Positions 1 to 64,000 of a stretch of DNA of 64,000 nt are shown here, piece after piece; position 1 is the first letter of the stretch, and each line of letters opens with the position of its first letter. The position numbers were made by a program, and so were the translations under genes. A model generated the notes under the pieces. The model saw only the letters and a program-made list of their open reading frames with translations. It was not told the DNA's origin and searched no databases. This DNA comes from an uncultured Carboxylicivirga sp. (GTDB taxonomy: Bacteria > Bacteroidota > Bacteroidia > Bacteroidales > Marinilabiliaceae): positions 1,426,001-1,490,000 of the forward strand of contig NZ_OY764327.1 of NCBI RefSeq assembly GCF_963668385.1. Reading direction: 5' to 3'.

Positions 1-426
1 GCCGATGAAGAAATTGCAGCCATAGGAGGTGTTGATCTTCATAAAACAGCTGTTGTGGATCAGAAATTTGCTGACTTAGTAAAAGGTTATTCAGTTGATT
101 CTATCCAGGGAAGTATTAATTTGGCTACTTATGCTCCGAATAAACTTCTATTCGAATCGAGTACTAATCAGGATCAAATTGCTGTATTTAGTGACATTTA
201 CTACGATAAAGGTTGGGATGCTTATATTGATGGTAAAAAGGTAGATATATTCCGTGCTAATTATGTTTTAAGAGCATTATTGATACCATCCGGAGAACAT
301 ACCATTGAATTTCGATTTGAGCCTAAATTATTTAATACGGGTCAATGGCTTGCCATTATAAGTTCGGTTGTGATAATAATTATGGTGATGGGAGCCGGCT
401 TCTGGATATGGAAGAATAAAGAGTAA
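1..426 (+). CDS. YfhO-family membrane protein, C-terminal end (partial)
   Basis: The frame is open from base 1, so the gene begins outside the window and only the last ~141 codons are present. The visible part has a soluble domain with YYDKGWDAYIDGKKV, a motif seen near the C-terminus of YfhO-type multi-pass membrane proteins, followed by one final membrane helix (LAIISSVVIIIMVMGAGFW) and a short charged tail. YfhO proteins are large GT-C-like integral membrane proteins thought to act in cell-envelope glycosylation. The GTG at 55 is not a real start. A strong terminator follows the stop. Confidence 0.75.
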   Translation, partial: ADEEIAAIGGVDLHKTAVVDQKFADLVKGYSVDSIQGSINLATYAPNKLLFESSTNQDQIAVFSDIYYDKGWDAYIDGKKVDIFRANYVLRALLIPSGEHTIEFRFEPKLFNTGQWLAIISSVVIIIMVMGAGFWIWKNKE

Positions 427-444
427 TAAATACAAGCAAAATAC

Positions 445-477
445 AAAAGGCTTTCTGGATTCAGAAAGCCTTTTTTG
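445..477 (+). terminator. Rho-independent terminator after the YfhO gene
   Basis: A 13-bp perfect stem (AAAAGGCTTTCTG / CAGAAAGCCTTTT) with a 4-base loop is followed by a T run. It lies 19 bases after the stop codon. Confidence 0.9.
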
Positions 478-513
478 TTATTTTATAATAGTTAAAATTA
501 AAGAGAGTTAGTA

Positions 514-633
514 TTATTTAAGAATGAGAAAAAGTAAAAGCAAAATCAATACTATTGCTTGGTAGGTAATAAAATACTGAGGAATTTTTAGACGTCGGCG
601 TATAGCTTTGATGGATGTTTGTTTAGTTGTCAT
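514..633 (-). CDS. Possible 39-aa single-pass membrane peptide
   Basis: An ATG-to-TAA frame on the minus strand encodes a 39-residue peptide. It has a basic N-terminal half (KAIRRRLKIP) and a strongly hydrophobic C-terminal helix (AIVLILLLLFLILK), the layout of a small membrane protein. It sits in an otherwise empty 358-bp gap (427-784) and faces the YfhO terminator. No Shine-Dalgarno is seen, but those are rare here. The basic/hydrophobic split is the only evidence, and chance cannot be excluded. Nothing else is recognised in this gap. Confidence 0.35.
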   Translation of the reverse strand: MTTKQTSIKAIRRRLKIPQYFITYQAIVLILLLLFLILK

Positions 634-784
634 ATTATTATTGATTAGGTATCATAAATATATATTTTTAGAAGAGAATTAGCAACTTATTTAACATTGT
701 TATAATTAATAAGAACGTTTAAGGTGAATAGACAATAGAAGTATGAATATCTGTGTTTTATACTTTTCTTTTTATCTTTAATTC

Positions 785-991
785 ATGAATAAAGAAAAAC
801 AATTTATTATTTGTACTCACTGTCAATCACAATACGATAAAGATGATTTGGATCGCATTTGTAGTAATTGTTTTTGCTGTACAGGATGCGAAATATATCA
901 ATGCCCTAATTGTAAAAAAGAAATAGTAGTGATTCCAATAGGAAAGCCAACTACATGTCGCTACCATAATAGGGATTTAGATAAAAGTTAA
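785..991 (+). CDS. Small cysteine-rich zinc-ribbon-like protein
   Basis: A 68-residue protein with clustered cysteine pairs: CTHC near residue 10, CSNC and CCTGC near 26-35, and CPNC near 40. This pattern would bind one or two zinc ions, as in rubredoxin-like or zinc-ribbon knuckles. No catalytic domain is present and the function is unknown. The ATG at 785 is the only reasonable start. The stop abuts the stop of the convergent gene at 992 with no spacer. Confidence 0.6.
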   Translation: MNKEKQFIICTHCQSQYDKDDLDRICSNCFCCTGCEIYQCPNCKKEIVVIPIGKPTTCRYHNRDLDKS

Positions 992-1798
992 TTATCGAAC
1001 TTGTATATGGATATGGTCATCATGTCTTACAGATTGGCATCCCTGGAAACGAATTCGGGAATCGTTGATACCTAATCTTTTTTTTAAATGAGGTTCGATA
1101 AACAGCTTTTCCAGCTTTTTACTTTTCAGCAAAGCTTGCATAAGTTCCCTTGTTCCTTTGCTGGAAAAGTGCAAATTAGAGTTTATACGTCCCATTGTTA
1201 AGTATTTCGGGAAGTCATATTTATAATATCCTTTATTCTTGCATTGTTGGCATTGATTAAATTCGTTACCAACTGGTTCTTCAAAAACACCATAACCGCT
1301 GATGGATTTACTTTGGTTAATGATGTTGCCTGAAAAATCCTCATAAATAAGGCTTATATCTACTTTTTTTCCATCGTTGTGACTTAGGTGAGGTAGTAAT
1401 GGGAATCCATCAAAAAAAGGAAAACATGCGTCTAAATAGCGTAATTTAATGTTTGGATTAATATTCTCTAATTCTTTAGATACTTCACTTAGATATAAGT
1501 TGGTTTCCTTGTTTACGTAATTTCTATTTAGCCAGATGGTCATTTTATTGGCAACTTCAATATTCGACCGATTTTTAATTTTTAGTCTGCCTCCCAAAGT
1601 GGCAAATGCAGGTACAAGAATAAAAGTAGTTACTGTGTATATTGATAAAAATAGGAGGATGGCTTTATACCATTTTCTGCAATTGATTTTTATAGCAATG
1701 ATATGCGATGCAATAAATACTATCCCACCTATTTGAGATATAAATGTTAATAGGATAAAAATAGATATATAAAGTAATACTTTAAGTGAGTTTAGCAT
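992..1798 (-). CDS. Membrane-anchored LAS/M15-M74-like peptidase (putative)
   Basis: A 268-residue protein with two N-terminal membrane segments (about 5-36 and 46-66) and an exported-looking C-terminal domain. That domain carries H137, H140 and D147 in HLSHNDGKKVDIS, matching the SxHxxGxxxD zinc motif of LAS peptidases, and ends in RHDDHIHIQVR, matching their final HxH. LAS enzymes (VanX, VanY, MepA) cut peptides in or from peptidoglycan. Four conserved cysteines (C126, two in CQQC, one near the end) could form disulfides. The fold assignment is inferred from these motifs only. It lies 12 bp downstream of modC and could be cotranscribed with it. Confidence 0.5.
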   Translation of the reverse strand: MLNSLKVLLYISIFILLTFISQIGGIVFIASHIIAIKINCRKWYKAILLFLSIYTVTTFILVPAFATLGGRLKIKNRSNIEVANKMTIWLNRNYVNKETNLYLSEVSKELENINPNIKLRYLDACFPFFDGFPLLPHLSHNDGKKVDISLIYEDFSGNIINQSKSISGYGVFEEPVGNEFNQCQQCKNKGYYKYDFPKYLTMGRINSNLHFSSKGTRELMQALLKSKKLEKLFIEPHLKKRLGINDSRIRFQGCQSVRHDDHIHIQVR

Positions 1799-1810
1799 GT
1801 GGATTAAATA

Positions 1811-2893
1811 TTAATTTGCTACATCAATAGCAACTGATTTAAATAGGCACCATACTTCACTTCCTTTTTCAATGGCCATACGTTTTCCTGATTCTGCTGT
1901 GATTTCAACCACTAACTGGAATCCAACATCCATAATACAAAGTTCAGTCGACTCTCTCTTAATTATATCGACAATTACTCCTTTCAATTGGTTTTGAATA
2001 GTTACTTCGTTTAGCTTATGTCGTGATAAAGCTATATCATCCGAATTAATAAAAAGCTTTATGGTTTCGCCTGGTTTATAATTCTGACGACTTTTTTCGC
2101 AGTTAATTCTGATTTTGTTTTCTCCTTTATCTACTGATAGTATTGTTAAACCTTTTGTTGAATCAACTCCTTCAACCTGCATATTTAACGAGTTGATGAT
2201 CGATTGCTTTCCAAACATTTCAAGAGCTGAATCCGATGTTAGTAAATCCTGATAGTCGGCATGGCCAATGCATCTTCCTTGTTGAATCAGGCAAAGTCGA
2301 TTGGTTAGTTTAAGTAAATCAGGTAAATCGTGGCTGACTACTAGAATTGGAATTTTAACCTTTCGATGAATCTTTAATAAAAAAGGCAAAATCTGGCTTC
2401 GTAAGTTGATGTCAACAGCTGAAAATGGTTCATCCAATAACAATATTTTAGGGTGTGATAAAAGTGCTCGTCCTAAGGCAGTTCGTTGTCTTTCTCCACC
2501 TGAAACCATGGTGGGCTTACTCTTTAAAAGATGACGAAGATTTAGTAGGTCAACAACTTGATCGAATCCTAAGTGTTTTGAGCCAAATCTTTTCATTCCA
2601 TACAAAAGATTTTTCTCAATTGTCATATGCGGAAAAAGTCGTCCTTCCTGAAAAACGTACCCAATATTTCTGTTTTGAACCGTGATATTTACCTTAGAAG
2701 ATGAGTTAAAAACTTCTCTGTCTTGAATTACAATTCTGCCTTTCTCAGGAGTTGTTAGTCCGGCAATTGATTGCAATAACGAAGTTTTTCCCGAACCGCT
2801 CGAACCGAAGATGCCAGTAATTCCCACATGGAAATTTTCCTGTATGCAGATGTCAAAATTATCGCGTTGTAAAGTAAAATCAACTTCTATCAT
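1811..2893 (-). CDS. modC: Molybdate ABC transporter ATP-binding protein ModC
   Basis: The ATPase that powers molybdate (or tungstate) uptake with ModB. Residues 1-230 form an ABC ATPase: Walker A GSSGSGKT at 30-37, Q-loop near FQEGRLFPHM, signature SGGERQ at 131-136, Walker B ILLLDEP at 150-156 and a switch histidine in VVSHD. Residues ~285-355 match a TOBE/MOP oxyanion-binding domain, typical of ModC. The length of 360 aa is normal for the family. The start lies 1 bp after the modB stop, so the two are translationally linked. Specificity is inferred from the ModB partner and the TOBE domain. Confidence 0.88.
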   Translation of the reverse strand: MIEVDFTLQRDNFDICIQENFHVGITGIFGSSGSGKTSLLQSIAGLTTPEKGRIVIQDREVFNSSSKVNITVQNRNIGYVFQEGRLFPHMTIEKNLLYGMKRFGSKHLGFDQVVDLLNLRHLLKSKPTMVSGGERQRTALGRALLSHPKILLLDEPFSAVDINLRSQILPFLLKIHRKVKIPILVVSHDLPDLLKLTNRLCLIQQGRCIGHADYQDLLTSDSALEMFGKQSIINSLNMQVEGVDSTKGLTILSVDKGENKIRINCEKSRQNYKPGETIKLFINSDDIALSRHKLNEVTIQNQLKGVIVDIIKRESTELCIMDVGFQLVVEITAESGKRMAIEKGSEVWCLFKSVAIDVAN

Positions 2894-2894
2894 A

Positions 2895-3596
2895 TTATCT
2901 TCTTTTAGTCTTTAACTGTTTCTTAATGTATAGTTCAGAGCCAGTCATTGCAATAAATGATATAATTACTGAAACCAATACTAATCGCAGTGTTGACATC
3001 TCTTGCCCGGGAACTTGCATGTATGCATAAATAGCTAAAGGAAGTGTTTGTGTTTCGCCGGTAATGTTGCCAGCAAATGTGATGGTAGCTCCAAATTCTC
3101 CTAGCGACCGGGCAAATCCTAAAATGCCCCCAGATACTATTCCGGGTAAAGCTAAGGGGATGGTTATTCTAAAGAAGGTTTTAATTTTACTTGCTCCCAA
3201 TATATAAGAGGCATCTTCAAGTCCTGGATCTATCATTTCCATGGCTGTACGTACCGATCGAACAATTAATGGAAATGCTACAACGATGGAGGCAATTATG
3301 GCTGCCGGTAATGTAAAAGCCAGTCTTATATCAAATGCTGAATCAAGCCACTTTCCAATTATGCCTTTTGTCCCAAGTAAAAGCAAAAGTAAGTATCCTG
3401 TGGTTACAGGTGGCATTACAAGTGGAAGATGGATAATGCTTTCAATAATCGCTTTACCTCTGAAGTTTTTGCGAGCCATTACATAACCAACAATCAAAGC
3501 TAAGGGCACAGCAACGATTGTGCAATAAAAAGCTACCTTTAATGATAAGCCTATTGCATATAGCTCTGCTGAATTGAAATTGAAAAGTTGATTCAT
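2895..3596 (-). CDS. modB: Molybdate ABC transporter permease ModB
   Basis: An inner-membrane permease of the binding-protein-dependent transport family with five predicted helices. It has the EAA loop (EDASYILGASKIKTFF) that docks on ModC and the ModB hallmark EFGATITFAGNITGETQTLP. I chose the ATG at 3596 (MNQLFNFNSAELYAIGLSL), which gives 233 aa, the usual size. The frame stays open to a GTG at 3665, but the extra 23 residues are polar and unlike the family. The expected periplasmic binding protein ModA is not upstream; the next gene is an esterase on the same strand. ModA is therefore encoded elsewhere or has been replaced. Confidence 0.88.
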   Translation of the reverse strand: MNQLFNFNSAELYAIGLSLKVAFYCTIVAVPLALIVGYVMARKNFRGKAIIESIIHLPLVMPPVTTGYLLLLLLGTKGIIGKWLDSAFDIRLAFTLPAAIIASIVVAFPLIVRSVRTAMEMIDPGLEDASYILGASKIKTFFRITIPLALPGIVSGGILGFARSLGEFGATITFAGNITGETQTLPLAIYAYMQVPGQEMSTLRLVLVSVIISFIAMTGSELYIKKQLKTKRR

Positions 3597-3760
3597 GTAA
3601 TCAAATTTTAAATCTGATTTGCTTCTTTCTGGTTTAGTAACTAATAAAATTGATGCCACGTGCACCAGATTGCTAACTTTCAGTTTTATTAGCCTTGCGA
3701 ACTATTTATAAATACTACATAATTGTAGGATTAATTAATGCAGATAACTTAATTGTATTG

Positions 3761-4834
3761 TTAAAATCCTTGTTTTAATTCCTCCAGATTTTTTTGAGCA
3801 ATATTGCTTTTTGTAATCTCAAAAATGTATTTGTAAGTATAGTACGCCATTTCTCGTCCGCCATTAATGCGCAATTCTTTAGCTACCTGAAGAAATGTAT
3901 TTTCTTCTTGTTTAATTAATTTGGGTTGATTGTTTGCAATGTACTTAATTGTGGTTGCGGCATTGTTATATGAATGGTTTGCTAAATTAAGCAGGATATT
4001 ACTCATTAAGATGTTTTCATTTAGTGGAATGGATATTCCTATTTCTTCTTTTACTTTATCGATGTGTATTTGTATCGAATCGATACTTGATTTTAGAATA
4101 CTATCCGGAATGGTAGAAAATGTTTTATAATAGCTGTAGCCTTTGCAAAATCCTGTGAAAGCATTTGTTTCGTGATTTTCATCTTTTAAAACATCAAACT
4201 TCCAATAAAGTGATTGGATGTGAAGTGAATCAAGTATAAAATTAAATGAATGGTTGGCTTGGGTTAAGTCAGGATAATTTTCGCTGCGCCCAATTGAAAA
4301 GTATAATGCTTTAAAATGATCTAGTTCAAGGTTTTTAAGTTCTGTTTTATTGATGATTTGCATTGTTGGACTTGTTGCTAAGTAAAATGCAAACTTGTCG
4401 GGATGCTTAATCAAACTCTCTACAACAAAAGCTCCAGCCAGTGAGTGCCCGGTTATTAATTTTACATTGCTGATCTGATGGTGATTTCTAATATATGGCA
4501 ATAATTCCTTGATAATAAAATTGTAATAGGAGTCGCGATCTGCTTCTTTTAAAAAATCAGTTTTTAAATTTTGTGATGGAACCCCAACTGTTATAAATTG
4601 GTTTTTAAGAATTGATGCTCTAAAATCATTTTCATTAGCAGCCAATAGGATGGCAAGTGGATAGCATGATGCAATGTCGTCGCTCGGGAGAGTCAGATAT
4701 ATTGAAACGGATCGATGTAGGTATTTCGATTTTATTTCAATGCTCTGTCCAATTACAATGTCTTTTGGTTTAGGTTGGGCAAATAATATTTGAACTGATG
4801 TAATCAGTAGTAATGAAAAAGTAAGTCTTGACAT
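3761..4834 (-). CDS. Secreted alpha/beta-hydrolase, esterase-D-like
   Basis: A 357-residue protein with a signal peptide (MSRLTFSLLLITSVQILFAQ). Residues ~25-240 form an alpha/beta hydrolase of the putative esterase (Fes/IroE-like) type, with nucleophile elbow GHSLAGAF and a probable catalytic histidine in DENHETNAF. The C-terminal ~110 residues are helical and resemble a TPR-type tail. Such proteins in Bacteroidota cleave esters of polysaccharides or siderophores, but the substrate cannot be read from the sequence. It lies 164 bp upstream of modB on the same strand and is probably not functionally linked. Confidence 0.75.
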   Translation of the reverse strand: MSRLTFSLLLITSVQILFAQPKPKDIVIGQSIEIKSKYLHRSVSIYLTLPSDDIASCYPLAILLAANENDFRASILKNQFITVGVPSQNLKTDFLKEADRDSYYNFIIKELLPYIRNHHQISNVKLITGHSLAGAFVVESLIKHPDKFAFYLATSPTMQIINKTELKNLELDHFKALYFSIGRSENYPDLTQANHSFNFILDSLHIQSLYWKFDVLKDENHETNAFTGFCKGYSYYKTFSTIPDSILKSSIDSIQIHIDKVKEEIGISIPLNENILMSNILLNLANHSYNNAATTIKYIANNQPKLIKQEENTFLQVAKELRINGGREMAYYTYKYIFEITKSNIAQKNLEELKQGF

Positions 4835-5008
4835 TTGTAGTTCATCAGATTATTGGTAAAGTACAAATATAAAAAGCCTGATTGTGATTTTGCAGTGTTA
4901 AGGAGAATGTTTAGTCTTTCTTTTGTTAAAGGAAATAAAACCAAAGTCGGGTGGATGGGATTATAATCTTATAATAATCAGAAATACAGATGTTTTTAAA
5001 TTTTATAG

Positions 5009-5458
5009 TTAATTAGTTTGTTTAATGTTTTCCTTTTTTCCGTTAATGTTTGAGGTAGATGATGGGGTTGTTTTTAAATGTTTTTGAATGATTGCACATG
5101 CATTATAGTATTCTAACTCTATCAGGTAATTTAACACTCTTTTTTTTACTTGCTCACTTACCGGAGTAATCATTTGTGACATGATGTAAACCAACGATTC
5201 TGTATCGTTTTGTTCAACCCAATTGATTGATTTGAAATAGTCGTCAAAATCTTTAAATGCCAGTTTTTCAATATCAAAATGAAAATCGTATTTTGATAAT
5301 AATTCAATGATGTTGATTACGTTTTTATACCAGCGAAACCTAGGCCTTCCATCAACATCTTCCCACATGTATTTCGAAAATTCCTTCGAATCTTTTTGTG
5401 CCAATTGATCACATGTGTAATAAAAGCTTCCTTCTGGTGCAATTGTTGGATTTTTCAT
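5009..5458 (-). CDS. Hypothetical 149-aa cytoplasmic protein
   Basis: I do not recognise a family. There is no signal peptide or membrane segment. The central part (about 45-125) is predicted helical and rich in aromatic and acidic residues. The C-terminal 20 residues are polar and low in complexity (SSTSNINGKKENIKQTN). It stands alone, 174 bp downstream of the esterase start and divergent from typA. Confidence 0.5.
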   Translation of the reverse strand: MKNPTIAPEGSFYYTCDQLAQKDSKEFSKYMWEDVDGRPRFRWYKNVINIIELLSKYDFHFDIEKLAFKDFDDYFKSINWVEQNDTESLVYIMSQMITPVSEQVKKRVLNYLIELEYYNACAIIQKHLKTTPSSTSNINGKKENIKQTN

Positions 5459-5668
5459 AATTGTACTAGTTTATACTTTTAAGATAGGGTGTTTTTTCAA
5501 AAAAAACAAATAAAATCCTTGTATATCAAGGGTTGGAACGGTGTTGTTGTCTTATTGTTTAAAGATAAAATGGCCTATTTTAGTTTTTATTCTATAAATA
5601 TTCTTGTTCTTTAATGATAATTAATGGCTTTTTTACATTACAAGCTTACTAATCACAAAAATAAGGCG

Positions 5669-5677
5669 TACCTTTGC
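5669..5677 (+). promoter_or_regulatory. -7 element of the typA promoter
   Basis: TACCTTTGC matches the Bacteroidota -7 consensus TAnnTTTG and lies about 20 bases before the typA ATG, implying a short leader. No clear -33 TTTG is seen at the usual distance. Confidence 0.5.
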
Positions 5678-5697
5678 GGCTCATTTGGATTTTATAT

Positions 5698-7500
5698 ATG
5701 CAAGAGATTAGAAATGTAGCCATTATCGCGCACGTTGACCACGGTAAAACCACATTGGTAGACAAGATGTTAATGGCTGGAAAGCTGTTTAAGGATCACC
5801 AGGACATGGGTGAACTTATCATGGATAACAACGATTTGGAACGTGAGCGTGGTATCACTATTCTATCAAAGAACGTGTCCGTAATGTGGAACGATGTTAA
5901 AATCAATATTATTGATACACCGGGTCACAGTGATTTTGGAGGAGAAGTTGAGCGTGTTTTAAACATGGCCGACGGAGTTCTATTGCTTGTGGATGCCTTT
6001 GAGGGGCCTATGCCACAAACACGATTTGTGCTACAAAAAGCTATTGCATTGGGATTAAAGCCAATTGTAGTAATTAATAAAGTTGATAAACCTAACTGTC
6101 GTCCTGAGGAAGTGCATGAATCAGTATTTGATTTAATGTTTTCTTTAGATGCTACAGAAGATCAGCTTGATTTTCCTTCAGTTTATGGTTCGGCTAAAGA
6201 GAACTGGATGAGTACTGATTGGAAGGTTAAAACTGATAATATTCATGCTATTTTCGATGCTATCATCGAACATATACCAGCTCCTGAATATAACAAAGGT
6301 ACTCCTCAGTTACAGATTACTTCATTAGATCACTCAAAATATTTGGGTCGTATTGCCATTGGTCGTTTGCACCGTGGTGAGTTGAAAGTAAATCAGGATG
6401 TGAGTTTGGTAAAACGCGACGGAAGTATTGCTCGTACTCGCATTAAAGAATTGAATGTTTTTGATGGATTGGGGCGTACTAAAGTTGAGCAGGTTTCGTG
6501 TGGTGAGCTATGTGCATTAGTTGGTATCGAAGGTTTCGATATTGGTGATACAATTGCTGATTTCGAAAATCCAGAACCATTGGAGCCAATTGCTATCGAT
6601 GAGCCAACTATGAGTATGTTATTTACCATTAATAACTCACCTTTCTTTGGTAAAGAAGGTAAGATGGTAACATCTCGTCATATTAAAGATCGTTTAACCA
6701 AAGAGCTAGAGAAAAACCTTGCTTTGCGTGTTGAGGATACAGAATCTGCAGATGCATGGAATGTTTACGGACGAGGTGTACTTCACTTGTCTGTATTGAT
6801 TGAAACAATGCGTCGCGAAGGATATGAGCTTCAAGTAGGTCAACCACGTGTTATCATAAAAGAAGACATGGGTGAGAAGTTGGAGCCAGTTGAGGATTTA
6901 ACAATTGACTTGCCGGAAGAGCATGCAGGTAAAGCAATTGAGATGGTTACTCAACGTAAAGGTGAGTTGAAAATCATGGAGAAAAAAGGTGAGCGTGTTC
7001 ATCTTGAATTCAATATTCCATCACGTGGTATTATTGGATTAAGAAGTAATATGTTGACAGCAACTCAGGGTGAAGCTATTATGGCTCACCGTTTCATCGA
7101 GTTCCAACCTTGGAAAGGACCTATCGAAAAACGTATCAATGGTTCATTGATTGTTATCGAATCCGGAACATCCATTGCTTACGGTATGGACAAACTTCAG
7201 GATCGTGGTAAGTTTTTTATTGAGCCTGGTGAAGATGTTTATATGGGGCAGGTAGTAGGCGAAAATAACCGTGAAGGTGATCTTACGATAAACGTAACTA
7301 AAGCTAAGAAGATGAGTAATATGCGTTCTTCTGGGGCTGATGATAAAGTGAAGCTTGCACCTCCAATTAAATTTACTTTGGAAGAAGCTTTAGAATACAT
7401 TCAGGGTGACGAATATGTGGAAGTTACGCCAAAATCTATTAGATTGCGTAAAATTCTACTTTTGGAACACGAACGTAAACGCGCATCTAAACAAGAATAG
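5698..7500 (+). CDS. typA: Translational GTPase TypA/BipA
   Basis: A ribosome-associated GTPase of the EF-G superfamily involved in stress adaptation and 50S assembly. The G motifs are clear: AHVDHGKT (G1), RERGITI (G2), DTPGH (G3), NKVDKP (G4) and GSAKENW (G5 region). Domain II, an EF-G-like domain III/V block (GRGVLHLSVLIETMRREGYE) and the BipA-specific C-terminal domain (SRGIIGLRSNMLTATQGEA) follow. The ATG at 5698 gives 600 aa, normal for BipA; the earlier in-frame TTG at 5674 adds a non-conserved MRLIWILY and overlaps the -7 element. It is monocistronic and has its own terminator. Confidence 0.97.
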   Translation: MQEIRNVAIIAHVDHGKTTLVDKMLMAGKLFKDHQDMGELIMDNNDLERERGITILSKNVSVMWNDVKINIIDTPGHSDFGGEVERVLNMADGVLLLVDAFEGPMPQTRFVLQKAIALGLKPIVVINKVDKPNCRPEEVHESVFDLMFSLDATEDQLDFPSVYGSAKENWMSTDWKVKTDNIHAIFDAIIEHIPAPEYNKGTPQLQITSLDHSKYLGRIAIGRLHRGELKVNQDVSLVKRDGSIARTRIKELNVFDGLGRTKVEQVSCGELCALVGIEGFDIGDTIADFENPEPLEPIAIDEPTMSMLFTINNSPFFGKEGKMVTSRHIKDRLTKELEKNLALRVEDTESADAWNVYGRGVLHLSVLIETMRREGYELQVGQPRVIIKEDMGEKLEPVEDLTIDLPEEHAGKAIEMVTQRKGELKIMEKKGERVHLEFNIPSRGIIGLRSNMLTATQGEAIMAHRFIEFQPWKGPIEKRINGSLIVIESGTSIAYGMDKLQDRGKFFIEPGEDVYMGQVVGENNREGDLTINVTKAKKMSNMRSSGADDKVKLAPPIKFTLEEALEYIQGDEYVEVTPKSIRLRKILLLEHERKRASKQE

Positions 7501-7546
7501 ATTATGATATAACCGGTAATTTTCGGATTGTCGGGTTAGCAAGTTT

Positions 7547-7582
7547 GAGGCGATTGTCGTAAGATAGTCGCCTCTTTCTATT
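7547..7582 (+). terminator. Terminator after typA
   Basis: A 12-bp stem (GAGGCGATTGTC / GATAGTCGCCTC, two G-T wobbles) is closed by a GTAA tetraloop and followed by a T-rich tract. It lies 46 bases after the typA stop. Confidence 0.85.
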
Positions 7583-7626
7583 TTTATTTGTAAAGTATCT
7601 ACCTGAATTATTTGGTATCTTAGTAT

Positions 7627-8277
7627 ATGCAATTTATCGATTTTCATACCCACCAACTCTCTTCTGATGAAGATGTAGTGTCTGTTTTCAATGTGCCTTT
7701 GAGTGAATCATCTTCTGATATTTCAAATGAATTTGCCTCAATTGGGATTCATCCTTGGGAGATTGGTGACATTTATAATCAGTTTAAACATGTTGAATTA
7801 AATATCAATAAATCAAGTGTTATTGCAATTGGTGAGTGTGGGTTGGATAAAGTAAATGGTCCTGAATTAAGTGTGCAGCTTGATGTTTTTAGAAAGCACA
7901 TTCATTTGTCGGAAAAATATAGAAAACCACTCATTATACATTGTGTAAAGGCCTATTCCGAAATCATCAAATTGCGAAAGGATATTCAACCCAGGCAGCC
8001 TTGGATTTTTCATGGATTTAATAGTTCGGTTGAAACGCTGAATCAGGCATTGAAAGAAGGTTTTTATTTTTCGTTCGGTCCCATTGTTTTAAACGAAGCT
8101 TCTAAAACTGTAAAAGCTCTGTTCAAAGCTCCGATAAATAAAATATTTATTGAAACTGATAATTTAGATGTATCTGTTAAAAATATTTATTATCAGGTAT
8201 CTAAAATAAAAGAAATAGAGTTGGATCTGATGCTAAAACAACTCAAATTTAATTTCGATACTATATTTAAGTTTTAA
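7627..8277 (+). CDS. TatD-family metal-dependent hydrolase
   Basis: A 216-residue TIM-barrel hydrolase of the TatD DNase family. Metal ligands are visible in order: FHTH near the N-terminus, the glutamate of AIGECGLDK, the histidine of LIIHCVKA, the histidine in IFHGFN and the aspartate of IETDNLD. Family members are Mg2+-dependent 3'-5' exonucleases. It is about 40 residues shorter than E. coli TatD because the segment after the first HTH is reduced. The metal site is complete, so it is probably active. Confidence 0.85.
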   Translation: MQFIDFHTHQLSSDEDVVSVFNVPLSESSSDISNEFASIGIHPWEIGDIYNQFKHVELNINKSSVIAIGECGLDKVNGPELSVQLDVFRKHIHLSEKYRKPLIIHCVKAYSEIIKLRKDIQPRQPWIFHGFNSSVETLNQALKEGFYFSFGPIVLNEASKTVKALFKAPINKIFIETDNLDVSVKNIYYQVSKIKEIELDLMLKQLKFNFDTIFKF

Positions 8278-8373
8278 GGAATGGTCATTTATTTTTAATT
8301 TTTTAGCTTATTAAGCATCCATTATCTCATTAAATTAATTCCACTACTTTTGTGAAGCAAAACAACCATTTAT

Positions 8374-9138
8374 ATGCTTCAAACATTTTGGAATCCATTA
8401 GATACTTCCCTTACAATATGGTTAATAACTCTTTTTAGTGCGTTTTTGATTGGTATATCAAAAAGTGGTCTGAAAGGAACAGCAATGATAACTATACCTT
8501 TGCTTGCTCATTTTTACGGAGGTAAAATCTCAGTTGGCATTATATTACCTTTTCTCATAATGGGTGATTTAATGGCTTTGGGGTTCTATTTTAAAAGTGG
8601 AAAAATCAAATACATTATTAAGCTTATTCCGTGGGCTATTATTGGAATATTGATTGCAACCTATGTAGGAAATCAGATCAACGATCAGCAGTTTAAATTA
8701 ACAATAGCAATTGCCATTATTCTTTGTTTGGTTTTGCTTGTGTATAACGAGCTGCGAAAAAAGAAGATTAACCTGACAGATAATAAGATTTTTGGTGGTA
8801 CACTTGGTTTGGCTGGTGGTTTTGCAACAATGATTGGTAATGCTGCCGGACCAATTTTTAATTTGTATCTTCTTTCGATGCGCTTACCCAAAGAAGCTTT
8901 TATTGGAACCGGGGCATGGTTTTATTTGCTACTGAATCTTTTTAAGGTACCTATTCATATTGTAAGTTGGGAAACAATTACATGGAAGAGTTTTCAATTG
9001 AATGTGGTTATGTTTCCTGCATTGTTAATAGGTTCCTTTATAGGGAAAAAGGTGGTGAGTTACATTCCTGAAAAGCAATATCGATATTTGGTTTACACTG
9101 TCATTTTGTTATCTGCTATTTTGCTGTTCTTCAAATAA
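8374..9138 (+). CDS. TauE/SafE-family sulfite exporter-like permease
   Basis: A 254-residue integral membrane protein with seven or eight hydrophobic helices and the two-half layout of the TauE/SafE (DUF81) family. The glycine-rich segments GISKSGLKGTAM and GFATMIGNAAGPIFNLYLL are the family's conserved half-repeats. Characterised members export or import small sulfur or C2 anions such as sulfite, sulfoacetate or taurine-derived products. The substrate here is unknown. A TACTTTTG -7-like element is at 8345-8352, just upstream of the ATG. Confidence 0.85.
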   Translation: MLQTFWNPLDTSLTIWLITLFSAFLIGISKSGLKGTAMITIPLLAHFYGGKISVGIILPFLIMGDLMALGFYFKSGKIKYIIKLIPWAIIGILIATYVGNQINDQQFKLTIAIAIILCLVLLVYNELRKKKINLTDNKIFGGTLGLAGGFATMIGNAAGPIFNLYLLSMRLPKEAFIGTGAWFYLLLNLFKVPIHIVSWETITWKSFQLNVVMFPALLIGSFIGKKVVSYIPEKQYRYLVYTVILLSAILLFFK

Positions 9139-9238
9139 ACCATAGTAAAAATGCATAATTGCTGCGATTGATCATGTAAATTATAAGCACTTTATTGTAC
9201 CTTTATGCAAAATAAGATTCACACTACTTAAAACCCGC

Positions 9239-10264
9239 ATGGACATGAATAGTATTGATTGGGCAAATCTTTCATTCAGCTACATGAAGGCTGATTACAA
9301 TGTTAGATGTTATTACCGCGATGGTAAATGGGGAGAATTAGAAGTACATTCTTCTGAGTACGTCAATATTCATATGGCTGCCACCGGCCTTCATTATGGC
9401 CAGGAAGCATTTGAAGGATTGAAGGCTTTTAAAGGGAAAGACGGTAAAACACGTATTTTTCGTATTGAAGAGAATGCCAAAAGAATGTATAATTCGGCAA
9501 TTGGTGTCATGATGGCTGCCGTCCCAGAAAAAGTGTTTGTTGATGCTGTATTAAAAGCTGTGGAGTTGAATAAGCGCTTCATCCCACCATACGAAACAGG
9601 AGCCTCTCTATATATTCGTCCACTGTTATTTGGTTCAGGGCCTAAAATTGGGGTTTCACCTGCCAACGAATTTTTATTTATGGTTTTTGTGATGCCAGTA
9701 GGCCCTTATTTTAAAGAAGGGTTTAAACCTACAGATATGATGATTACCCGTAAGTACGACCGTGCGGCTCCGCTTGGAACTGGTCATATTAAAGTGGGAG
9801 GAAACTATGCTGCCAGTCTTCGAGCAGGAGATGAAGCACATGCAAATGGTTATTCGGCCTCTCTTTTTTTAGATAGCAAAGAGAAGAAGTATATAGATGA
9901 GTGTGGTCCAGCTAATTTCTTTGGAATTAAGGATAATACCTATGTTACTCCGGCTTCGCATTCTATACTGCCATCAATTACTAATATGAGTTTAATTCAA
10001 CTGGCCGAAGATATGGGATTGACTGTTGAACGTCGACCTATTCCGTTAGAAGAGTTATCTACATTTGAAGAAGCAGGTGCTTGCGGTACAGCCGCCGTTA
10101 TTAGTCCTATTGCCAAAATTGACGATATTGATGAAGGGCGTTCATATATCTTTAGCAAAGATGGTGAGCCTGGCAAAACATGTCTTAAACTATACAATAA
10201 GTTACGAGGAATTCAATATGGTGATGAGCCCGATACACATGGTTGGGTAACCGTTGTTGACTAA
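9239..10264 (+). CDS. ilvE: Branched-chain amino acid aminotransferase IlvE
   Basis: A PLP-dependent fold-IV transaminase that interconverts Leu, Ile and Val with their 2-oxo acids using 2-oxoglutarate/glutamate. The PLP lysine is in TGHIKVGGNYAAS. GLHYGQEAFEGLKAFKG and RIEENAKRMYNSA are the group II (eukaryote-like) BCAT signatures, and EAGACGTAAVISPIAKI is the C-terminal phosphate-binding loop. The 341-aa length is typical. ATG codons occur at 9239 and 9245; the first is used. It is monocistronic and ends at a strong terminator. Confidence 0.95.
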   Translation: MDMNSIDWANLSFSYMKADYNVRCYYRDGKWGELEVHSSEYVNIHMAATGLHYGQEAFEGLKAFKGKDGKTRIFRIEENAKRMYNSAIGVMMAAVPEKVFVDAVLKAVELNKRFIPPYETGASLYIRPLLFGSGPKIGVSPANEFLFMVFVMPVGPYFKEGFKPTDMMITRKYDRAAPLGTGHIKVGGNYAASLRAGDEAHANGYSASLFLDSKEKKYIDECGPANFFGIKDNTYVTPASHSILPSITNMSLIQLAEDMGLTVERRPIPLEELSTFEEAGACGTAAVISPIAKIDDIDEGRSYIFSKDGEPGKTCLKLYNKLRGIQYGDEPDTHGWVTVVD

Positions 10265-10283
10265 CTTTATTGAAAATATATTT

Positions 10284-10320
10284 AAAAAAACCTGCAGGAT
10301 GATTCTTGCAGGTTTTTTTT
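10284..10320 (+). terminator. Terminator after ilvE
   Basis: The stem ACCTGCA / TGCAGGT is extended by A7/T8 tracts around a ten-base loop, 20 bases after the ilvE stop. It is followed by eight T residues. Confidence 0.9.
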
Positions 10321-10411
10321 ATTTGCTGACATTCAATAGGGTTTAATTATCAATTTGAGTGATTTTGTCCTATCTTTATGCTTCTATTTGCAAAACTACC
10401 ATAATAAAAAC

Positions 10412-11476
10412 ATGACCGATTTAAGAATTGAAAATGTCAACATTGTTGCCGAAGATCCAATCATCAAACCAAATGATTTGAAGGCATTGTTTCCGTTGAC
10501 TGATAACATTATTGAAACCATAGAAAAAGGCCAGCAAACGGTAAAGAATATTCTTCATAAAACCGATAAGCGATTGCTGGTGGTTGTTGGACCATGCTCT
10601 ATTCATAATATTGAATCAGCTAAAGAATATGCGCAAAAACTGAAAGCCTTGGCTGATAAAGTATGCGATTCGCTTTATATTGTAATGAGGGTATATTTTG
10701 AAAAACCTAGAACCACTGTTGGCTGGAAAGGATTGATTAATGATCCTTACTTAAACGATAGTTATGCCATTGAGGATGGTTTAAAGATGGCACGCGAACT
10801 TCTTTGTTACGTGGCCGAGATTGGTTTGCCTGCTGCCGGAGAAGCATTGGACTTAATTACACCTCAGTACATTCAGGATATGTTTTCGTGGACTGCAATT
10901 GGGGCTCGCACAACTGAGTCGCAAACACACCGTAATATGGCCAGTGGTTTAACATCTGTAGTTGGTTTCAAAAATGGAACCAATGGTGATATCAAAATAG
11001 CTTTGAATGCTCGTATGTCTGCTGCTGCACCTCAAAATTTTGTAAGTGTTGATCCAAACGGAAACGTAGCTGTTGTAAAAACAGCTGGAAACCCCAATTC
11101 GCATATTATACTTCGTGGAGGCAAAGAGCCAAATTACTCTGCTGAATACGTTAAAAAATACGAGAAGAAACTGGAAAAAGAAGGTTTGGAACCTCGATTA
11201 ATGATTGATTGTAGTCATGCTAATAGCAATAAAAATGCTAATAATCAGCAATTAGTTTGCGATGATGTAGCTCAGCAAATAAAGGATGGTAATCAATCGA
11301 TAATTGGATTGATGGTTGAAAGCAATCTAAAATTTGGTAAGCAAAAAATTCCAGTTGATTTATCTCAGTTAGAATATGGTGTTTCCATCACTGACGAGTG
11401 TATTGGATGGGATCAAACAGAATCAATGCTGCGTAAGCTTCGCGATGAAGTAAAAGATATTCTTGCTAATCGATAG
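10412..11476 (+). CDS. 3-deoxy-7-phosphoheptulonate (DAHP) synthase, class I
   Basis: The first enzyme of the shikimate pathway; it condenses phosphoenolpyruvate and erythrose 4-phosphate. The AroF/AroG/AroH-type class I signature is clear: VVGPCSIHN, RVYFEKPRTTVGWKGLINDP (substrate loop), the helix SAAAPQNFVSVDPNG, HIILRGGKEPNY and the metal region MIDCSHANS. The ATG at 10412 (MTDLRIENVNIV) gives 354 aa, the size of AroG. The earlier in-frame ATG at 10379 and GTG at 10355 run through the likely promoter. The N-terminal ~45 residues should carry the feedback-inhibition site. Which aromatic amino acid inhibits it cannot be told here. Confidence 0.93.
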   Translation: MTDLRIENVNIVAEDPIIKPNDLKALFPLTDNIIETIEKGQQTVKNILHKTDKRLLVVVGPCSIHNIESAKEYAQKLKALADKVCDSLYIVMRVYFEKPRTTVGWKGLINDPYLNDSYAIEDGLKMARELLCYVAEIGLPAAGEALDLITPQYIQDMFSWTAIGARTTESQTHRNMASGLTSVVGFKNGTNGDIKIALNARMSAAAPQNFVSVDPNGNVAVVKTAGNPNSHIILRGGKEPNYSAEYVKKYEKKLEKEGLEPRLMIDCSHANSNKNANNQQLVCDDVAQQIKDGNQSIIGLMVESNLKFGKQKIPVDLSQLEYGVSITDECIGWDQTESMLRKLRDEVKDILANR

Positions 11477-11478
11477 TA

Positions 11479-12099
11479 CTACGATATTGAGCCAACTTTT
11501 ACCGTACCTGTTGAGTTGTTGGTAATAGTTGGTTCTCCTTTATATCCAATATCAAATACTCCTGTACAGTTTAATGTTAACTCATCTATTGAGTAAATCT
11601 TAGCTGTTCCTTCACCAGCCCAATTAACAACCATATTTTTAATGGGTAATTCAAGCGAATTTAGATTAGCTGAACCTGTAAAATGAAGTTGTAAATTATT
11701 TTGTTCTTTACCCAAAAGTTCAATTTCGGCTAAACCTACAAAAGATAAGTTCTTCAAATCTTCAGGCATTGTAATAAGCGCAGTAAGATCTTCTGTTGGC
11801 CGAATATCCAGATTATTATCAAACGTAACATTCAAACTTTCATCAGCAAGGTTTACTTGAAGCAAGTTTAAAATATTTTGCTGTCCATTAATTGTTATGC
11901 TCTGTTCTTTTCCTGTTTCAATACTGATATTAGTAAAAGATGAAATGGAAATGGATGAGAACGATTCAATAGTATATGTTTTGGTGATAGTAGAACCAGA
12001 GCCAATAATTATTTCAGCATCGTTAATACATCCACAGTCTTTTGAATTGTGACAGGCAAATAAGAAGAGCCCTACAAATACAAATAAAGGTGTTCTCAT
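11479..12099 (-). CDS. DUF2807 (GIN-domain) lipoprotein
   Basis: A 206-residue lipoprotein with the signal peptide MRTPLFVFVGLFLFAC (lipobox LFAC). The mature part is a parallel beta-helix-like DUF2807 'head GIN domain', recognisable from the repeated short beta strands and the opening SGSTITKTYTIESFSSISI. These proteins are common in Bacteroidota, often surface exposed, and have no firm function. It is convergent with the DAHP synthase gene, with 2 bases between the stops. Confidence 0.8.
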   Translation of the reverse strand: MRTPLFVFVGLFLFACHNSKDCGCINDAEIIIGSGSTITKTYTIESFSSISISSFTNISIETGKEQSITINGQQNILNLLQVNLADESLNVTFDNNLDIRPTEDLTALITMPEDLKNLSFVGLAEIELLGKEQNNLQLHFTGSANLNSLELPIKNMVVNWAGEGTAKIYSIDELTLNCTGVFDIGYKGEPTITNNSTGTVKVGSIS

Positions 12100-12204
12100 A
12101 AAAGTATCTTATAACTGATAATAAAATTAATGCACTAGCTTATAATTAGCGCGAAATTATTGATTTTGAATAACAAATTGTATTTTCGAACAAAAATTAA
12201 CCAT

Positions 12205-13416
12205 ATGATTTTGAAAAACAATCTCCTCATTGCTATTCCGGTAGCCCTAGCTTTAACTTCAGGTAAACCTGTAAGTAAAAAGGCTATATCTATTCATAAT
12301 AAAGCTATTACTGTTGATACACATTGCGATACTCCAATGAAGTTTGTCAATAAAGGTTTTGATATTGGTGTATCGCATGAAGCACCTGATAGTCGGGTGG
12401 ATATACCACGTATGGAGAGTGGGGGATTGGATGCTATCTTTTTTGCGATTTTTACCAGTCAACGTCCAAGAATCGAGAAAAACTACGTAGAAGCATACGA
12501 TTTGGCCAATCAAATGATTGATTCAACCTATGCAGCCTTGAAAAAATACCCAAATCAGGCTGAATTAGCCACTAAAAGTGATGATATATATCGAATATCT
12601 AAAGAAGGTAAAAGAGCTATTTATTTGGGCATGGAAAATGGTTTTCCTTTAAATAAGGATATTCATAGAGTAGAAGAATTTTACGATAAAGGAGTACGCT
12701 ATATCACACTCTCTCATACGAGCAATAATGATATTTGTGATTCGTCAACTGATAGTAAAGGTGCTGAGCATAATGGTTTAAGCAACTTTGGAGTAGAGGT
12801 GGTTAATGAAATGAATAGATTAGGCATGTTAGTTGATGTGTCGCACATTTCAGATAAGTCTTTTTTCGATGTAATGAAAACAACGAAAGCACCTGTTATT
12901 GCTTCGCATTCATCAGTACGTTCTATTTGTAATCATCCACGCAATATGAGCGATGAAATGATTAAAGAATTAGCCAAAAACGGCGGTGTAATTCAAATTT
13001 GTATTCTTGGAGCATACATCGAAGACGAAGATACTACCAGTATCAATTACGTTAAACATAAGGAGTTAAAAGCAAAGTACAACGGTTTTAATTACAAAAG
13101 CGATGAGGAGCGTAAAGCGGCCTGGAAAGAGTGGGATCGTATTGATAAAGATTATCCTCCAGTGCTTCCCAATATTGCAAAAGCGGTTGATCACATCGAC
13201 TATGTAGTGAATTTAGTGGGAGTTGATTATGTTGGAATTGGCTCCGATTTTGATGGAGGTGGAGGTTTATCTGATTGTCAGGATGTATCTGATTTTCCAA
13301 AAATTACCGAAGAGTTGCTTCGAAGAGGTTATTCAAAAGAAGATATTAATAAAATATGGGGTGGAAATTTCTTGCGTGTATTTAAGCAGGTTGAAGAGTA
13401 TGCTGCTAAAAATTAA
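12205..13416 (+). CDS. Exported membrane dipeptidase (peptidase M19)
   Basis: A zinc dipeptidase of the renal dipeptidase family. The binuclear zinc ligands are present: HCD in TVDTHCDTPMKF, the glutamate in YLGMENGFP, and the histidines in VDVSHISDKSF and VIASHSSVRSI. The downstream aspartate is in GIGSDFDGGGG. I chose the ATG at 12205 because it starts a signal peptide (MILKNNLLIAIPVALALTSG); the TTG at 12160 would bury it. The protein is 403 aa, normal for the family, and probably hydrolyses dipeptides in the periplasm. Confidence 0.9.
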   Translation: MILKNNLLIAIPVALALTSGKPVSKKAISIHNKAITVDTHCDTPMKFVNKGFDIGVSHEAPDSRVDIPRMESGGLDAIFFAIFTSQRPRIEKNYVEAYDLANQMIDSTYAALKKYPNQAELATKSDDIYRISKEGKRAIYLGMENGFPLNKDIHRVEEFYDKGVRYITLSHTSNNDICDSSTDSKGAEHNGLSNFGVEVVNEMNRLGMLVDVSHISDKSFFDVMKTTKAPVIASHSSVRSICNHPRNMSDEMIKELAKNGGVIQICILGAYIEDEDTTSINYVKHKELKAKYNGFNYKSDEERKAAWKEWDRIDKDYPPVLPNIAKAVDHIDYVVNLVGVDYVGIGSDFDGGGGLSDCQDVSDFPKITEELLRRGYSKEDINKIWGGNFLRVFKQVEEYAAKN

Positions 13417-13440
13417 TACCTCCCATATAGGATAAAGAAT

Positions 13441-13480
13441 TACCCCAATCTACTTTAACAATAGGTTGGGGTAGTTTTTT
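13441..13480 (+). terminator. Terminator between the M19 peptidase and the convergent GH43 gene
   Basis: Arms TACCCCAA and TTGGGGTA enclose about 18 bases and are followed by a run of T. It serves the plus-strand dipeptidase gene; on the minus strand the flanking A/T tract is weaker. Confidence 0.75.
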
Positions 13481-13481
13481 A

Positions 13482-14546
13482 TTAGAACTTAATATCGTAC
13501 TTCCAGTGAGCAGCAAGTGTTTCTGCTTCTTTTTTTGTTAGCTGAATAACAGCCCCATGTTTTGGTGAAGTAAAGTTCGTGGTTTTCATAGCTCCTTCGT
13601 TGAAATGCCCTAAATCAGTAAAAGTTACAAAGTCGCTCGTTTCACAAAAACCAAAGTTGTGAGGGTTAATGCTGTAGATGTCATACATTAAAACCCATTT
13701 ATCTTCACCAATTCTTTTCCAGATATTTGGTGCCTCGCACGATCCCGGTTCCTTATCAATCCATTCGTCATCGTATTTATAACCGCTATTGATACTGCTT
13801 GAAAATGCACGTTTAATACCAATCGGTCTTTCTTGAGCCACATATGTCAAGCAAAATCTTCCATCGGGCATCGGGCAAATATCTGCATCTAGTACCTGAA
13901 TTTCCGGGTTAGGATACTCAAATAATATTTTGGGAGCAGTTGTAATTTCAGTGAAATCATCATTGGTATAGGCATAATATAATTTGGTGCGTCCGTGACC
14001 AATACGCATAGTGAAGTACAACATCATTTTATTGGTTGCAGGATCGTAAATGGTCTGTGGAGCCCATGCACAACCTATATCTTCCAGCTCAGGAAATACG
14101 GTGTTTAAAAGTACATTACTATGAGTCCAGTGGATTAAATCGTATGATTTCATCAATACAAAACCACGATTGTTACCCCAATCATATTCTTCTTGTGGTC
14201 TTTCCCATTGAGTGTCGCGATAACCTGCTTCTTTTCCAAAAATATGAAGATCAGTCATGGCAACATAATAGGCTCCATCTTTACCACGCGTGATATGAGG
14301 ATCGCGAATTCCTTTTTGTGAGGCAATGGTATCGCCAGCAATTACAGGTTGTTCGTTATTGATATCAGTAAATGTATATCCATCGGTACTCAAAGCAAAA
14401 TGCAAGCTATGGGTATTGTCTTTAAAATATGTAAGTAAATAAGCCTCCATTTTGTCAGGTTGCTCTTGAGAGCTGCAACTGGTCAAATACAGAACAATGG
14501 ATAAAATTGAAGCTGCTTGTAAAAGTTTCTGAATTTGGTGTTTCAT
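13482..14546 (-). CDS. GH43-like five-bladed propeller lipoprotein
   Basis: A 354-residue lipoprotein (signal MKHQIQKLLQAASILSIVLY, lipobox LTSC) with a beta-propeller glycoside hydrolase-like domain. The blades resemble GH43/arabinosidase-type proteins: FALSTDGYTF, KGIRDPHITRGKDGAYYVAM (the RDPHI aspartate is the usual catalytic base position) and CEAPNIWKRIGEDKWVL (the EAP glutamate is the usual acid). DADICPMPDGRFCL supplies a further blade. It probably trims arabinose- or xylose-containing glycans at the outer membrane. No SusC/D pair is adjacent, so it is not in a visible polysaccharide utilisation locus. Confidence 0.75.
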   Translation of the reverse strand: MKHQIQKLLQAASILSIVLYLTSCSSQEQPDKMEAYLLTYFKDNTHSLHFALSTDGYTFTDINNEQPVIAGDTIASQKGIRDPHITRGKDGAYYVAMTDLHIFGKEAGYRDTQWERPQEEYDWGNNRGFVLMKSYDLIHWTHSNVLLNTVFPELEDIGCAWAPQTIYDPATNKMMLYFTMRIGHGRTKLYYAYTNDDFTEITTAPKILFEYPNPEIQVLDADICPMPDGRFCLTYVAQERPIGIKRAFSSSINSGYKYDDEWIDKEPGSCEAPNIWKRIGEDKWVLMYDIYSINPHNFGFCETSDFVTFTDLGHFNEGAMKTTNFTSPKHGAVIQLTKKEAETLAAHWKYDIKF

Positions 14547-14783
14547 TATAAGAAAAATTTAATTGTCTTACAGCAAATATAATAGATTCCGGTTTTAGAT
14601 TTCCTTACTGTTAAATATGGAATAGTATATTAATTACATTTCAATATGTATGATAATCATATAGTATTGGTATTTAGGAAATTGTAAATATTAATTTTAT
14701 AATATGATTAATAATTATTACATTGATGCATTATTGGGATAAATGGAGAGTGTATTAATTGTAGTTACATAATCTTATCAACC

Positions 14784-15242
14784 ATGGAAATTATTGAACT
14801 TGCCCGGAAACCTGAAATAAAACGAAATATTAGGCTTAGAAAAAGACTAATGAACCTGAGGAAATTGATTTACGAACTAAATAAAAAAGATCTTCCTTTT
14901 GATGTTTTGGAAAGCATCAATGAAAAGATAGAAGAAATCAATCTATTTACGGGTTCTGAAAAGTTCTTAGATTTTAAGGTTAGAAAAGCTCTGCGTCATA
15001 TTTTTAAATTAGTTGAAAGCAACCTTAAGATAGTTCCTAAAAGCTACTATCGAACCCGCTGGATATTTTTGGGTATGACTATAATTGGCATTCCATTAGG
15101 GCTAATTATTGGATTGGTAATTGGCAAAATGGTTTATGCTGGTTTGGGTATTCCTGCGGGAATGGTTATTGGACTTTTTATCGGTGAAACTAAGGATAAA
15201 AAAGCATTAGCCGAAGGTCGACAACTTGATTTGGAATTATAA
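14784..15242 (+). CDS. Hypothetical two-helix membrane protein
   Basis: 152 residues. The N-terminal ~90 residues are charged and helical, probably cytoplasmic. Two closely spaced glycine-rich membrane segments follow (WIFLGMTIIGIPLGLIIGLV and YAGLGIPAGMVIGLFIG), separated by GKM, which suggests a glycine-zipper hairpin. The tail is charged. I recognise no named family. It is convergent with the RND adaptor gene, with 3 bases between the stops. The 237-bp gap upstream (14547-14783) is very AT-rich and no site is recognised in it. Confidence 0.6.
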   Translation: MEIIELARKPEIKRNIRLRKRLMNLRKLIYELNKKDLPFDVLESINEKIEEINLFTGSEKFLDFKVRKALRHIFKLVESNLKIVPKSYYRTRWIFLGMTIIGIPLGLIIGLVIGKMVYAGLGIPAGMVIGLFIGETKDKKALAEGRQLDLEL

Positions 15243-15245
15243 TTA

Positions 15246-16355
15246 TTATTCAATCATTATATTATAAACTCCTCTTGTGACAATTTTGCCAGATCTTATT
15301 TTGTTTGTTATTTCTATAAAATCAATTGTCGATCTTCCAGTTTGCAAATGAACTTTCTGAAATAGGTAAGTGCTATCTGTTTCATTCTCTAACATCAGAA
15401 CATAACTCTGATCGTCTGCCTGTATAACAGCATCAATTGGAAGGGCTGCAACAGTATCTGAACTTAAGATGATTTCTCCTTCAATGAATTGGTTATTAAT
15501 AAATTTGTCGAGGTATTTATTGTCAATTTTAGCATAACATTCAATGGATTTGGATTCGGGATTAACCGTTTTGCCTACATAATCGATAATAGCAGAAGCA
15601 TTGTCTTTATTCTTTCCGCTGGCATGAAATTCTACTTTCTGTCCTTTTTCAACAGATAAAATATCTTTTTCAAAAACGATGATTTGAAGTCGTAATTGTT
15701 CACTGTCCACTATAGATGCAAGATCTTCCTGCTGATCGATGAATTCGCCGACCGTTGCCTTTATATCTGTAATAAATCCCTTAATGGGAGCGGTAATGGC
15801 AAATGAAGAATACAACGATCCCTTTGCAATGCGATCTACCCTCAGTCCTATATTTTCAAGCTTCATTCTTAGAGCATTGTTCATTGCCAGTTCTGACTCA
15901 TAAGCACTTTTAGCGGTGACATACTCCTTTTCGGTTCCTATGTTTTCTTTGTAGAGAAGGTCAACTCGGTCGTAATCAACTTTCAACTGATTCAATTGGG
16001 CACTTGATTCAGCATAATCTTTTTGAAGATCAATAACATGATTTCCACCGATTACAAACAAAGGATCCCCTTTTTTCACAGCTTGACCAACATTAACTTT
16101 AATTTGTTGAACAATGCCTTCAAGTGGTAAACCAACTTTGGCCCATCCATTGGTGTTGGGTTCGATGTATCCTGTAAAAAAGAGTTGATTAGGGAAAGCC
16201 ATAAGCTGAATTTCGCCCAATTGCATTTGTTCTGCTTCGAATTGTTGTTTACTTATCTCAATCAGGTTGTTTTCAGTTGTTGTTTCATCGGTTTTTTGAT
16301 GATTACAAGAACTGATTAAAAGAGAAATAAGCAGAATATATATGGTTGTCTTCAT
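15246..16355 (-). CDS. RND efflux periplasmic adaptor (CusB/CzcB-like) lipoprotein
   Basis: A 369-residue membrane-fusion protein linking the inner-membrane pump to the outer-membrane factor. The signal peptide ends in a lipobox (LISSC). A barrel-sandwich (lipoyl-like) half occurs at about 70-105 (GWAKVGLPLEGIVQQIKVNV), a coiled-coil hairpin at ~110-180, the second lipoyl half at APIKGFITDIKATVGEFI, and then beta-barrel and membrane-proximal domains. The gene starts 4 bp after the stop of the pump gene, so the two form an operon. Heavy-metal specificity is inferred from the pump. No methionine-rich metal-binding N-terminus is evident. Confidence 0.88.
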   Translation of the reverse strand: MKTTIYILLISLLISSCNHQKTDETTTENNLIEISKQQFEAEQMQLGEIQLMAFPNQLFFTGYIEPNTNGWAKVGLPLEGIVQQIKVNVGQAVKKGDPLFVIGGNHVIDLQKDYAESSAQLNQLKVDYDRVDLLYKENIGTEKEYVTAKSAYESELAMNNALRMKLENIGLRVDRIAKGSLYSSFAITAPIKGFITDIKATVGEFIDQQEDLASIVDSEQLRLQIIVFEKDILSVEKGQKVEFHASGKNKDNASAIIDYVGKTVNPESKSIECYAKIDNKYLDKFINNQFIEGEIILSSDTVAALPIDAVIQADDQSYVLMLENETDSTYLFQKVHLQTGRSTIDFIEITNKIRSGKIVTRGVYNIMIE

Positions 16356-16359
16356 AGGT

Positions 16360-19300
16360 TTAGTAATTAGAATAATATTTCATTTCAAGACTGATTCGGT
16401 TGTAATTAAATACATTTTCGAAGTAGCGCATTTGAATGTTAACGGCTTCTTCAAAATTATTGGATAGCTCAAAAAAGCTGACTCCACCCAATTGATAGGC
16501 TTTCAAAGCTGTTCTCATCATTTCATCTGCTAAAAGCTTCTCAATCTGGTTATAGTTATCAATCAGATTGGCATATCTTTTTTGCTCTGTATTCATTTTC
16601 TCCAAATCATTTTTGATAAGATCCATCTTGTTTGAAAATGATAGTGATTGCGATTGCTCCGTGAGTTTAGCCGCCTTAATATTGGCTGAATGATTTCCGA
16701 AGAAGAGGGGGATCGCCAGACCAACTTCAAAGCCTTGATAATTATGGGCGTTTTCATAAGAGTTCGATCCGATGAAATAGTTAAATGTGATATCGGGCAA
16801 CATTTTGTTCTTTTCCACTTTCACCAACGATTCAGCATGTTGATTTTGCAAATCAAACCACTTAAAAAGAAGGAGAGAATCACCGGATGAAGAGGTGGAA
16901 ATGACCAATTGAGATGTTGTAGGGATGGTAAAGTCCTCTTCGTAATTCATCACCACTTTAAGACGTTTCAATGTGTTTTCGATGGACAAGGTGAGGTTTT
17001 TCTCAGCTACCATCACACGGTTTTTCTTTGCTTTGATATTCAGTAAATCAAGTTTGCTAATATCTCTTACTTCGAATCTACGCTCGTTAAATTGTTCCAG
17101 TTTTATCAGAACAGTATCCAATTGCCTGTAAATTCCCAGTTGACTATACAGCATCTGAAGCTCGTAATAAAGCATAGACACTTCTTTTTGAAGCGTATTT
17201 TTTTGAATAGACATCTCTGTTGCGGCAATATTAACTTCTAGCTTCCGCATCTTTCCTTGCGACACATACAAACCGGGGAAATCTATCCGTTGCTCAACAC
17301 CCCAAACTTTCAGCGGATGACCGTTTTCGGCAATATTATTTTCGTCGGTGCTGTATGCGATTGTGGTTTTATCGGGCGAGAAAGCCGTTGCTTTCATCGC
17401 ATTGGCTTTTTCAACATCCAGTTCGCTTGCTTTGATTTGTTTATTGTTATTGATGGTAATGTCAATAATTTGATCCAGAGTTAATTGCTGTTTTTGTGCA
17501 AACAACGATGGAGATGAAAGCATCATCAACCCAATAAAAACGGTAATGCCTTTTGATCGAATCACCTTAAACGGAAAGAATTTAATTTTCACTACATTAT
17601 AAAATATTTCGAATAATAAGGGAAGTGCAATCAAAGTCAGTAGGGTAGAGGTGATAAGTCCACCAATAACTACAGTTGCTAATGGGCGCTGAACTTCGGC
17701 ACCGGCACCTGTTGAGATAGCCATAGGTAGGAACCCCATGGCTGCTGCTCCTGCAGTCAGTAGAACCGGACGAAGTCGGTTTTTGGTACCTTGTACAATA
17801 ATATCACTGATACTTCCGCCATTCTGATGCTGCAGTTCTTTAAGATGCTCGATTAAAACAATTCCGTTTAGCACCGCAATACCAAAGAGAGCAATAAAAC
17901 CAACACCGGCCGAAACGCTGAATGGCATTCCGCGAAGCCACAATAAGAATACTCCACCAACGGTTGCCAATGGGATAGCTGTAAAAATCATTATGGCATC
18001 TTTTAACGATTTAAAAGCAAAATGTAGAAAGATAAAAATCAGCAAAAGTGAGACAGGTACTGCCAGCATTAAACGATTGGTGGCATTTTGCAGGTTTTCG
18101 AATTGTCCACCATATTCGATGTAATTACCGGGAGTCAATTTTACATTATCGTCAATTAGAACCTGAATATCTTCGATCACAGATTGTAAATCTCGATTGC
18201 GTACATTCACTGCTACTACTACTCTTCGGCGTGTGTTTTCGCGCGATATCTTGGCAGGACCTTTGGTGTACTCTATGTGGGCAAGTTCTGTAAGCGGAAT
18301 CTGATGACCTGACGAAACAGGAACCATCAATCGTCGTATATCTGAAATATCGGTGCGATTTTGGTTTTGCAGTCGAACCACCATATCAAATCGTTTTTCA
18401 CCCTCGAAAACCACGCCCGAAATCTGCCCGCCAAAAGCCGTTGACAGGTATGAATTCAAGGTAGCAATATCAACTCCGTAATAAGCAATTTTATCACGTC
18501 GGTAATCCACCTTAATTTGAGGTAAACCGGTAGTTTTCTCTAAGATAATATCACCGGCACCGGGCACATCGGTAATCAGCTTTTTAATCTCATTGGCTTT
18601 TTTGTTGATGTAATCCAGATCCTCACCATAAATTTTTATGGCTATATCGGAGCGTACACCTGTAATCAACTCGTTAAAACGCATCTCGATGGGTTGTGTA
18701 AATTCGTAATCAATACCCGGAATGATAGATAGTGCTTCTTTGAATTTCTCAGCCAGTTCTTCTTTGCTGCTTGCCGCAACCCAATCTCCTTTAGGATTCA
18801 GTTTGATTATCATATCAATCTCTTCCATCGACATGGGGTCGGTAGGAACTTCGGCTGCACCAATACGCGATACAATCTGATTCACTTCGTCAGGAAATTC
18901 TTTTATCAGAATTTGTTCCATACGGGTGGTGGTTTCAACAGTTTTGGAAAGCGATGTTCCGGTTTTCAGTACGGGTTGAATTACAAAATCACCTTCATCA
19001 AGTGTGGGAACAAATTCACCGCCAATGCGAGTAAAAATAAAACCTGTAGCTATCAACGAAAGAACGGCCATGCCAAGTACAATTCTTTTGTTTCGGCAAG
19101 CCCATTTAATGGATGGATCATAGGCTGTATACAACCTTTTCATTAGCCATTTCGAAATGGTCTTCTTGTTTTCATCTGCAGGTTTTAGGAATAAGGATGA
19201 AGCGACTGGTAGCCAGGTTAATCCCATAATCATAGCGCCTATAATGGCAAAAGAGAAAGCCAGTGCCATTGGGTGAAACATTTTACCTTCAACACCTTGA

Positions 19301-20706
19301 AGAGAGAGAATAGGGATAAAAACAATCAAGATAATAACCTGGCCGAAAATAGCCGATTTCATCATTTTTGAAGCTCCTTCGTTGGCTATTTGATCCATTT
19401 GCTTTTGTCGATCAGTACTATCCGAGGACTGCTTTGTCAGAAGATTCATCTTCAGAGCAATGTATTCCACAATAATAACGGCACCGTCAATGATAATACC
19501 AAAATCGAGAGCACCCAGACTCATGAGGTTGGCATCAATACCAAAAATGTACATCATCGAAATGGTAAAGAACAGAGCTAGTGGAATCATAGATGCTATT
19601 ACCAAAGCCGATCGCCAGTTGCCCAACAGTAAAACAACTGTTAAAAGAACAATGATAGCACCTAAAATTAGGTTTTCGGCTATGGTGGTCGAAGTTTTAC
19701 CAATTAACTCGCCGCGCTCCAGAATAGGATTGATAAAAACACCTTCGGGCAAACCACTTTGGATTTCTTCTACACGATCGTGAACTGCCTGAATTACTTC
19801 TTTTGAATTGGCATTTTTCAGCATCATTATCTGCCCCAGAATAGTTTCGCCTTTGCCATTTGCAGTGATGGCGCCAAATCGATTGGCATAACCGAATTGT
19901 ACTTTAGCCACATCTTTTATCAAAACAGGGTGACCGTACTTATTGGTTATCAATATGTTTTCAATGTCTGAAATGGATTTTACCTGACCATCGCCACGAA
20001 TAAAATAACTTTGGTTGGTTTTTTCAATGTAGGCTCCACCCGAAATACTGTTGTTTGCTTCAAGAGCATTAAAAACTTCTATCAAAGTTAGATCCATACT
20101 TTTTAGTAACGATGGATTAACGGCCACTTCGTATTGTTTCAAATAGCCACCCCAGCTGTTTACTTCAACTACACCGTTGATACCTGACAGGCGTCGTTTT
20201 ACAATCCAATCCTGAATAGTTCGCAGATCCATAGGGGAGTAGCGATCTTCGTAGCCGGGTTTTACGTCTAGAATATATTGATAGATTTCACCCAAACCAG
20301 TTGAAATTGGACCCATTTCAGGAGCCCCATATTCTTTAGGGATGCTCTCAGAAGCTGTTTTAAGTTTTTCGGCAATTAACTGACGCGGAAGGTAAGTTCC
20401 CAGATTATCTTCGAACACAACAGTAACCAACGAAATACCGAATTTTGAGACAGAACGGATCTCTTCAACACCAGGAAGGTTAGCCATCTCCATCTCCACA
20501 GGTGCTGTTATAAATTGCTCAATCTCTTGAGTGGAAAGATTACCTGAAGTAGTAATAACCTGAACCTGATTATTGGTGATATCAGGAACCGTGCCCACAG
20601 GTATTTTATAAATCGAAAACAAACCAAAGCCAACAACAGTAAAGGTAAAGAGGATAACTATAAGCTTGTTTTTAACACTAAAATCAATGATTTTCTCCAA
20701 CATCAC
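16360..20706 (-). CDS. CzcA/CusA-type heavy-metal RND pump fused to a TolC-like outer-membrane factor
   Basis: A 1448-residue fusion. Residues 1 to ~1045 are an RND proton/cation antiporter with twelve helices. Helix 4 carries DFGIIIDGAVIIVE near 397-411, matching the heavy-metal (HME) CzcA proton-relay signature DFGxxxDGAVxxxE. GGEFVPTLDEGDFVIQP and PLATVGGVFLLWLRGMPFS are further family landmarks. Around 1050-1070 is a second hydrophobic segment like a signal peptide (VFIGLMMLSSPSLFAQ), and 1071-1448 is an outer-membrane efflux (TolC/CzcC) domain with its coiled-coil repeats. The gene therefore encodes pump and channel in one chain, with the adaptor downstream. Such fusions occur in Bacteroidota. 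I cannot tell whether the chain is cut at the internal signal. The metal exported is unknown. Confidence 0.93.
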   Translation of the reverse strand: MMLEKIIDFSVKNKLIVILFTFTVVGFGLFSIYKIPVGTVPDITNNQVQVITTSGNLSTQEIEQFITAPVEMEMANLPGVEEIRSVSKFGISLVTVVFEDNLGTYLPRQLIAEKLKTASESIPKEYGAPEMGPISTGLGEIYQYILDVKPGYEDRYSPMDLRTIQDWIVKRRLSGINGVVEVNSWGGYLKQYEVAVNPSLLKSMDLTLIEVFNALEANNSISGGAYIEKTNQSYFIRGDGQVKSISDIENILITNKYGHPVLIKDVAKVQFGYANRFGAITANGKGETILGQIMMLKNANSKEVIQAVHDRVEEIQSGLPEGVFINPILERGELIGKTSTTIAENLILGAIIVLLTVVLLLGNWRSALVIASMIPLALFFTISMMYIFGIDANLMSLGALDFGIIIDGAVIIVEYIALKMNLLTKQSSDSTDRQKQMDQIANEGASKMMKSAIFGQVIILIVFIPILSLQGVEGKMFHPMALAFSFAIIGAMIMGLTWLPVASSLFLKPADENKKTISKWLMKRLYTAYDPSIKWACRNKRIVLGMAVLSLIATGFIFTRIGGEFVPTLDEGDFVIQPVLKTGTSLSKTVETTTRMEQILIKEFPDEVNQIVSRIGAAEVPTDPMSMEEIDMIIKLNPKGDWVAASSKEELAEKFKEALSIIPGIDYEFTQPIEMRFNELITGVRSDIAIKIYGEDLDYINKKANEIKKLITDVPGAGDIILEKTTGLPQIKVDYRRDKIAYYGVDIATLNSYLSTAFGGQISGVVFEGEKRFDMVVRLQNQNRTDISDIRRLMVPVSSGHQIPLTELAHIEYTKGPAKISRENTRRRVVVAVNVRNRDLQSVIEDIQVLIDDNVKLTPGNYIEYGGQFENLQNATNRLMLAVPVSLLLIFIFLHFAFKSLKDAIMIFTAIPLATVGGVFLLWLRGMPFSVSAGVGFIALFGIAVLNGIVLIEHLKELQHQNGGSISDIIVQGTKNRLRPVLLTAGAAAMGFLPMAISTGAGAEVQRPLATVVIGGLITSTLLTLIALPLLFEIFYNVVKIKFFPFKVIRSKGITVFIGLMMLSSPSLFAQKQQLTLDQIIDITINNNKQIKASELDVEKANAMKATAFSPDKTTIAYSTDENNIAENGHPLKVWGVEQRIDFPGLYVSQGKMRKLEVNIAATEMSIQKNTLQKEVSMLYYELQMLYSQLGIYRQLDTVLIKLEQFNERRFEVRDISKLDLLNIKAKKNRVMVAEKNLTLSIENTLKRLKVVMNYEEDFTIPTTSQLVISTSSSGDSLLLFKWFDLQNQHAESLVKVEKNKMLPDITFNYFIGSNSYENAHNYQGFEVGLAIPLFFGNHSANIKAAKLTEQSQSLSFSNKMDLIKNDLEKMNTEQKRYANLIDNYNQIEKLLADEMMRTALKAYQLGGVSFFELSNNFEEAVNIQMRYFENVFNYNRISLEMKYYSNY

Positions 20707-20899
20707 TTTGGGTTTAGGATATTCAAATGATAAGTGATTGCCAGGTATTTAAGGTGTTTTGTGAGTTGTTTGTATAAGCTCTTACATCTATTTAATACAA
20801 ATGGTAATCATAGCAAAAGCCTATTCATTAAATAGGTTTAATAACTAGTAACAAAAGATATTTGCTTTTGTTTTGAATATCAGACTAAAGATTAATATG

Positions 20900-22291
20900 T
20901 TAGTGGGAAGTATTGGGTAAAATAATGGAGAAGCAGCTACCTTCATTAACCTTACTGCTCACTTTAATTTCACCATCATTGTATTTTATAAAGTCAGAGG
21001 ATAATACTAAACCTAATCCTGATCCTCTTTCATTCTCAGTTCCAGCTCTACTTATTTTATTATCAATGTTAAATAGTTGTTTGATGATTTCGTCAGACAT
21101 TCCAATACCATCGTCTTCAATAAATATTGTAGATGTTGTTTCATTCAATTCTGTTGAAATCCTTATCGTTCCTCCTTGTGACGTGTATTTTATTGCATTG
21201 CTAAAAAGGTTTGATATAACCACACGCATGGTGCTTTTGTCTACTAATACGCGAATGTCGTTATGTATTACAACGTTTACTTTAATGTTTTTTAAGCTAG
21301 CGGCATGTAAATAGGGCGCTATACTTTGTTCGATAATTGATTCAAGAGAATAAAGCTGCTTGTTAATTTTAATTCCACCTAATTGAGATGATGCCCAGAA
21401 TAACAAGTTATTCAGAAATGCCAAAGTAGATTTGGTTGATTCTTCCATTATGTTAATACGGGTTTCTATTTCGTCTATGGTATAGTCGTGAAGATTAATT
21501 TTTAGTTCTTCCATTAAGCTAACCACCGATGAAAAAGGACTTCGTAAGTCGTGTGCTATGATTGAAAAGAACTTGTTTTTTGAGTTGTCTACTTCTGCTA
21601 ATCGTGTAAGAGCAACATCTAGTTGTTTGTTTATTTTATTAAGCTGATGGTTTTGTTCCTGGGTTTTATCTTTTTCGATAACAAGATTTCTTTGTAGATA
21701 AAACTCTTTAAATCGTTTATTCTCATTAGAAATGCTCAGCATGATGATACCGATAAAAACTGTAACCAGACCCGCTATTTCGGCAAAATGATAGGTGCTG
21801 AATCGCAAAATGGAATAGATCAGAGTTGGAATAGCTAATATAGTTCCTGCTAAAGCAAATAAAAGTATTGATTTATAACCCTTAATAAAAAAATGAGAGG
21901 CAATGATAAATAGTATACACGAGATGATTCCTTTAAAATTGTAATTAGGTCCAATTAATACTAATCCAAAGCCCATAATTAATAGTCCAATACAGTGGAT
22001 GTTGTTAACAATTACTACTAACCTGATGTTGTTTCTCAGTTTTGAGATCGTAACTATAAGTATGGATGTACAAGTTATAATGCCGGGTAATCGAGATATC
22101 GCAAATTGAGGTACTTTCCAGATATAATAATCTCCTATAATGTAGAAGATAAAGACCAGATACATAAATGGGATCAGTGTTTTATTATACCTTAGGATGG
22201 ATTGATGCAGTTCTTTTCTATATTCATAACGACACTCTTCGCTATAAATCATATTTTTATTGATGCTAAATAACTGATTCAGTTTCATCAA
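20900..22291 (-). CDS. Orphan membrane sensor histidine kinase
   Basis: 463 residues. About six hydrophobic segments at ~40-190 form a membrane sensor, followed by a coiled coil (~195-235) and a HisKA domain with phospho-acceptor H247 in FFSIIAHDLRSPF. The HATPase domain has its N box (NLFSNAIKYTSQGG), G1 box (DDGIGMS) and G2 box (RGSGLGLVLS). There is no PAS, HAMP or receiver domain, and no response regulator is adjacent, so the partner lies elsewhere. The 193-bp gap to the RND gene holds no recognised site. The metal pump is a possible but unproven target. Confidence 0.88.
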   Translation of the reverse strand: MMKLNQLFSINKNMIYSEECRYEYRKELHQSILRYNKTLIPFMYLVFIFYIIGDYYIWKVPQFAISRLPGIITCTSILIVTISKLRNNIRLVVIVNNIHCIGLLIMGFGLVLIGPNYNFKGIISCILFIIASHFFIKGYKSILLFALAGTILAIPTLIYSILRFSTYHFAEIAGLVTVFIGIIMLSISNENKRFKEFYLQRNLVIEKDKTQEQNHQLNKINKQLDVALTRLAEVDNSKNKFFSIIAHDLRSPFSSVVSLMEELKINLHDYTIDEIETRINIMEESTKSTLAFLNNLLFWASSQLGGIKINKQLYSLESIIEQSIAPYLHAASLKNIKVNVVIHNDIRVLVDKSTMRVVISNLFSNAIKYTSQGGTIRISTELNETTSTIFIEDDGIGMSDEIIKQLFNIDNKISRAGTENERGSGLGLVLSSDFIKYNDGEIKVSSKVNEGSCFSIILPNTSH

Positions 22292-22461
22292 ATTTAATAT
22301 GTTATATCTTTCCTAAATCCCACTCTAGTTGACGTAATTGCCAGAAGCAAACAAAATTAGCAAAATAATCTAGAAAACAGTTGGGCTCTTTATTGATATC
22401 GCTGTTTTGTGAGTAAGTGTTTAATCTATAATTTGATTGGAAAAGTAAGCCATTAGCTTTT

Positions 22462-24117
22462 TTATTCCTCCGGACTATTTGCTGCTGACTTCGTGCTAAA
22501 AGTAACTTCATCCTTCTTACCTTTATTGATAATCACCAGATACTTGAATTGATCATCTTCTTTTTGCTGGCTTTTTATTTTTAGTTCAATAGTTTTGCGT
22601 TCGAAAGGTTTCAGAGCAGAGAATTTTCCTGCTGCAACTTCAATCATCTTTTCACCATCAGACAAAAAGACCTGCACCTTTGCTTTGGCTGAAGTTACTT
22701 GGCCGAAATTCTCTACATCTACTCGCATTCCAGCTTCATCACAAACAGGTATTCGTGCAGATAGGGCTGCGTTCATATAATTTACTCCTGGCAAACGGCT
22801 ATATCCGAATAAAAGATTCCCTTTGGTATCTTTACCCAAAAGCTTTCCGGCAAAATTATCATTGGTAAAGCCATTCCCTTCGCCATCAAAAGTAAGGATA
22901 GCTCCGTTATCAACCTGTTGCATGTTTTTTAACTTACATCCCATACCCATATCAACTTCCTCAGGAGCGCCAAAGCGTAATGATTCGATATTTATATCAG
23001 TATTCGGATCAAATCCTTCCTCAGCCTTAATCAGAACCTTTATTTCTTTAGTTTTGGAAGTGATTGGTTTTTTGTTTTGAATGGTTAATAATTTACCCAC
23101 CGTTAAAGGGATAGTAATGAGTTTGGAACTGTGATTATCATTAGGAAGATCCATGTATTTTAAGGTATCGATCACCGCAAAGTTAGCTTGTGTTGCCCGT
23201 CCGTATTTGTCTTGCATTACTTTAATACGTTCGTATTTAAACCAATCTTCCTTTGTACCATCTGTATAATGGGCAATGCCCGGTAGGTAAGCCTCGCCCG
23301 AATCCACTTTCCAATGAATACCATCCTTTGAGCGCAGGTACCATGCTATACGTCCTAACCAGTCGTTTACAATTAAATGATACTGCACATTGGTTTTCCA
23401 GATTAGAGGATCTTCAAAACGGCCATCAACCGGTGGATATACTCTTGAATCGGTAACTTGCTTCCAGGCCGAAATACCATCTTCACTTACCCATACACCG
23501 CCACCACGACAAATCATAAGGAATGAACCGTCTTCGCGTTTGGCAAAAGTCAGGTTTGAGAGCCCTTCAATTATATTACGATCGCGAGTATCAAATTCAA
23601 ATTCTTTTCGCTCCCACGGACCATTGATATCATCCGAAATGTAATATCCGCCGATTACGTAAATTACATATTTACCGTTGTTGGTAACATACCATTCTGG
23701 ATTGTGACCTTTGCCAATTTCCTGAACAACCTTAAAAGGACCGTATGAATTATCTGAAACAGCATGAACAACATCTGAGTTTCCCCATTCCATATGACCT
23801 CGAGGGGAATTTTCAGGCCATCGGCAAACAAATAAATGGTATTTCCCATCTTCAGCTAATCGAATATTGCCACCCCAATAACTCCATTCGTCTTCTTCAA
23901 TTCCATTATTAATATCACGTGGTATTACACAATTGGCTCCCCAGGTTTCGTATGTCATTCCACCTAAGTTGGGCATTGGAAGAAAGCGATCCATAAATCG
24001 GCCACCAAATACCAGTTTATCCCATCCATCAGGACGTTTACGTTCGGTAATCTGAGCCTGTAAAACAGTAGTTATAGATAAGGTAGCGATTGCAATGATG
24101 AGGATGGATTTGTTCAT
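22462..24117 (-). CDS. Secreted five-bladed beta-propeller protein, glycoside hydrolase-like
   Basis: 551 residues from the ATG at 24117, which begins a signal peptide (MNKSILIIAIATLSITTVLQAQ). The ATG at 24159 would put 14 residues in front of it. Residues ~25-340 show propeller blades of the GH43/GH117/GH32 type (WSYWGGNIRLAEDGKYHLFV, KGHNPEWYVTNNGKYVIYVI, RFEDPLIWKTNVQYHLIVND). The RFEDP and GHNPE acidic residues may be catalytic. Residues ~350-550 form one or two beta-sandwich domains. The family is not certain and the substrate is unknown. No SusC/D neighbours are seen. Confidence 0.7.
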   Translation of the reverse strand: MNKSILIIAIATLSITTVLQAQITERKRPDGWDKLVFGGRFMDRFLPMPNLGGMTYETWGANCVIPRDINNGIEEDEWSYWGGNIRLAEDGKYHLFVCRWPENSPRGHMEWGNSDVVHAVSDNSYGPFKVVQEIGKGHNPEWYVTNNGKYVIYVIGGYYISDDINGPWERKEFEFDTRDRNIIEGLSNLTFAKREDGSFLMICRGGGVWVSEDGISAWKQVTDSRVYPPVDGRFEDPLIWKTNVQYHLIVNDWLGRIAWYLRSKDGIHWKVDSGEAYLPGIAHYTDGTKEDWFKYERIKVMQDKYGRATQANFAVIDTLKYMDLPNDNHSSKLITIPLTVGKLLTIQNKKPITSKTKEIKVLIKAEEGFDPNTDINIESLRFGAPEEVDMGMGCKLKNMQQVDNGAILTFDGEGNGFTNDNFAGKLLGKDTKGNLLFGYSRLPGVNYMNAALSARIPVCDEAGMRVDVENFGQVTSAKAKVQVFLSDGEKMIEVAAGKFSALKPFERKTIELKIKSQQKEDDQFKYLVIINKGKKDEVTFSTKSAANSPEE

Positions 24118-24291
24118 TGTTTTGTGAGATTTTAGGTAAAAATGTAGATTAAAACACAATCATCATAATCTTTTCAACAAAAAACATTCACGGTATAACA
24201 TTCGAACCAGTATTGGTAACAAATGAATCAGTTTTAACTATGTTGTTATCAAATTTAGACTGATAGCAAAAGCTAAGCCACCAATAAAAGC

Positions 24292-24299
24292 TAACTTTG
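24292..24299 (+). promoter_or_regulatory. -7 element upstream of the FUSC gene
   Basis: TAACTTTG matches TAnnTTTG exactly and lies 83 bases upstream of the FUSC ATG in the 265-bp divergent gap. No -33 TTTG is seen at the usual distance. Confidence 0.45.
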
Positions 24300-24382
24300 T
24301 ACTCAAATCCAAGAACATTTATTTGCTTTAAATCCTTTTAAAGAAAGATTTTTAACAGACAATTTGAATTAAATACTATTCT

Positions 24383-26506
24383 ATGGCGAGAATCGCTTTT
24401 CCTTATTTACACCAACTGCGGATGAAACTATGGCGCAATCCCGATTTACTTTATTCAACCAAGGTTACTGTTGCCATGGCATTATTGGTAATACCATTTG
24501 TTGTGATGGGGCATCCTTATTACGGATCAACACTTGCCTTGGGAGTAGTTGCAGGTGGATTGGCCGAAACAGATGATCATCCCAGAGGAAGAGTTAAGGC
24601 TTTATTACTTACGTGGTTGAGTTTTTTAATTACAACCTTTTCGGTAGTGCTTTTACGTCCATTTCCTGTTATTTTTGGTGCTGGTTTTGTATTAGCCACT
24701 ATTACATTTGTGTTAATAGGAGGTATGAGCGAACGATACAGGGGCATTTCGTATGGAGCTATCCTGGTAAGTATTTATGCTATGTTAGGAATGCACTATA
24801 GCCCTCAATGGTATTGGGAACCTGTTCTGTTAACTGGCGGAGCGGTTATTTACGGATTGTTTTCATTGATATTATTATACTTCAAACCTTTTCGCTTATT
24901 GGATGAACGATTAGCTAGAGGTTATTTTGCATTAGCAGATTATTTGGATGCAAAAGCAAAGTTGTTTCCGGCTGGAGGAGAAGAGGAGAATGTAGTGGGA
25001 GGGCATCTTGCCATATTAAATGTTCAGGTTGTTAATTTGCTCGAAAAATGTAAGGAAGTTTTAAATAGCTATGGAGAGGAGGTAAATGATACAAAAGTTT
25101 TGATGCCTTATCTACAAAAGTTTATGCTGTTGCAGAGTTTGCACGAAAGGGCGGCTTCTTCTCAGGAACGTTACGAGAACCTGGGTAAGAAAATTGAATA
25201 TAAAGAAATACTGGAAGGTTTTGGGGAATTATTGCATCAACTGGCTCATGCTTGTCGATTGGTTTCTAAAAATCTTCTGACAGGCGAGAAATATAATCAT
25301 CCGGTTTCTATTGGATGGTTGGTAAGTGCGTTGGAGTTTGAAATTGATAAGATGGCTGAGGCCGATAAGCAATTACTAATCCTTCTTTTTCACAACCTTA
25401 CCCGTTCACACCAATCGTTGGAGCACTTTAATGAACCAGAGAAAAGTACCTCGCCACCTCGATTACGTCAGGATACGCGTACACTTTTTCAACGCATTAA
25501 AGATCAGTTGAGTTTTCAGAATCCGCGTTTACGTTATGCCATTCGATTGAGTACTTGCTTTTTAGTTGGATATATAATAGCAACTTACTTTAAAATAGAA
25601 AAAGGAGAGTGGATTGTTCTTACAGCTTTATTTGTTAATCAGCCTACCTATAGTGAAACAAGAAGACGCTTGTTTCAACGTGTTTTAGGTACATTAGCAG
25701 GAGTTGTAATTGGAGTTTCGGTTATACAGGTTCTTCCCACCGAAAGCGGTCATGTAATTATGTTATTGGCTTCGGCATTTTGGTTTTTCTTTTATCGACA
25801 GGCAAATTATGCGTTCGCAGTAGTATTTATTACTATTTATGTCTTGTCGAGTAATAATTTGATTACCGATACCGGTATTGCTGTTATGTGGCCGCGTACA
25901 CTCGATACATTAATTGGTGCAACATTGGCAATTTTGTCAATTCGTATTTTATGGCCCGATTGGCAATACAAACGCTTACCTGGTTTATTATCGAATGCAC
26001 TTCGTAAAAATGCCGAATACTTTAGTACTGTTGTAAAAGCTCACAAACCAAACGAAGGGGTGGATGATTATGATTATCGAGTGGCGCGTCGCGAGGCACA
26101 TAAAGCTGATAATCAACTAACTTTATCTTGGCAGAGTATGAGGTTAGAACCTAAGAAGCAACGTTTTATGATGGAGCAAGCTTTTGCACTAACTTATTTG
26201 AATCATGCTTTGATTTCGTATATATCTGCCTTCGGTGCTCGGAGGGATACCGATCCTTTAATTGTAAAAGGGTACAATGAGGTGGCAATTCAAATTAAAG
26301 AAGCGTTGAATCGTGCTGCCGATATTATTGAGGGCAAAGATGATGTAGACAAACGCTCGTTAAAAGAAATGTTGATGGTTATGCGCGATCGTATAGATGA
26401 CTTAAATAATCAACACGAGCGCCAGCAATTACGTTTGTTCTACAATATTGCTGGTGTAAGTAATAAGTTGTTAAAGCAGGCTAGGAGTATTAGAGAAAGA
26501 GCTTAA
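24383..26506 (+). CDS. YccS/FUSC-family inner-membrane protein
   Basis: A 707-residue protein with the double structure of YccS/YhfK. An N-terminal block of about six helices occupies ~25-170. A soluble helical region (~175-390) is followed by a second membrane block (~400-530: STCFLVGYIIATYFKIEKGEWIVLTALFVNQPTYSETRRRLFQR), which is the aromatic acid exporter/fusaric acid resistance (FUSC) signature. The protein ends in a long helical tail. FUSC proteins are linked to efflux of aromatic acids, but YccS itself has no proven substrate. It is monocistronic and ends at a strong bidirectional terminator. Confidence 0.88.
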   Translation: MARIAFPYLHQLRMKLWRNPDLLYSTKVTVAMALLVIPFVVMGHPYYGSTLALGVVAGGLAETDDHPRGRVKALLLTWLSFLITTFSVVLLRPFPVIFGAGFVLATITFVLIGGMSERYRGISYGAILVSIYAMLGMHYSPQWYWEPVLLTGGAVIYGLFSLILLYFKPFRLLDERLARGYFALADYLDAKAKLFPAGGEEENVVGGHLAILNVQVVNLLEKCKEVLNSYGEEVNDTKVLMPYLQKFMLLQSLHERAASSQERYENLGKKIEYKEILEGFGELLHQLAHACRLVSKNLLTGEKYNHPVSIGWLVSALEFEIDKMAEADKQLLILLFHNLTRSHQSLEHFNEPEKSTSPPRLRQDTRTLFQRIKDQLSFQNPRLRYAIRLSTCFLVGYIIATYFKIEKGEWIVLTALFVNQPTYSETRRRLFQRVLGTLAGVVIGVSVIQVLPTESGHVIMLLASAFWFFFYRQANYAFAVVFITIYVLSSNNLITDTGIAVMWPRTLDTLIGATLAILSIRILWPDWQYKRLPGLLSNALRKNAEYFSTVVKAHKPNEGVDDYDYRVARREAHKADNQLTLSWQSMRLEPKKQRFMMEQAFALTYLNHALISYISAFGARRDTDPLIVKGYNEVAIQIKEALNRAADIIEGKDDVDKRSLKEMLMVMRDRIDDLNNQHERQQLRLFYNIAGVSNKLLKQARSIRERA

Positions 26507-26547
26507 AATCATCTAGATAAAAGTAGATAATTCTGTATTGATTCCAT

Positions 26548-26579
26548 AAAAAAACCGAAGTATTTACTTCGGTTTTTTT
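26548..26579. terminator. Bidirectional terminator between FUSC and TPR genes
   Basis: A near-perfect stem (AAAAAAACCGAAGTA / TACTTCGGTTTTTTT) with a very short loop has T runs on both strands. It serves both convergent genes. Confidence 0.92.
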
Positions 26580-26597
26580 ATAATGTAAGAAGTGGTA

Positions 26598-27461
26598 TTA
26601 TTTTAAAAGTCTGTCCATTTTGGCAGCTTCGTTTTTTTGTTCGAGATGCAGATAACAATTCTTTAAATATTTGATATACGATTGCTCTTGGGCGTCTAAC
26701 GCATGCAGCTTTTCAAAAGTATCGCGAGCTATGCGGAAATCGGCAGATACTTTCTTTAAATCGCGTAACAAGTATGCGTAAGTTGTCGCATTTTTGTTTT
26801 TATTATACTTAGCCATTTCAGCTTTGTATCGTGTATTTGCCTTTTCGTAATAATATTTCCCTTTCCACTCCAAAGCAGGAATATAGTTGGGTTGTTCTTT
26901 TACCAATTGGTTGCATGCTTTGGCTGCTTCAATTCTGCTATCAGTGTTTTCCAGTGCTGAGATATACTTCATAGAAGCTTCATTACTTAAAGTAATATTC
27001 CCTTTATTGGCAACTGTTTCAATAACGGCATCGTAGCTTTCAGTTTGACTATATAAGTTAATCAAACGATCTACTTTCTGATTTTGAACGCTTTCATCAT
27101 CAGATTTCTTCCAAAGACCAATCTCGTCTTGAACCTGGTTATTGTCTTGCAATAACTTTGCATACTCCAAAAATAAAGAGGTATCGTTATTTTTTTCAAT
27201 TAACGAGCTGTATAACTCTTTTGCTTCGTCTAATTTGTTAAGTTTTCCTGCAGCAACGGCTACCTTGTGGTAGATATCATCACTAACTTTGGTATCATTC
27301 GAAGTGGCTAACTGAATATATTGTTTGTATAAATTATAAGAATTTTCGAAATCGTTGTTTTTATAGGCTTCATCAGCACTTGTTTGTATGCCTGGCAATT
27401 TAGCCAATGGGTTACAGGCAAATAGCAAAGCACTTAGGCTGATTAACAGAATCTTTCTCAT
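26598..27461 (-). CDS. TPR-repeat lipoprotein
   Basis: 287 residues from the ATG at 27461, which starts a lipoprotein signal (MRKILLISLSALLFAC). The ATG at 27506 lies upstream of it and is unlikely. The mature protein is all helical with tetratricopeptide-like pairs such as AYKNNDFENSYNLYKQYIQL and EWKGKYYYEKANTRYKAEMA. A likely periplasmic or outer-membrane-attached scaffold, possibly in an envelope assembly complex. The function is unknown. Confidence 0.75.
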   Translation of the reverse strand: MRKILLISLSALLFACNPLAKLPGIQTSADEAYKNNDFENSYNLYKQYIQLATSNDTKVSDDIYHKVAVAAGKLNKLDEAKELYSSLIEKNNDTSLFLEYAKLLQDNNQVQDEIGLWKKSDDESVQNQKVDRLINLYSQTESYDAVIETVANKGNITLSNEASMKYISALENTDSRIEAAKACNQLVKEQPNYIPALEWKGKYYYEKANTRYKAEMAKYNKNKNATTYAYLLRDLKKVSADFRIARDTFEKLHALDAQEQSYIKYLKNCYLHLEQKNEAAKMDRLLK

Positions 27462-27582
27462 GATGTTGTTTTTATGAGTGTTTTGAAATATTGCGCTAAG
27501 ATACAATCAAATGGCCGGAACAACAATGTTTACGCAATAATCAGCCTGTTTCAATAAGATTAAATATTTTTTCAATAAAGAA

Positions 27583-27612
27583 TTTGATTTATCAGATTTT
27601 GTCCTATTTTTG
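27583..27612 (+). promoter_or_regulatory. Bacteroidota-type promoter of tRNA-Trp
   Basis: A -33 TTTG (27583-27586) and a -7 TATTTTTG (27605-27612, consensus TAnnTTTG) are separated by 18 bases, close to the usual 19. It lies 40 bases before the tRNA and is the clearest complete promoter in the window. Confidence 0.7.
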
Positions 27613-27651
27613 CATCCGCATTAGCAAAGGCAATGCATCAAATATAAATTT

Positions 27652-27724
27652 ACGGGTGTAGCTCAGTTGGTAGAGCACTGGTCTCCAAAACCAGGTGTCG
27701 GGCGTTCGAGCCGCTCCTCCCGTG
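27652..27724 (+). tRNA. tRNA-Trp (anticodon CCA)
   Basis: A 73-nt cloverleaf. The acceptor ACGGGTG pairs with CTCCCGT (one T-T mismatch at pair 6-67), the D stem is GCTC/GAGC, and the anticodon stem CTGGT/ACCAG holds loop CTCCAAA with anticodon CCA. The T arm is GGGCG-TTCGAGC-CGCTC. The discriminator is G and the 3' CCA is not encoded. A terminator follows, so it is transcribed alone. Confidence 0.95.
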
Positions 27725-27729
27725 CATAG

Positions 27730-27757
27730 AAATCCCGATTTAAGTCGGGATTTTTTA
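27730..27757 (+). terminator. Terminator after tRNA-Trp
   Basis: AATCCCGA / TCGGGATT with a 6-base loop (TTTAAG), followed by T residues, six bases after the tRNA. Confidence 0.85.
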
Positions 27758-27824
27758 TTTATGGTCATTGAACTTTATTCTTTACAATAAGTTTCTATCT
27801 TTATGTAGGTATTAAATATCAACA

Positions 27825-27912
<88 letters not shown>

Positions 27913-27989
27913 ATATATATCATATTTCCCGTATCGAAAATTTTCTAAACATATCGTATTGGTATGATATATTTTGAACATTGATTGGA

Positions 27990-28018
27990 CTAAAATAATT
28001 CTATTTGTATTATTTTAG
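27990..28018 (+). promoter_or_regulatory. Perfect inverted repeat before the Crp/Fnr gene (candidate autoregulatory operator)
   Basis: CTAAAATAAT and ATTATTTTAG are 10-bp perfect arms around a 9-base spacer, five bases before the ATG at 28024. A dyad of this size fits a Crp/Fnr-type dimer site, so autoregulation is likely. It could also form an RNA hairpin masking the start. It does not resemble the TGTGA or TTGAT consensus. Confidence 0.5.
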
Positions 28019-28023
28019 TTGAT

Positions 28024-28599
28024 ATGAATGAGGAAGTAAGTGATTTTTTTGCCGCAATTAACGATTTGTCAGTGTTATCTGAGCAGGCTGCCCGTGAGTT
28101 ATTGCCATGTATATATACTACAAAATATGAAAAAGGCGAATTGATTCACCAGGAAGGAAAAATATGTCGACACCTGTTTTTTATCAAGTCAGGTTTAGCC
28201 AAGCACTCTTATTATTATAAAGGTAGTCAGTTTATTTTCCGTTTTTTTGAAGAAAATCACTTCTTTATCGCTACCGATAGTTTTTTTAATAATCTTCCGG
28301 CCGATTATTCTACGTATGCTTTAGAAGATACGGTAATCAACTATATTAAATATGATGATTTTGAACGTTTATGTTCCAAGTATCATTCGTTTGAAAGTTT
28401 TGCCCGCAAATTTGTTTCGGTAGTTGCCTATACAGCTATTTCTAATTTAAAAGGCCTGTTGTATTTAGATGCTACTGGTCGTTACGAAAAGTTTTTGACT
28501 GAGTATGGTCATCTACAACAACGTATAAGTTTAGGTGATACAGCTGCATTTTTAGGTATATCTCAAGTGTCGTTAAGCCGAATCAGATCTAAGAAATAG
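28024..28599 (+). CDS. Crp/Fnr-family transcriptional regulator
   Basis: 191 residues. An N-terminal cyclic-nucleotide-binding-like beta-roll (about 20-125: KYEKGELIHQEGKICRHLFF) is followed by a dimer helix and a C-terminal winged-helix end (GDTAAFLGISQVSLSRIRSKK). The phosphate-binding cassette of true cAMP binders is not recognisable, and no FNR cysteines are present, so the ligand is unknown. Proteins of this size and type are abundant in Bacteroidota and often control an adjacent enzyme or transporter gene; here the azoreductase and MFS genes follow on the same strand. Confidence 0.85.
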   Translation: MNEEVSDFFAAINDLSVLSEQAARELLPCIYTTKYEKGELIHQEGKICRHLFFIKSGLAKHSYYYKGSQFIFRFFEENHFFIATDSFFNNLPADYSTYALEDTVINYIKYDDFERLCSKYHSFESFARKFVSVVAYTAISNLKGLLYLDATGRYEKFLTEYGHLQQRISLGDTAAFLGISQVSLSRIRSKK

Positions 28600-28811
28600 T
28601 TTTTTAACATTTGTAAAAGGAATTCAAGTACCTCTATTCTACTTTTGTTTTATAATCTTTTCATAATTCGATCGTAACAAGTGGATGTTATAATTGGGAG
28701 TTAATAAACAAGAGAATGATGCAAACATTAATTCAAATTTGCTGTTTGCCTTTATTCACGGGTTTTTATGAAAGATGAACAAACTTTTTAAATAATAAAA
28801 AATAGAAAATA

Positions 28812-29417
28812 ATGAGCAAAGTACTGTACATTAAAGCAAATGCTAAGAATGAGGGGGAATCAAGAACTTTTCAAATTGCAGACAACTTCATTAAGGAGTA
28901 CAAACAATTAAATCCACAAGACGAAATTATTGAACTTGATTTGTACGAAGAAAACATTCCATTTTTACCAAAAGGTAAATTGAATGAAATGCACGAAGCG
29001 GTGATGAAAGGTGATAAAACACATCCGGTTCTTAAGTTTGCTTATCAGTTTGCCGAAGCAGATAAATACATTATTGCTGCACCTATCTGGAACTTGGGTC
29101 TTCCAGCAATTTTAAAAGCATACATTGATTGCGTTGCTGTATCAGGCATTACTTTTAAATATACAGAGCATGGTCCTGTAGGTTTATGCGAAAACAAGAA
29201 AGCTGTTAACATTATTACCAGAGGTGGTGATTATTCAGCTGAGCCTATGGAATCGTTGGAAATGGCTGACAAGTACCTTCGCAATATCTTCGGATTTATG
29301 GGAATTATCGATTACACTACTATTGCAACAGATCGTTTAGATATTGTTACCGAAGACACTACCGCCTTATTAAATGATTCTATCGAGAGAGCTAAAACAA
29401 TGGCTCCTTCCTTCTAA
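28812..29417 (+). CDS. FMN-dependent NADH-azoreductase (AzoR-type)
   Basis: A 201-residue flavodoxin-fold oxidoreductase. The FMN phosphate loop is near KANAKNEGESRTF, and YIIAAPIWNLGLPAILKAYID and TFKYTEHGPVGLCENKKAV are AzoR signatures. The FMN-binding TRGGDYS follows. AzoR reduces quinones and azo dyes with two electrons and protects against thiol-reactive and quinone stress. A TACTTTTG -7-like element lies in the 212-bp gap after the Crp gene. The Crp-like regulator is the probable controller. Confidence 0.9.
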   Translation: MSKVLYIKANAKNEGESRTFQIADNFIKEYKQLNPQDEIIELDLYEENIPFLPKGKLNEMHEAVMKGDKTHPVLKFAYQFAEADKYIIAAPIWNLGLPAILKAYIDCVAVSGITFKYTEHGPVGLCENKKAVNIITRGGDYSAEPMESLEMADKYLRNIFGFMGIIDYTTIATDRLDIVTEDTTALLNDSIERAKTMAPSF

Positions 29418-29459
29418 GAGAATTATTACTCTGACATAATAATTTTTTATTGTAGGCTT

Positions 29460-29522
29460 ACCTGAGTTGCTCAGGTTGAAAACTTATTTACCACCATTGG
29501 AGATTATTAACAACTCCAATGG
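29460..29522 (+). promoter_or_regulatory. Two hairpins in the azoR-OMP gap
   Basis: ACCTGAG-TTG-CTCAGGT (29460-29476) and CCATTGGAG / CTCCAATGG with an 11-base loop (29494-29522). Neither is followed by a T run, so they are not classical terminators. They may stabilise or process a common transcript. Confidence 0.4.
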
Positions 29523-29597
29523 ATGGTGAATAGGACGACTATTGCCCTTATCGAAATGAATAATATACATGGTTTAACACATTAAAGAAGTAAGAAA

Positions 29598-30269
29598 ATG
29601 AAGAAGAAATACACAACAGGGGTGTTCATGTTATTAATGATTGCTTTAATTTCAAACAAAGCAGTAGCCCAACAACCACAAGCAAAACCTACCGCACCTA
29701 TTCCATTGGAAGTATTTTTAGGTGGTGATGGATTTACCACACAGTTAGTACTTGACAGAAAATTTGGTCCTGATAGCAAATTAGGCTTCTTTGGTCTAAC
29801 CTATATCAATGCTAACTACGAAAATGATGGTGAGTTTCAGGAATCTGTAAACTTATCGATGTTAAAGTACGATGTGTTTAAAGGAATTAGTGTACTTGCC
29901 GGTTCGATGTACAATTCGCATTGGGGATTTCGTCCATATGCTGGTGCTCAGTATGCTTACCATAGCAGAACTTTTATGGGTATGGTGAACTCCGGTTTTC
30001 ACCTTACCGACACCAAGAACTTTGAAACCATTGTAATGTTAGAGTACCGTCCGGTTATTAAAAATGATTGGTCTCTATACTCTCGTGTGCAAGGTATGTA
30101 TAGTTACATTACAACAAGTAGCGTTCATCACGATCGTAGTCACTTATATAGTAGGTTAGGGGTTAGCTACAGAAATTACTCTTTTGGTGCGGCCTATAAT
30201 TACGATTGCTATAGCCCTATGAAAATGACTAATAATGACTTTGGTGTTTTTATTGGTATTTTAATGTAA
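29598..30269 (+). CDS. Hypothetical secreted/outer-membrane protein
   Basis: 223 residues with a signal peptide ending SNKAVAQQ. The mature part consists of alternating amphipathic strands rich in aromatics (KFGPDSKLGFFGLTYINANY, WGFRPYAGAQYAYHSRTF) and ends GVFIGILM, so a small beta barrel in the outer membrane is likely. No named family. It lies between azoR and the MFS gene on the same strand and may belong to their operon. Confidence 0.6.
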   Translation: MKKKYTTGVFMLLMIALISNKAVAQQPQAKPTAPIPLEVFLGGDGFTTQLVLDRKFGPDSKLGFFGLTYINANYENDGEFQESVNLSMLKYDVFKGISVLAGSMYNSHWGFRPYAGAQYAYHSRTFMGMVNSGFHLTDTKNFETIVMLEYRPVIKNDWSLYSRVQGMYSYITTSSVHHDRSHLYSRLGVSYRNYSFGAAYNYDCYSPMKMTNNDFGVFIGILM

Positions 30270-30377
30270 GAAATTAATAACTAGATACCCAGATCGACTA
30301 TTACCTCTATAAATGAGGTGACTCCCAGAATGAACAAACTAAACAATAGTTGAAACGTGGTTTATTATTTACTAAAA

Positions 30378-31559
30378 ATGAGTTCTATTATCAGGAATAA
30401 AAACATAATGGAAACAACCTTGTTGTTAGCCAGTATGTTAACCATCTTGGCTAATGCAATTATTGCTCCTGCATTGCCATTAATTAGTCTGGAATTCAAG
30501 GAAGTTGAAAGCATTGAATTATTATCAAAGATGATGCTTACTCTTCCGGCCTTAACCATTGCGGTATCGGCACCTATTATTGGCCGCTTTTTAAATAAAG
30601 TGGGGCGAGTGAAGATGCTGTTTGGATCGCTATTGGTTTACCTTATCGCCGGTACGTCGGGCTATTGGTTAAATAATTTATACACCATATTGATTGGTCG
30701 CTTTGTTTTTGGAATTGGAGTAGCGGGTATTATGACGGTTTCTACCACCTTAATTGGCGATTACTTTACAGGAGCTAAACGCGAACGTTTTATGGGTTTG
30801 CAAGGTGCTTTTGTGGCATTGGGGGGACTAATTTTTATTACTGCAGCAGGTTACTTAACCGATATAAGCTGGAAGCTTACGTTTTTGGTGTATGCTTTTT
30901 CGATAGTAGTACTTGTGTTGGTACCCTTTACCCTATACGAACCGGAAACCGATAAGGCAACATCAACAGCTAATGCAACTGAAGATAGTTCAGTGTCTAA
31001 AATTATATGGTTGGTGTATATAGCTGCTTTTATAACAACCGTTAGTTTTTATGTAATTCCAACTCAGTTACCTTTCTTTCTGCAGAAACTGGAAGGAATG
31101 GATGGAAATAAAATGGGATTAGCATTAGGAAGCCTTCCGTTGGCTCAATCTATTTCATCTTTTTTGTACAAAAGAGTAAAAAGTAATCTAACCTTTATGA
31201 GTATAGTAAGTTTGGGTTTTCTACCCATGACTATTGGGTTCATCATTATTGGACTTAGTACTACTTACTGGCAGGCTATAGCAGGAATTATGACTTGTGG
31301 GTTAGGGGTAGGTTTACTTATACCTAATGTAAACTTATGGGTGGTTTCACTTGCTCCCATAAAAGTTAGAGGTAAATATGTTGGCTATTTGACTACAGCT
31401 ATGTTTGTGGGTATGTTTTTATCTCCGGCTATTATTCAACCCATACAAAAAGCCGTGGGCATGAATGAGAGTTTCATTGTATTGGGAGTTGCTATGGCAA
31501 TTTTATCGGCAATGTATTTACTGTTTAAAGCAATGTCCTCAAAAAAGATTTCCGCTTAA
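30378..31559 (+). CDS. MFS efflux transporter
   Basis: A 393-residue major facilitator protein with about twelve helices. The A motif lies after helix 2 (GRFLNKVGRVKMLFG) and a motif-C-like segment is GIGVAGIMTVSTTLIGDYF. It is of the drug:H+ antiporter-1 type (Bcr/AraJ-like). The ATG at 30378 (MSSIIRNKN) is preferred over the GTG at 30357; the ATG at 30408 is also possible. It probably exports the toxic compound that the azoreductase handles. Confidence 0.85.
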   Translation: MSSIIRNKNIMETTLLLASMLTILANAIIAPALPLISLEFKEVESIELLSKMMLTLPALTIAVSAPIIGRFLNKVGRVKMLFGSLLVYLIAGTSGYWLNNLYTILIGRFVFGIGVAGIMTVSTTLIGDYFTGAKRERFMGLQGAFVALGGLIFITAAGYLTDISWKLTFLVYAFSIVVLVLVPFTLYEPETDKATSTANATEDSSVSKIIWLVYIAAFITTVSFYVIPTQLPFFLQKLEGMDGNKMGLALGSLPLAQSISSFLYKRVKSNLTFMSIVSLGFLPMTIGFIIIGLSTTYWQAIAGIMTCGLGVGLLIPNVNLWVVSLAPIKVRGKYVGYLTTAMFVGMFLSPAIIQPIQKAVGMNESFIVLGVAMAILSAMYLLFKAMSSKKISA

Positions 31560-31581
31560 AAATCACTAAAAAATAATTGAT

Positions 31582-31797
31582 ATGAAAACCTTTGTAATTC
31601 AAGGCGTAATTGGTGCCATAATGGGCTTTATCATGAGTTTTGTTATGAATTATTTAATGACACCAATGCCTAATACCTTATTTGACCATGCAATGGGGCA
31701 TGGAATAACCGGAACCATAAGCGGATTTATGGGAGGATTTATGGGAATAACCGGTTATTTATTTTTTAAATACAAGAAGCAAAGAGCACCTAAATAA
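31582..31797 (+). CDS. Small two-helix membrane protein (DUF2798-like)
   Basis: 71 residues with two glycine/methionine-rich membrane helices (VIQGVIGAIMGFIMSFVMNY and GITGTISGFMGGFMGITGYL) and a basic tail. The pattern is like DUF2798 proteins. It starts 22 bp after the MFS stop, so it is the last gene of that operon, and a terminator follows. The function is unknown. Confidence 0.65.
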   Translation: MKTFVIQGVIGAIMGFIMSFVMNYLMTPMPNTLFDHAMGHGITGTISGFMGGFMGITGYLFFKYKKQRAPK

Positions 31798-31883
31798 ATT
31801 TAATTTCAATATACTGGCTAATTGTGAGTTAATTTCAATTGCCGGTAAGTATTTTGAAGTGAAAATGTGTAATTAATTTCAAA

Positions 31884-31918
31884 AGATGCTGTTCAGGTTA
31901 TGGGCAGCTTCTTTTTTA
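31884..31918 (+). terminator. Probable terminator after the MFS operon
   Basis: GATGCTG / CAGCTTC arms (one mismatch) are followed by a T6 run, about 85 bases after the stop of the small membrane protein. Confidence 0.5.
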
Positions 31919-31949
31919 TCAGACTGTTGGTTTTATAAGCGAAAAAGTT

Positions 31950-31981
31950 CAAATTCCGATGATATTGAGCCAAACTCCGAT
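31950..31981 (+). promoter_or_regulatory. 21-bp-periodic direct repeat, candidate LytTR operator
   Basis: CAAATTCCGAT (31950-31960) and CAAACTCCGAT (31971-31981) differ at one base and are exactly 21 bp apart. This is the spacing at which LytTR dimers bind paired direct repeats. It lies 114 bp before the stand-alone LytTR gene. The same word occurs at 34209 before the first TonB receptor. Confidence 0.6.
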
Positions 31982-32094
31982 ATTTATTGATCCTAATCTA
32001 TTATCATAGTAGTTTAGACTTTGAAAAATAGGAGTGAAGAAAGAACAACTATATAACGGTCTGGTTTTAGTTGTTATAGTTAATTAAGAAGGGG

Positions 32095-32520
32095 ATGAAA
32101 GTATATATAAACAACACACATCTTCAGGAGCATAAATTTAGAATTAACAAATATACTCCTGATACAATTGAAAACGTTAATAAGCGTGAACGTTTTTTAG
32201 TGGTTAAAGGACACAAGCATGTTCTTTTAAAAGCTGATGACATTGCTTATTTTGTTGTGGAAAGCAGAATTACAACTGCTGTTACGTTTAAAGATGAACG
32301 TTTTTTGTTACATGTTACGCTCGATAAGTTAGAAGAAGAGTTGGATAATAGCTTGTTTTATCGGGCTAATCGTTCAACTATCATCAATATTGAAGCTTTT
32401 GATTATTTCGAAAACTATTTCAATGGTAAATTAATGGTTAAGCTAAAAACTAAATCGATCGAATCCATCACAATTAGTAGAATGAAGGCACCTGGCTTTA
32501 AGGAATGGTTAGACCATTAA
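32095..32520 (+). CDS. Stand-alone LytTR DNA-binding protein
   Basis: 141 residues. About 35 N-terminal residues without a domain are followed by a LytTR domain (~38-138): LLKADDIAYFVVESRITTAV, RANRSTIINIEAF and a basic C-terminal strand (KSIESITISRMKAPGFKEW). There is no receiver domain, so it is not a phosphorylation target itself. It ends exactly where the kinase frame begins and probably shares its operon. It may auto-regulate or antagonise the full response regulator. Confidence 0.85.
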   Translation: MKVYINNTHLQEHKFRINKYTPDTIENVNKRERFLVVKGHKHVLLKADDIAYFVVESRITTAVTFKDERFLLHVTLDKLEEELDNSLFYRANRSTIINIEAFDYFENYFNGKLMVKLKTKSIESITISRMKAPGFKEWLDH

Positions 32521-32538
32521 TTGAGATACGTATTGGTT

Positions 32539-33540
32539 ATGATTCAAATTGAAAAACAAAAGAAACTATTTCAAATACTGGCTTCCATATTTATATGGAC
32601 GGTGTTAATTTCTATTCCTTTGTTAGGATTTCCTGAAAATTATTGGGATCACAATAATTGGTCAAAAATATTAATCAAGCATGCAGTCATTAATTTGTCG
32701 ATCATTGTCATTTTCTATTTGAATTTCTATTTAGGAATACCCCGATATTTTTATAAAAGAAAATATTGGAGGTATCTATTATTCATTATTATTACAATTA
32801 TTGCCAGTTTTATACCTTCGGTTATCGTTTGCAGGAAGTTAGATCCAACCTTTGCCACGTCTATGGTTTTGACTTTCCTTGTTTTTACTAGCTTCCTGGT
32901 TATTGCAGCATCTTTTGCTATCTATTATTTCAGTCATTACCAGTATTTAATGGAAGAAAAAACAAAATCGGAATTACTGGCTCTAAAGCATCAGATTAAT
33001 CCACACTTTTTGTTTAATACTTTGAATGTTATCTATGGCCAGGCTATTAAAAAGTCCGAAACAACAGCCAATAGCATTGCTAAGTTATCAACCATGATGC
33101 GTTATGTGATTTCGGATGCCAATCAGAATTTAGTGCAACTCGAAAAAGAGTTAGATTATATAAAAAGCTATATCGATTTTCAGAAACTGAGATTAACAAA
33201 CAAAACTACCGTAAATTATAGCATCGAAGGGGATGTTCATGGAATAAGAATACCTTCATTGATTTTGGTTAATTTTATCGAAAATGCATTTAAGTATGGG
33301 GTAAGTAACGAGGTTGAAACCACCATTGATATTAAAGTTGAATTAAAACATGACGTACTGCAACTTATTGTGACAAATAATACTCCCCACAAATCAGATA
33401 AGTTTGAAGAATCGTCGAAAATTGGTATGGATAATACGCTTCAGCGGTTAAAGTTATTGTATGGTGACGACTTTAACCTACTCATAAAAAATGAGGAGAA
33501 CCTTTTTGAAGTGAAACTTAAAATTCTGCTTGATGATTAA
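32539..33540 (+). CDS. LytS/YehU-type sensor histidine kinase
   Basis: 333 residues from the ATG at 32539; the frame opens at a TTG at 32521. Four membrane helices span ~15-140, then a short coiled coil. The His_kinase domain has LKHQINPHFLFNTLNVIYGQ (phospho-acceptor in the HQINPHFLFN motif) and a truncated HATPase with NFIENAFKYG and IGMDNTLQRLKLLYG. No periplasmic domain is visible, so sensing is through the membrane. It overlaps the response regulator by 8 bp. Confidence 0.92.
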   Translation: MIQIEKQKKLFQILASIFIWTVLISIPLLGFPENYWDHNNWSKILIKHAVINLSIIVIFYLNFYLGIPRYFYKRKYWRYLLFIIITIIASFIPSVIVCRKLDPTFATSMVLTFLVFTSFLVIAASFAIYYFSHYQYLMEEKTKSELLALKHQINPHFLFNTLNVIYGQAIKKSETTANSIAKLSTMMRYVISDANQNLVQLEKELDYIKSYIDFQKLRLTNKTTVNYSIEGDVHGIRIPSLILVNFIENAFKYGVSNEVETTIDIKVELKHDVLQLIVTNNTPHKSDKFEESSKIGMDNTLQRLKLLYGDDFNLLIKNEENLFEVKLKILLDD

Positions 33541-34201
33541 TTGCATTGCCTTAGACGACGAACCGATTGCCATTGAAATTATTCAGGCATTTTGCGATCA
33601 TATTCCTGAAATTAATCTGATGCAGACCTTTACACAAGCATCGGCAGCCCAACGCTATTTAGATAAGTTTCCGGTCGATTTAATTTTTCTGGATATTCAA
33701 ATGCCAGATATCAATGGGATTTCATTTTTTAAAAGTTTAAAGCAGGATACCATGGTTATTTTTACTACTGCTTTTAGTGAATATGCGGTGGATTATTTGC
33801 TCAAGCCCATTGAATTGGATCGTTTTAAGCAGGCTTGTCAAAAAGCAGTGGATTATGCCGAATTTCTAAAAAGTAATCATTCTAAAAGTCAGAATAGTTT
33901 ATTTGTGCGCTCCGATTATTCGCTGATGAAAATTCCATTTGATGAAATTATTTACTGCGAAACTATGGACGATTATGTCAAAATTCATCGTACGGATAAT
34001 ACAACGGTACTAGCGCTAATGAGTCTTAATAAATTGCTGGTAAAGTTGCCTGAAAATGAATTTGTAAGGGTGCATCGGTCCTATGTTGTTTCGCTATCAA
34101 AGATTGACTTGGTAAGAGGTAAAAAAATCAAGATTAGTGATACCGAAATTCCTGTTGGCGTAACGTATAGAAATGACTTTATGCAGCGTTACGAATTATA
34201 A
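33533..34201 (+). CDS. LytTR-family response regulator
   Basis: 223 residues. The receiver domain (1-~120) has the acidic pair in LDDEP, phospho-aspartate in LIFLDIQMPDINGI, T/S in FTTAF and lysine in LLKPIELDRF. The LytTR domain (~130-223) includes ETMDDYVKIH and FVRVHRSYVVSLSKIDLV. I chose the ATG at 33533; a TTG precedes it. The 8-bp overlap with the kinase indicates translational coupling. The likely targets are the downstream receptor genes, where a matching half-site is seen. Confidence 0.93.
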   Translation: MINCIALDDEPIAIEIIQAFCDHIPEINLMQTFTQASAAQRYLDKFPVDLIFLDIQMPDINGISFFKSLKQDTMVIFTTAFSEYAVDYLLKPIELDRFKQACQKAVDYAEFLKSNHSKSQNSLFVRSDYSLMKIPFDEIIYCETMDDYVKIHRTDNTTVLALMSLNKLLVKLPENEFVRVHRSYVVSLSKIDLVRGKKIKISDTEIPVGVTYRNDFMQRYEL

Positions 34202-34208
34202 AAGGAAT

Positions 34209-34240
34209 CAAACTCCGATAAATACTGAATATTTAGCGAC
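34209..34240 (+). promoter_or_regulatory. Candidate LytTR site upstream of the first TonB receptor
   Basis: CAAACTCCGAT (34209-34219) is identical to the repeat at 31971. At 21 bp downstream, TATTTAGCGAC keeps only the CGA core, so the second half-site is weak. A -7 element TACTTTTG is at 34269-34276. Confidence 0.45.
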
Positions 34241-34303
34241 ATACTTTTTATACTATCCAATACGTTTCTACTTTTGATTTTGTAATCTAATTCAAAAGGG
34301 GAA

Positions 34304-36625
34304 ATGAAATACATTTTGTTGATGTGTGTGGCTTTTCTCGGAGTTATTTCTCCGACTAAAGCCCAGGAAAAGTATATTATTAGTGGAAGTGTAACAGATG
34401 TTACAAATGGTGAAACACTTATTGGAGCTACTGTTTATTTGCAAGAAATTCCTACTCAGGGAACTGTTACCAATGCTTACGGTTTTTATTCCATTTCAGC
34501 ACCTTCGGGTACATACCGAATGGTAGTTAGTTTTATCGGCTACAGAAACTATGTAAAAGATATAGAGCTTAATAAGGAGCTGCGTATTAATGTAAACCTG
34601 GAGCCGGATAGCGAGCAACTTAACGAAGTGGTTGTATCTTCAAAAAAGAAAAACAGCAATATTACATCGGAACGAATTGGGGTTGAAAAAATCAATCCAA
34701 AAGATGTGGAATCAATACCTGTATTGTTGGGCGAACCTGATATTATCCGAACGCTAACACTAACACCGGGAGTTAAAACTTCGGGAGAAGGTGGCGGAGG
34801 AATGTTTGTTAGAGGTGGAAATAATTCGCAAAACCTCATTCTTCTTGATGAAGCCACGGTGTATAATTCGAGCCACTTAATGGGGTTCTTTTCTACCTTT
34901 AATAGTGATGCCATAAAAGACCTTACCATGTACAAGGGTACGGCTCCGGCCGAATATGGTGGTCGTCTATCATCGGTGATGGACATTAAAATGAATGAAG
35001 GAAGTAATCGCGATTATCATGTGGGTGGCGGAATTGGTTTACTGTCTTCGAAACTATCGGTTGAAGGACCCATTGTGAAGGATAAAGGATCGTTTTTAGT
35101 AACGGGTCGACGCACTTATGCCGATCTTTTTCTGAAGTTATCACCTGATGAAGACATCAACAACAACCAGCTTTACTTTTACGATTTAAACCTCAAAGCC
35201 AATTATAAAATTAACGATAACAACCGCATTTATGCTTCGGGCTATTTTGGTCGTGATGTTATGTCGGCGCAGGATATGTTTGGATTGGATTGGGGAAATG
35301 CTACAGGAACCCTTCGTTGGAACCACATCTGGAACAGTAAATTATTTAGCAACACTACTTTTATCTATTCCGATTATAGCTATAACATTGATATGGACAT
35401 CGATAATTTTGATATGAGTTTGTTATCCGAAATTAATAATCTGGAACTGAAGCAAGATTTTCAGTACTACCTCAATAACAAACATACACTTTCGTTTGGT
35501 GCTTTTGGTAATCGAGGGGTGATGGTTCCCGGACAGGTGGAAGTATCAGAAGATTCTAACATGCAGCCAACCGATTTGCAAGATCGTAATTACTATAATT
35601 ATGGAGCTTATCTGAGCGAAAACTGGAAAGTAAACGATAAGTTGACAGTAACGGCAGGTTTACGCTTCAATGGATTTAATCTGGTGGGACCGGGAGATTT
35701 CTATTCGTATCAGGATGGAGAAGTGATTGATACAACCCATTATTCTTCGGGCAAAAATGTTAAGAGCTATTATAACTTGGAGCCTCGTTTTAATCTGGCT
35801 TATGTGTTTAATCCTCAAAACTCGGTTAAATTCTCTTATTCGCGTAATACACAGAATTTGCATTTGATTCAAAATTCAACCACATCATCGCCAACCGATT
35901 TGTGGATTCCTTCCAGCCACAATGTAAAACCCGAAATAAGTGATCAGGTTTCAGGTGGATATTTCAAGAATTTTCATCAGGATATCTTCCAGGTATCGGG
36001 TGAAGTATATTACAAATGGATGCAAAATCAGATTGACCTACGCGATGGAGCAGATATCAATGCCAATGAGTTATTAGAGGGTGAATTACTTTACGGAAAA
36101 GGCCGTGCATATGGTTTAGAGCTAATGCTGAAGAAAACCGAAGGTCAGTTGAGTGGTTGGGTTGCATATACTTTATCGCGAACCGAGAAAAAGATCGATC
36201 AGATTAATAATAACGATTGGTATGCGGCTCGTCAGGATGCAACTCATGATGTTTCGGTGGTGCTGATGTATAAACTTAATCATAAATGGGATTTATCGGC
36301 CAGTTGGGTTTATAACACAGGTAATGCGGTAACTTTTCCTAGTGGAAAATACAAGGTAAACAACGAAGTTCAGTTTTATTATACCGAACGAAACGGATAC
36401 CGCATGCCCGATTATCATCGATTAGATATTGGAGCTACCTGTCAGTTAAAAAAGACGGAGAAATTCGAGAGTAGTCTGAGTATTTCATTGTATAATGCTT
36501 ACGGCCGCAAGAATGCTTATATGATCGATTTTGATGTGGATGAAGATGATGCTTCACGAACAGTAGCCAATAAAACCTACTTGTTCACTTTTATGCCATC
36601 TGTGTCGTATAACTTTAAATTTTAA
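34304..36625 (+). CDS. TonB-dependent outer-membrane receptor (CarboxypepD_reg type)
   Basis: 773 residues: signal peptide (to SPTKAQ), CarboxypepD_reg-like domain (~22-105: SGSVTDVTNGETLIGATVYL), a TonB plug (~115-230: GGMFVRGGNNSQNLILLDE, AEYGGRLSSVMDIKM) and a 22-strand barrel ending in an aromatic residue (PSVSYNFKF). It imports an unknown ligand through the outer membrane using TonB energy. It is followed 4 bp later by a DUF4249 lipoprotein. Its paralog at 38814 has the same layout and many identical stretches (FNSDAIKD, EGPIVKDKGSF, TGNAVTFPSG, ERNGYRMPDYHRLD). Confidence 0.93.
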   Translation: MKYILLMCVAFLGVISPTKAQEKYIISGSVTDVTNGETLIGATVYLQEIPTQGTVTNAYGFYSISAPSGTYRMVVSFIGYRNYVKDIELNKELRINVNLEPDSEQLNEVVVSSKKKNSNITSERIGVEKINPKDVESIPVLLGEPDIIRTLTLTPGVKTSGEGGGGMFVRGGNNSQNLILLDEATVYNSSHLMGFFSTFNSDAIKDLTMYKGTAPAEYGGRLSSVMDIKMNEGSNRDYHVGGGIGLLSSKLSVEGPIVKDKGSFLVTGRRTYADLFLKLSPDEDINNNQLYFYDLNLKANYKINDNNRIYASGYFGRDVMSAQDMFGLDWGNATGTLRWNHIWNSKLFSNTTFIYSDYSYNIDMDIDNFDMSLLSEINNLELKQDFQYYLNNKHTLSFGAFGNRGVMVPGQVEVSEDSNMQPTDLQDRNYYNYGAYLSENWKVNDKLTVTAGLRFNGFNLVGPGDFYSYQDGEVIDTTHYSSGKNVKSYYNLEPRFNLAYVFNPQNSVKFSYSRNTQNLHLIQNSTTSSPTDLWIPSSHNVKPEISDQVSGGYFKNFHQDIFQVSGEVYYKWMQNQIDLRDGADINANELLEGELLYGKGRAYGLELMLKKTEGQLSGWVAYTLSRTEKKIDQINNNDWYAARQDATHDVSVVLMYKLNHKWDLSASWVYNTGNAVTFPSGKYKVNNEVQFYYTERNGYRMPDYHRLDIGATCQLKKTEKFESSLSISLYNAYGRKNAYMIDFDVDEDDASRTVANKTYLFTFMPSVSYNFKF

Positions 36626-36629
36626 TTGG

Positions 36630-37424
36630 ATGAATACTATAAAAACACTACTTATATTTTGGGTTGTAGTTGCAACGGTTAGTTGTACCGAAGTAATGGA
36701 TATTGATTTAAATGAAGCTCCAACACAAGTGGTTATTGAGGGTAATATTGCATCGGGTCAGGCACCATTGATTCAGATTACAACCTCGTTGGGCTTTAAT
36801 GCGCCAAACGATTTTCCGGCAGTAAAAGGCGCGGTGGTTAGTTTGGAAGATAGCGAGGGTAATATTGCCAATTTAGAGGAAGTGACTGATGGCATTTATA
36901 CTTCCACCGAAATAAGCGGTGAGATGGGTGAAACCTATTCTTTAAATGTAGCTATTGACAACAGCTTGTTTTCATCAATATGTGAAATTCCGCAAATCGT
37001 GAAGTTCGACTCCATATTAGTGGAAAAAGATTTGGAGATGTTTTCATTTGGAGGAGAGAGAGACTCGGTTTACGAAATCACTGTTTATTTTCAGGATCCA
37101 CCTTTAGAAGATAATTACTATTTATTTATTGAATATAGAAATGGCGAACAGGTTGCCAGTTATACTATTTCAGATGATTATTCAGATGGCTTGTATTTGG
37201 AAAGACAACTGTATAATACCGATCGTGAACTGGAATTGGGTGATGATTTGCGTATTGAAATGCGTTGCGTAACCGAAGAGGTATATAATTATTTTCACGA
37301 TTTAGGGACTCGGTCAACCATGTCGGCTACACCTACCAACCCGCAATCGAATATAACCAATGCCGTGTTGGGCTACTTTAGTGCGCACACATCAGAAAGT
37401 ATCAGTAAGGAAATTACCATTTAA
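36630..37424 (+). CDS. DUF4249 lipoprotein (receptor partner)
   Basis: 264 residues with a lipoprotein signal (FWVVVATVSC, lipobox VSC). The mature domain begins TEVMDIDLNEAPTQVVIEG, the DUF4249 opening, and continues as beta-rich Ig-like strands to a helical C-terminus. DUF4249 proteins are usually encoded next to this type of TonB receptor and probably act as its extracellular lid, by analogy with SusD. The start overlaps the receptor's operon, with a 4-bp spacer. Confidence 0.85.
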   Translation: MNTIKTLLIFWVVVATVSCTEVMDIDLNEAPTQVVIEGNIASGQAPLIQITTSLGFNAPNDFPAVKGAVVSLEDSEGNIANLEEVTDGIYTSTEISGEMGETYSLNVAIDNSLFSSICEIPQIVKFDSILVEKDLEMFSFGGERDSVYEITVYFQDPPLEDNYYLFIEYRNGEQVASYTISDDYSDGLYLERQLYNTDRELELGDDLRIEMRCVTEEVYNYFHDLGTRSTMSATPTNPQSNITNAVLGYFSAHTSESISKEITI

Positions 37425-37444
37425 AGTATTCAGAGATAATAGTT

Positions 37445-37479
37445 CCGTAATATGGGTAAGTATATCAGTAATTTGGATA
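37445..37479 (+). promoter_or_regulatory. Paired AraC-type operator a (MBL hydrolase)
   Basis: CCGTAATATGGGTA (37445-37458) and CAGTAATTTGGATA (37466-37479), period 21 bp, 172 bp upstream of the MBL-fold gene. It belongs to the six-member CMGTAATnnnGGTA family. Confidence 0.65.
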
Positions 37480-37651
37480 GGATACAATTGGCTGTTTCAC
37501 ATCATCTTTGTAAGGTAAAAAAAGAGGTTTAGTTTTTTACATCTGTTCAAAGCAAAAAATAAAGTCGGGTTTGGGAAAGCGCCAATAAATTAAAATGTTT
37601 TGAATAGTTCAGTTAATTCTTTAAATCTAACAAACTAATAGCAGTTAGCAG

Positions 37652-38764
37652 ATGATTAGAAAATTAAGAATACCATTAATTGTTGTTGTTTTATTAACCG
37701 TTGTAAGTATGATTGTACTTAGTCAGGCCAAGTTTGGGCAATCACCCAAAGGCGAAAGATTGGAACGTATTAAAAAATCACCTAACTATGTTGATGGTGA
37801 ATTCAAAAATATACATGAAACTCCGGTATTAACTACCGATAAAAGCCGGTTTAGTGTAATGATGGATTTCATGTTTCAAAAGAAAGTGAGATTAGCACCA
37901 GAGGTGGACTTGCCGGTGGTTAAAACCAATATTAAAGCATTGGATCCCAATGAAGATGCCTTAATTTGGTTTGGTCACTCATCGTATTACATACAGTTGA
38001 AAGGAAAAACATTTTTGATCGATCCGGTTTTTAGCGATTATGCTGCACCTTTTTCTTTCATCAATAAGGCTTTTAAAGGTACAACTGTGTTTGATGCTGA
38101 AGATTTTCCAACCATTGATTATTTAATCATCACGCACGATCATTGGGATCATTTGGATTATAAAACAATTAAGGATCTGAAGCCAAGTATCAAACAGGTT
38201 ATTTGTGGCTTGGGTGTGGGGCAGCATTTCGAGTATTGGGGTTTTAGTAATGAAATAATTACCGAGCTGGATTGGTATGAAGCTACCAACTTAAATAAAG
38301 GCTGGAAGTTAACAGCAACACCGGCTCGTCATTATTCTGGTCGCGGTTTAAAAGGAAATCAAACGTTATGGGCTTCATATGTGCTGCAAACACCCGATTA
38401 TAATTTATACATTGGTGGCGATAGTGGTTACGATACTTTTTATACCGAAATTGGTGACAAATATGGCCCTTTTGATTTAGCTATTTTAGAACAAGGCCAA
38501 TACGATGAAAAGTGGAATCTGATCCATTTAATGCCTTATCAGTTACTAAAAACAGCTAAGGATATAGGTGCCAAACGTATTTTGCCGGTTCATAATTCGC
38601 GATTTGCGTTGGCTAACCATCCATGGGACGAACCGTTAGATAAAATTGGAGATAATCAATCGGATTCAACGGCTTCGGTAATAACTCCTGAAATTGGACA
38701 AACCGTATTTTTAAGAGATAAAAATCAAGTATTTAAAAAGTGGTGGAAGAATTTAGATAAATAA
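37652..38764 (+). CDS. MBL-fold metallo-hydrolase (UlaG/NAPE-PLD-like)
   Basis: 370 residues with an N-terminal membrane anchor (about 7-24). The metallo-beta-lactamase core has WFGHSSYYIQ, the HxHxDH zinc motif in ITHDHWDHLD, RHYSGRG and the metal-bridging aspartate in IGGDSGYD. The arrangement matches the UlaG/RomA/NAPE-PLD-like group of lactonases and phospholipases. It lies between two TonB receptor pairs but has its own upstream region and operator, so it may belong to the aldehyde-stress regulon rather than the receptor operon. Confidence 0.85.
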   Translation: MIRKLRIPLIVVVLLTVVSMIVLSQAKFGQSPKGERLERIKKSPNYVDGEFKNIHETPVLTTDKSRFSVMMDFMFQKKVRLAPEVDLPVVKTNIKALDPNEDALIWFGHSSYYIQLKGKTFLIDPVFSDYAAPFSFINKAFKGTTVFDAEDFPTIDYLIITHDHWDHLDYKTIKDLKPSIKQVICGLGVGQHFEYWGFSNEIITELDWYEATNLNKGWKLTATPARHYSGRGLKGNQTLWASYVLQTPDYNLYIGGDSGYDTFYTEIGDKYGPFDLAILEQGQYDEKWNLIHLMPYQLLKTAKDIGAKRILPVHNSRFALANHPWDEPLDKIGDNQSDSTASVITPEIGQTVFLRDKNQVFKKWWKNLDK

Positions 38765-38813
38765 GAATAATAGACTGTTAGACGAATAGACAAACTCTAA
38801 TTAACCCAAAAAT

Positions 38814-41150
38814 ATGGTGCGTCACATAACCCTTACCTTTCTGCTGTTTCTTTCATGTCGGTTATGGGCACAAGAAAGAATTACCATTAGCGGTACGGTT
38901 CGTGATGCACTTTCGGGCGAGGCATTAATCGGAGCTAATGTGTATATCTCCGAAACCTATAAAGGCACTTCTACCAATGCGTATGGTTTCTATTCGTTAA
39001 CGGTACCTAAAGGAGATTATACCCTTAATTTCAGTATGATTGGTTATGAGGTTCAAACCATTCAGCGCTCCTTTATATCTACTATCACTCAAAATATTGA
39101 ACTCGAACCTCAGAGCTTTAGTGTGGATGAGGTGGTGGTTAGCACTGATTTTAATCGCAATGTGGAATCCACCGAAATGAGTGTTGCCCGACTCAATAGC
39201 AAGGAGATAAAAAAGTTGCCGGTGCTGTTTGGCGAGCAAGATATATTGAAAACGCTTCAGCTGTTGCCGGGCATCAAATCATCGGGTGAGGGATCGAGTG
39301 GTTTTCATGTGCGGGGTGGAGGGCTGGATCAAAACCTGGTTTTATTGGATGAAGCCCCCGTATATAATCCATCTCATTTATTGGGGTTTTTCTCCGTTTT
39401 TAATTCCGATGCCATTAAAGATGTGAAAGTGTATAAGGGTGGAATTCCTGCTGAGTATGGCGGTCGTTTATCGTCGGTGGTGGATGTTAAAATGAATGAT
39501 GGCGATTACCGAAACTACAAAGTAACGGGAGGCATTGGGTTGATATCATCGCGTTTGAGTGTTGAAGGTCCCATTGTAAAAGATAAGGGTTCCTTCATTG
39601 TTTCGGGGCGCAGAACCTATGCTGATTTATTCTTAGGATTAGCTAATGATTCAACAGTTGACGGAACATCTTTGTACTTCTACGATTTAAACATGAAAGC
39701 CAATTATAAGATAAATGAAAAGAATCAGATTTATTTATCGGGATATTTTGGGCGCGATGTCTTTGCATACAATGATCAATTTGGATTAAACTGGGGAAAT
39801 TTCACAGGCACATTGCGTTGGAATCACCTGTTTTCGGATCGTTTGTTTATGAATAGTTCGCTTATCTATAGCAATTACGACTATGTGAATACCTTTGAAG
39901 GATCGGGCGATAATCAATCGGTTGATATCTCATCGGGGATACGTGATGTGGAGTTTAAGCTCAAATTTCAGTATTATATTTCAACCGAAACAACGTTAAA
40001 ATTCGGATTAAATTCAACCTATCACACCTTCCTACCGGGAAGTCTGGAGTCAAACGATTCAACAGTTAATAGTTTAATTATGAATCAAAGGCAGGCCTTG
40101 GAGAATGGTTTGTATTTATCGGCGGAGCAAAAACTGGGCACCAATTTAACTCTTAATGCCGGGGCGCGATTGTCGGCATTTTCGATACTGGGCCCGGGAA
40201 CTTTTTATAGTTATGATGCCGATGGTGACCGAACCGATTCTACCACGGTTGACAAAGGTTCAATATTGGAAACTTATTGGGGGTTTGAGCCTCGCTTTTC
40301 GGCAACTTATCTGTTAACGCCCGAGTCGTCGGTGAAGCTTTCCTATACCCATTTGTATCAATATATGCATCTGTTGTCCAACACCACTTCGGGCACTCCC
40401 AACGATATTTGGCTACCTTCGTCAAACAATATCAAACCACAAATATCCAATCAGGTAGCATTGGGCTATTTCCGTAACTTTAGTAATAATACATTCGAGA
40501 CATCGTTGGAGCTGTATTACAAAAAGATGCACAATATTATCGATTATAAAAATGGTGCCGACTTACTGCTTAATCCCGATGTTGAATCGCAGGTGTTATT
40601 AGGCGATGGCGAATCATATGGATCGGAGTTTCTAATCAGAAAAATAAAAGGTAAGCTAACCGGATGGATTGGTTATACTTTATCGAAAACCGAGCATCAG
40701 TTTGATCTGATTAACGATGGAAATCCTTTTCCGGCAAGACACGATCAACGACATAATTTTTCGGTGGTGGGTATATATAAATTAAGCGAGAAATGGGATT
40801 TTGGAGCCACCTGGGTGTATAATACCGGTAATGCAGTTACTTTCCCAAGCGGAATTTATACTGTTTCGTTACCGGTTACTCATAAGAGTTATCAAACACC
40901 ATATTTTACTGAACGGAATGGCTACAGAATGCCTGATTACCATCGATTAGATTTAAGTTTTACATATACAAAACGAAAGAAGAAAAACAGAGAGAGTAGC
41001 TGGAATTTTTCGGTTTATAATGCTTATGCAAGAAGTAATGCTTACTCGATTTATTTCAGAGACGATGATGATAATCCGGGGCAGATGCAGGCAGTAAAGC
41101 TTTCGTTATTTCGCATTGTGCCATCGGTAACGTATAACTTTAAGTTTTAA
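38814..41150 (+). CDS. TonB-dependent outer-membrane receptor, second copy
   Basis: 778 residues, with the same domains as the receptor at 34304: signal peptide, CarboxypepD_reg (SGTVRDALSGEALIGANVYI), plug (GFHVRGGGLDQNLVLLDEAP, AEYGGRLSSVVDVKM) and barrel ending PSVTYNFKF. The two are clear paralogs but well diverged in the loops, so they may take different ligands. Codon use looks slightly more GC-rich than the first copy. It is followed 2 bp later by its own DUF4249 gene. Confidence 0.93.
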   Translation: MVRHITLTFLLFLSCRLWAQERITISGTVRDALSGEALIGANVYISETYKGTSTNAYGFYSLTVPKGDYTLNFSMIGYEVQTIQRSFISTITQNIELEPQSFSVDEVVVSTDFNRNVESTEMSVARLNSKEIKKLPVLFGEQDILKTLQLLPGIKSSGEGSSGFHVRGGGLDQNLVLLDEAPVYNPSHLLGFFSVFNSDAIKDVKVYKGGIPAEYGGRLSSVVDVKMNDGDYRNYKVTGGIGLISSRLSVEGPIVKDKGSFIVSGRRTYADLFLGLANDSTVDGTSLYFYDLNMKANYKINEKNQIYLSGYFGRDVFAYNDQFGLNWGNFTGTLRWNHLFSDRLFMNSSLIYSNYDYVNTFEGSGDNQSVDISSGIRDVEFKLKFQYYISTETTLKFGLNSTYHTFLPGSLESNDSTVNSLIMNQRQALENGLYLSAEQKLGTNLTLNAGARLSAFSILGPGTFYSYDADGDRTDSTTVDKGSILETYWGFEPRFSATYLLTPESSVKLSYTHLYQYMHLLSNTTSGTPNDIWLPSSNNIKPQISNQVALGYFRNFSNNTFETSLELYYKKMHNIIDYKNGADLLLNPDVESQVLLGDGESYGSEFLIRKIKGKLTGWIGYTLSKTEHQFDLINDGNPFPARHDQRHNFSVVGIYKLSEKWDFGATWVYNTGNAVTFPSGIYTVSLPVTHKSYQTPYFTERNGYRMPDYHRLDLSFTYTKRKKKNRESSWNFSVYNAYARSNAYSIYFRDDDDNPGQMQAVKLSLFRIVPSVTYNFKF

Positions 41151-41152
41151 AG

Positions 41153-41965
41153 ATGAACAAGCAAGAGATGTTAAAACAGATTATGATCAGTATGTTTAGC
41201 CTTATCGCTTTTTCATCATGCGAAGAGGTAATAACCATAAACCTAAACGATACCGATCCTCAGGTGGTTATTATCGGTAGTGTAAGTAATCAGCTCGATA
41301 CTGTGATGGTGAGTATATCGCAAACAGCCAATTATTTTCAGCCATCCGAAAACATACAAATAACGGGTGCCGACGTATCAATCAGCGATGATAGGGGAAA
41401 TAGCTATCAATTAACAGAAGAAAAAGAAGGCCAATACAGTAGCGTTTTTGCCGGTCTACCGGGCGTTACCTATGATTTATCGGTGAAAATTGATGATACA
41501 GATTACACCGCTTCATCAACCATGCCCTTTCCTGTGCCAATCGAATCAGCGTGGATCACCACCGAAAACTGGCACGAAAGCGTTTATAATATGATGAACG
41601 TTATGATTCAGGATCCGCCCAATATCGACAATTATTACTATGTAAAAGTTTTCAGGAACGATACGGTTATTTCCAACGAAAACTATTTAAGAAGCTACTC
41701 CGATAAGTACTTTGATGGCCTTTATAATGTTTTTACCATTTGGACGGATACTAAAGCTTCAACGGGCGATACTTATAAGGTGCAGCTATTTAATATCGAT
41801 TATAATTTCAGCGAGTATATCAACCAGTTTGGTCGTGTAGTTGATCAGTCTGATCTGGCAGCCATAGCAGCATCAACACCGGCAAATCCAACCAATAATA
41901 TTTCCAATGGAGCATTGGGATATTTTACGGCTTGCTCCATCAGTGAAGATACTTTTGTTGAGTAG
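41153..41965 (+). CDS. DUF4249 lipoprotein, second copy
   Basis: 270 residues with lipobox FSSC near residue 23. The mature start EEVITINLNDTDPQVVIIGS parallels the first copy, as does NPTNNISNGALGYFTA near the C-terminus (NPQSNITNAVLGYFSA in the first). It is the putative partner of the receptor at 38814. Confidence 0.85.
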   Translation: MNKQEMLKQIMISMFSLIAFSSCEEVITINLNDTDPQVVIIGSVSNQLDTVMVSISQTANYFQPSENIQITGADVSISDDRGNSYQLTEEKEGQYSSVFAGLPGVTYDLSVKIDDTDYTASSTMPFPVPIESAWITTENWHESVYNMMNVMIQDPPNIDNYYYVKVFRNDTVISNENYLRSYSDKYFDGLYNVFTIWTDTKASTGDTYKVQLFNIDYNFSEYINQFGRVVDQSDLAAIAASTPANPTNNISNGALGYFTACSISEDTFVE

Positions 41966-42019
41966 TTTCTGAGGAAACAACTTCATTCTATTTCAACTTT
42001 TTTCAGGCATCCATAAATG

Positions 42020-42054
42020 CAGTAATTCAGGTAGGATTATCAGTAATTCAGATA
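42020..42054 (+). promoter_or_regulatory. Paired AraC-type operator b (aldo/keto reductase)
   Basis: CAGTAATTCAGGTA (42020-42033) and CAGTAATTCAGATA (42041-42054), period 21 bp, 88 bp upstream of the reductase ATG. The copies differ by one base. Confidence 0.7.
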
Positions 42055-42142
42055 GTTTCAAATGCTAATTATTATAGATTTTTGCATCGGACCTACTTAA
42101 TAATTGAAGACAAGCTGGATTTGAAACATAAACTAGATTGAC

Positions 42143-43000
42143 ATGGAAACAGTAAAATTGAACAATGGTGTTGAGATGCCTTTGGTGGGATTTGGATTAT
42201 TTCAAATGCTTGAAAAAGATAAGTGTGAACGAACTATTTTGGATGCAATGGAAGTTGGATACCGATCGTTCGATACTGCAGCAACCTACTTAAACGAAGA
42301 ATCGATAGGTAATGCTATCACCAAAAGTGGTCTGAAGAGAAAAGATTTTTTTATTACAACCAAATTATGGAGTTCTTCAACAGGATATATTGAAACGCAC
42401 AAAGCCTTTAACAGATCGTTGGATCAACTTCAAACCGATTATGTAGATTTATATCTGATTCACCAGCCATTGGGCGATGTATATGGTTCGTGGAGAGCCA
42501 TGGAAGAACTATACGAAAAAGGTAAAATACGAGCTATTGGGGTAAGTAATTTCTATCTTGATCGCTTAGTTGATTTAATGATTCATAACGACATTAAACC
42601 AGCTATTAATCAGGTTGAGATGCACCCTTATTGTCAGCAAATAGAGATGCAAAGATATTTGCAAAATGATGGAGTGCAACTTCAGGCCTGGAGTCCCTTA
42701 GCTTCGGGAAAAGAAAACTTATTCACCAACAAAGTTCTGGCTTCTATTGGTGAAAAATATAATAAAACTGTTGCTCAGGTTACGTTACGATGGCTGATTC
42801 AACGTAATGTGGTTATCATACCCCGATCGAGTAATAAGCAACGTATGGCTGAAAATTTCAATATTTTTGATTTTGAATTAACCCCGGCCGAGATGGACCT
42901 AATTAAGCAGTTAGATACAAATAAGAGTATATTCTTCGATCACCGAGATCCGGATATTATAAAATGGTTAGGTAAGCTCGAACAAATAAATGATTTGTAG
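42143..43000 (+). CDS. Aldo/keto reductase (DkgA-like)
   Basis: A 285-residue TIM-barrel NADPH-dependent reductase of the AKR5-like group. The catalytic tetrad is visible: D and Y in SFDTAATYLNEE, K in FITTKLW and H in YLIHQP. The cofactor-binding IPRSSNKQRMAEN lies near the C-terminus. It probably reduces aldehydes such as methylglyoxal or diketones. The operator upstream is shared with the iron-ADH genes ~12-15 kb away. Confidence 0.92.
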   Translation: METVKLNNGVEMPLVGFGLFQMLEKDKCERTILDAMEVGYRSFDTAATYLNEESIGNAITKSGLKRKDFFITTKLWSSSTGYIETHKAFNRSLDQLQTDYVDLYLIHQPLGDVYGSWRAMEELYEKGKIRAIGVSNFYLDRLVDLMIHNDIKPAINQVEMHPYCQQIEMQRYLQNDGVQLQAWSPLASGKENLFTNKVLASIGEKYNKTVAQVTLRWLIQRNVVIIPRSSNKQRMAENFNIFDFELTPAEMDLIKQLDTNKSIFFDHRDPDIIKWLGKLEQINDL

Positions 43001-43016
43001 AGTAGTATAGGAGGTG

Positions 43017-43047
43017 AAAAGCCCGATCGCTTGCGGTCGGGCTTTTC
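43017..43047 (+). terminator. Terminator after the aldo/keto reductase
   Basis: AAAAGCCCGA / TCGGGCTTTT arms with an inner short stem, followed by T residues, 16 bases after the stop. Confidence 0.9.
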
Positions 43048-43107
43048 TATTATTGTAATAATTGTCTTTTTATGAAGGGTTGATAGGGGCAATGTCAATC
43101 AACCTTT

Positions 43108-43731
43108 TTAGAAATAATAACCTACCCCCATACTAAAGGAATCAGTATTAAAATTAAACCCAAACTCAGAGCTTTTAGTTTCGTTTTCATGGTCTTCCGC
43201 TCCTTGGGTTATTTTTTCTTTAGTTCTTTGGTAAAACAAACTACCAAAATTTGCTTTTAACGCCCAATGTTCTGATAAAAAATAATTAATGCCTGGACGA
43301 ACATTTATGCTGTAAATAAATAAATTTTCAGTAAAGTCATCATCATCATTTGATTCTTTCCCAAATCCCAATGCAAGGTCAACAGTGGTTGTGAAAAATA
43401 ATTTATCTGTAATTTTTTGATAATTCTTGTAATAAGGGTTAATTGAAAATAGATGGTGTTTGGTTTCTGACTGACTTTCATATTTATTAAATTGATATCC
43501 AATACCAACACCTAATACTGATGACTCTGAAACAAACCAGCCAATTTTTGGGTTTATATAAAAGCGTTGTGTTTTATATTCATTGGTTTGATTATAATAA
43601 TCATTGTAACTATCATCATTAGATGATGAGTATCCGATATTTCCTTCTAATACTTTAATTCCTGTTTGTCCTTGAGCAAAAATAACCATTGGTATTAGGG
43701 TTATAATCACTAATAATAATTGCTTCTTCAT
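43108..43731 (-). CDS. Outer-membrane beta-barrel protein (cassette F, last of the array)
   Basis: 207 residues from the ATG at 43731, which starts a signal peptide (MKKQLLLVIITLIPMVIFAQ). The ATG at 43782 would lie inside the attC-like element side and is unlikely. The mature part is eight to ten amphipathic strands (FYINPKIGWFVSESSVLGVG, WALKANFGSLFYQR) ending SMGVGYYF, typical of a small PorT/OmpW-like barrel. An attC-like site ends 29 bp upstream. No R'' core is found after its stop, so its own recombination site is lost or this is the host edge. Confidence 0.7.
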   Translation of the reverse strand: MKKQLLLVIITLIPMVIFAQGQTGIKVLEGNIGYSSSNDDSYNDYYNQTNEYKTQRFYINPKIGWFVSESSVLGVGIGYQFNKYESQSETKHHLFSINPYYKNYQKITDKLFFTTTVDLALGFGKESNDDDDFTENLFIYSINVRPGINYFLSEHWALKANFGSLFYQRTKEKITQGAEDHENETKSSEFGFNFNTDSFSMGVGYYF

Positions 43732-43760
43732 TTTAATTTGAGTTATTTTTATTATGCTGT

Positions 43761-43891
43761 TGTTAACCTTTTCTCGCTTCACTCATGGCGCGTATGTCGT
43801 GGTGTCGTGTCACCCGTTAGGGAGACTAAGACGGTAGACAAAGGCGTCAGGGCGAGCAAAGCGCGCCATGATTTATACCAGTGTGTTGGGC
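43761..43891 (-). repeat. attC-like site E (131 bp)
   Basis: Read on the minus strand it opens with R'' GCCCAAC (43885-43891) and closes with R' GTTAACA (43761-43767). The inner arms CATGGCGCG and CGCGCCATG pair perfectly. The R'' half shares an 18-bp identity (CGAGCAAAGCGCGCCATG on the plus strand, 43853-43870) with site D. It separates cassette genes E and F. Confidence 0.65.
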
Positions 43892-43898
43892 AACATTC

Positions 43899-44546
43899 TT
43901 ATTTTTTACATATAATTGTTTTAAAACCAAAAGAATAGTTTTGGAATTTATAGGTGCTATTCTTTATTGTCGGTAACAATCCTAGCATACCGTAAAGTCC
44001 GAAACCTATGTTGAACTTATCTGTTGAAACAAAAACTCTGTTTAATTCAACATTAAGGCCTAAGTCATGTCTGTTTAAATTACTTAATTCTTTAATATCA
44101 TTAGTTTTATCGTTCCAACTTATTTCGTATTCTCTTGAATAGCCTTCACTTTTTCTAATCCTAGATAATAAATAAGAATAATATAAACCTGTTGTTATTG
44201 TTAGTTTTTTGCTTTTAGTGAGTTCTTTAAATCTAACATTTAGGGGTACACGTAAATAGTTCTGGGAATTCACAGTCTTGTCATACGCACTTATATCATC
44301 TACTATTAGTTTATTACCATTGTTCAAGTAACCAAATCCAGATTGAAAAAAGGTATTATTTTTAATGTTCATTTCTAGTAATAATGTGGCACCATAACTT
44401 TCTTTGAATTTATAGTCAGTGACAGAAGAGGGTTTGTTATAATAATTTGAAATTCCTCCATATAATTCAAATCCCCAAAATATATTTTGAGATGAAATAT
44501 TTATTGAGAAAAGAAATGAAAGTAATAAAAGTGTACTGATTCTCAT
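43899..44546 (-). CDS. Outer-membrane beta-barrel protein (cassette E)
   Basis: 215 residues with signal peptide MRISTLLLLSFLFSINISSQ. The mature sequence alternates strands (FQSGFGYLNNGNKLIVDD, KKLTITTGLYYSYLLSRIRK, VSTDKFNIGFGLYGMLG), like PorT/outer-membrane beta-barrel domain proteins. The function is unknown. The stop lies 7 bp before the R'' core of site E and the start ~75 bp after the R' core of site D, the layout of a gene in an integron cassette. Confidence 0.65.
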   Translation of the reverse strand: MRISTLLLLSFLFSINISSQNIFWGFELYGGISNYYNKPSSVTDYKFKESYGATLLLEMNIKNNTFFQSGFGYLNNGNKLIVDDISAYDKTVNSQNYLRVPLNVRFKELTKSKKLTITTGLYYSYLLSRIRKSEGYSREYEISWNDKTNDIKELSNLNRHDLGLNVELNRVFVSTDKFNIGFGLYGMLGLLPTIKNSTYKFQNYSFGFKTIICKK

Positions 44547-44620
44547 TTTATTGTTGTAAGTGTAATTTAATTCGAGATTAATTCAATTCTTATACGATTT
44601 AAATGTCGTTTGACAGACGA

Positions 44621-44691
44621 TGGTAACGTTTGCTTGATATAGGCATCAGAACGAGCAAAGCGCGCCATGCTTTATTTCCAGCGTGTTGGGC
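44621..44691 (-). repeat. attC-like site D (71 bp, partly degenerate)
   Basis: R'' GCCCAAC (44685-44691) and a poor R' GTTACCA (44621-44627). The R'' half matches site E closely but the pairing CGCGCCATG arm on the R' side is missing. A deletion or imprecise joining at the D/E junction is likely. Confidence 0.5.
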
Positions 44692-44706
44692 TTTCGTGCT
44701 TTGCTT

Positions 44707-44913
44707 TTATTTGTTGATAATCTTTTTCACAGAATCAATTTTTTCTTGCATTAAGTCATTGAATATTTCGTTGGCTTTTTCCAAGTTCTTAAAGAGTTTT
44801 TGAGTTTCATTTGTGTTTGAAGCTTGTTCAACAAATGTGTCTATCTTTTCTAAAACAGTTTTAAAGCTGTCTTTAATGTCAATTAAGAAATCGTTTTCAT
44901 TATTCATTTTCAT
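44707..44913 (-). CDS. Small acidic coiled-coil-like protein (cassette D, second frame)
   Basis: 68 residues, all helical, without membrane segment or cysteine. FLIDIKDSFKTVLEKIDTFVEQ and LFKNLEKANEIFNDLMQEKI have heptad-like hydrophobic spacing. No family is recognised. It ends 15 bp before the R'' core of site D. Two starts (44913, 44907) are possible. Confidence 0.5.
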   Translation of the reverse strand: MKMNNENDFLIDIKDSFKTVLEKIDTFVEQASNTNETQKLFKNLEKANEIFNDLMQEKIDSVKKIINK

Positions 44914-44940
44914 AATCGTTTAGGTTGATTCGTTACTGAT

Positions 44941-45117
44941 TTAATTTTTTTTGTCATATTGGTTAGAATAAATCATACCCAATATTAAAAATACCATTGA
45001 TATTATTCCTAGATAACTACCAGCATTAACTGTCCAACTTAAATTATTATAGTCAACAATAAACAGTTGTCCCGCTATTACTGCTAAAGCAAATATTATA
45101 AGTCCAATCTTAAATTT
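44941..45117 (-). pseudogene. Small membrane protein remnant without a start codon (cassette D, first frame)
   Basis: An open frame of 58 codons encodes two membrane helices: IGLIIFALAVIAGQLFIVDY and SYLGIISMVFLILGMIYSN. It ends in NQYDKKN. The protein resembles small conserved Bacteroidota membrane proteins that I know only by pattern. There is no ATG, GTG or TTG before the first helix in frame: the frame begins after a TAA, and AAAAATTTAAG just there suggests a one-base deletion in a start such as MKNLKIG. It lies 27 bp upstream of the 68-aa gene in the same cassette. Confidence 0.5.
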
Positions 45118-45183
45118 TTAATACTTAATTAAAGTGTTATTTATATTTTTTTTGAGCATAATATAATATGGTGGAGGCATGAA

Positions 45184-45261
45184 GCCCAACGGACGCGGCT
45201 ATGAAGCGTGGGCTTGTGTTGCGCCTGCGGCAAGCCTATGCTTTATAAGCCATTGTTGGCA
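45184..45261 (-). repeat. attC-like site C (78 bp)
   Basis: R'' TGCCAAC (45255-45261) and R' GTTGGGC (45184-45190), a full GTTRRRY match. Inner arms GGCTTATAAAGC / GCTTCATAGCC and AGGCTTG / CAAGCC pair across the loop. The loop shares 18 identical bases (TGTGTTGCGCCTGCGGCA on the plus strand, 45215-45232) with site B. An unpaired base or two in each arm is consistent with extrahelical bases. Confidence 0.8.
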
Positions 45262-45274
45262 ACTGAGATTTATA

Positions 45275-46975
45275 TTATCGTTTTATTACCTTATTAGAAT
45301 AAATAACATTTCCATTCAGATTGTTTATTGTCACTATATAAATTCCACTGGTTAAAGTGCTTGCATTTATTTTTAGTATTGTGTTTCTATGGGTCTTTTC
45401 AGAAACTAACTGTACTCCTGAAAGATTAAATACTTTGACAATATAATCTGATGATGCATCTTCAATTGAGACAATTATCTCCTTGTGCTTGTCAATAAAA
45501 CAATTAAAAATTCTTTGTTCTTCAGAATAACTATCTTCTATAGAAGAAGTAGGTACTTGACCAGTGCTAGCTATAGCGCCAATATCTATTATACTACCAT
45601 CTTCATCTTGTCTAGATGGATCTCCTGCGTCGATTGCAACAGAAGCAGAAGATAAGCAAACAAAATCATTATCATTTGAGTCACTACTTATGAATAATGG
45701 ATCTTCAAATAGATTGTAATAAGTGTCACATCCATCACTATTATTATTTGTAGTTATAACAACTCCAAAACCTAATAGCGTACCATTATAAAGAGAATTA
45801 TTGTTATAGAATAGGTTATACTCAATAGACCTTGGATCCCCCGTTCTTGACGTTTCCTTTGAAATGGCATATTGATTCCCCACAAAAATATTATTTGTAA
45901 TACTTGCTTCAAGTGTTTCTGAATCATACAAACGGACTCCATGAGTATTATTAAGGAAGGTATTATTAATATAAACCGGGGTTTCACCTCTTCTAGGATA
46001 AACACCTTTGTTATTATTATGAACTATATTCCTAGATATAGTAATATTACTTTCTGACATTATGCCTATGTCACATTGCGACACGTCATTACTCTCTATT
46101 GTAGCATTTGTAGAACTACCGGATATTCCAAAGAATGTACAATTTGTAACTTTATTTCCAGAGATAGTTGCTGTTGAACCAGAATTGCACAATAGTCCTC
46201 TACTCATATTTGTTGTGAAATTGTTTTTGATTTGAGCAGCACCTCCAAACTGTACATAGACTCCACCTCTCTCTGAGTTACGAACAATGCAATCTGAGAT
46301 CTCTAATTTACCACTGTTTTCAACATTTACTATTGCTTTTGCCTCTGATTCAGAACCAGCATACTCTAAAATGGAATGATTAATGACAGAAGTATTACTT
46401 CCATAAATAAAAACACCACCCCAATCACCAGAAGATTTAGTGCTTTCGGCTGATGTAAAAACTATGTTTTCCTCTATAGTTCCCTTACTAACTAATTTTC
46501 CATAAACTAACAGCTTACACTCTTTTTCAAATTGAATCAAAGTGCCTGGTTCTATTGTAAGTGTATTTCCTGTTGTAATTGTAGTGTTTCCCTCAATGTT
46601 GTAAACGGTGTTTTTATTCCATATTCCACTAACATTCCCCGATATATTTTCCAATGGTTGCGATGATAATGTTACATCAGTCAATACCTTATCCTCAGCT
46701 ATAAATATTTCTTGATTTACTTCATGAGTTTGATAGGTATCTTTTACATACTCAATTAAATAAATACCTGCCTTTACAGTTACGGAGAATGAACCATCAG
46801 ATATTGTATATCCGACGGAATATTCAGCCGTTGGAGATTGTGGTTTAAATATCACTTCGATACCCTCATGAGTATTCGAATTATCCAGATATGCATTCCC
46901 AGTCACAGTGATTGATAAGACTTTAGAGGCGGTAATGAAGAATAACAATAATGTTAATACGTATTTCATATTCAT
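45275..46975 (-). CDS. T9SS-sorted right-handed beta-helix protein (cassette C)
   Basis: 566 residues: signal peptide (MNMKYVLTLLLFFITASKVLS), a CarboxypepD_reg-like Ig domain (~22-110), and a parallel beta-helix of pectate-lyase/NosD type (~130-430) with repeats such as ISDCIVRNSERGGVYV and ISRNIVHNNNKGVYPRR. The C-terminal type A sorting domain (~490-566: IVKVFNLSGVQLV, LTSGIYIVTI, NKVIKR) directs export by the type IX secretion system. It may bind or cleave a polysaccharide; catalytic residues cannot be identified. The stop lies 13 bp before the R'' core of site C. Confidence 0.85.
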   Translation of the reverse strand: MNMKYVLTLLLFFITASKVLSITVTGNAYLDNSNTHEGIEVIFKPQSPTAEYSVGYTISDGSFSVTVKAGIYLIEYVKDTYQTHEVNQEIFIAEDKVLTDVTLSSQPLENISGNVSGIWNKNTVYNIEGNTTITTGNTLTIEPGTLIQFEKECKLLVYGKLVSKGTIEENIVFTSAESTKSSGDWGGVFIYGSNTSVINHSILEYAGSESEAKAIVNVENSGKLEISDCIVRNSERGGVYVQFGGAAQIKNNFTTNMSRGLLCNSGSTATISGNKVTNCTFFGISGSSTNATIESNDVSQCDIGIMSESNITISRNIVHNNNKGVYPRRGETPVYINNTFLNNTHGVRLYDSETLEASITNNIFVGNQYAISKETSRTGDPRSIEYNLFYNNNSLYNGTLLGFGVVITTNNNSDGCDTYYNLFEDPLFISSDSNDNDFVCLSSASVAIDAGDPSRQDEDGSIIDIGAIASTGQVPTSSIEDSYSEEQRIFNCFIDKHKEIIVSIEDASSDYIVKVFNLSGVQLVSEKTHRNTILKINASTLTSGIYIVTINNLNGNVIYSNKVIKR

Positions 46976-47018
46976 AAATTTTATAAGGTTATGTTTTAGT
47001 GATTTGCATTATCCTTGT

Positions 47019-47095
47019 TGCCAACGGCACGGCTATGCGCAGTGTGCCTGTGTTGCGCCTGCGGCAGGCATATTGCGTATGAGCCATTGTTAGCA
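47019..47095 (-). repeat. attC-like site B (77 bp)
   Basis: R'' TGCTAAC (47089-47095) and R' GTTGGCA (47019-47025). Inner arms GGCTCATACGCA / TGCGCATAGCC and GCCTG / CAGGC pair. The loop has the same 18-bp core as site C (47049-47066). It separates the genes at 47107 and 45275. Confidence 0.8.
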
Positions 47096-47106
47096 TTTCG
47101 TGCTTT

Positions 47107-48525
47107 TTATATTTTATAGTATAATGAATGGTCAATGATTATGTCCTCATGATTATTCTCTTTTTTAGTATAGTACTCCATTTCTGCTGAATAATTTTTC
47201 AAAAATCCACTGTAGCCAACCATTTTAAGAATTAAAATATTTACAAGAAACTGTAATTCAAATGCTCTTACAAAATTGTCATTGTTCACGGAACCCAATA
47301 AGTTTCCTTTTGGTATACTACCGTGCAAATACAAATTCCGATACTTTAAGGCTTTTTTAAATTTATCTGGCAGTTTTATATTATACTTCGATATTGAAAG
47401 TCCAATTTTGTCTGGATTTGTTGGTGAATTAATGTATTGTAGCTTCTTTTCTATCAAGAACTTTTTATCTGCTTTAGTTAGCTGTTCAGTTTCGTTAACA
47501 ACCTTTACTAATTTTGATAATATTTCGCTTTCATTAAATCGTTCTAGTTCAATCGGGTTTGTTTTGGAATCAAGCTTTACTAATCCGACAACTGTTTCTA
47601 AACAAGTTGAGAATAAAACACATTTGGATAAAGAATATTTATTCTGAACAGCTTCGATATATATTTCAATTACTCTTAAAAATTTTTCCTCATTAATAAT
47701 CTTTTCACATAGGTTTAGCAAAACCGTTTGAGGCAAAATATAATAGTCGTTCGTAAATTTGTATTCTCTAATTTCTATTGAATCATAAATAGGACTATTG
47801 TGATTATAGTTTTTCTCTCTGGTATAAAAACCTACTCGATTTATTGTCTGAAATGAAGTATCTGCTGAGGAAACAAAATAACAATCAGACTTAAAACCTG
47901 TCCCATATAAATAAGATAACGCTTTGAGCAATGCATCAATTCTTTTATCTATAAATTGTATGTCTTCTTTATTTAAGATATCAATCATAAGATATTTAAT
48001 ATCACCCTCGCTTACTCTGCAAACATGAATTTCTAAACCTGCAATATGAAATGAATTAAAACCAACACCATACATTACTTGCTGGTCTGTTTTCAATTCT
48101 TTATAGTTTTCTATTACTCCTACCTTTGCTTGCTTTTCAAAAGGAATTAGAAACCTCAAATATTCACTTTTGTATTCACTTAAGTTGTCTTGAATCATTG
48201 AGTTCAATTCTCCTTCAAATACTTGAGAAGCCAACCCTATATTTATGTTATCAGAAGCATATTTAAGGAAAGAGAATGAATCTTGTCCATTTTGTACTGT
48301 GTCCGAGTTAAATAACTTGTCAATATTCTTATAAATTGACGTATAGTTGTCCGCATTACTTGCATCTAAATAAAAGTGGAATTTATTATCCTTAAACCAA
48401 ATATCTAAATCAATACTATCAAAATATTTATCTGCACTCTCAACTTTATAAGCCTTCCTGATTTTAAATTCAGACAGTTTCGCAAACGTTGCATTTACAT
48501 ACTTATATTCAGATGAAGGTCTCAT
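47107..48525 (-). CDS. Hypothetical 472-aa protein with a HEPN-like motif (cassette B)
   Basis: No named family is recognised. The protein is soluble with mixed alpha/beta predicted structure. Near the C-terminus is KALKYRNLYLHGS (about residues 391-403), which fits the Rx4H core (R-N-x-x-x-H) of HEPN RNases and ApeA-like abortive-infection proteins. The preceding region is helical, as expected of HEPN. This suggests, but does not prove, an RNase of a phage-defence or toxin type, a common cargo in integron cassettes. The start is 36 bp after the R' core of site A and the stop is 11 bp before the R'' core of site B. Confidence 0.6.
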   Translation of the reverse strand: MRPSSEYKYVNATFAKLSEFKIRKAYKVESADKYFDSIDLDIWFKDNKFHFYLDASNADNYTSIYKNIDKLFNSDTVQNGQDSFSFLKYASDNINIGLASQVFEGELNSMIQDNLSEYKSEYLRFLIPFEKQAKVGVIENYKELKTDQQVMYGVGFNSFHIAGLEIHVCRVSEGDIKYLMIDILNKEDIQFIDKRIDALLKALSYLYGTGFKSDCYFVSSADTSFQTINRVGFYTREKNYNHNSPIYDSIEIREYKFTNDYYILPQTVLLNLCEKIINEEKFLRVIEIYIEAVQNKYSLSKCVLFSTCLETVVGLVKLDSKTNPIELERFNESEILSKLVKVVNETEQLTKADKKFLIEKKLQYINSPTNPDKIGLSISKYNIKLPDKFKKALKYRNLYLHGSIPKGNLLGSVNNDNFVRAFELQFLVNILILKMVGYSGFLKNYSAEMEYYTKKENNHEDIIIDHSLYYKI

Positions 48526-48560
48526 TAATTCTCAATTATATTTGCGGTTCTTTGCATGAA

Positions 48561-48753
48561 TGCTAACGTCTCGCATATGAGGCTGTGTGGGGATTGAAAT
48601 TGTCTGCCTTTCAATAACAGCACTAAGCCCGATGCTTTTCAAACGACTAATTTAATAATCATAAGTTGATTAAAAAGCATTGGGCGGACAAATAGAAATC
48701 ACCACCGCTCGCGAATCACTGCACCCCACATGCCTTATAATGCATTGTTAGGC
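48561..48753 (-). repeat. attC-like site A (193 bp)
   Basis: R'' GCCTAAC (48747-48753, perfect RYYYAAC) and R' GTTAGCA (48561-48567). The arms AATGCATTATAAGGC / GCCTCATATGCGAGAC and TGTGGGG / CCCCACA pair, and a further inner pair (CCCAATGCTTTTT / GAAAAGCATCGGGC) makes one long imperfect hairpin. It is longer than most attC sites (about 55-150 bp). The stop codon of the gene at 48748 is inside the R'' core. Confidence 0.7.
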
Positions 48754-49305
48754 AACGTATTTTTCTATTTCTTTTATAATTTCTTCTTTTATTTTATTCC
48801 TTATTTTCCAATCTTTTATCGCAAAAAAAGGTGTTTTCATATTTCTAAATCCCATTGAGAATACGTTTACTAAGACTTTATCCTCCCGAAACAATATAAT
48901 TAAATACCGTCCATTAGTCCAATTTTTATCATCTGGAAATGCAATAATATATTCTTTATTATTTCTTGATAGCTTCCATGTCGGTTTTAATATTTCGAGG
49001 CAAACTTCACGATTCGTTTTACTATTAATTCCATCGATATCAATAAAAGCATTTTCTTTTCCTAACCAAATTCCCCACACTATAATCCAGCCTAAACTAA
49101 TTAAGACGAAAAATATATTCTGCCACCAATTATGATAATAAGTATTTGTATCAATCTGATGTGAGATATTAATAAAACAGAGTATTGGTAAAAATCCTAT
49201 TCCCACAAAGTAATATAGATTATTAATAATCAAGTCAATTAAACCTGTCTTGAATATCAATCTATTGCATTTTATTGATTTCTTATAATTGATTTTAAAT
49301 ATCAT
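48748..49305 (-). CDS. Hypothetical two-helix membrane protein (cassette A)
   Basis: 185 residues with two membrane segments (about 31-46 and 64-82) and a soluble C-terminal domain of strands and a final helix (KIRNKIKEEIIKEIEKYVA). The tail domain is compatible with a small PH-like (YcxB-type) fold, but this is a weak guess. The TAA stop is shared with the R'' core GCCTAAC of site A, so gene and recombination site overlap. The start is 42 bp after the R' core at 49348. Confidence 0.6.
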   Translation of the reverse strand: MIFKINYKKSIKCNRLIFKTGLIDLIINNLYYFVGIGFLPILCFINISHQIDTNTYYHNWWQNIFFVLISLGWIIVWGIWLGKENAFIDIDGINSKTNREVCLEILKPTWKLSRNNKEYIIAFPDDKNWTNGRYLIILFREDKVLVNVFSMGFRNMKTPFFAIKDWKIRNKIKEEIIKEIEKYVA

Positions 49306-49347
49306 TAAATCTATTTACTAATACTTCGTTCTGTGAATCAATATGTT

Positions 49348-49354
49348 GCCTAAC
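49348..49354 (-). repeat. R' core bordering the first cassette
   Basis: On the minus strand GTTAGGC, a perfect GTTRRRY, begins the unit of the gene at 48748-49305. It is the exact reverse complement of that unit's own R'' core (GCCTAAC at 48747). No R'' partner is recognised on the other side (49355-49420), so the preceding site is decayed or this is an attI-like edge. Confidence 0.55.
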
Positions 49355-50017
49355 TACTTTATATCCGCCATTACTTCCTATTCTTTTGTAACGCCTTGAA
49401 TTTATGGAACAAAATCATTTTAATTACTTATAGTCGTTTATTAAAAAAAATACGTTTATAAACGATTAAGCAATTGCCCCACATGGTTGAAGGAAAAAAG
49501 CAAATAGGTGAGTAATAGAGATTCATAGTATTTGGTTAGAAATTAACGTTTACAAAAATAGTAGAATACGGGTATTATGCTAAAAAACCATTGCGTTATT
49601 AGTTTAACGAAGTAAAACAGAAGATAAATGGTAGTTTTATGTATTTCAACAACAAACACATTATAAATACATACTTATGTGTCTTTTATTGTTATACAAG
49701 TGGTGTAACTAAAAGCACAGAACTTGTTTATTAGTTAAATAAAAGGGCTGTTTGTTAGAAGAAATTGCCGTGGTAAGCAAAATATTGCTCAGGGAAGGGT
49801 TAAATATGCCAATGGGAACTATTATTTGACCGGTAATTTTAGATATTTTACTCAGGAAGCTTGTCAAATTGCTCAGGGGCGGCTTAAAATTGCTGATTAT
49901 TTTCAAAAAAACGACCAAATATGCGGTTCTCATAAGTGATTAACCACTATATTTTACTCGTTGAGATTGATATTTTGCCCGTTGAGATCGAAATTTTGCA
50001 TAAAAAAGGGTGAATAT
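49355..50017. other. Gene-free 0.7-kb stretch with short repeats
   Basis: No credible gene is seen; minus-strand frames such as 49709-49933 lack family features. Two 21-bp direct repeats (attttactcgttgagattga at 49951 and attttgcccgttgagatcga at 49972) and three TGCTCAGG-like words (49789, 49853, 49869) stand out. It borders the cassette array on the side where an integrase and attI would be expected, and neither is present. Confidence 0.5.
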
Positions 50018-50049
50018 CCCCCGAAGAAGGTGTGAAACAATCTCGGGGG
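50018..50049 (-). terminator. Probable terminator after the gene at 50068
   Basis: CCCCCGA / TCGGGGG perfect 7-bp arms with an 18-base loop, 18 bp after the stop, with a T6 run about 12 bases further on. The distance to the T run is long. Confidence 0.5.
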
Positions 50050-50067
50050 CTAACAAAATAAAGGGTT

Positions 50068-50757
50068 TTAAGCTTTAATGTACTTTTTAAGTCGCTCATC
50101 ATTCTTCCAAAAAACATAACGACCATACTCTCTTATTTCCTGTACTTTTTTATAAAGAAGGGTATAAGCTTTATCTCGTAATAATTTATTTCCGCCACCC
50201 TCTTCTGCTGTTCCGTTAGCTTGAGCCAGCAATTCCGATAGAGAATGCGAGAGCTTCTTTGCCTCTTGTAAAACAGGCATATCAAAGTTAATTGTCCCAA
50301 GCGGTTGAGGATTATTTTCTCCAAGTACAGCCAGTTCTATTAAATCCTGAATCATATCGGCATTGCTGCTTCCCTCACGTAAACGACGGACTTTTTGTAG
50401 CAGGTTACTGTCTTTACGGTAGGCAAATGTAAAATGATGCAGCATATCATCTCTTAGCTTATAAGCCTCAGGAGACTGCTGCTGCCATTCTTTTTGGGCC
50501 TCCTGACGGGCTCTGAATTCACTCATCCAATTCGCCTGTATATAACGCAGTGCTCCGGTAAGTGGAGTGACTTCGTCGATAATTTTTACATCAAGGCCTG
50601 CACCGGTTAATGCTTCCTTATCACGCTGGGCCTCTATGGCCAGGGTCTCACACGATGCTGCAAAATCATCAATGGGTTGATTGGGTAATTTAACCTCACC
50701 ATCGGGCACTGCTTCAATCAATTCTTTCCATTCCTCATAGTTTTCGTTGAAACTCAT
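50068..50757 (-). CDS. Hypothetical 229-aa helical protein (DUF6261-like)
   Basis: An all-helical protein rich in Gln, Glu and Ala (RARQEAQKEWQQQSPEAYKL, DKAYTLLYKKVQEIREYGRY), with no signal peptide. It resembles Bacteroidota DUF6261-type proteins that are often found near mobile or repeat-rich DNA. The assignment is tentative. Base composition is more GC-rich than the adjacent cassettes. Confidence 0.55.
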   Translation of the reverse strand: MSFNENYEEWKELIEAVPDGEVKLPNQPIDDFAASCETLAIEAQRDKEALTGAGLDVKIIDEVTPLTGALRYIQANWMSEFRARQEAQKEWQQQSPEAYKLRDDMLHHFTFAYRKDSNLLQKVRRLREGSSNADMIQDLIELAVLGENNPQPLGTINFDMPVLQEAKKLSHSLSELLAQANGTAEEGGGNKLLRDKAYTLLYKKVQEIREYGRYVFWKNDERLKKYIKA

Positions 50758-51059
50758 AATTCAAAAAATTTAATTATATATTGCGGTCACCTCTCCGGCC
50801 TCTTCTTCCGCTCTGGTCTGCTAAAACAAGATGGGTTGATGACCAGCCGGTGAGGGTTTTCCAACAATATTTGCTTCTTAAAATAACATATTGTTAATTC
50901 TCCGGCAAGCTTTCACATTTTTTGTTAGTTACTAGCATTCGCAACCGTTGCACACGTTAATACTTGCTTGTTTGGATCTAATCCTTACCGGTTGTAGCAT
51001 TCAGTAGTTCAAATATGTTAATTTGGAATTATTATAAATTAGAGCTCACGTAAAATGTT
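50758..51059. other. Gene-free leader of the gene at 50757
   Basis: Contains a GC-rich run (gtcacctctccggcctcttcttccgctctggtctgc, about 50787-50820) just upstream of the ATG. No gene, promoter or hairpin could be assigned with confidence. Confidence 0.4.
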
Positions 51060-52052
51060 CCCCCATCGCCCTAACGGGCACTTCCCCAAGGGGAAGAGTA
51101 TGCACGGGTAGGATGCTCCCTTTGGGGAGCTGTCCGCAGGACTGAGGGGGGTGTTTCTAACGTGGATTGAATACATGAGAATAATAAAAGTAATATGATT
51201 CGAAAGTTAATACCCCCATCGCCCTATGGGCACTTCCCCAAGGGGAGGAGTATGCACGGGTAGGATGCTCCCTTTGGGGAGCTGTCCGCAGGACTGAGGG
51301 GGTGTTTCTCTCGTGGATTGAATACATGAGAATAATAAAAAGGAATCTGATTCGAAAGTTAATACCCCCATCGCCCTAACGGGCACTTCCCCAAGGGGAA
51401 GAGTATGCTCGGGTAAAATGCTCCCCTCGGGGAGCTGTCCGCAGGACTGAGGGGTTGTTTCTCACGCGGATTGAATACAGGAGAATAATAAAAAGGAATT
51501 TGATTAGCAGTTTAATACCCCCATCGCCCTAACGGGCACTTCCCCAAGGGGAAGAGTATGCACGGGTAGGATGCTCCCCTCGGGGAGCTGTCCGCAGGAC
51601 TGAGGGGGTGTTTTCTCACGTGGATTGAACCCGGGGTTAAAAATAAGCAAGGCACTGCCGCACTTAGTGCTGTTTTTTATTATCAAATGGTGTTGCGGCA
51701 GGAAATAAAAAGCCATTCAACCCTCTTCAGGGTTGGGTAACCAATACCTTGAAACCACGGGTTTCACCCGCGGCTATTATTGTTAATGTCCTTCAGACAT
51801 TTTTAAAAGTTGATTAATAATTCTGATGATGGCAAAAATGGACTTGCAAATTAGTTCCCCCATCGCCCTATGGGCACTTCCCCAAGGGGAAGAGTATGCT
51901 CGGGTAGGATGCTCCCCTCGGGGAGCTGTCCGCAGGACTGAGGGGGGTGTTTCTCACGTGGATTGAATAAAAGAGAAGAATAAAAAGTAATATGATTCGA
52001 AAATTAATACCCCCATCGCCCTATGGGCACTTCCCCAGGGGGAAGAGTATGC
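51060..52052 (+). repeat. Array of six GC-rich repeat units with ~153-bp period
   Basis: Units at 51060-51151, 51213-51304, 51365-51457, 51518-51610, 51857-51949 and 52010-52052 (truncated). Each opens CCCCCATCGCCCTA and ends CTGTCCGCAGGACTGAGGGG. Arms CTTCCCCAAGGGGAAG and CTCCCCTCGGGGAG are palindromic, so each unit folds into two hairpins. The 60-bp spacers are themselves related (GTGGATTGAATACATGAGAATAATAAAA), so the true unit is the whole ~153 bp, repeated in tandem. Similar GC-rich repeats are widespread in Bacteroidia genomes. No coding function is seen. Confidence 0.85.
51718..51802 (+). repeat. Palindromic repeat inserted in the 153-bp array
   Basis: CAACCCT-CTTC-AGGGTTG (51718-51735), CGGGTTTCACCCG (~51759-51771) and AATGTC-CTTCA-GACATT (51785-51801) are three hairpins in a row. 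This is a known-looking type of Bacteroidota intergenic repeat. It lies where the regular period is broken (339 bp instead of 153), so it probably inserted in or replaced a unit. Confidence 0.6.
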
Positions 52053-52087
52053 AATGGTTGCAAATCTCTTCTCATCATCCTCAATGT

Positions 52088-52190
52088 AGCCTTCATTTTC
52101 TTTGTTTCATTTCTTGTATCAAGACATCGGGACGATAAAGAATTGAGTATTTCTATTGTTTCAGGAAGAAAGCCTTTGTGGCTTGAGCGA
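52088..52190 (+). repeat. Dispersed repeat, copy 1 of 3
   Basis: Core: tagccttcattttctttgtt, then ttgtatcaagacat and a segment ending gcctttgtggcttgagcga. It is related to copies at 56230-56312 and 57812-57868. Adjacent to the AKR gene. Confidence 0.5.
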
Positions 52191-52246
52191 TAAGAATCAA
52201 ATTTAAGATGGTTCTTATCAAAGACAACAGCATATATTATCTAATT

Positions 52247-52300
52247 AAAAAATCCATGCAATAACATTCCAATTTGGATATATGTTAAGCATGGATTTTT
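52247..52300. terminator. Terminator after the aldo/keto reductase at 52312
   Basis: AAAAATCCATGC / GCATGGATTTTT arms enclose a loop that itself contains CCAATTTGG. T runs occur on both strands. Confidence 0.75.
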
Positions 52301-52311
52301 ATTTTTAATGA

Positions 52312-53217
52312 TTAACCTTTATTTGAGAAGATCATTTTAAAGATGGTTTTTAAATTTAATTTACCACCAAAAACAGGCATCATACCGGCTTCGCCGTAAT
52401 CTTTGATTTTGTCGATATGCTTTAATGTTTCCATATCGACCTCTGAAATTTCAAAGTCTACTTCAGCATTGTTTTTCATGTGTGCAGGATTAGCTGTTTT
52501 GGGCAATGGAAGCAATCCTAATTGAAGCACATAACGAATACTTAACTGAGGTACACTCACACCATATTTAGCAGCCATTTTAATTACTTCATCATTCTTA
52601 AGTAACTGGCCGTGGGCTACGGGCGAGTAGGCTTCTACCAAAATACCTTTGTTTTGTGTATACTTAATAAGTTCGTGAGGCGTATTACTAATGTGCGTTA
52701 AAATTTGGTTTACCATGGGTTTAACCGTGCACGATTCAAGGATGTTATCCAAGTCTTCTTTTTCGAAGTTCGATAATCCTATGGCTTTTATCTTACCTGC
52801 TTTGTAGGCATCTTCAAGGGCTCTCCAGGCTTCGCGGTTGCCTTCGAAGTAACGGTCTTCGCCACGAAATTTCATCCAGGGTTGTGGACTATGAATAATC
52901 ATCATATCTATGTAATCGAGCCCCAACTTTTTTAACGAGCTATCGATGGATGCAGCCGCCTTTTTATACGATTTAGCTTCGGCAGCCAACTTGGTGGTAA
53001 CAAACATCTCTTCGCGCGGAACACCACAATTGCGAATGCCTTCACCAACGCCTTTCTCGTTTCGGTAAGCCTGGGCTGTATCAATATGACGATATCCTGC
53101 TTTGGCCGCATCAATAACAGCTTGTGCAACATTTTTATCTTTGATAAACCAGGTACCCAATCCTAATTTCGGAATTTCAACTCCGTTGTTAAGGGTATAT
53201 TTTTCTTGTAACATCAT
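52312..53217 (-). CDS. Aldo/keto reductase
   Basis: A 301-residue TIM-barrel NADPH-dependent reductase. Catalytic residues are visible in HIDTAQAYRNE (D, Y), FVTTKLAAEAKSY (K) and MMIIHSPQPW (H); cofactor binding is at PLPKTANPAHMKNN. The gene follows the iron-ADH at 53230 by 12 bp on the same strand and is the second gene of that operon, which carries operator e. It is a second, non-identical AKR besides the one at 42143. ATG codons occur at 53217 and 53214. Confidence 0.9.
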   Translation of the reverse strand: MMLQEKYTLNNGVEIPKLGLGTWFIKDKNVAQAVIDAAKAGYRHIDTAQAYRNEKGVGEGIRNCGVPREEMFVTTKLAAEAKSYKKAAASIDSSLKKLGLDYIDMMIIHSPQPWMKFRGEDRYFEGNREAWRALEDAYKAGKIKAIGLSNFEKEDLDNILESCTVKPMVNQILTHISNTPHELIKYTQNKGILVEAYSPVAHGQLLKNDEVIKMAAKYGVSVPQLSIRYVLQLGLLPLPKTANPAHMKNNAEVDFEISEVDMETLKHIDKIKDYGEAGMMPVFGGKLNLKTIFKMIFSNKG

Positions 53218-53229
53218 AATTTCAGGTAA

Positions 53230-54378
53230 TTACTTCGCATTTTCGAATACAGTGGTTAACATCTCTTCTGAGAACAATGCTTCGGCACCCATCATTTTAG
53301 CGGCACCAAATAATTTACCTACCATCATTGGGATTCCTTCTTCAGGAATGTTCCCTTCTTTAAGTGTTACCGGTGCACCAATTTTAGAATACCAGTTTTT
53401 TAAAGCTTCAATACCTTCATCAGCCGAATCAAGGTTAAACACTTCTTTGGCAAAACGGTTGAAACGATCAGGAAGCAAGTTCTTTTGCCATTTCATCCAG
53501 GCAGGAACAATAATTGATAAACCTGCGCCATGGGCAATATTGTATTCGGCCGACATGGTATGCTCGATAAAGTGTGTGTCGAAACGGTTGTTTTCAACAC
53601 CACAAACGGTTGTAAAATTCAGAGCATTGGTTGCTGCCCATGCAAACTCACCACGCGCTTCGTAATTATTGGCATCTTGTAATAATACTTCAGTAGTGCG
53701 AATTACTGTTTTTAGAATATTTTCAACATATCCGGCAATGTAAACAGGAAGATAAGTAGCTGTTAAATACATATCTAAACTATGCGCAAAGATATCGGCA
53801 GCAGAGTAAGCTAAATATTCTTTTGTAACGGTGGCCTGAAGCTCAGGGTTAACAACCGAAACGGTTGGGAAGGTGGCAGAGCTTACAATGCTCATTTTTT
53901 GCTTGGTTTCTTCGTTGGTTACAACGGCATAGTTATTCATTTCGCTACCCGATGCAGCTAATGTCATAACAGAGAATATTTTTAATGCTTTGTTGGCTTG
54001 AGCTTTAAAAGTAAAGCAATCCCATATGTCGCCTTCGTATAGAGCTCCGGCAGCAATAGCTTTTGAAGAGTCTAAAACAGATGCTCCACCAAGTCCTAAA
54101 ACGGCATCTACATTTTTAGTTTTGGCAATTTCAACTCCTTCGTATACTTTACTTAAAACAGGGTTGCTGATTACTCCACCCAACTCTTCGAAAGCGATAC
54201 CTTTTTCAGTTAATGATTGTGCTACAGTATCGAACAAACCACTCTTTTTCACGCGTTCCGATCCGTATACAATTAATACTTTTTTTACGCCATACTCAGA
54301 CATATATTGTCCCATATTGGCTTCTTTTCCTTTCCCGAATTCAATTCTCGTTGGGTTGTAAAATGTAAAATCTTTCAT
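53230..54378 (-). CDS. Iron-containing alcohol dehydrogenase, first copy
   Basis: 382 residues. The N-terminal Rossmann-like domain has GLGGASVLDSSKAIAAG (NAD(P) phosphate loop) and the C-terminal helical domain carries the metal ligands D and H in SAADIFAHSLDMY and H residues in FIEHTMSAEYNIAHGAGLS. It is of the YqhD/BDH type and probably reduces aldehydes to alcohols. Upstream are a -7 element (TAACTTTA, 54410-54417) and the operator at 54481-54515. Confidence 0.92.
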   Translation of the reverse strand: MKDFTFYNPTRIEFGKGKEANMGQYMSEYGVKKVLIVYGSERVKKSGLFDTVAQSLTEKGIAFEELGGVISNPVLSKVYEGVEIAKTKNVDAVLGLGGASVLDSSKAIAAGALYEGDIWDCFTFKAQANKALKIFSVMTLAASGSEMNNYAVVTNEETKQKMSIVSSATFPTVSVVNPELQATVTKEYLAYSAADIFAHSLDMYLTATYLPVYIAGYVENILKTVIRTTEVLLQDANNYEARGEFAWAATNALNFTTVCGVENNRFDTHFIEHTMSAEYNIAHGAGLSIIVPAWMKWQKNLLPDRFNRFAKEVFNLDSADEGIEALKNWYSKIGAPVTLKEGNIPEEGIPMMVGKLFGAAKMMGAEALFSEEMLTTVFENAK

Positions 54379-54480
54379 CTTGTTATATTTTATAATTATC
54401 TGTTTTGATTAAAGTTAGTGAACAATCTTGTCTTGTTTTTTATCACGATACAAAAATGAGGAGAAACAGAAGCAAAAATG

Positions 54481-54515
54481 TACCCCAATTACAGAGCTAC
54501 CTACCCAAATTGCTG
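54481..54515 (-). promoter_or_regulatory. Paired AraC-type operator e (iron-ADH / AKR operon)
   Basis: On the minus strand CAGCAATTTGGGTA (54502-54515) and CTGTAATTGGGGTA (54481-54494), period 21 bp. It is 102 bp before the ADH start. The remainder of the 301-bp gap up to 54679 holds two terminator-like hairpins of the AraC gene. Confidence 0.65.
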
Positions 54516-54589
54516 AAATTTAAATTTTATGTAAGAATTTATGATTCAGTAGGGTGGAAGATGATCTATTAGCTTAGAGTGGTATATAT

Positions 54590-54662
54590 ACAAAAACAGG
54601 CCGCCTTGTAAAAGACAGCCTGTTCTTAACATCTTTCAGAGGAGAGAATAATTCTGAAAGAT
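54590..54662 (-). terminator. Tandem hairpins after the AraC gene
   Basis: Just after the AraC stop, ATCTTTCAGA / TCTGAAAGAT (54631-54662, perfect 10-bp arms) is followed by AACAGGC / GCCTGTT (54595-54625) leading into TTTTTG on the minus strand. The second hairpin looks like a true terminator. Confidence 0.75.
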
Positions 54663-54679
54663 GAAAGTTATAACAAAAC

Positions 54680-55576
54680 TTAGTTCATATTTCTGTATTC
54701 GCTGGGCGACATTCCCACACTCTTTTTAAACATGCGGGTAAAGTGCTGAGGATGTTTAAATCCTAGTTCGTAAGCAATCTCGCTTATTGATTTTTCGTTA
54801 TCAAAAATCTTCTCTTTCGCCACCTCAATCATTTTTAACTGGATATGTTCCTGAGCCGACTTACCCGTTTCTTTCTTTAAAAGATCGCCCAGATAGTTAG
54901 AGGAAATATATAGCTTTTCAGCACAATATTTAACCGATGGCAAACCTGATAGAAGCGGTTGTTCCGAAGCAAAATACTCTTTTAATACGCTTTCGAAACG
55001 AGCTAAAACATCTTTATTAACATGGTTACGGGTTACAAACTGACGCTCGTAAAAACGCTTACAATAGTTTAAAAATAACTCAAGGTAAGATACTATTAAA
55101 GTCTTACTATGTGTATCAATAGCATGTTCCAACTCATAATTGATGTTTTTAATACAATCGTTTATCACTTCACGTTCGCGAGATGAAAGGTGAAGCGCTT
55201 CGTTTACTTCGTACGAAAAGAAAGTGTAATCATCAATGTGTTTACCTAATGAGGTTCCGTGAATTAAATCAGGGTGAAAAATAATGGCGGTACCAGCACC
55301 CTGTTTCTTCTGTCCATCACCTTCAACACCAAAAACCTGACCCGGTGAAACAAATATTAAGGTACCTTCTTCATAGTCATAGTTGTTGATACCATAGGTC
55401 ATGTTGCCACATTTAATATCTTTTAAAAAGATGGCATATAAATTCATTTGTGTTTTCTGAAAGTGAAATGGTTGTGCTTTCGCAAAATCAATAACACTTA
55501 CCAATGGGTGAAGTGTTTCTACTTCCACCATATTGTTGTATTCTGTAACAGAATCTACTTTAACTATATTATTCAT
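54680..55576 (-). CDS. AraC-family regulator, probable master of the reductase regulon
   Basis: 298 residues. The N-terminal half has a cupin-like sensor domain (about 20-130: PFHFQKTQMNLYAIFLKDI, EGTLIFVSPGQVFGV). The C-terminal AraC/XylS domain (~195-298) has two HTH motifs (SSNYLGDLLKKETGKSAQEH; SISEIAYELGFKHPQHFTRM) and ends KSVGMSPSEYRNMN. The paired operator c and a -7 TAACTTTG (55594-55601) lie upstream, indicating autoregulation. By analogy with YqhC it may sense reactive aldehydes. The effector is not shown by the sequence. Confidence 0.88.
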   Translation of the reverse strand: MNNIVKVDSVTEYNNMVEVETLHPLVSVIDFAKAQPFHFQKTQMNLYAIFLKDIKCGNMTYGINNYDYEEGTLIFVSPGQVFGVEGDGQKKQGAGTAIIFHPDLIHGTSLGKHIDDYTFFSYEVNEALHLSSREREVINDCIKNINYELEHAIDTHSKTLIVSYLELFLNYCKRFYERQFVTRNHVNKDVLARFESVLKEYFASEQPLLSGLPSVKYCAEKLYISSNYLGDLLKKETGKSAQEHIQLKMIEVAKEKIFDNEKSISEIAYELGFKHPQHFTRMFKKSVGMSPSEYRNMN

Positions 55577-55641
55577 GGCTCTATGGTTTTGTACAAAGTT
55601 AATGAACTATTTACTTGATTGTTATTGCGCTACCTTATTTT

Positions 55642-55675
55642 CCGTAATATGGGTATGATTTCAGTAATTCTGGTA
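55642..55675 (+). promoter_or_regulatory. Paired AraC-type operator c (own promoter of the AraC gene)
   Basis: CCGTAATATGGGTA (55642-55655) and CAGTAATTCTGGTA (55662-55675), period 20 bp. Its proximal edge is 41 bp from the -7 element at 55594-55601, the same geometry as operator d. Confidence 0.7.
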
Positions 55676-55712
55676 ATTCATTAAGCTTGAATGAGCGGTT
55701 AATTTTTAAATT

Positions 55713-56069
55713 TTATGCCAATTCAACAGTAAAAGTTACGTTAGCCGGCAGGTTTCTTACCAGGTGAAGATGCTCGTCATCGATATGAGCAATAATCATT
55801 ATATCGGTATAGCTTTTCGATTGTTCTTCGCCATCAAACAAAACGGCAAACCAACCGCCGGCAAGAGTAATATCACCGTTTTTCCATCCGGCTTGTTTTT
55901 CTTTTGGATCAAATTTACCACTATCAGCAGTACAGCAATAGTCGAATGTTGATCGATATCCCGAAACCACAAAAGGCAGTCGTGTTTTAAAATCCTGAGC
56001 GGCTACTGTATCGTTTAAGGTTGCCGGAATGGTAACATCTTCTACTTTAAGAACTATAGGTGTAGGCAT
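55713..56069 (-). CDS. Cyclophilin-like domain protein (Cyclophil_like2 type)
   Basis: 118 residues, all beta, with no signal peptide. The pattern PIVLKVEDVTIPATLNDTVAA, FVVSGYRSTFDYCCTADSGKF and WFAVLFDGEEQSKSYTDIMI resembles the small cyclophilin-like barrel (TM1367-like). Members are often encoded near aldo/keto and alcohol dehydrogenase genes, but have no proven activity. It is upstream of the AraC gene on the same strand, 136 bp from it. Confidence 0.65.
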   Translation of the reverse strand: MPTPIVLKVEDVTIPATLNDTVAAQDFKTRLPFVVSGYRSTFDYCCTADSGKFDPKEKQAGWKNGDITLAGGWFAVLFDGEEQSKSYTDIMIIAHIDDEHLHLVRNLPANVTFTVELA

Positions 56070-56229
56070 TTATTTATGATTTATTTATAATACGTTTGGC
56101 TGAACCTAACGGCCTCAGTATGGATAATTGAAGAGTTGAAGTAGGACATTAGGAAGACCGGGAAGCTGAGAACTTGTTCGAAGATCACCCGGCCGCTCTT
56201 ATGTCTTACAATAAGGATCAATAATCCAT

Positions 56230-56312
56230 ACTGTAGCCTTGACTTTCTTTGTTTCGTTTCTTATGTCAAGACAAGAAAGGAAAAGCCTCCGCGGCTTGAG
56301 CGGAATTAATCA
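56230..56312 (+). repeat. Dispersed repeat, copy 2 of 3
   Basis: Core tagccttgactttctttgtt, then cgtttcttatgtcaagacaa and gcctccgcggcttgagcgga. Closely related to the copy at 52088 and, more distantly, to the one at 57812. It lies in the 278-bp gap (56070-56347) after the ADH gene; the rest of the gap shows nothing else. Confidence 0.55.
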
Positions 56313-56347
56313 AAGAAAGAAGGTGTGGAATTAAGAGTGTTAATCCC

Positions 56348-57517
56348 TTATGCGTTATAAGCCACTTTCAAAATATCTAAAATCTCGTCGGAAGTTAGTT
56401 TTTTGTAAGCACCCAAAATAACAGTTGACTCAGCAATGGCTGGCAACATTTCTTCGGTTGCACCTAACTCTTGTAAGTTGATAACAATGCCTAATTCTTT
56501 AATAAATGCTTCTAATGCATCGATACCGGCTAAAGCAACTTCTTCTTTTGTTTTACCGTCTTCGCTGATTCCCCAAACATTTTTAGCAAAGCGAACAAAC
56601 TTATCTAAACCAAATTGGTAGATGTAGCGGTAATAAGGTAACGAAACGGCTGCTAATCCCATACCGTGTGCACAATCGGTGTAAGCGCCAATTTGGTGCT
56701 CAATCATATGCACTTGCCAGTCTTGAGGTTTGCTTAATCCCATTAATGGATTCATTGCTAAAGTAGCACTCCACATTAAGTTACTTCTCGATTCGTAATC
56801 CTCAGGATTTTTCTTGGCAATTTTAGCACTGTTTATGATAGAACGCAATACTCCTTCAACCAGATAATCAGATGTTACATCATCTTCGCCCGAGAAATAC
56901 GCTTCCATCAAGTGCGACATCATATCGAAGATACCACTTACCATTTGGTATTCAGGCAAAGTAAATGTGTACTCCGGATTTAAGATTGAAAACGTAGGGT
57001 ATACATTTGCAGGAAATACACGACCCATTTTCAATTTCATATCATCGTTGGTAATTACCGAACCACCGTTCATTTCAGATCCTGTACCAGCCAATGTAAG
57101 AATAGAAGCTACCGGTACAATTTTGTTATCAACAGGTTGAAACTGTAACCAGTATTTTGTCCATGCATCTTCTTCGCAATAAGCAGTAACCGAAATGCCT
57201 TTGGCACAGTCGATAACTGATCCACCACCAACGGCAAGAATCAAATCAACATTGTTTTCTTTTACAATCTGAGCACCTTCTTTTACTTTTTCCCATGTTG
57301 GGTTGGCCATAATTCCGGTTACTTCAACCACTTTTTTGCCGCATTCTTTTAAAATAGAAACAACCTGGTCGTACAATCCGCTCTTTTTGATTGAACCTTT
57401 ACCATATGCCAACATAATGGTGTCGCCATAATTAGCCATTTCGGCTCTAAGGTTTTCTAACGATTCTCTACCAAAGTAAATGGTAGTGGGGTTTTGGTAA
57501 ATAAAATCTGTATTCAT
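56348..57517 (-). CDS. Iron-containing alcohol dehydrogenase, second copy (YqhD/BDH-like)
   Basis: 389 residues. The cofactor loop AVGGGSVIDCAKGISV and the metal ligands in GIFDMMSHLMEAYF (D, H) and VHMIEHQIGAYTDCAHGMGLA (H, H) are intact. The sequence is closer to the YqhD/butanol dehydrogenase group than the copy at 53230. A -7 TAAGTTTG (57569-57576) and operator d lie upstream. It is probably monocistronic. Confidence 0.92.
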   Translation of the reverse strand: MNTDFIYQNPTTIYFGRESLENLRAEMANYGDTIMLAYGKGSIKKSGLYDQVVSILKECGKKVVEVTGIMANPTWEKVKEGAQIVKENNVDLILAVGGGSVIDCAKGISVTAYCEEDAWTKYWLQFQPVDNKIVPVASILTLAGTGSEMNGGSVITNDDMKLKMGRVFPANVYPTFSILNPEYTFTLPEYQMVSGIFDMMSHLMEAYFSGEDDVTSDYLVEGVLRSIINSAKIAKKNPEDYESRSNLMWSATLAMNPLMGLSKPQDWQVHMIEHQIGAYTDCAHGMGLAAVSLPYYRYIYQFGLDKFVRFAKNVWGISEDGKTKEEVALAGIDALEAFIKELGIVINLQELGATEEMLPAIAESTVILGAYKKLTSDEILDILKVAYNA

Positions 57518-57568
57518 TGTTTATATTTTTATGTTATTTCCAGCTATGGGTTATTTTAAAATCTGATG

Positions 57569-57576
57569 CAAACTTA
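57569..57576 (-). promoter_or_regulatory. -7 element of the second iron-ADH
   Basis: TAAGTTTG on the minus strand matches TAnnTTTG exactly, 52 bp before the ATG. Operator d ends 41 bp further upstream. Confidence 0.5.
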
Positions 57577-57616
57577 AGCAACAATTCAGCAGCTTGTACC
57601 TGTGTGAATGTACATT

Positions 57617-57651
57617 CCGTAATCTAGGTATGTAATTCGGTAATATGGGTA
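57617..57651 (+). promoter_or_regulatory. Paired AraC-type operator d (second iron-ADH)
   Basis: CCGTAATCTAGGTA (57617-57630) and CGGTAATATGGGTA (57638-57651), period 21 bp. It is in the 428-bp gap between the padC and ADH genes, which also contains a repeat copy and the padC terminator. Confidence 0.7.
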
Positions 57652-57811
57652 AATAAGCCTTTTGTAAACCGATGAAAAGAGGTGGAAGAGCGGTGGAAAC
57701 CAGTTGATAATTAAGATTAATGTAAAATGGTAATCTTTATTTATTAGATTCTTCTATTTATAAAAGCCATGAAATTGAAGTAAAATATGCTCTACATCCG
57801 ACTGTATGTAG

Positions 57812-57868
57812 CAATTGCCTCAGGCAGTCTTGACTTTTTGCTTCATTTTGTGTCAAGACAAAAAGAAG
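57812..57868 (+). repeat. Dispersed repeat, copy 3 of 3 (divergent)
   Basis: gtcttgactttttgcttcat and ttgtgtcaagacaaaaagaa match the core of the copies at 52088 and 56230 with several changes. TCTTGACTTTTTG / CAAAAAGAAGG-like arms make it partly palindromic. Confidence 0.45.
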
Positions 57869-57875
57869 GGGTAAG

Positions 57876-57923
57876 AAAAAAAAAGCCCCATAGAGGATGA
57901 TGGAAATAACCTCCGGAGCTTTA
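57876..57923 (-). terminator. Terminator after the phenolic acid decarboxylase gene
   Basis: AAAGCTCCGGAGG / CCTCTATGGGGCTTT arms (with small bulges) are followed on the minus strand by a nine-base T run, 23 bp after the stop. Confidence 0.75.
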
Positions 57924-57945
57924 TTTGTTATAATAAAGTGCAAAT

Positions 57946-58461
57946 CTATTCAGTGAAACTAATTTCACCACTTACCATTTTTTCAATCATACCTTCATAT
58001 GGTGCTTCTGAAATCACCTTTTGATTGTTCTGACCTTCGTTCTTTTTAAAGAATATTTCGCCAAATTCAGGTACAACCAATTTTGGATAGGTTTCGTATT
58101 TCTCGCGCGATTCAAGCATCAAATCAATGAAATCGTTTTGGTAACGAACGGTAATTTCTGGATGATCGTGTACCCATTTAGGGAAGAAAATCACACCGTG
58201 TAACTTGTTTTCGTTGGGCATAAAGTCCAGACTCACATCAGTACCAGTTGGTTCTGTCCAACAAATTTTAAATACACCATCCGTTAGTTTCACAATATGC
58301 ACTTCCTGATCGCGTACCCAGCGGCCTCCAACCATACCACTGTGAATTCGGTAATCTATTGTGTTTTCGTTTTTAACATACAATTCGTAGTTCCAGCCAT
58401 TGGCATATGTATAAATAAAATGGCCGCCCAAAAACTCCTCTAAATCTTTTATTTTTTTCAT
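57946..58461 (-). CDS. padC: Phenolic acid decarboxylase
   Basis: A 171-residue beta-barrel enzyme that decarboxylates p-coumarate, ferulate and caffeate to vinyl phenols without cofactor. Catalytic residues are recognisable: Y17 and Y19 in [10 protein letters not shown]47 in GGRWVRD and E70 in CWTEPTGTD. They correspond to Y11, Y13, R41 and E64 of the B. subtilis enzyme with a constant offset of six. Length matches. It is divergent from an AraC regulator, with a paired direct repeat between them. The enzyme detoxifies plant phenolics. Confidence 0.92.
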
Positions 58462-58522
58462 TTTGTTTTTGTTTTAATATTTCTGATACAAAACTATTTG
58501 ACTTCTTTTGGAGTTATATTGT

Positions 58523-58553
58523 AAATAAAGACGTATACTTGACAAATAAGGAC
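58523..58553 (+). promoter_or_regulatory. Paired direct repeat between padC and its AraC gene
   Basis: AAATAAAGAC (58523-58532) and AAATAAGGAC (58544-58553), one mismatch, period exactly 21 bp. It is in the 97-bp divergent gap, 6 bp before the AraC ATG. The sequence differs from the CMGTAAT family, so it probably binds the second AraC regulator. Confidence 0.55.
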
Positions 58554-58558
58554 AGTTT

Positions 58559-59347
58559 ATGGAAGGCGATAATCAGAAGACAACTATCTTTACCAAAACT
58601 ACCGACATTGAATATCTTCATCTGGAACGACACCGACATTTGGCTTACCATCAGTTGGTTTATATGATTAAAGGAACTACACATATTAAGGTTGCAGATA
58701 CGGAGTTTTTCTTACCCGAGGGTTTTATTGGAACCATTCCTGGTGGCCAGTTTCATAGTATGCGAAGCCGAAATGAAATGGTGAAAATGTTTTTGATTTA
58801 TTTTCCATCAACCATTGCTTTAAATGAATTTACATCCTTGATTTCAAATGATTTTATCATAGAGAATATAAGGTATATAAGTAAACAAAGCAATGCAATA
58901 AGGCCAGATACTCATTCAATAACCTATCAATATGTGTATTCGTTTCTGAATCTTTTATTGCAAACTGAGCATCACAATCTATTTCCGGTTAAAGGATTGA
59001 TTGCACCCAAAAACGAAAGATTGGCAGTTGTCCTAAAATATTTGAAAGAGAATTTTAAAGAAGAAATTACTTTATCATCAATAGCATCAGAATTTGGTTT
59101 TACCATTAGAAACCTAACTCGTTTGTTTAAAAAAGAAAATATCAGCTTTAATAATTACCTTAATTACATCAGAATAATTAATGCTATTGAGCTTTTTTCG
59201 GAGCACAGAGATAACATTGCTGATGTGGCTTACGAGGTAGGCTACAATTCTGCCAGCAATTTCAGCCGAACATTTAAGAAGTATACGGGTTATAATCCCA
59301 GGGAATTTATCAAACTAAATGCAACCAGTGCTGTTTTGAAGTTATAA
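58559..59347 (+). CDS. AraC-family regulator divergent from padC
   Basis: 262 residues. A cupin-like N-terminal domain (LERHRHLAYHQLVYMIKGTT, LPEGFIGTIPGGQFHSM) precedes a C-terminal AraC domain with two HTHs (SSIASEFGFTIRNLTRLFKK; NIADVAYEVGYNSASNFSRTF), ending YTGYNPREFIKL. Its position next to padC and the 21-bp direct repeat between them suggest that it controls padC and itself, possibly in response to phenolic acids. The start overlaps no other feature; the ATG at 58559 is the first in frame. Confidence 0.87.
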   Translation: MEGDNQKTTIFTKTTDIEYLHLERHRHLAYHQLVYMIKGTTHIKVADTEFFLPEGFIGTIPGGQFHSMRSRNEMVKMFLIYFPSTIALNEFTSLISNDFIIENIRYISKQSNAIRPDTHSITYQYVYSFLNLLLQTEHHNLFPVKGLIAPKNERLAVVLKYLKENFKEEITLSSIASEFGFTIRNLTRLFKKENISFNNYLNYIRIINAIELFSEHRDNIADVAYEVGYNSASNFSRTFKKYTGYNPREFIKLNATSAVLKL

Positions 59348-59377
59348 AGTGATATTAACATTTTTTTAACTCGCATA

Positions 59378-59412
59378 CCGTAAAATTGGTATGTATTACA
59401 GGAATATTGGTC
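59378..59412 (+). promoter_or_regulatory. Paired AraC-type operator f (DUF3737 operon)
   Basis: CCGTAAAATTGGTA (59378-59391) and CAGGAATATTGGTC (59399-59412), period 21 bp, 61 bp before the DUF3737 ATG. The most divergent member of the family. Confidence 0.55.
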
Positions 59413-59473
59413 TTTTTGTTTTGATCAGATGTATGACTTTTGTATCGTTTTAGTTTATAAAAATTAGTAGACG

Positions 59474-60331
59474 ATGAATATTATAGAAAACAAGGATTTT
59501 GAAGGGGAGAGACCTTTATTTGCAACCAAAGACTTACAATTAAAAAATGTACGCATTCATGTGGGTGAGTCAGCATTGAAAGAGTGTGAAAACATTCATG
59601 CTGATGGATGCGAATTTATGGGTAAATATCCTTTTTGGCACAATAATAATTCGGTAATCGAAAACAGTTTATTTACTCCTGGTGGAAGAGCTGCTATTTG
59701 GTATTGCAATAATCTACGTATGTTGAATACTCATGTTGATGCTCCTAAAATGTTTCGCGAGATTGACGGTTTATATGTTGAAAAAGTGAAACTGACCGAT
59801 GCGGAGGAAACAATTTGGTGGTGCCGAAATATTGAGCTTAAAGATGTGGAAATTAAGAATGGTGACTACATTTTTAAGAACTGCGAAAATATTAAAATTG
59901 ATAATTTAACATTGCAGGGTAACTACAGTTTTCAGTATACTAAAAACGTAGAAATTCGTAATTCTCATCTAAAGACCAAAGATGCTTTCTGGAATACAGA
60001 AAATGTAACCGTTTACGATTCAGTTATTCAAGGCGAGTATTTAGGATGGCACTCTAAAAACCTTCGTTTGGTTAATTGTGTGATTGCCGGAACTCAGCCA
60101 TTATGTTATGCCGAAAATTTGGTGATGGAGAATTGTGTAATGAAAGAAGATGCTGATTTGGCATTTGAATACAGTTCGGTAAAAGCTGAGATTAACAGTG
60201 CAATTCCTAGTGTGAAAAACCCTCGTTCTGGTGAAATTATTGCCGAGAGTATTGGAGAAATCATCATTGACGAAAACATTAAGCAACCTGCAAATTGTGT
60301 TATTAAAGTAAAAAACGAAGTTTCAGCCTGA
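59474..60331 (+). CDS. DUF3737 family protein (beta-helix)
   Basis: 285 residues with no signal peptide. Repeated strand motifs (FTPGGRAAIWYCNNLRM, NCENIKIDNLTLQGNYSF, VYDSVIQGEYLGWHSKNL) make a right-handed beta-helix, the DUF3737 layout. The function is unknown. DUF3737 genes are frequently found beside alcohol dehydrogenase and aldo/keto reductase genes. The aminotransferase gene follows after 4 bp, so they form an operon. Confidence 0.8.
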   Translation: MNIIENKDFEGERPLFATKDLQLKNVRIHVGESALKECENIHADGCEFMGKYPFWHNNNSVIENSLFTPGGRAAIWYCNNLRMLNTHVDAPKMFREIDGLYVEKVKLTDAEETIWWCRNIELKDVEIKNGDYIFKNCENIKIDNLTLQGNYSFQYTKNVEIRNSHLKTKDAFWNTENVTVYDSVIQGEYLGWHSKNLRLVNCVIAGTQPLCYAENLVMENCVMKEDADLAFEYSSVKAEINSAIPSVKNPRSGEIIAESIGEIIIDENIKQPANCVIKVKNEVSA

Positions 60332-60335
60332 TAAT

Positions 60336-61517
60336 ATGACGTATAATTTCGACGAAGTAGTAAATCGTAAAGGAAGTAATTCCTATAAATGGGATACAAA
60401 CAGAAACAATGAGGTGTTGCCCATGTGGGTTGCCGATATGGATTTTAAAACAGCACCTCCCATCATCGAAGCTTTAACGCAGCGTGTGCAGCATGGCGTG
60501 TTTGGTTATGCCAATGTTCCGGATGCCTATTATAATGCTGTTATTGATTGGTTCGAACGTCGTCATCAGTTTCCTATTGAAAAAGATTGGATGATATACA
60601 CCATTGGTGTGGTTCCGGCTGTTTCGGCCATTATACTGGCCATGACTCAACCGGGCGATAAGGTGATTGTTCAGGAGCCTGTTTATAATTGTTTCTTTTC
60701 GTCGATACGTAATAATCAATGCGAAAGCGTTTCAAATGATCTGATCTATTCCAACGGTAAATATTCCATTGATTTTGATGATTTGGAAGCGAAAGCTGCC
60801 GATCCTAAAGCCAAAGTGATGTTGCTGTGCAACCCTCACAACCCGGCCGGAAGAGTCTGGACTAAAGAAGAGTTGGCAAGGATAGGAGAGATCTGTTTTA
60901 GAAACAATGTTTTTGTGGTTTCTGATGAAATTCATTGCGATTTGGTTCATCCGGGACATAAACACATTCCTTTTGCTTCGTTGGGACAACAGTTTTTGGA
61001 GAATTCAGCTACCTGCATAGCACCCAGTAAAACATTTAACCTGGCAGGATTACAGGTTGCTAATATTGTAGCTTACGATGCTGATATTCGTCAGAAGATT
61101 GATAAAGCTATTAATATTAACGAGGTATGCGATATCAGTCCGTTTGCAATAACATCCTTAATTGCTGCATATACTAATCCGGAATCGGAAAAGTGGCTGG
61201 ATGATTTAAAACAATATCTGTGGGAGAATAGTCAGATTGTGAAAGAATTCTTTGCTGAGAACTTACCTCAGTTTCCAATTCTGCCTTTGGAAGCTACTTA
61301 TTTGATGTGGATTGATTGTTCGGTTTTAAATCTGACTTCAGATGAATTGCTGGATAAGATGATTGAAGTGGAAAACATAAGACTCAACGAAGGTATTATC
61401 TATGGTAAGGCCGGAGAAGGTTTTATGCGCTTAAACATCGCATGCCCAAAAGAGACTTTACGCGAAGGCTTGCAAAGGACCAAAAGAGCGTTGGATAAGA
61501 TTTTGGCCGAAAAGTAA
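60336..61517 (+). CDS. PatB/MalY-type PLP aminotransferase (C-S lyase)
   Basis: 393 residues, fold-type I. The PLP lysine is in CIAPSKTFNLAGLQ, with CNPHNPAGRVWTKEEL and VVSDEIHCDLV before it. The opening (VNRKGSNSYKWD, LPMWVADMDFKT) is the PatB/MalY signature. Members have cystathionine beta-lyase or C-S lyase activity and sometimes regulatory roles. Its operon partner is DUF3737. A small hairpin (CCTCATT / AATGAGG) follows at 61546-61564. Confidence 0.9.
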   Translation: MTYNFDEVVNRKGSNSYKWDTNRNNEVLPMWVADMDFKTAPPIIEALTQRVQHGVFGYANVPDAYYNAVIDWFERRHQFPIEKDWMIYTIGVVPAVSAIILAMTQPGDKVIVQEPVYNCFFSSIRNNQCESVSNDLIYSNGKYSIDFDDLEAKAADPKAKVMLLCNPHNPAGRVWTKEELARIGEICFRNNVFVVSDEIHCDLVHPGHKHIPFASLGQQFLENSATCIAPSKTFNLAGLQVANIVAYDADIRQKIDKAININEVCDISPFAITSLIAAYTNPESEKWLDDLKQYLWENSQIVKEFFAENLPQFPILPLEATYLMWIDCSVLNLTSDELLDKMIEVENIRLNEGIIYGKAGEGFMRLNIACPKETLREGLQRTKRALDKILAEK

Positions 61518-61595
61518 GTTTCATTCTCAATAATAAATACTTCTACCTCATTAATAAAATGAGGCTTAAGAACTTTAAATAGGACGGGAGAACCA

Positions 61596-63011
61596 TTGAA
61601 AAAAAGTGATTACCTGTTGTCGCTTATTCAAACTAAGCAGGCAATGACATTGAGGCAACAACTACATCTGGTTGTATTGCTTAGTATACCTACGATTATT
61701 GCACAATTTTCGTCGATGATTATGCAATATATCGATGCATCAATGGTGGGAAGTTTAGGAGCTCATGCTTCTGCTTCCATTGGTCTCGTTATTACTTCCA
61801 CCTGGTTGTTTTGGGGTATCTGTACCACAATAGCGGCGGGTTTCTCAGTACAGGTGGCACATCTCATTGGCGCAGGAGATCAGAAAGGAGCTCGTTCTGT
61901 TTTGCGTCAATCGTTGGTATCTACCTTGGTGTTCAGCTTTGTATTAGTAGCAATTGGAGCAGCTGTTAGTCCTTATTTACCACATTGGCTGGGAGGAGAT
62001 CCCTCCATTGCAGAAGATGCCTCTAAATATTTTCTCATTTTTATCTTATCGTTACCTGCTCTTCAGCTCAATTTCTTAGCTGGCGCCATGCTCCGAAGTA
62101 GTGGAAATATGCATGTCCCCAGTGTATTGAATGTATTGATGTGTGTGTTGGATGTAATCTTTAATTTCATTCTTATATTTCCATCTCGCGAAATGCATTT
62201 GTTGGGATTTGATCTCTTTATTCCGGGTGCAGATTTAGGCGTTGTGGGAGCAGCATTAGGAACAGCAACGGCCTATTTGGTAACGGCCATTATGCTTCTG
62301 TGGTATTTGTTTACCAAAGATAAAAACCTACGATTAACACATGAAAAGGGCAGCTTTCGTCCTGAAGCCCGAATATTACGAAAAGCATTCCGTATAAGTA
62401 TCCCAATGACATTGGAACACTCCGTGATTATGGGAGCTCAGATTTTATCTACCGTTATTGTAGCTCCGTTAGGTGTGGCTTCTATTGCAGCCAACTCGTT
62501 TGCTATAACAGCCGAAAGTTTGTGCTATATGCCTGGATACGGAATTGCCGAAGCTGCAACAACGCTTGTTGGACAAAGCTTTGGTGCTAAACAAAAACTC
62601 TTGGCGAAGCGATTTGCTCACATCACTGTTTATTTAGGAATGATTGTAATGACTTTAATGGGAGCTATCATGTATGTGGCAGCTCCATTAATCATGGGAT
62701 TTATGACTCCCGATGCTGAAATTCTAGACTTAGGTGTGATGGCTTTACGTATTGAAGCGTTTGCTGAACCTATGTTTGCTGCTTCCATTGTGGCTTACGG
62801 TGTTTTTGTGGGAGTAGGAGATACCTTTATTCCAAGTATTATGAATTTTGGAAGTATATGGCTGGTTCGCTTATCTCTGGCGGCTATACTGGCTCCGATT
62901 ATGGGCTTAAAAGGAGTTTGGATTGCCATGTGTGTTGAATTGTGTTTTAGAGGGCTTATCTTTCTTATCCGACTATATAAAGGCAAATGGTTGGATAAAC
63001 TTCCTGCTTAA
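61596..63011 (+). CDS. MATE-family multidrug efflux transporter
   Basis: 471 residues, twelve helices in two homologous halves. The N-terminal motif MQYIDASMVGSLGAHASASI and the second-half counterpart APLGVASIAANSFAI are MATE signatures (NorM/DinF branch). The frame opens at a TTG at 61596; the first ATG is at 61644 (MTLRQQLHL), before the first helix. The TTG start gives extra residues KKSDYLLSLIQTKQ that could still be real. It exports cationic or toxic organic compounds. Confidence 0.87.
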   Translation: MKKSDYLLSLIQTKQAMTLRQQLHLVVLLSIPTIIAQFSSMIMQYIDASMVGSLGAHASASIGLVITSTWLFWGICTTIAAGFSVQVAHLIGAGDQKGARSVLRQSLVSTLVFSFVLVAIGAAVSPYLPHWLGGDPSIAEDASKYFLIFILSLPALQLNFLAGAMLRSSGNMHVPSVLNVLMCVLDVIFNFILIFPSREMHLLGFDLFIPGADLGVVGAALGTATAYLVTAIMLLWYLFTKDKNLRLTHEKGSFRPEARILRKAFRISIPMTLEHSVIMGAQILSTVIVAPLGVASIAANSFAITAESLCYMPGYGIAEAATTLVGQSFGAKQKLLAKRFAHITVYLGMIVMTLMGAIMYVAAPLIMGFMTPDAEILDLGVMALRIEAFAEPMFAASIVAYGVFVGVGDTFIPSIMNFGSIWLVRLSLAAILAPIMGLKGVWIAMCVELCFRGLIFLIRLYKGKWLDKLPA

Positions 63012-63023
63012 TTAGTATAAATT

Positions 63024-63058
63024 ACCAGTATTGTACAGCCTGTAAATACTGGTTTTTC
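63024..63058 (+). terminator. Terminator after the MATE gene
   Basis: ACCAGTATT / AATACTGGT perfect 9-bp arms with a 12-base loop and a T5 run. Confidence 0.85.
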
Positions 63059-63163
63059 AATGCCTTTTTGAATTTAATTCTAAAAAAAGGGAACAGATTT
63101 TTCTCTTTATCACAATTTTATATCTAACTTTGACTAATTGAAAAAAAAAGTCAGGAGGTTTTG

Positions 63164-63772
63164 ATGAGTGAAATGACAAAACAGGCTGAAATAGTAAATG
63201 CGGCCCAGGAACTCTTTAATAGCTTTGGTTTTGAAAAAACAACCATGACAGATATTGCCAAGCGCTTAGGTATCTCAAAGGCATCGTTATATTATTATTT
63301 TAATGATAAGGAAAGCATCATTCGTTCGTTGGCAATTAAGGAGCAGGAACGATTTGTAACCGAACTTCAAAATATTATTTCAGAAGCAAGTAATACGTTG
63401 GAACGATTGTTAGCTTATGCTGATAAACGAGTTGAGTTATTACAGAAGAGTATGACATTGAGCAGTACAAACTCAATAACTCATAAATCAATCAGGTCGA
63501 TTTTTAGTGTAATACTTGCCAGTTTTTGGGAGCAGGAAATTGAGTTGGTTTCGCATATTTATAAACTCGGAATGGAAGCCGGCGATATCAAAGAAATTGA
63601 TATTCCTGAACATGCCGAATTGTTTCTAACGATTTTAAGAGGATTACGACGCAATGCCTTTTACAATTCTAACAAATTAGAATTGATACATCTTCCTGCC
63701 GAAGATATTGTTGTAATCAAACAGCAATCAAAACTTTTTACTGAGATTTTTTATAAAGGAATTTCAAAATAA
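63164..63772 (+). CDS. TetR-family transcriptional regulator
   Basis: 203 residues from the ATG at 63164, which follows a strong Shine-Dalgarno AGGAGG (63153-63158, 5 bp away), rare in this phylum; a TTG at 63161 is less likely. The N-terminal HTH is TetR-type (FEKTTMTDIAKRLGISKASL, YYYFNDKESIIRSL). The rest is a ligand-binding helical domain. It overlaps by operon position with the TolC-type gene 6 bp downstream, so it probably represses that efflux system. Confidence 0.9.
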   Translation: MSEMTKQAEIVNAAQELFNSFGFEKTTMTDIAKRLGISKASLYYYFNDKESIIRSLAIKEQERFVTELQNIISEASNTLERLLAYADKRVELLQKSMTLSSTNSITHKSIRSIFSVILASFWEQEIELVSHIYKLGMEAGDIKEIDIPEHAELFLTILRGLRRNAFYNSNKLELIHLPAEDIVVIKQQSKLFTEIFYKGISK

Positions 63773-63778
63773 TCTACG

Positions 63779-64000
63779 ATGATACTATTTAAAAGAATCA
63801 TTAAACTATGGATTTTATCTGTGGTATTGTTGGTTAGTACCCAAATGTTTGGGCAGGCAATACAGCAAACGAGCCTTGATAGTTGTCTTCAACAGGCAAT
63901 GAAAAACTATCCACTTATTAGTCATGCCGGTTATATACAAGAGAGAAGCAATAATTCTATCAAAATGATTAATGCCGATCGATTGCCTCAGTTATCACTG
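63779..64000 (+). CDS. TolC-family outer-membrane factor, N-terminal part (partial)
   Basis: 74 codons to the window end. Signal peptide (WILSVVLLVSTQMFGQ) and then the TolC N-terminal helix pattern (SLDSCLQQAMKNYPLI). It is 6 bp after the TetR stop, probably the first transport gene of a TetR-controlled RND operon. The remainder is outside the window. Confidence 0.75.
   Translation, partial: MILFKRIIKLWILSVVLLVSTQMFGQAIQQTSLDSCLQQAMKNYPLISHAGYIQERSNNSIKMINADRLPQLSL

Follow-up and report, generated by a model that had tools for sequence, protein, structure and literature searches.

On the evidence of its sequence, the region studied here is an integron-type array of tandem cassettes, akin to those by which useful genes spread among bacteria, and it adjoins a docking element whose end coincides exactly with a cassette border. 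It lies in a window of 64,000 nucleotides (the whole stretch that was analysed) from an uncultured Carboxylicivirga species. We consider it likely that the array belongs to an integron class in which the integrase has no I2 segment and in which there are orphan attI-like sites, probably served in trans. With somewhat less confidence, we favour a wider reading, namely that this class extends over the order Bacteroidales (in the GTDB sense), combining an I2-less integrase, wobble-marked attC hairpins and several dispersed orphan attI fed in trans. It would then be a living sister or forerunner of the IntI integrons, and the I2 helix would not be needed for superintegrons.

Cassettes and sites of the window

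An earlier note on this DNA had described five imperfect palindromes with attC-like cores, and all five sites were found with these core motifs on the minus strand, as follows.

48561..48753, minus strand: s1, attC-type site, GCCTAAC...GTTAGCA, 193 nt
47019..47095, minus strand: s2, attC-type site, class B
45184..45261, minus strand: s3, attC-type site, class B
44621..44691, minus strand: s4, attC-type site; 5' half matches class A, 3' half weak or degraded
43761..43891, minus strand: s5, attC-type site, class A; last site of the array

The units bordered by these sites, and the gene that follows the last one, are the following.

48747..49354, minus strand: cassette 1, ends mirrored over 10 nt, GTTAGGCAAC; ORF 48748-49305, 185 aa, no Pfam match
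47089..48567, minus strand: cassette 2, ends mirrored over 9 nt; ORF 47107-48525, 472 aa, no Pfam match
45255..47025, minus strand: cassette 3, ends mirrored over 9 nt; ORF 45275-46975, 566 aa, right-handed beta-helix/NosD with Por secretion tail
44685..45190, minus strand: cassette 4, ends mirrored over 9 nt; ORF 44707-44913, 68 aa
43885..44627, minus strand: unit 5, ends not mirrored; ORF 43899-44546, 215 aa, outer-membrane beta-barrel family
43108..43782, minus strand: beta-barrel gene 3' of the last site, no mirrored end found at the window locus

The units were examined with a mirrored-end test, according to which the start box of a cassette should mirror its own end box (GTT.../...AAC). 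Within 43885-49354, four of the five units have ends that mirror over 9-10 bases, while the fifth shows no mirroring past GTT/AAC. In positions 1-42000 of the window, outside the array, only 12 of 26,795 GTT/AAC pairs spaced 300-2000 nt apart mirror over at least 9 nt, and four mirrored units at borders named beforehand are therefore far beyond chance. These mirrored ends bear out the earlier reading of integron-type cassettes arrayed in a chromosome of the Bacteroidota. The unmirrored unit 5 and the poorly folding s4 are exceptions to the integron-type layout, to which the other window units conform. In a crude R''/R' scan, whose rules for the arms were stricter, all five window sites went undetected, and the mirrored-end test took its place. 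At gathering thresholds, Rfam gave only tRNAs in the window, with one sub-threshold match within the array. A covariance model (R1) was made from four sites, two of them from the window, so that its hits are circular and were left out of the evidence.

Folded alone as DNA, s5 (z −2.1 to −2.2) and the bottom strand of s1 (z −3.07) score better than shuffled sequences. The sites s2 and s3 do so on the bottom strand only (z −1.53 and −1.66), and s4, the weakest of the five, does not. Close relatives of the sites occur elsewhere: s2 has a counterpart at 2747430 in a large array of the same genome (95% identity over 84 nt), s3 (79% identical to s2) has a 97% match over 66 nt in G689, and s1 resembles a stretch of 180 nt in G691 (83%), whose contig carries two linked mirrored cassettes as well. 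The last site, s5, has many 77–87% matches in Carboxylicivirga linearis (G685) and aligns with class-A sites from other arrays of its own genome, the mean column identity of class-A sites being 92% (n=8).

Matches to the bodies of the units are few. Cassette 2 has a match in two of 393 genomes of the order, its own genome counted. In four genus relatives, with 40 of 102–193 candidates scored per genome, the body matches were part of cassette 4 (74%, ca 179 nt, G686) and the 43108..43782 gene (73% over 590 nt in C. linearis), with none for the other units among the scored candidates. Since the latter match sits between two class-A-like sites (read by eye), this beta-barrel gene may be a cassette gene that has lost its site. 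The earlier note had held that conserved gene order with intact flanks would speak against an array; for the scored matches in these four relatives the flanks of the window array are not syntenic. No empty site for the array was found in them, and its aldo/keto reductase flank gave no match at E≤1e-100 in the 13 other genomes of the genus.

Docking element and large array

No integrase gene was seen beside the array, in agreement with the earlier note. That note had also seen no attI, which is not supported: at the left border of the array (49354/49355) a conserved element comes to its end, and further copies of it, in this genome too, are joined to other DNA.

49355..49700, minus strand: orphan attI-like docking element with ...GATATAAAGTA at its end (49355), abutting GTT; no adjoining integrase gene seen
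50068..50757, minus strand: 229-aa gene in the repeated module to which the docking element belongs, no Pfam match; three identical copies in the genome

Its own genome has three copies of the element, the two others being 99% identical to it over 450 nt upstream; a fourth match is weak (70%, E 0.008). It is also present three times in C. linearis, where the copies are 80–90% identical over ca 120 nt and recognisable over ca 275–350 nt, and each is followed by different DNA starting at GTT. Conservation halts at GTT, as just 15–22 of the next 50 nt past GTTR match between docking copies. At dock 2 no clean cassette chain was resolved. With the motif that we take to be the Bacteroidota-type promoter, the docking element gave one −7-like match and no full match.

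At 2.98 Mb of the same genome, a tyrosine recombinase heads a span of ca 240 kb with at least 99 mirrored-end cassettes and 90 linked sites, compared to 0–3 cassettes in five shuffles. This array lies downstream of the integrase gene in the same direction, and its first cassette starts 42 bp past the integrase stop, which is the right place for an attI. The longest ORF runs in the array direction in 77 of the 99 cassettes, and ten groups of exact duplicates are found at different places. Three of the 99 cassettes are common to other species in the 27 loci compared, namely in Marinifilum fragile (563/563 nt, 97.5%), in C. linearis (523/523 nt, 100%) and in A049 (647 nt, full length, 94%). In all three cases the shared cassette has its edges at GTT, with unrelated sequence preceding it on the 5' side; a different cassette follows in both cases where the contig continues. 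For none of the five window units does a match to the 27 loci cover 60% of the unit.

The integrase has an open reading frame, and its catalytic motifs are presumably intact, by our assignment of the residues. The earlier note had proposed a search of the genome for intI. No gene exceeds the IntI cut-off in the single 6.27-Mb contig, the best IntI-like match lying ca 1.5 Mb from the window array, but with the recombinase at the head of the large array the genome is not free of integrases. This enzyme scores 195.6 bits against TIGR02249 (cut-off 265) and is without the segment of ca 42 residues that holds the I2 'additional domain' of integron integrases: 64 residues separate KGxKDR from HxLRH, compared to 106 in 20 of 20 IntI, and the spacing is 64–65 in all 38 I2-less rows. 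In the alignment with PDB 2a3v ('IntI4'), 71 chain residues (179–249) stand opposite 28 of the query. The sequence is close to XerA/XerC; the two sampled Xer-type proteins of the same organism, of 329 and 302 aa, branch outside the I2-less integrases in the tree (100/99). The enzyme is thus neither an I2-bearing tyrosine recombinase, as in IntI-type integrons, nor grouped with the Xer-type proteins of its genome, as a chromosome-dimer resolvase would be.

I2-less loci and their hairpins across the order

A search of 395 genomes of the phylum with the first 205 aa of the integrase (N-terminal part) gave no match outside its own genome; the full protein was therefore used as the query for the order, and relatives matched in 107 of 295 genomes. 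A mirrored first cassette (at least 9 nt) within 400 bp downstream was found at 20 of the 25 testable I2-less loci examined; the rate among shuffles was 7.4%, and of 115 upstream controls 4 showed one. Against the reading count the five loci that failed and a chain test on whole regions, in which only 7 of 20 loci beat every shuffle. Inverted repeats were seen by eye in several attI-like regions, and a scan of viral contigs found no relative. The gene is in two pieces in G693, and a second copy in G685 is broken. Single stops at several other integrase matches in the genus were considered as signs of broken genes, but open frames carry the whole score, and only these two cases were counted as broken.

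The hairpins were compared with 45 IntI-linked attC from 11 loci of other Bacteroidota classes, in which the 5' arm holds a mean of 2.1 bulged bases. Bottom-strand G·T wobbles occur in the attC hairpins of I2-less loci and are rare in the sampled IntI-type attC, the bottom-to-top counts being 156:13 in the own genome, 66:4 at other I2-less loci and 4:4 at IntI-linked sites. The bottom strand is the more stable one in 72 of 78, 30 of 39 and 23 of 45 sites, respectively. At least two bulges were found in 33 of 45 IntI-linked sites, 4 of 39 other I2-less sites and 49 of 78 own sites; because of the last number, the idea that extrahelical bases are absent does not hold for this genome and was dropped. 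A 10-nt mirrored box as a special feature of this genome was likewise rejected, as the IntI controls show 8–15 nt too.

These results are consistent with a mechanism in which recombination between two attC (attC x attC) would let the I2-less integrase excise cassettes as circles, which it would then insert at attI, cutting at G^TT. The substrate would be a hairpin formed by the bottom strand of attC, with the choice of strand marked by G·T wobbles (A·C mismatches on the top strand) and not solely by extrahelical bases. Since the sites of the window and of the large array belong to the same families, we infer that the window's orphan docking site was probably filled in trans by the enzyme encoded at 2.98 Mb or by a relative since lost. 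Against such service counts the fact that the orphan docking element and the integrase-linked attI of the same genome have little common sequence beyond GTT.

Alternative explanations and known systems

The similarity of the integrase to XerA/XerC, the inverted repeats in several attI-like regions and the few bulges at other I2-less loci would also fit an enzyme acting on ordinary Xer-like sites in double-stranded DNA, with the arms of the hairpin as mere inverted binding sites. We consider this unlikely, though by no means far-fetched, as both the wobble asymmetry (66:4 and 156:13) and the prevailing ORF direction (77/99) suggest that one strand is the substrate. Another option is that the cassettes are fossil and that present shuffling is RecA-type recombination between near-identical sites or repeats, with an inactive integrase. 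The eight very similar class-A sites and the broken integrase genes in G693 and G685 agree with this, but it is made quite improbable by the open frame and seemingly intact motifs of the own integrase, by the sharing of cassettes between species, with GTT edges and 5' flanks that are unrelated, and by docking elements followed by unrelated DNA.

The earlier note had called the array a CALIN, and an attC cluster with no integrase nearby is indeed what is found; the label undersells the docking element and the large array with its non-canonical integrase elsewhere. Taken strictly, it would imply leftover cassettes of a canonical IntI integron with its integrase lost or elsewhere, which is conceivable given that IntI above the cut-off occurs in 105 of 395 phylum genomes. 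We judge this very improbable, since the genome has no IntI over the cut-off, the site architecture is unlike that of the sampled IntI-linked arrays, the same site families occur in an array headed by an I2-less integrase, and a docking element is present. Finally, many Bacteroidota carry intergenic repeats, and the palindromes could be REP-like elements or transposon ends between ordinary genes. This is hardly credible, being already contradicted by the mirrored ends, by chains of up to dozens of units and by the edges of the shared units.

Returning to the I2-less integron class, we note that integrons as such were already known from the phylum: Bacteroidota are listed in PMC8618304 and PMC9668308, and IntegronFinder 2.0 (PMC9024848) gives Salinibacter ruber M1 as a complete integron in Bacteroidetes. 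The accepted account (PMC7790495) derives integrons from a Xer-like enzyme that acquired the I2 helix; this helix docks extrahelical attC bases and so allows single-strand recombination. Integrase calling in surveys relies on the I2 domain (PMC9668308). Among the matches listed in the open PMC subset (without preprints or subscription papers), I2-less integrons are absent from titles and abstract openings. If our reading is true, a ca 240-kb array with an I2-less integrase opens a large overlooked cassette pool, shows how domain-based surveys can miss such arrays, and makes the origin of integrons directly testable.

Superintegrons of the V. cholerae type, with IntI, have a head integrase, an adjacent attI, a long array and attC hairpins with mirrored R boxes. 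The present system resembles them in all these respects, with an attI-like region and attC-type hairpins, and also in its mostly same-direction ORFs and its gene-less and duplicated cassettes. It differs in the integrase without the I2 segment, the bottom-strand G·T wobbles, the orphan docking elements and the downstream, co-directional array, as IntI loci with a clear array have it upstream in 12 of 16 cases and downstream in 4 of 16. IntI-type integrons of other Bacteroidota classes have mirrored cassette ends of similar length, but carry the I2 segment (20 of 20 examined). With a CALIN, a term of IntegronFinder, the window array shares the cassette cluster without a neighbouring integrase, but here there is an attI-like docking element, and the genome has a different, unusual integrase. 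As in Xer recombinases and CTXphi, whose stem is without extrahelical bases according to PMC4792948, the integrase has no I2 domain; unlike in those systems, it stands at the head of dozens of cassettes and of an attI-like region, and the two sampled Xer-type proteins of the same genome fall outside it in the tree.

Cassette arrays of the source genome

The five attC-type sites described in the earlier note are indeed present in the window, which covers 1,426,001-1,490,000 of the source genome's single 6.27-Mb contig. An integron cassette starts with its own half of the R' box and ends with R'', and its two ends (GTT... and ...AAC) are therefore expected to mirror each other. Four of the five window units have such ends, over 10, 9, 9 and 9 nt, and the fifth fails; outside the array, mirroring over at least 9 nt was found for 12 of 26,795 GTT/AAC pairs. 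Following the last site is one more gene:

43108-43782: gene beyond site 5; matched at 73% in Carboxylicivirga linearis, where two class-A-like sites (by-eye reading) flank the match

Since this match sits between two sites resembling class A, one of the site families of the source genome, the gene may belong to a cassette that has lost its own site in the window. In another genus genome (L234, G686:C55), ca 179 nt of cassette 4 are matched at 74%, and no mirrored-end chain was found around this match.

A much larger array lies elsewhere in the genome. Using one of its class-A sites as genome query gave 76 first-look candidates, 40 of which were scored, and 37 of these 40 are on the minus strand at 2,744,263-2,982,090. 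Between 2,984,788 and 2,745,302, the search for mirrored-end chains gave 99 cassettes, with mirroring over at least 9 nt in all 99 and at least 10 nt in 79, and 90 linked sites, compared to 0-3 for five shuffled versions. It is important to note that "240 kb" is a span and not proven continuous cassette DNA, because the chain is interrupted by three gaps of 43-54 kb (2976531-2922241, 2895010-2846926 and 2833269-2790635) and several shorter ones. In 77 of the 99 cassettes the longest ORF has the direction of the array, in 21 it has the opposite one, and 14 cassettes lack any ORF of 60 aa. Ten groups of exact duplicates occur at different places. Smaller arrays are found at 3.72, 5.29 and 5.69 Mb.

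One end of an IS91-like element occurs in nine copies in this genome, each directly after an R''-like box:

2913318, 2975737, 2742822, 3703994, 3706408, 3728442, 3735828, 3738233 and 190009 (G000:C1): IS91-like element ends

Three copies are near-full, with a tyrosine recombinase and a transposase, and most others are short end pieces. In five of the nine cases the box mirrors an upstream GTT start over at least 9 nt, compared to 5 of 180 control draws, and attC sites may be a target of the element.

A comparison with 27 loci covered the 99 cassettes of the large array and the five units of the window. Matches over more than 60% of the length were found for three of the 99 and for none of the five. 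The three are full-length matches in Marinifilum fragile (563 nt, 97.5%), C. linearis (523 nt, 100%) and A049 (647 nt, 94%), and the DNA 5' of GTT is unrelated in all of them. In Marinifilum and A049 a class-A-type attC comes after the recurring cassette, and the next cassette is a different one; the C. linearis contig stops inside the shared attC. Block counts were ungapped, and the A049 case, which has indels, was judged by the cassette ends and the BLAST range.

A repeated element, probably a docking site

The earlier note saw no attI in the window. This is not supported, as the repeated element that ends at the GTT border of the array can be read as a putative orphan attI. The 229-aa gene on the left side of the array is present three times in the genome, in identical copies, and the three modules are 99% identical over the 450 nt before GTT and agree at 16 of the 50 nt after GTTR. 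A 131-nt query spanning the border was run against the source genome and the genus genomes. It matches four places in the former. Three of these matches are at 100% (119-131 nt); the fourth is weak (70%, E 0.008) and adjoins the start of a cassette (5,692,340) that is followed by a class-A site. C. linearis has three matches (90, 88 and 80%), and weaker ones were found in four other genus genomes. One C. linearis copy is the same module including the 229-aa gene; for the other two, the upstream DNA differs and the common stretch up to GTT is ca 350 and ca 275 bp. Behind dock 1 are two cassettes, each with ends mirrored over 10 nt; no clean cassette chain was obtained behind dock 2. The sequence of the element differs from the integrase-linked attI region of the source genome, and a similar ending is seen in some integrase-linked regions of other genomes, e.g. 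...TATAAACTA^GTT.

Upstream of the 229-aa gene, a ca 153-bp tandem repeat of 3.7 copies (51060-51629) belongs to the repeated module. At L221 (G685:C180, C. linearis) a docking element is downstream of a gene that by eye resembles an HU-family DNA-binding protein.

The integrase and its relatives

The most IntI-like protein found in the genome has 490 aa (2,984,834-2,986,303, minus strand), and its stop is 42 bp before the first cassette of the large array. It scores 195.6 bits against the integron-integrase model (cut-off 265), similar to its scores against the XerA/C/D models, and lacks the segment that carries the additional domain (I2) of IntI. Its catalytic residues are those predicted from known motifs. 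The two conserved motifs are 64-65 residues apart in all 38 I2-less proteins, compared to 106 in 20 of 20 IntI, 72 and 70 in the genome's own Xer-type proteins and 68 in an insertion-element recombinase, and in the alignment to PDB 2a3v, 71 chain residues (179-249) stand against 28 query residues. No Pfam match above cut-off was found in the first ca 200 residues. This N-terminal extension, residues 1-200, is matched to varying extent in relatives.

The 20 IntI proteins are a single supported group in the tree (100/99), with the insertion-element recombinase next to it on a long branch. The 38 I2-less proteins lie beside the IntI group and may or may not be a single group: 19% of the bootstrap trees unite them, and the tree gives two changes, where one may suffice.

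Integrase matches (E<=1e-40), counted as such and not as arrays, were found in 107 of 295 genomes drawn from the order. A first set of 20 of the 107 loci was picked by score and, so far as the coordinates revealed it, by downstream room. A second set of 17, including 13 from the genus, brings the total to 38 with the own locus. Four contigs of the first 20 end 167-436 bp past the match, as expected if repeats break assembly. Among the 25 of 38 loci with at least 1,500 bp downstream, 20 have a mirrored first cassette (at least 9 nt) within 400 bp, 14 of them over at least 10 nt, compared to 7.4% for shuffles and 4 of 115 upstream control starts. Of the 13 loci left out, L198, L204 and L205 show one on short contig ends. 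By a looser chain score for the whole region, no more than 7 of the first 20 exceeded every shuffle. For the IntI control, 20 loci from the 105 of 395 phylum genomes above cut-off, the chain was better than every shuffle in 16; it lies upstream of intI in 12 of these and downstream in 4. Downstream of IntI at L156 (G043) are two neighbouring units of 1157 nt whose ends mirror over 13 nt; they may represent a cassette duplication.

A match is present in 12 of the 14 genus genomes; in G693 (L180) the gene is split in two, and C. linearis has a broken second copy (L187) beside an intact one. At the level of sequence, the anatomy, the mirrored ends, the GTT-edged shared units and the integrase at the head of the array are established.

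Site architecture and comparison with known integrons

For the stem adjoining the core boxes, we counted arm differences that are G.T on the bottom strand but a mismatch on the top. Bottom-type wobbles outnumber opposite ones by 156 to 13 in 78 distinct own sites, a count inflated by related copies, and by 66 to 4 in 39 sites of 17 other I2-less loci, compared to 4 and 4 in 45 sites of 11 IntI loci. At least two bulges are present in 33 of the 45 IntI-linked, 4 of the 39 other I2-less and 49 of the 78 own sites. The pattern is seen in window sites 1-3; in site 4 the match is short and includes one such position, and site 5 has none. As read from the sequences, this asymmetry, the missing I2 segment and the recurrence of the docking element are firm, and the asymmetry is a new lead rather than a proven recognition code. 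In the mechanism that we propose, cutting would occur at G^TT, the folded bottom strand of attC would be the substrate, and the docking sites would be served in trans.

In the portions of the sources available, I2 acquisition is described as the innovation that made integrons (PMC7790495), no Xer dimer-resolution recombinase with an I2-like domain was known (PMC4792948), Bacteroidota are among the integron-bearing phyla (PMC8618304, PMC9668308), and Salinibacter ruber M1 is named by IntegronFinder 2.0 (PMC9024848). Among the titles and abstract openings listed for the open PMC subset, none concerned I2-less integrons. The published definition of IntI integrons requires the additional domain, which the present system, tested against it, lacks. 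It is nonetheless built like an IntI integron, and it probably works like one.
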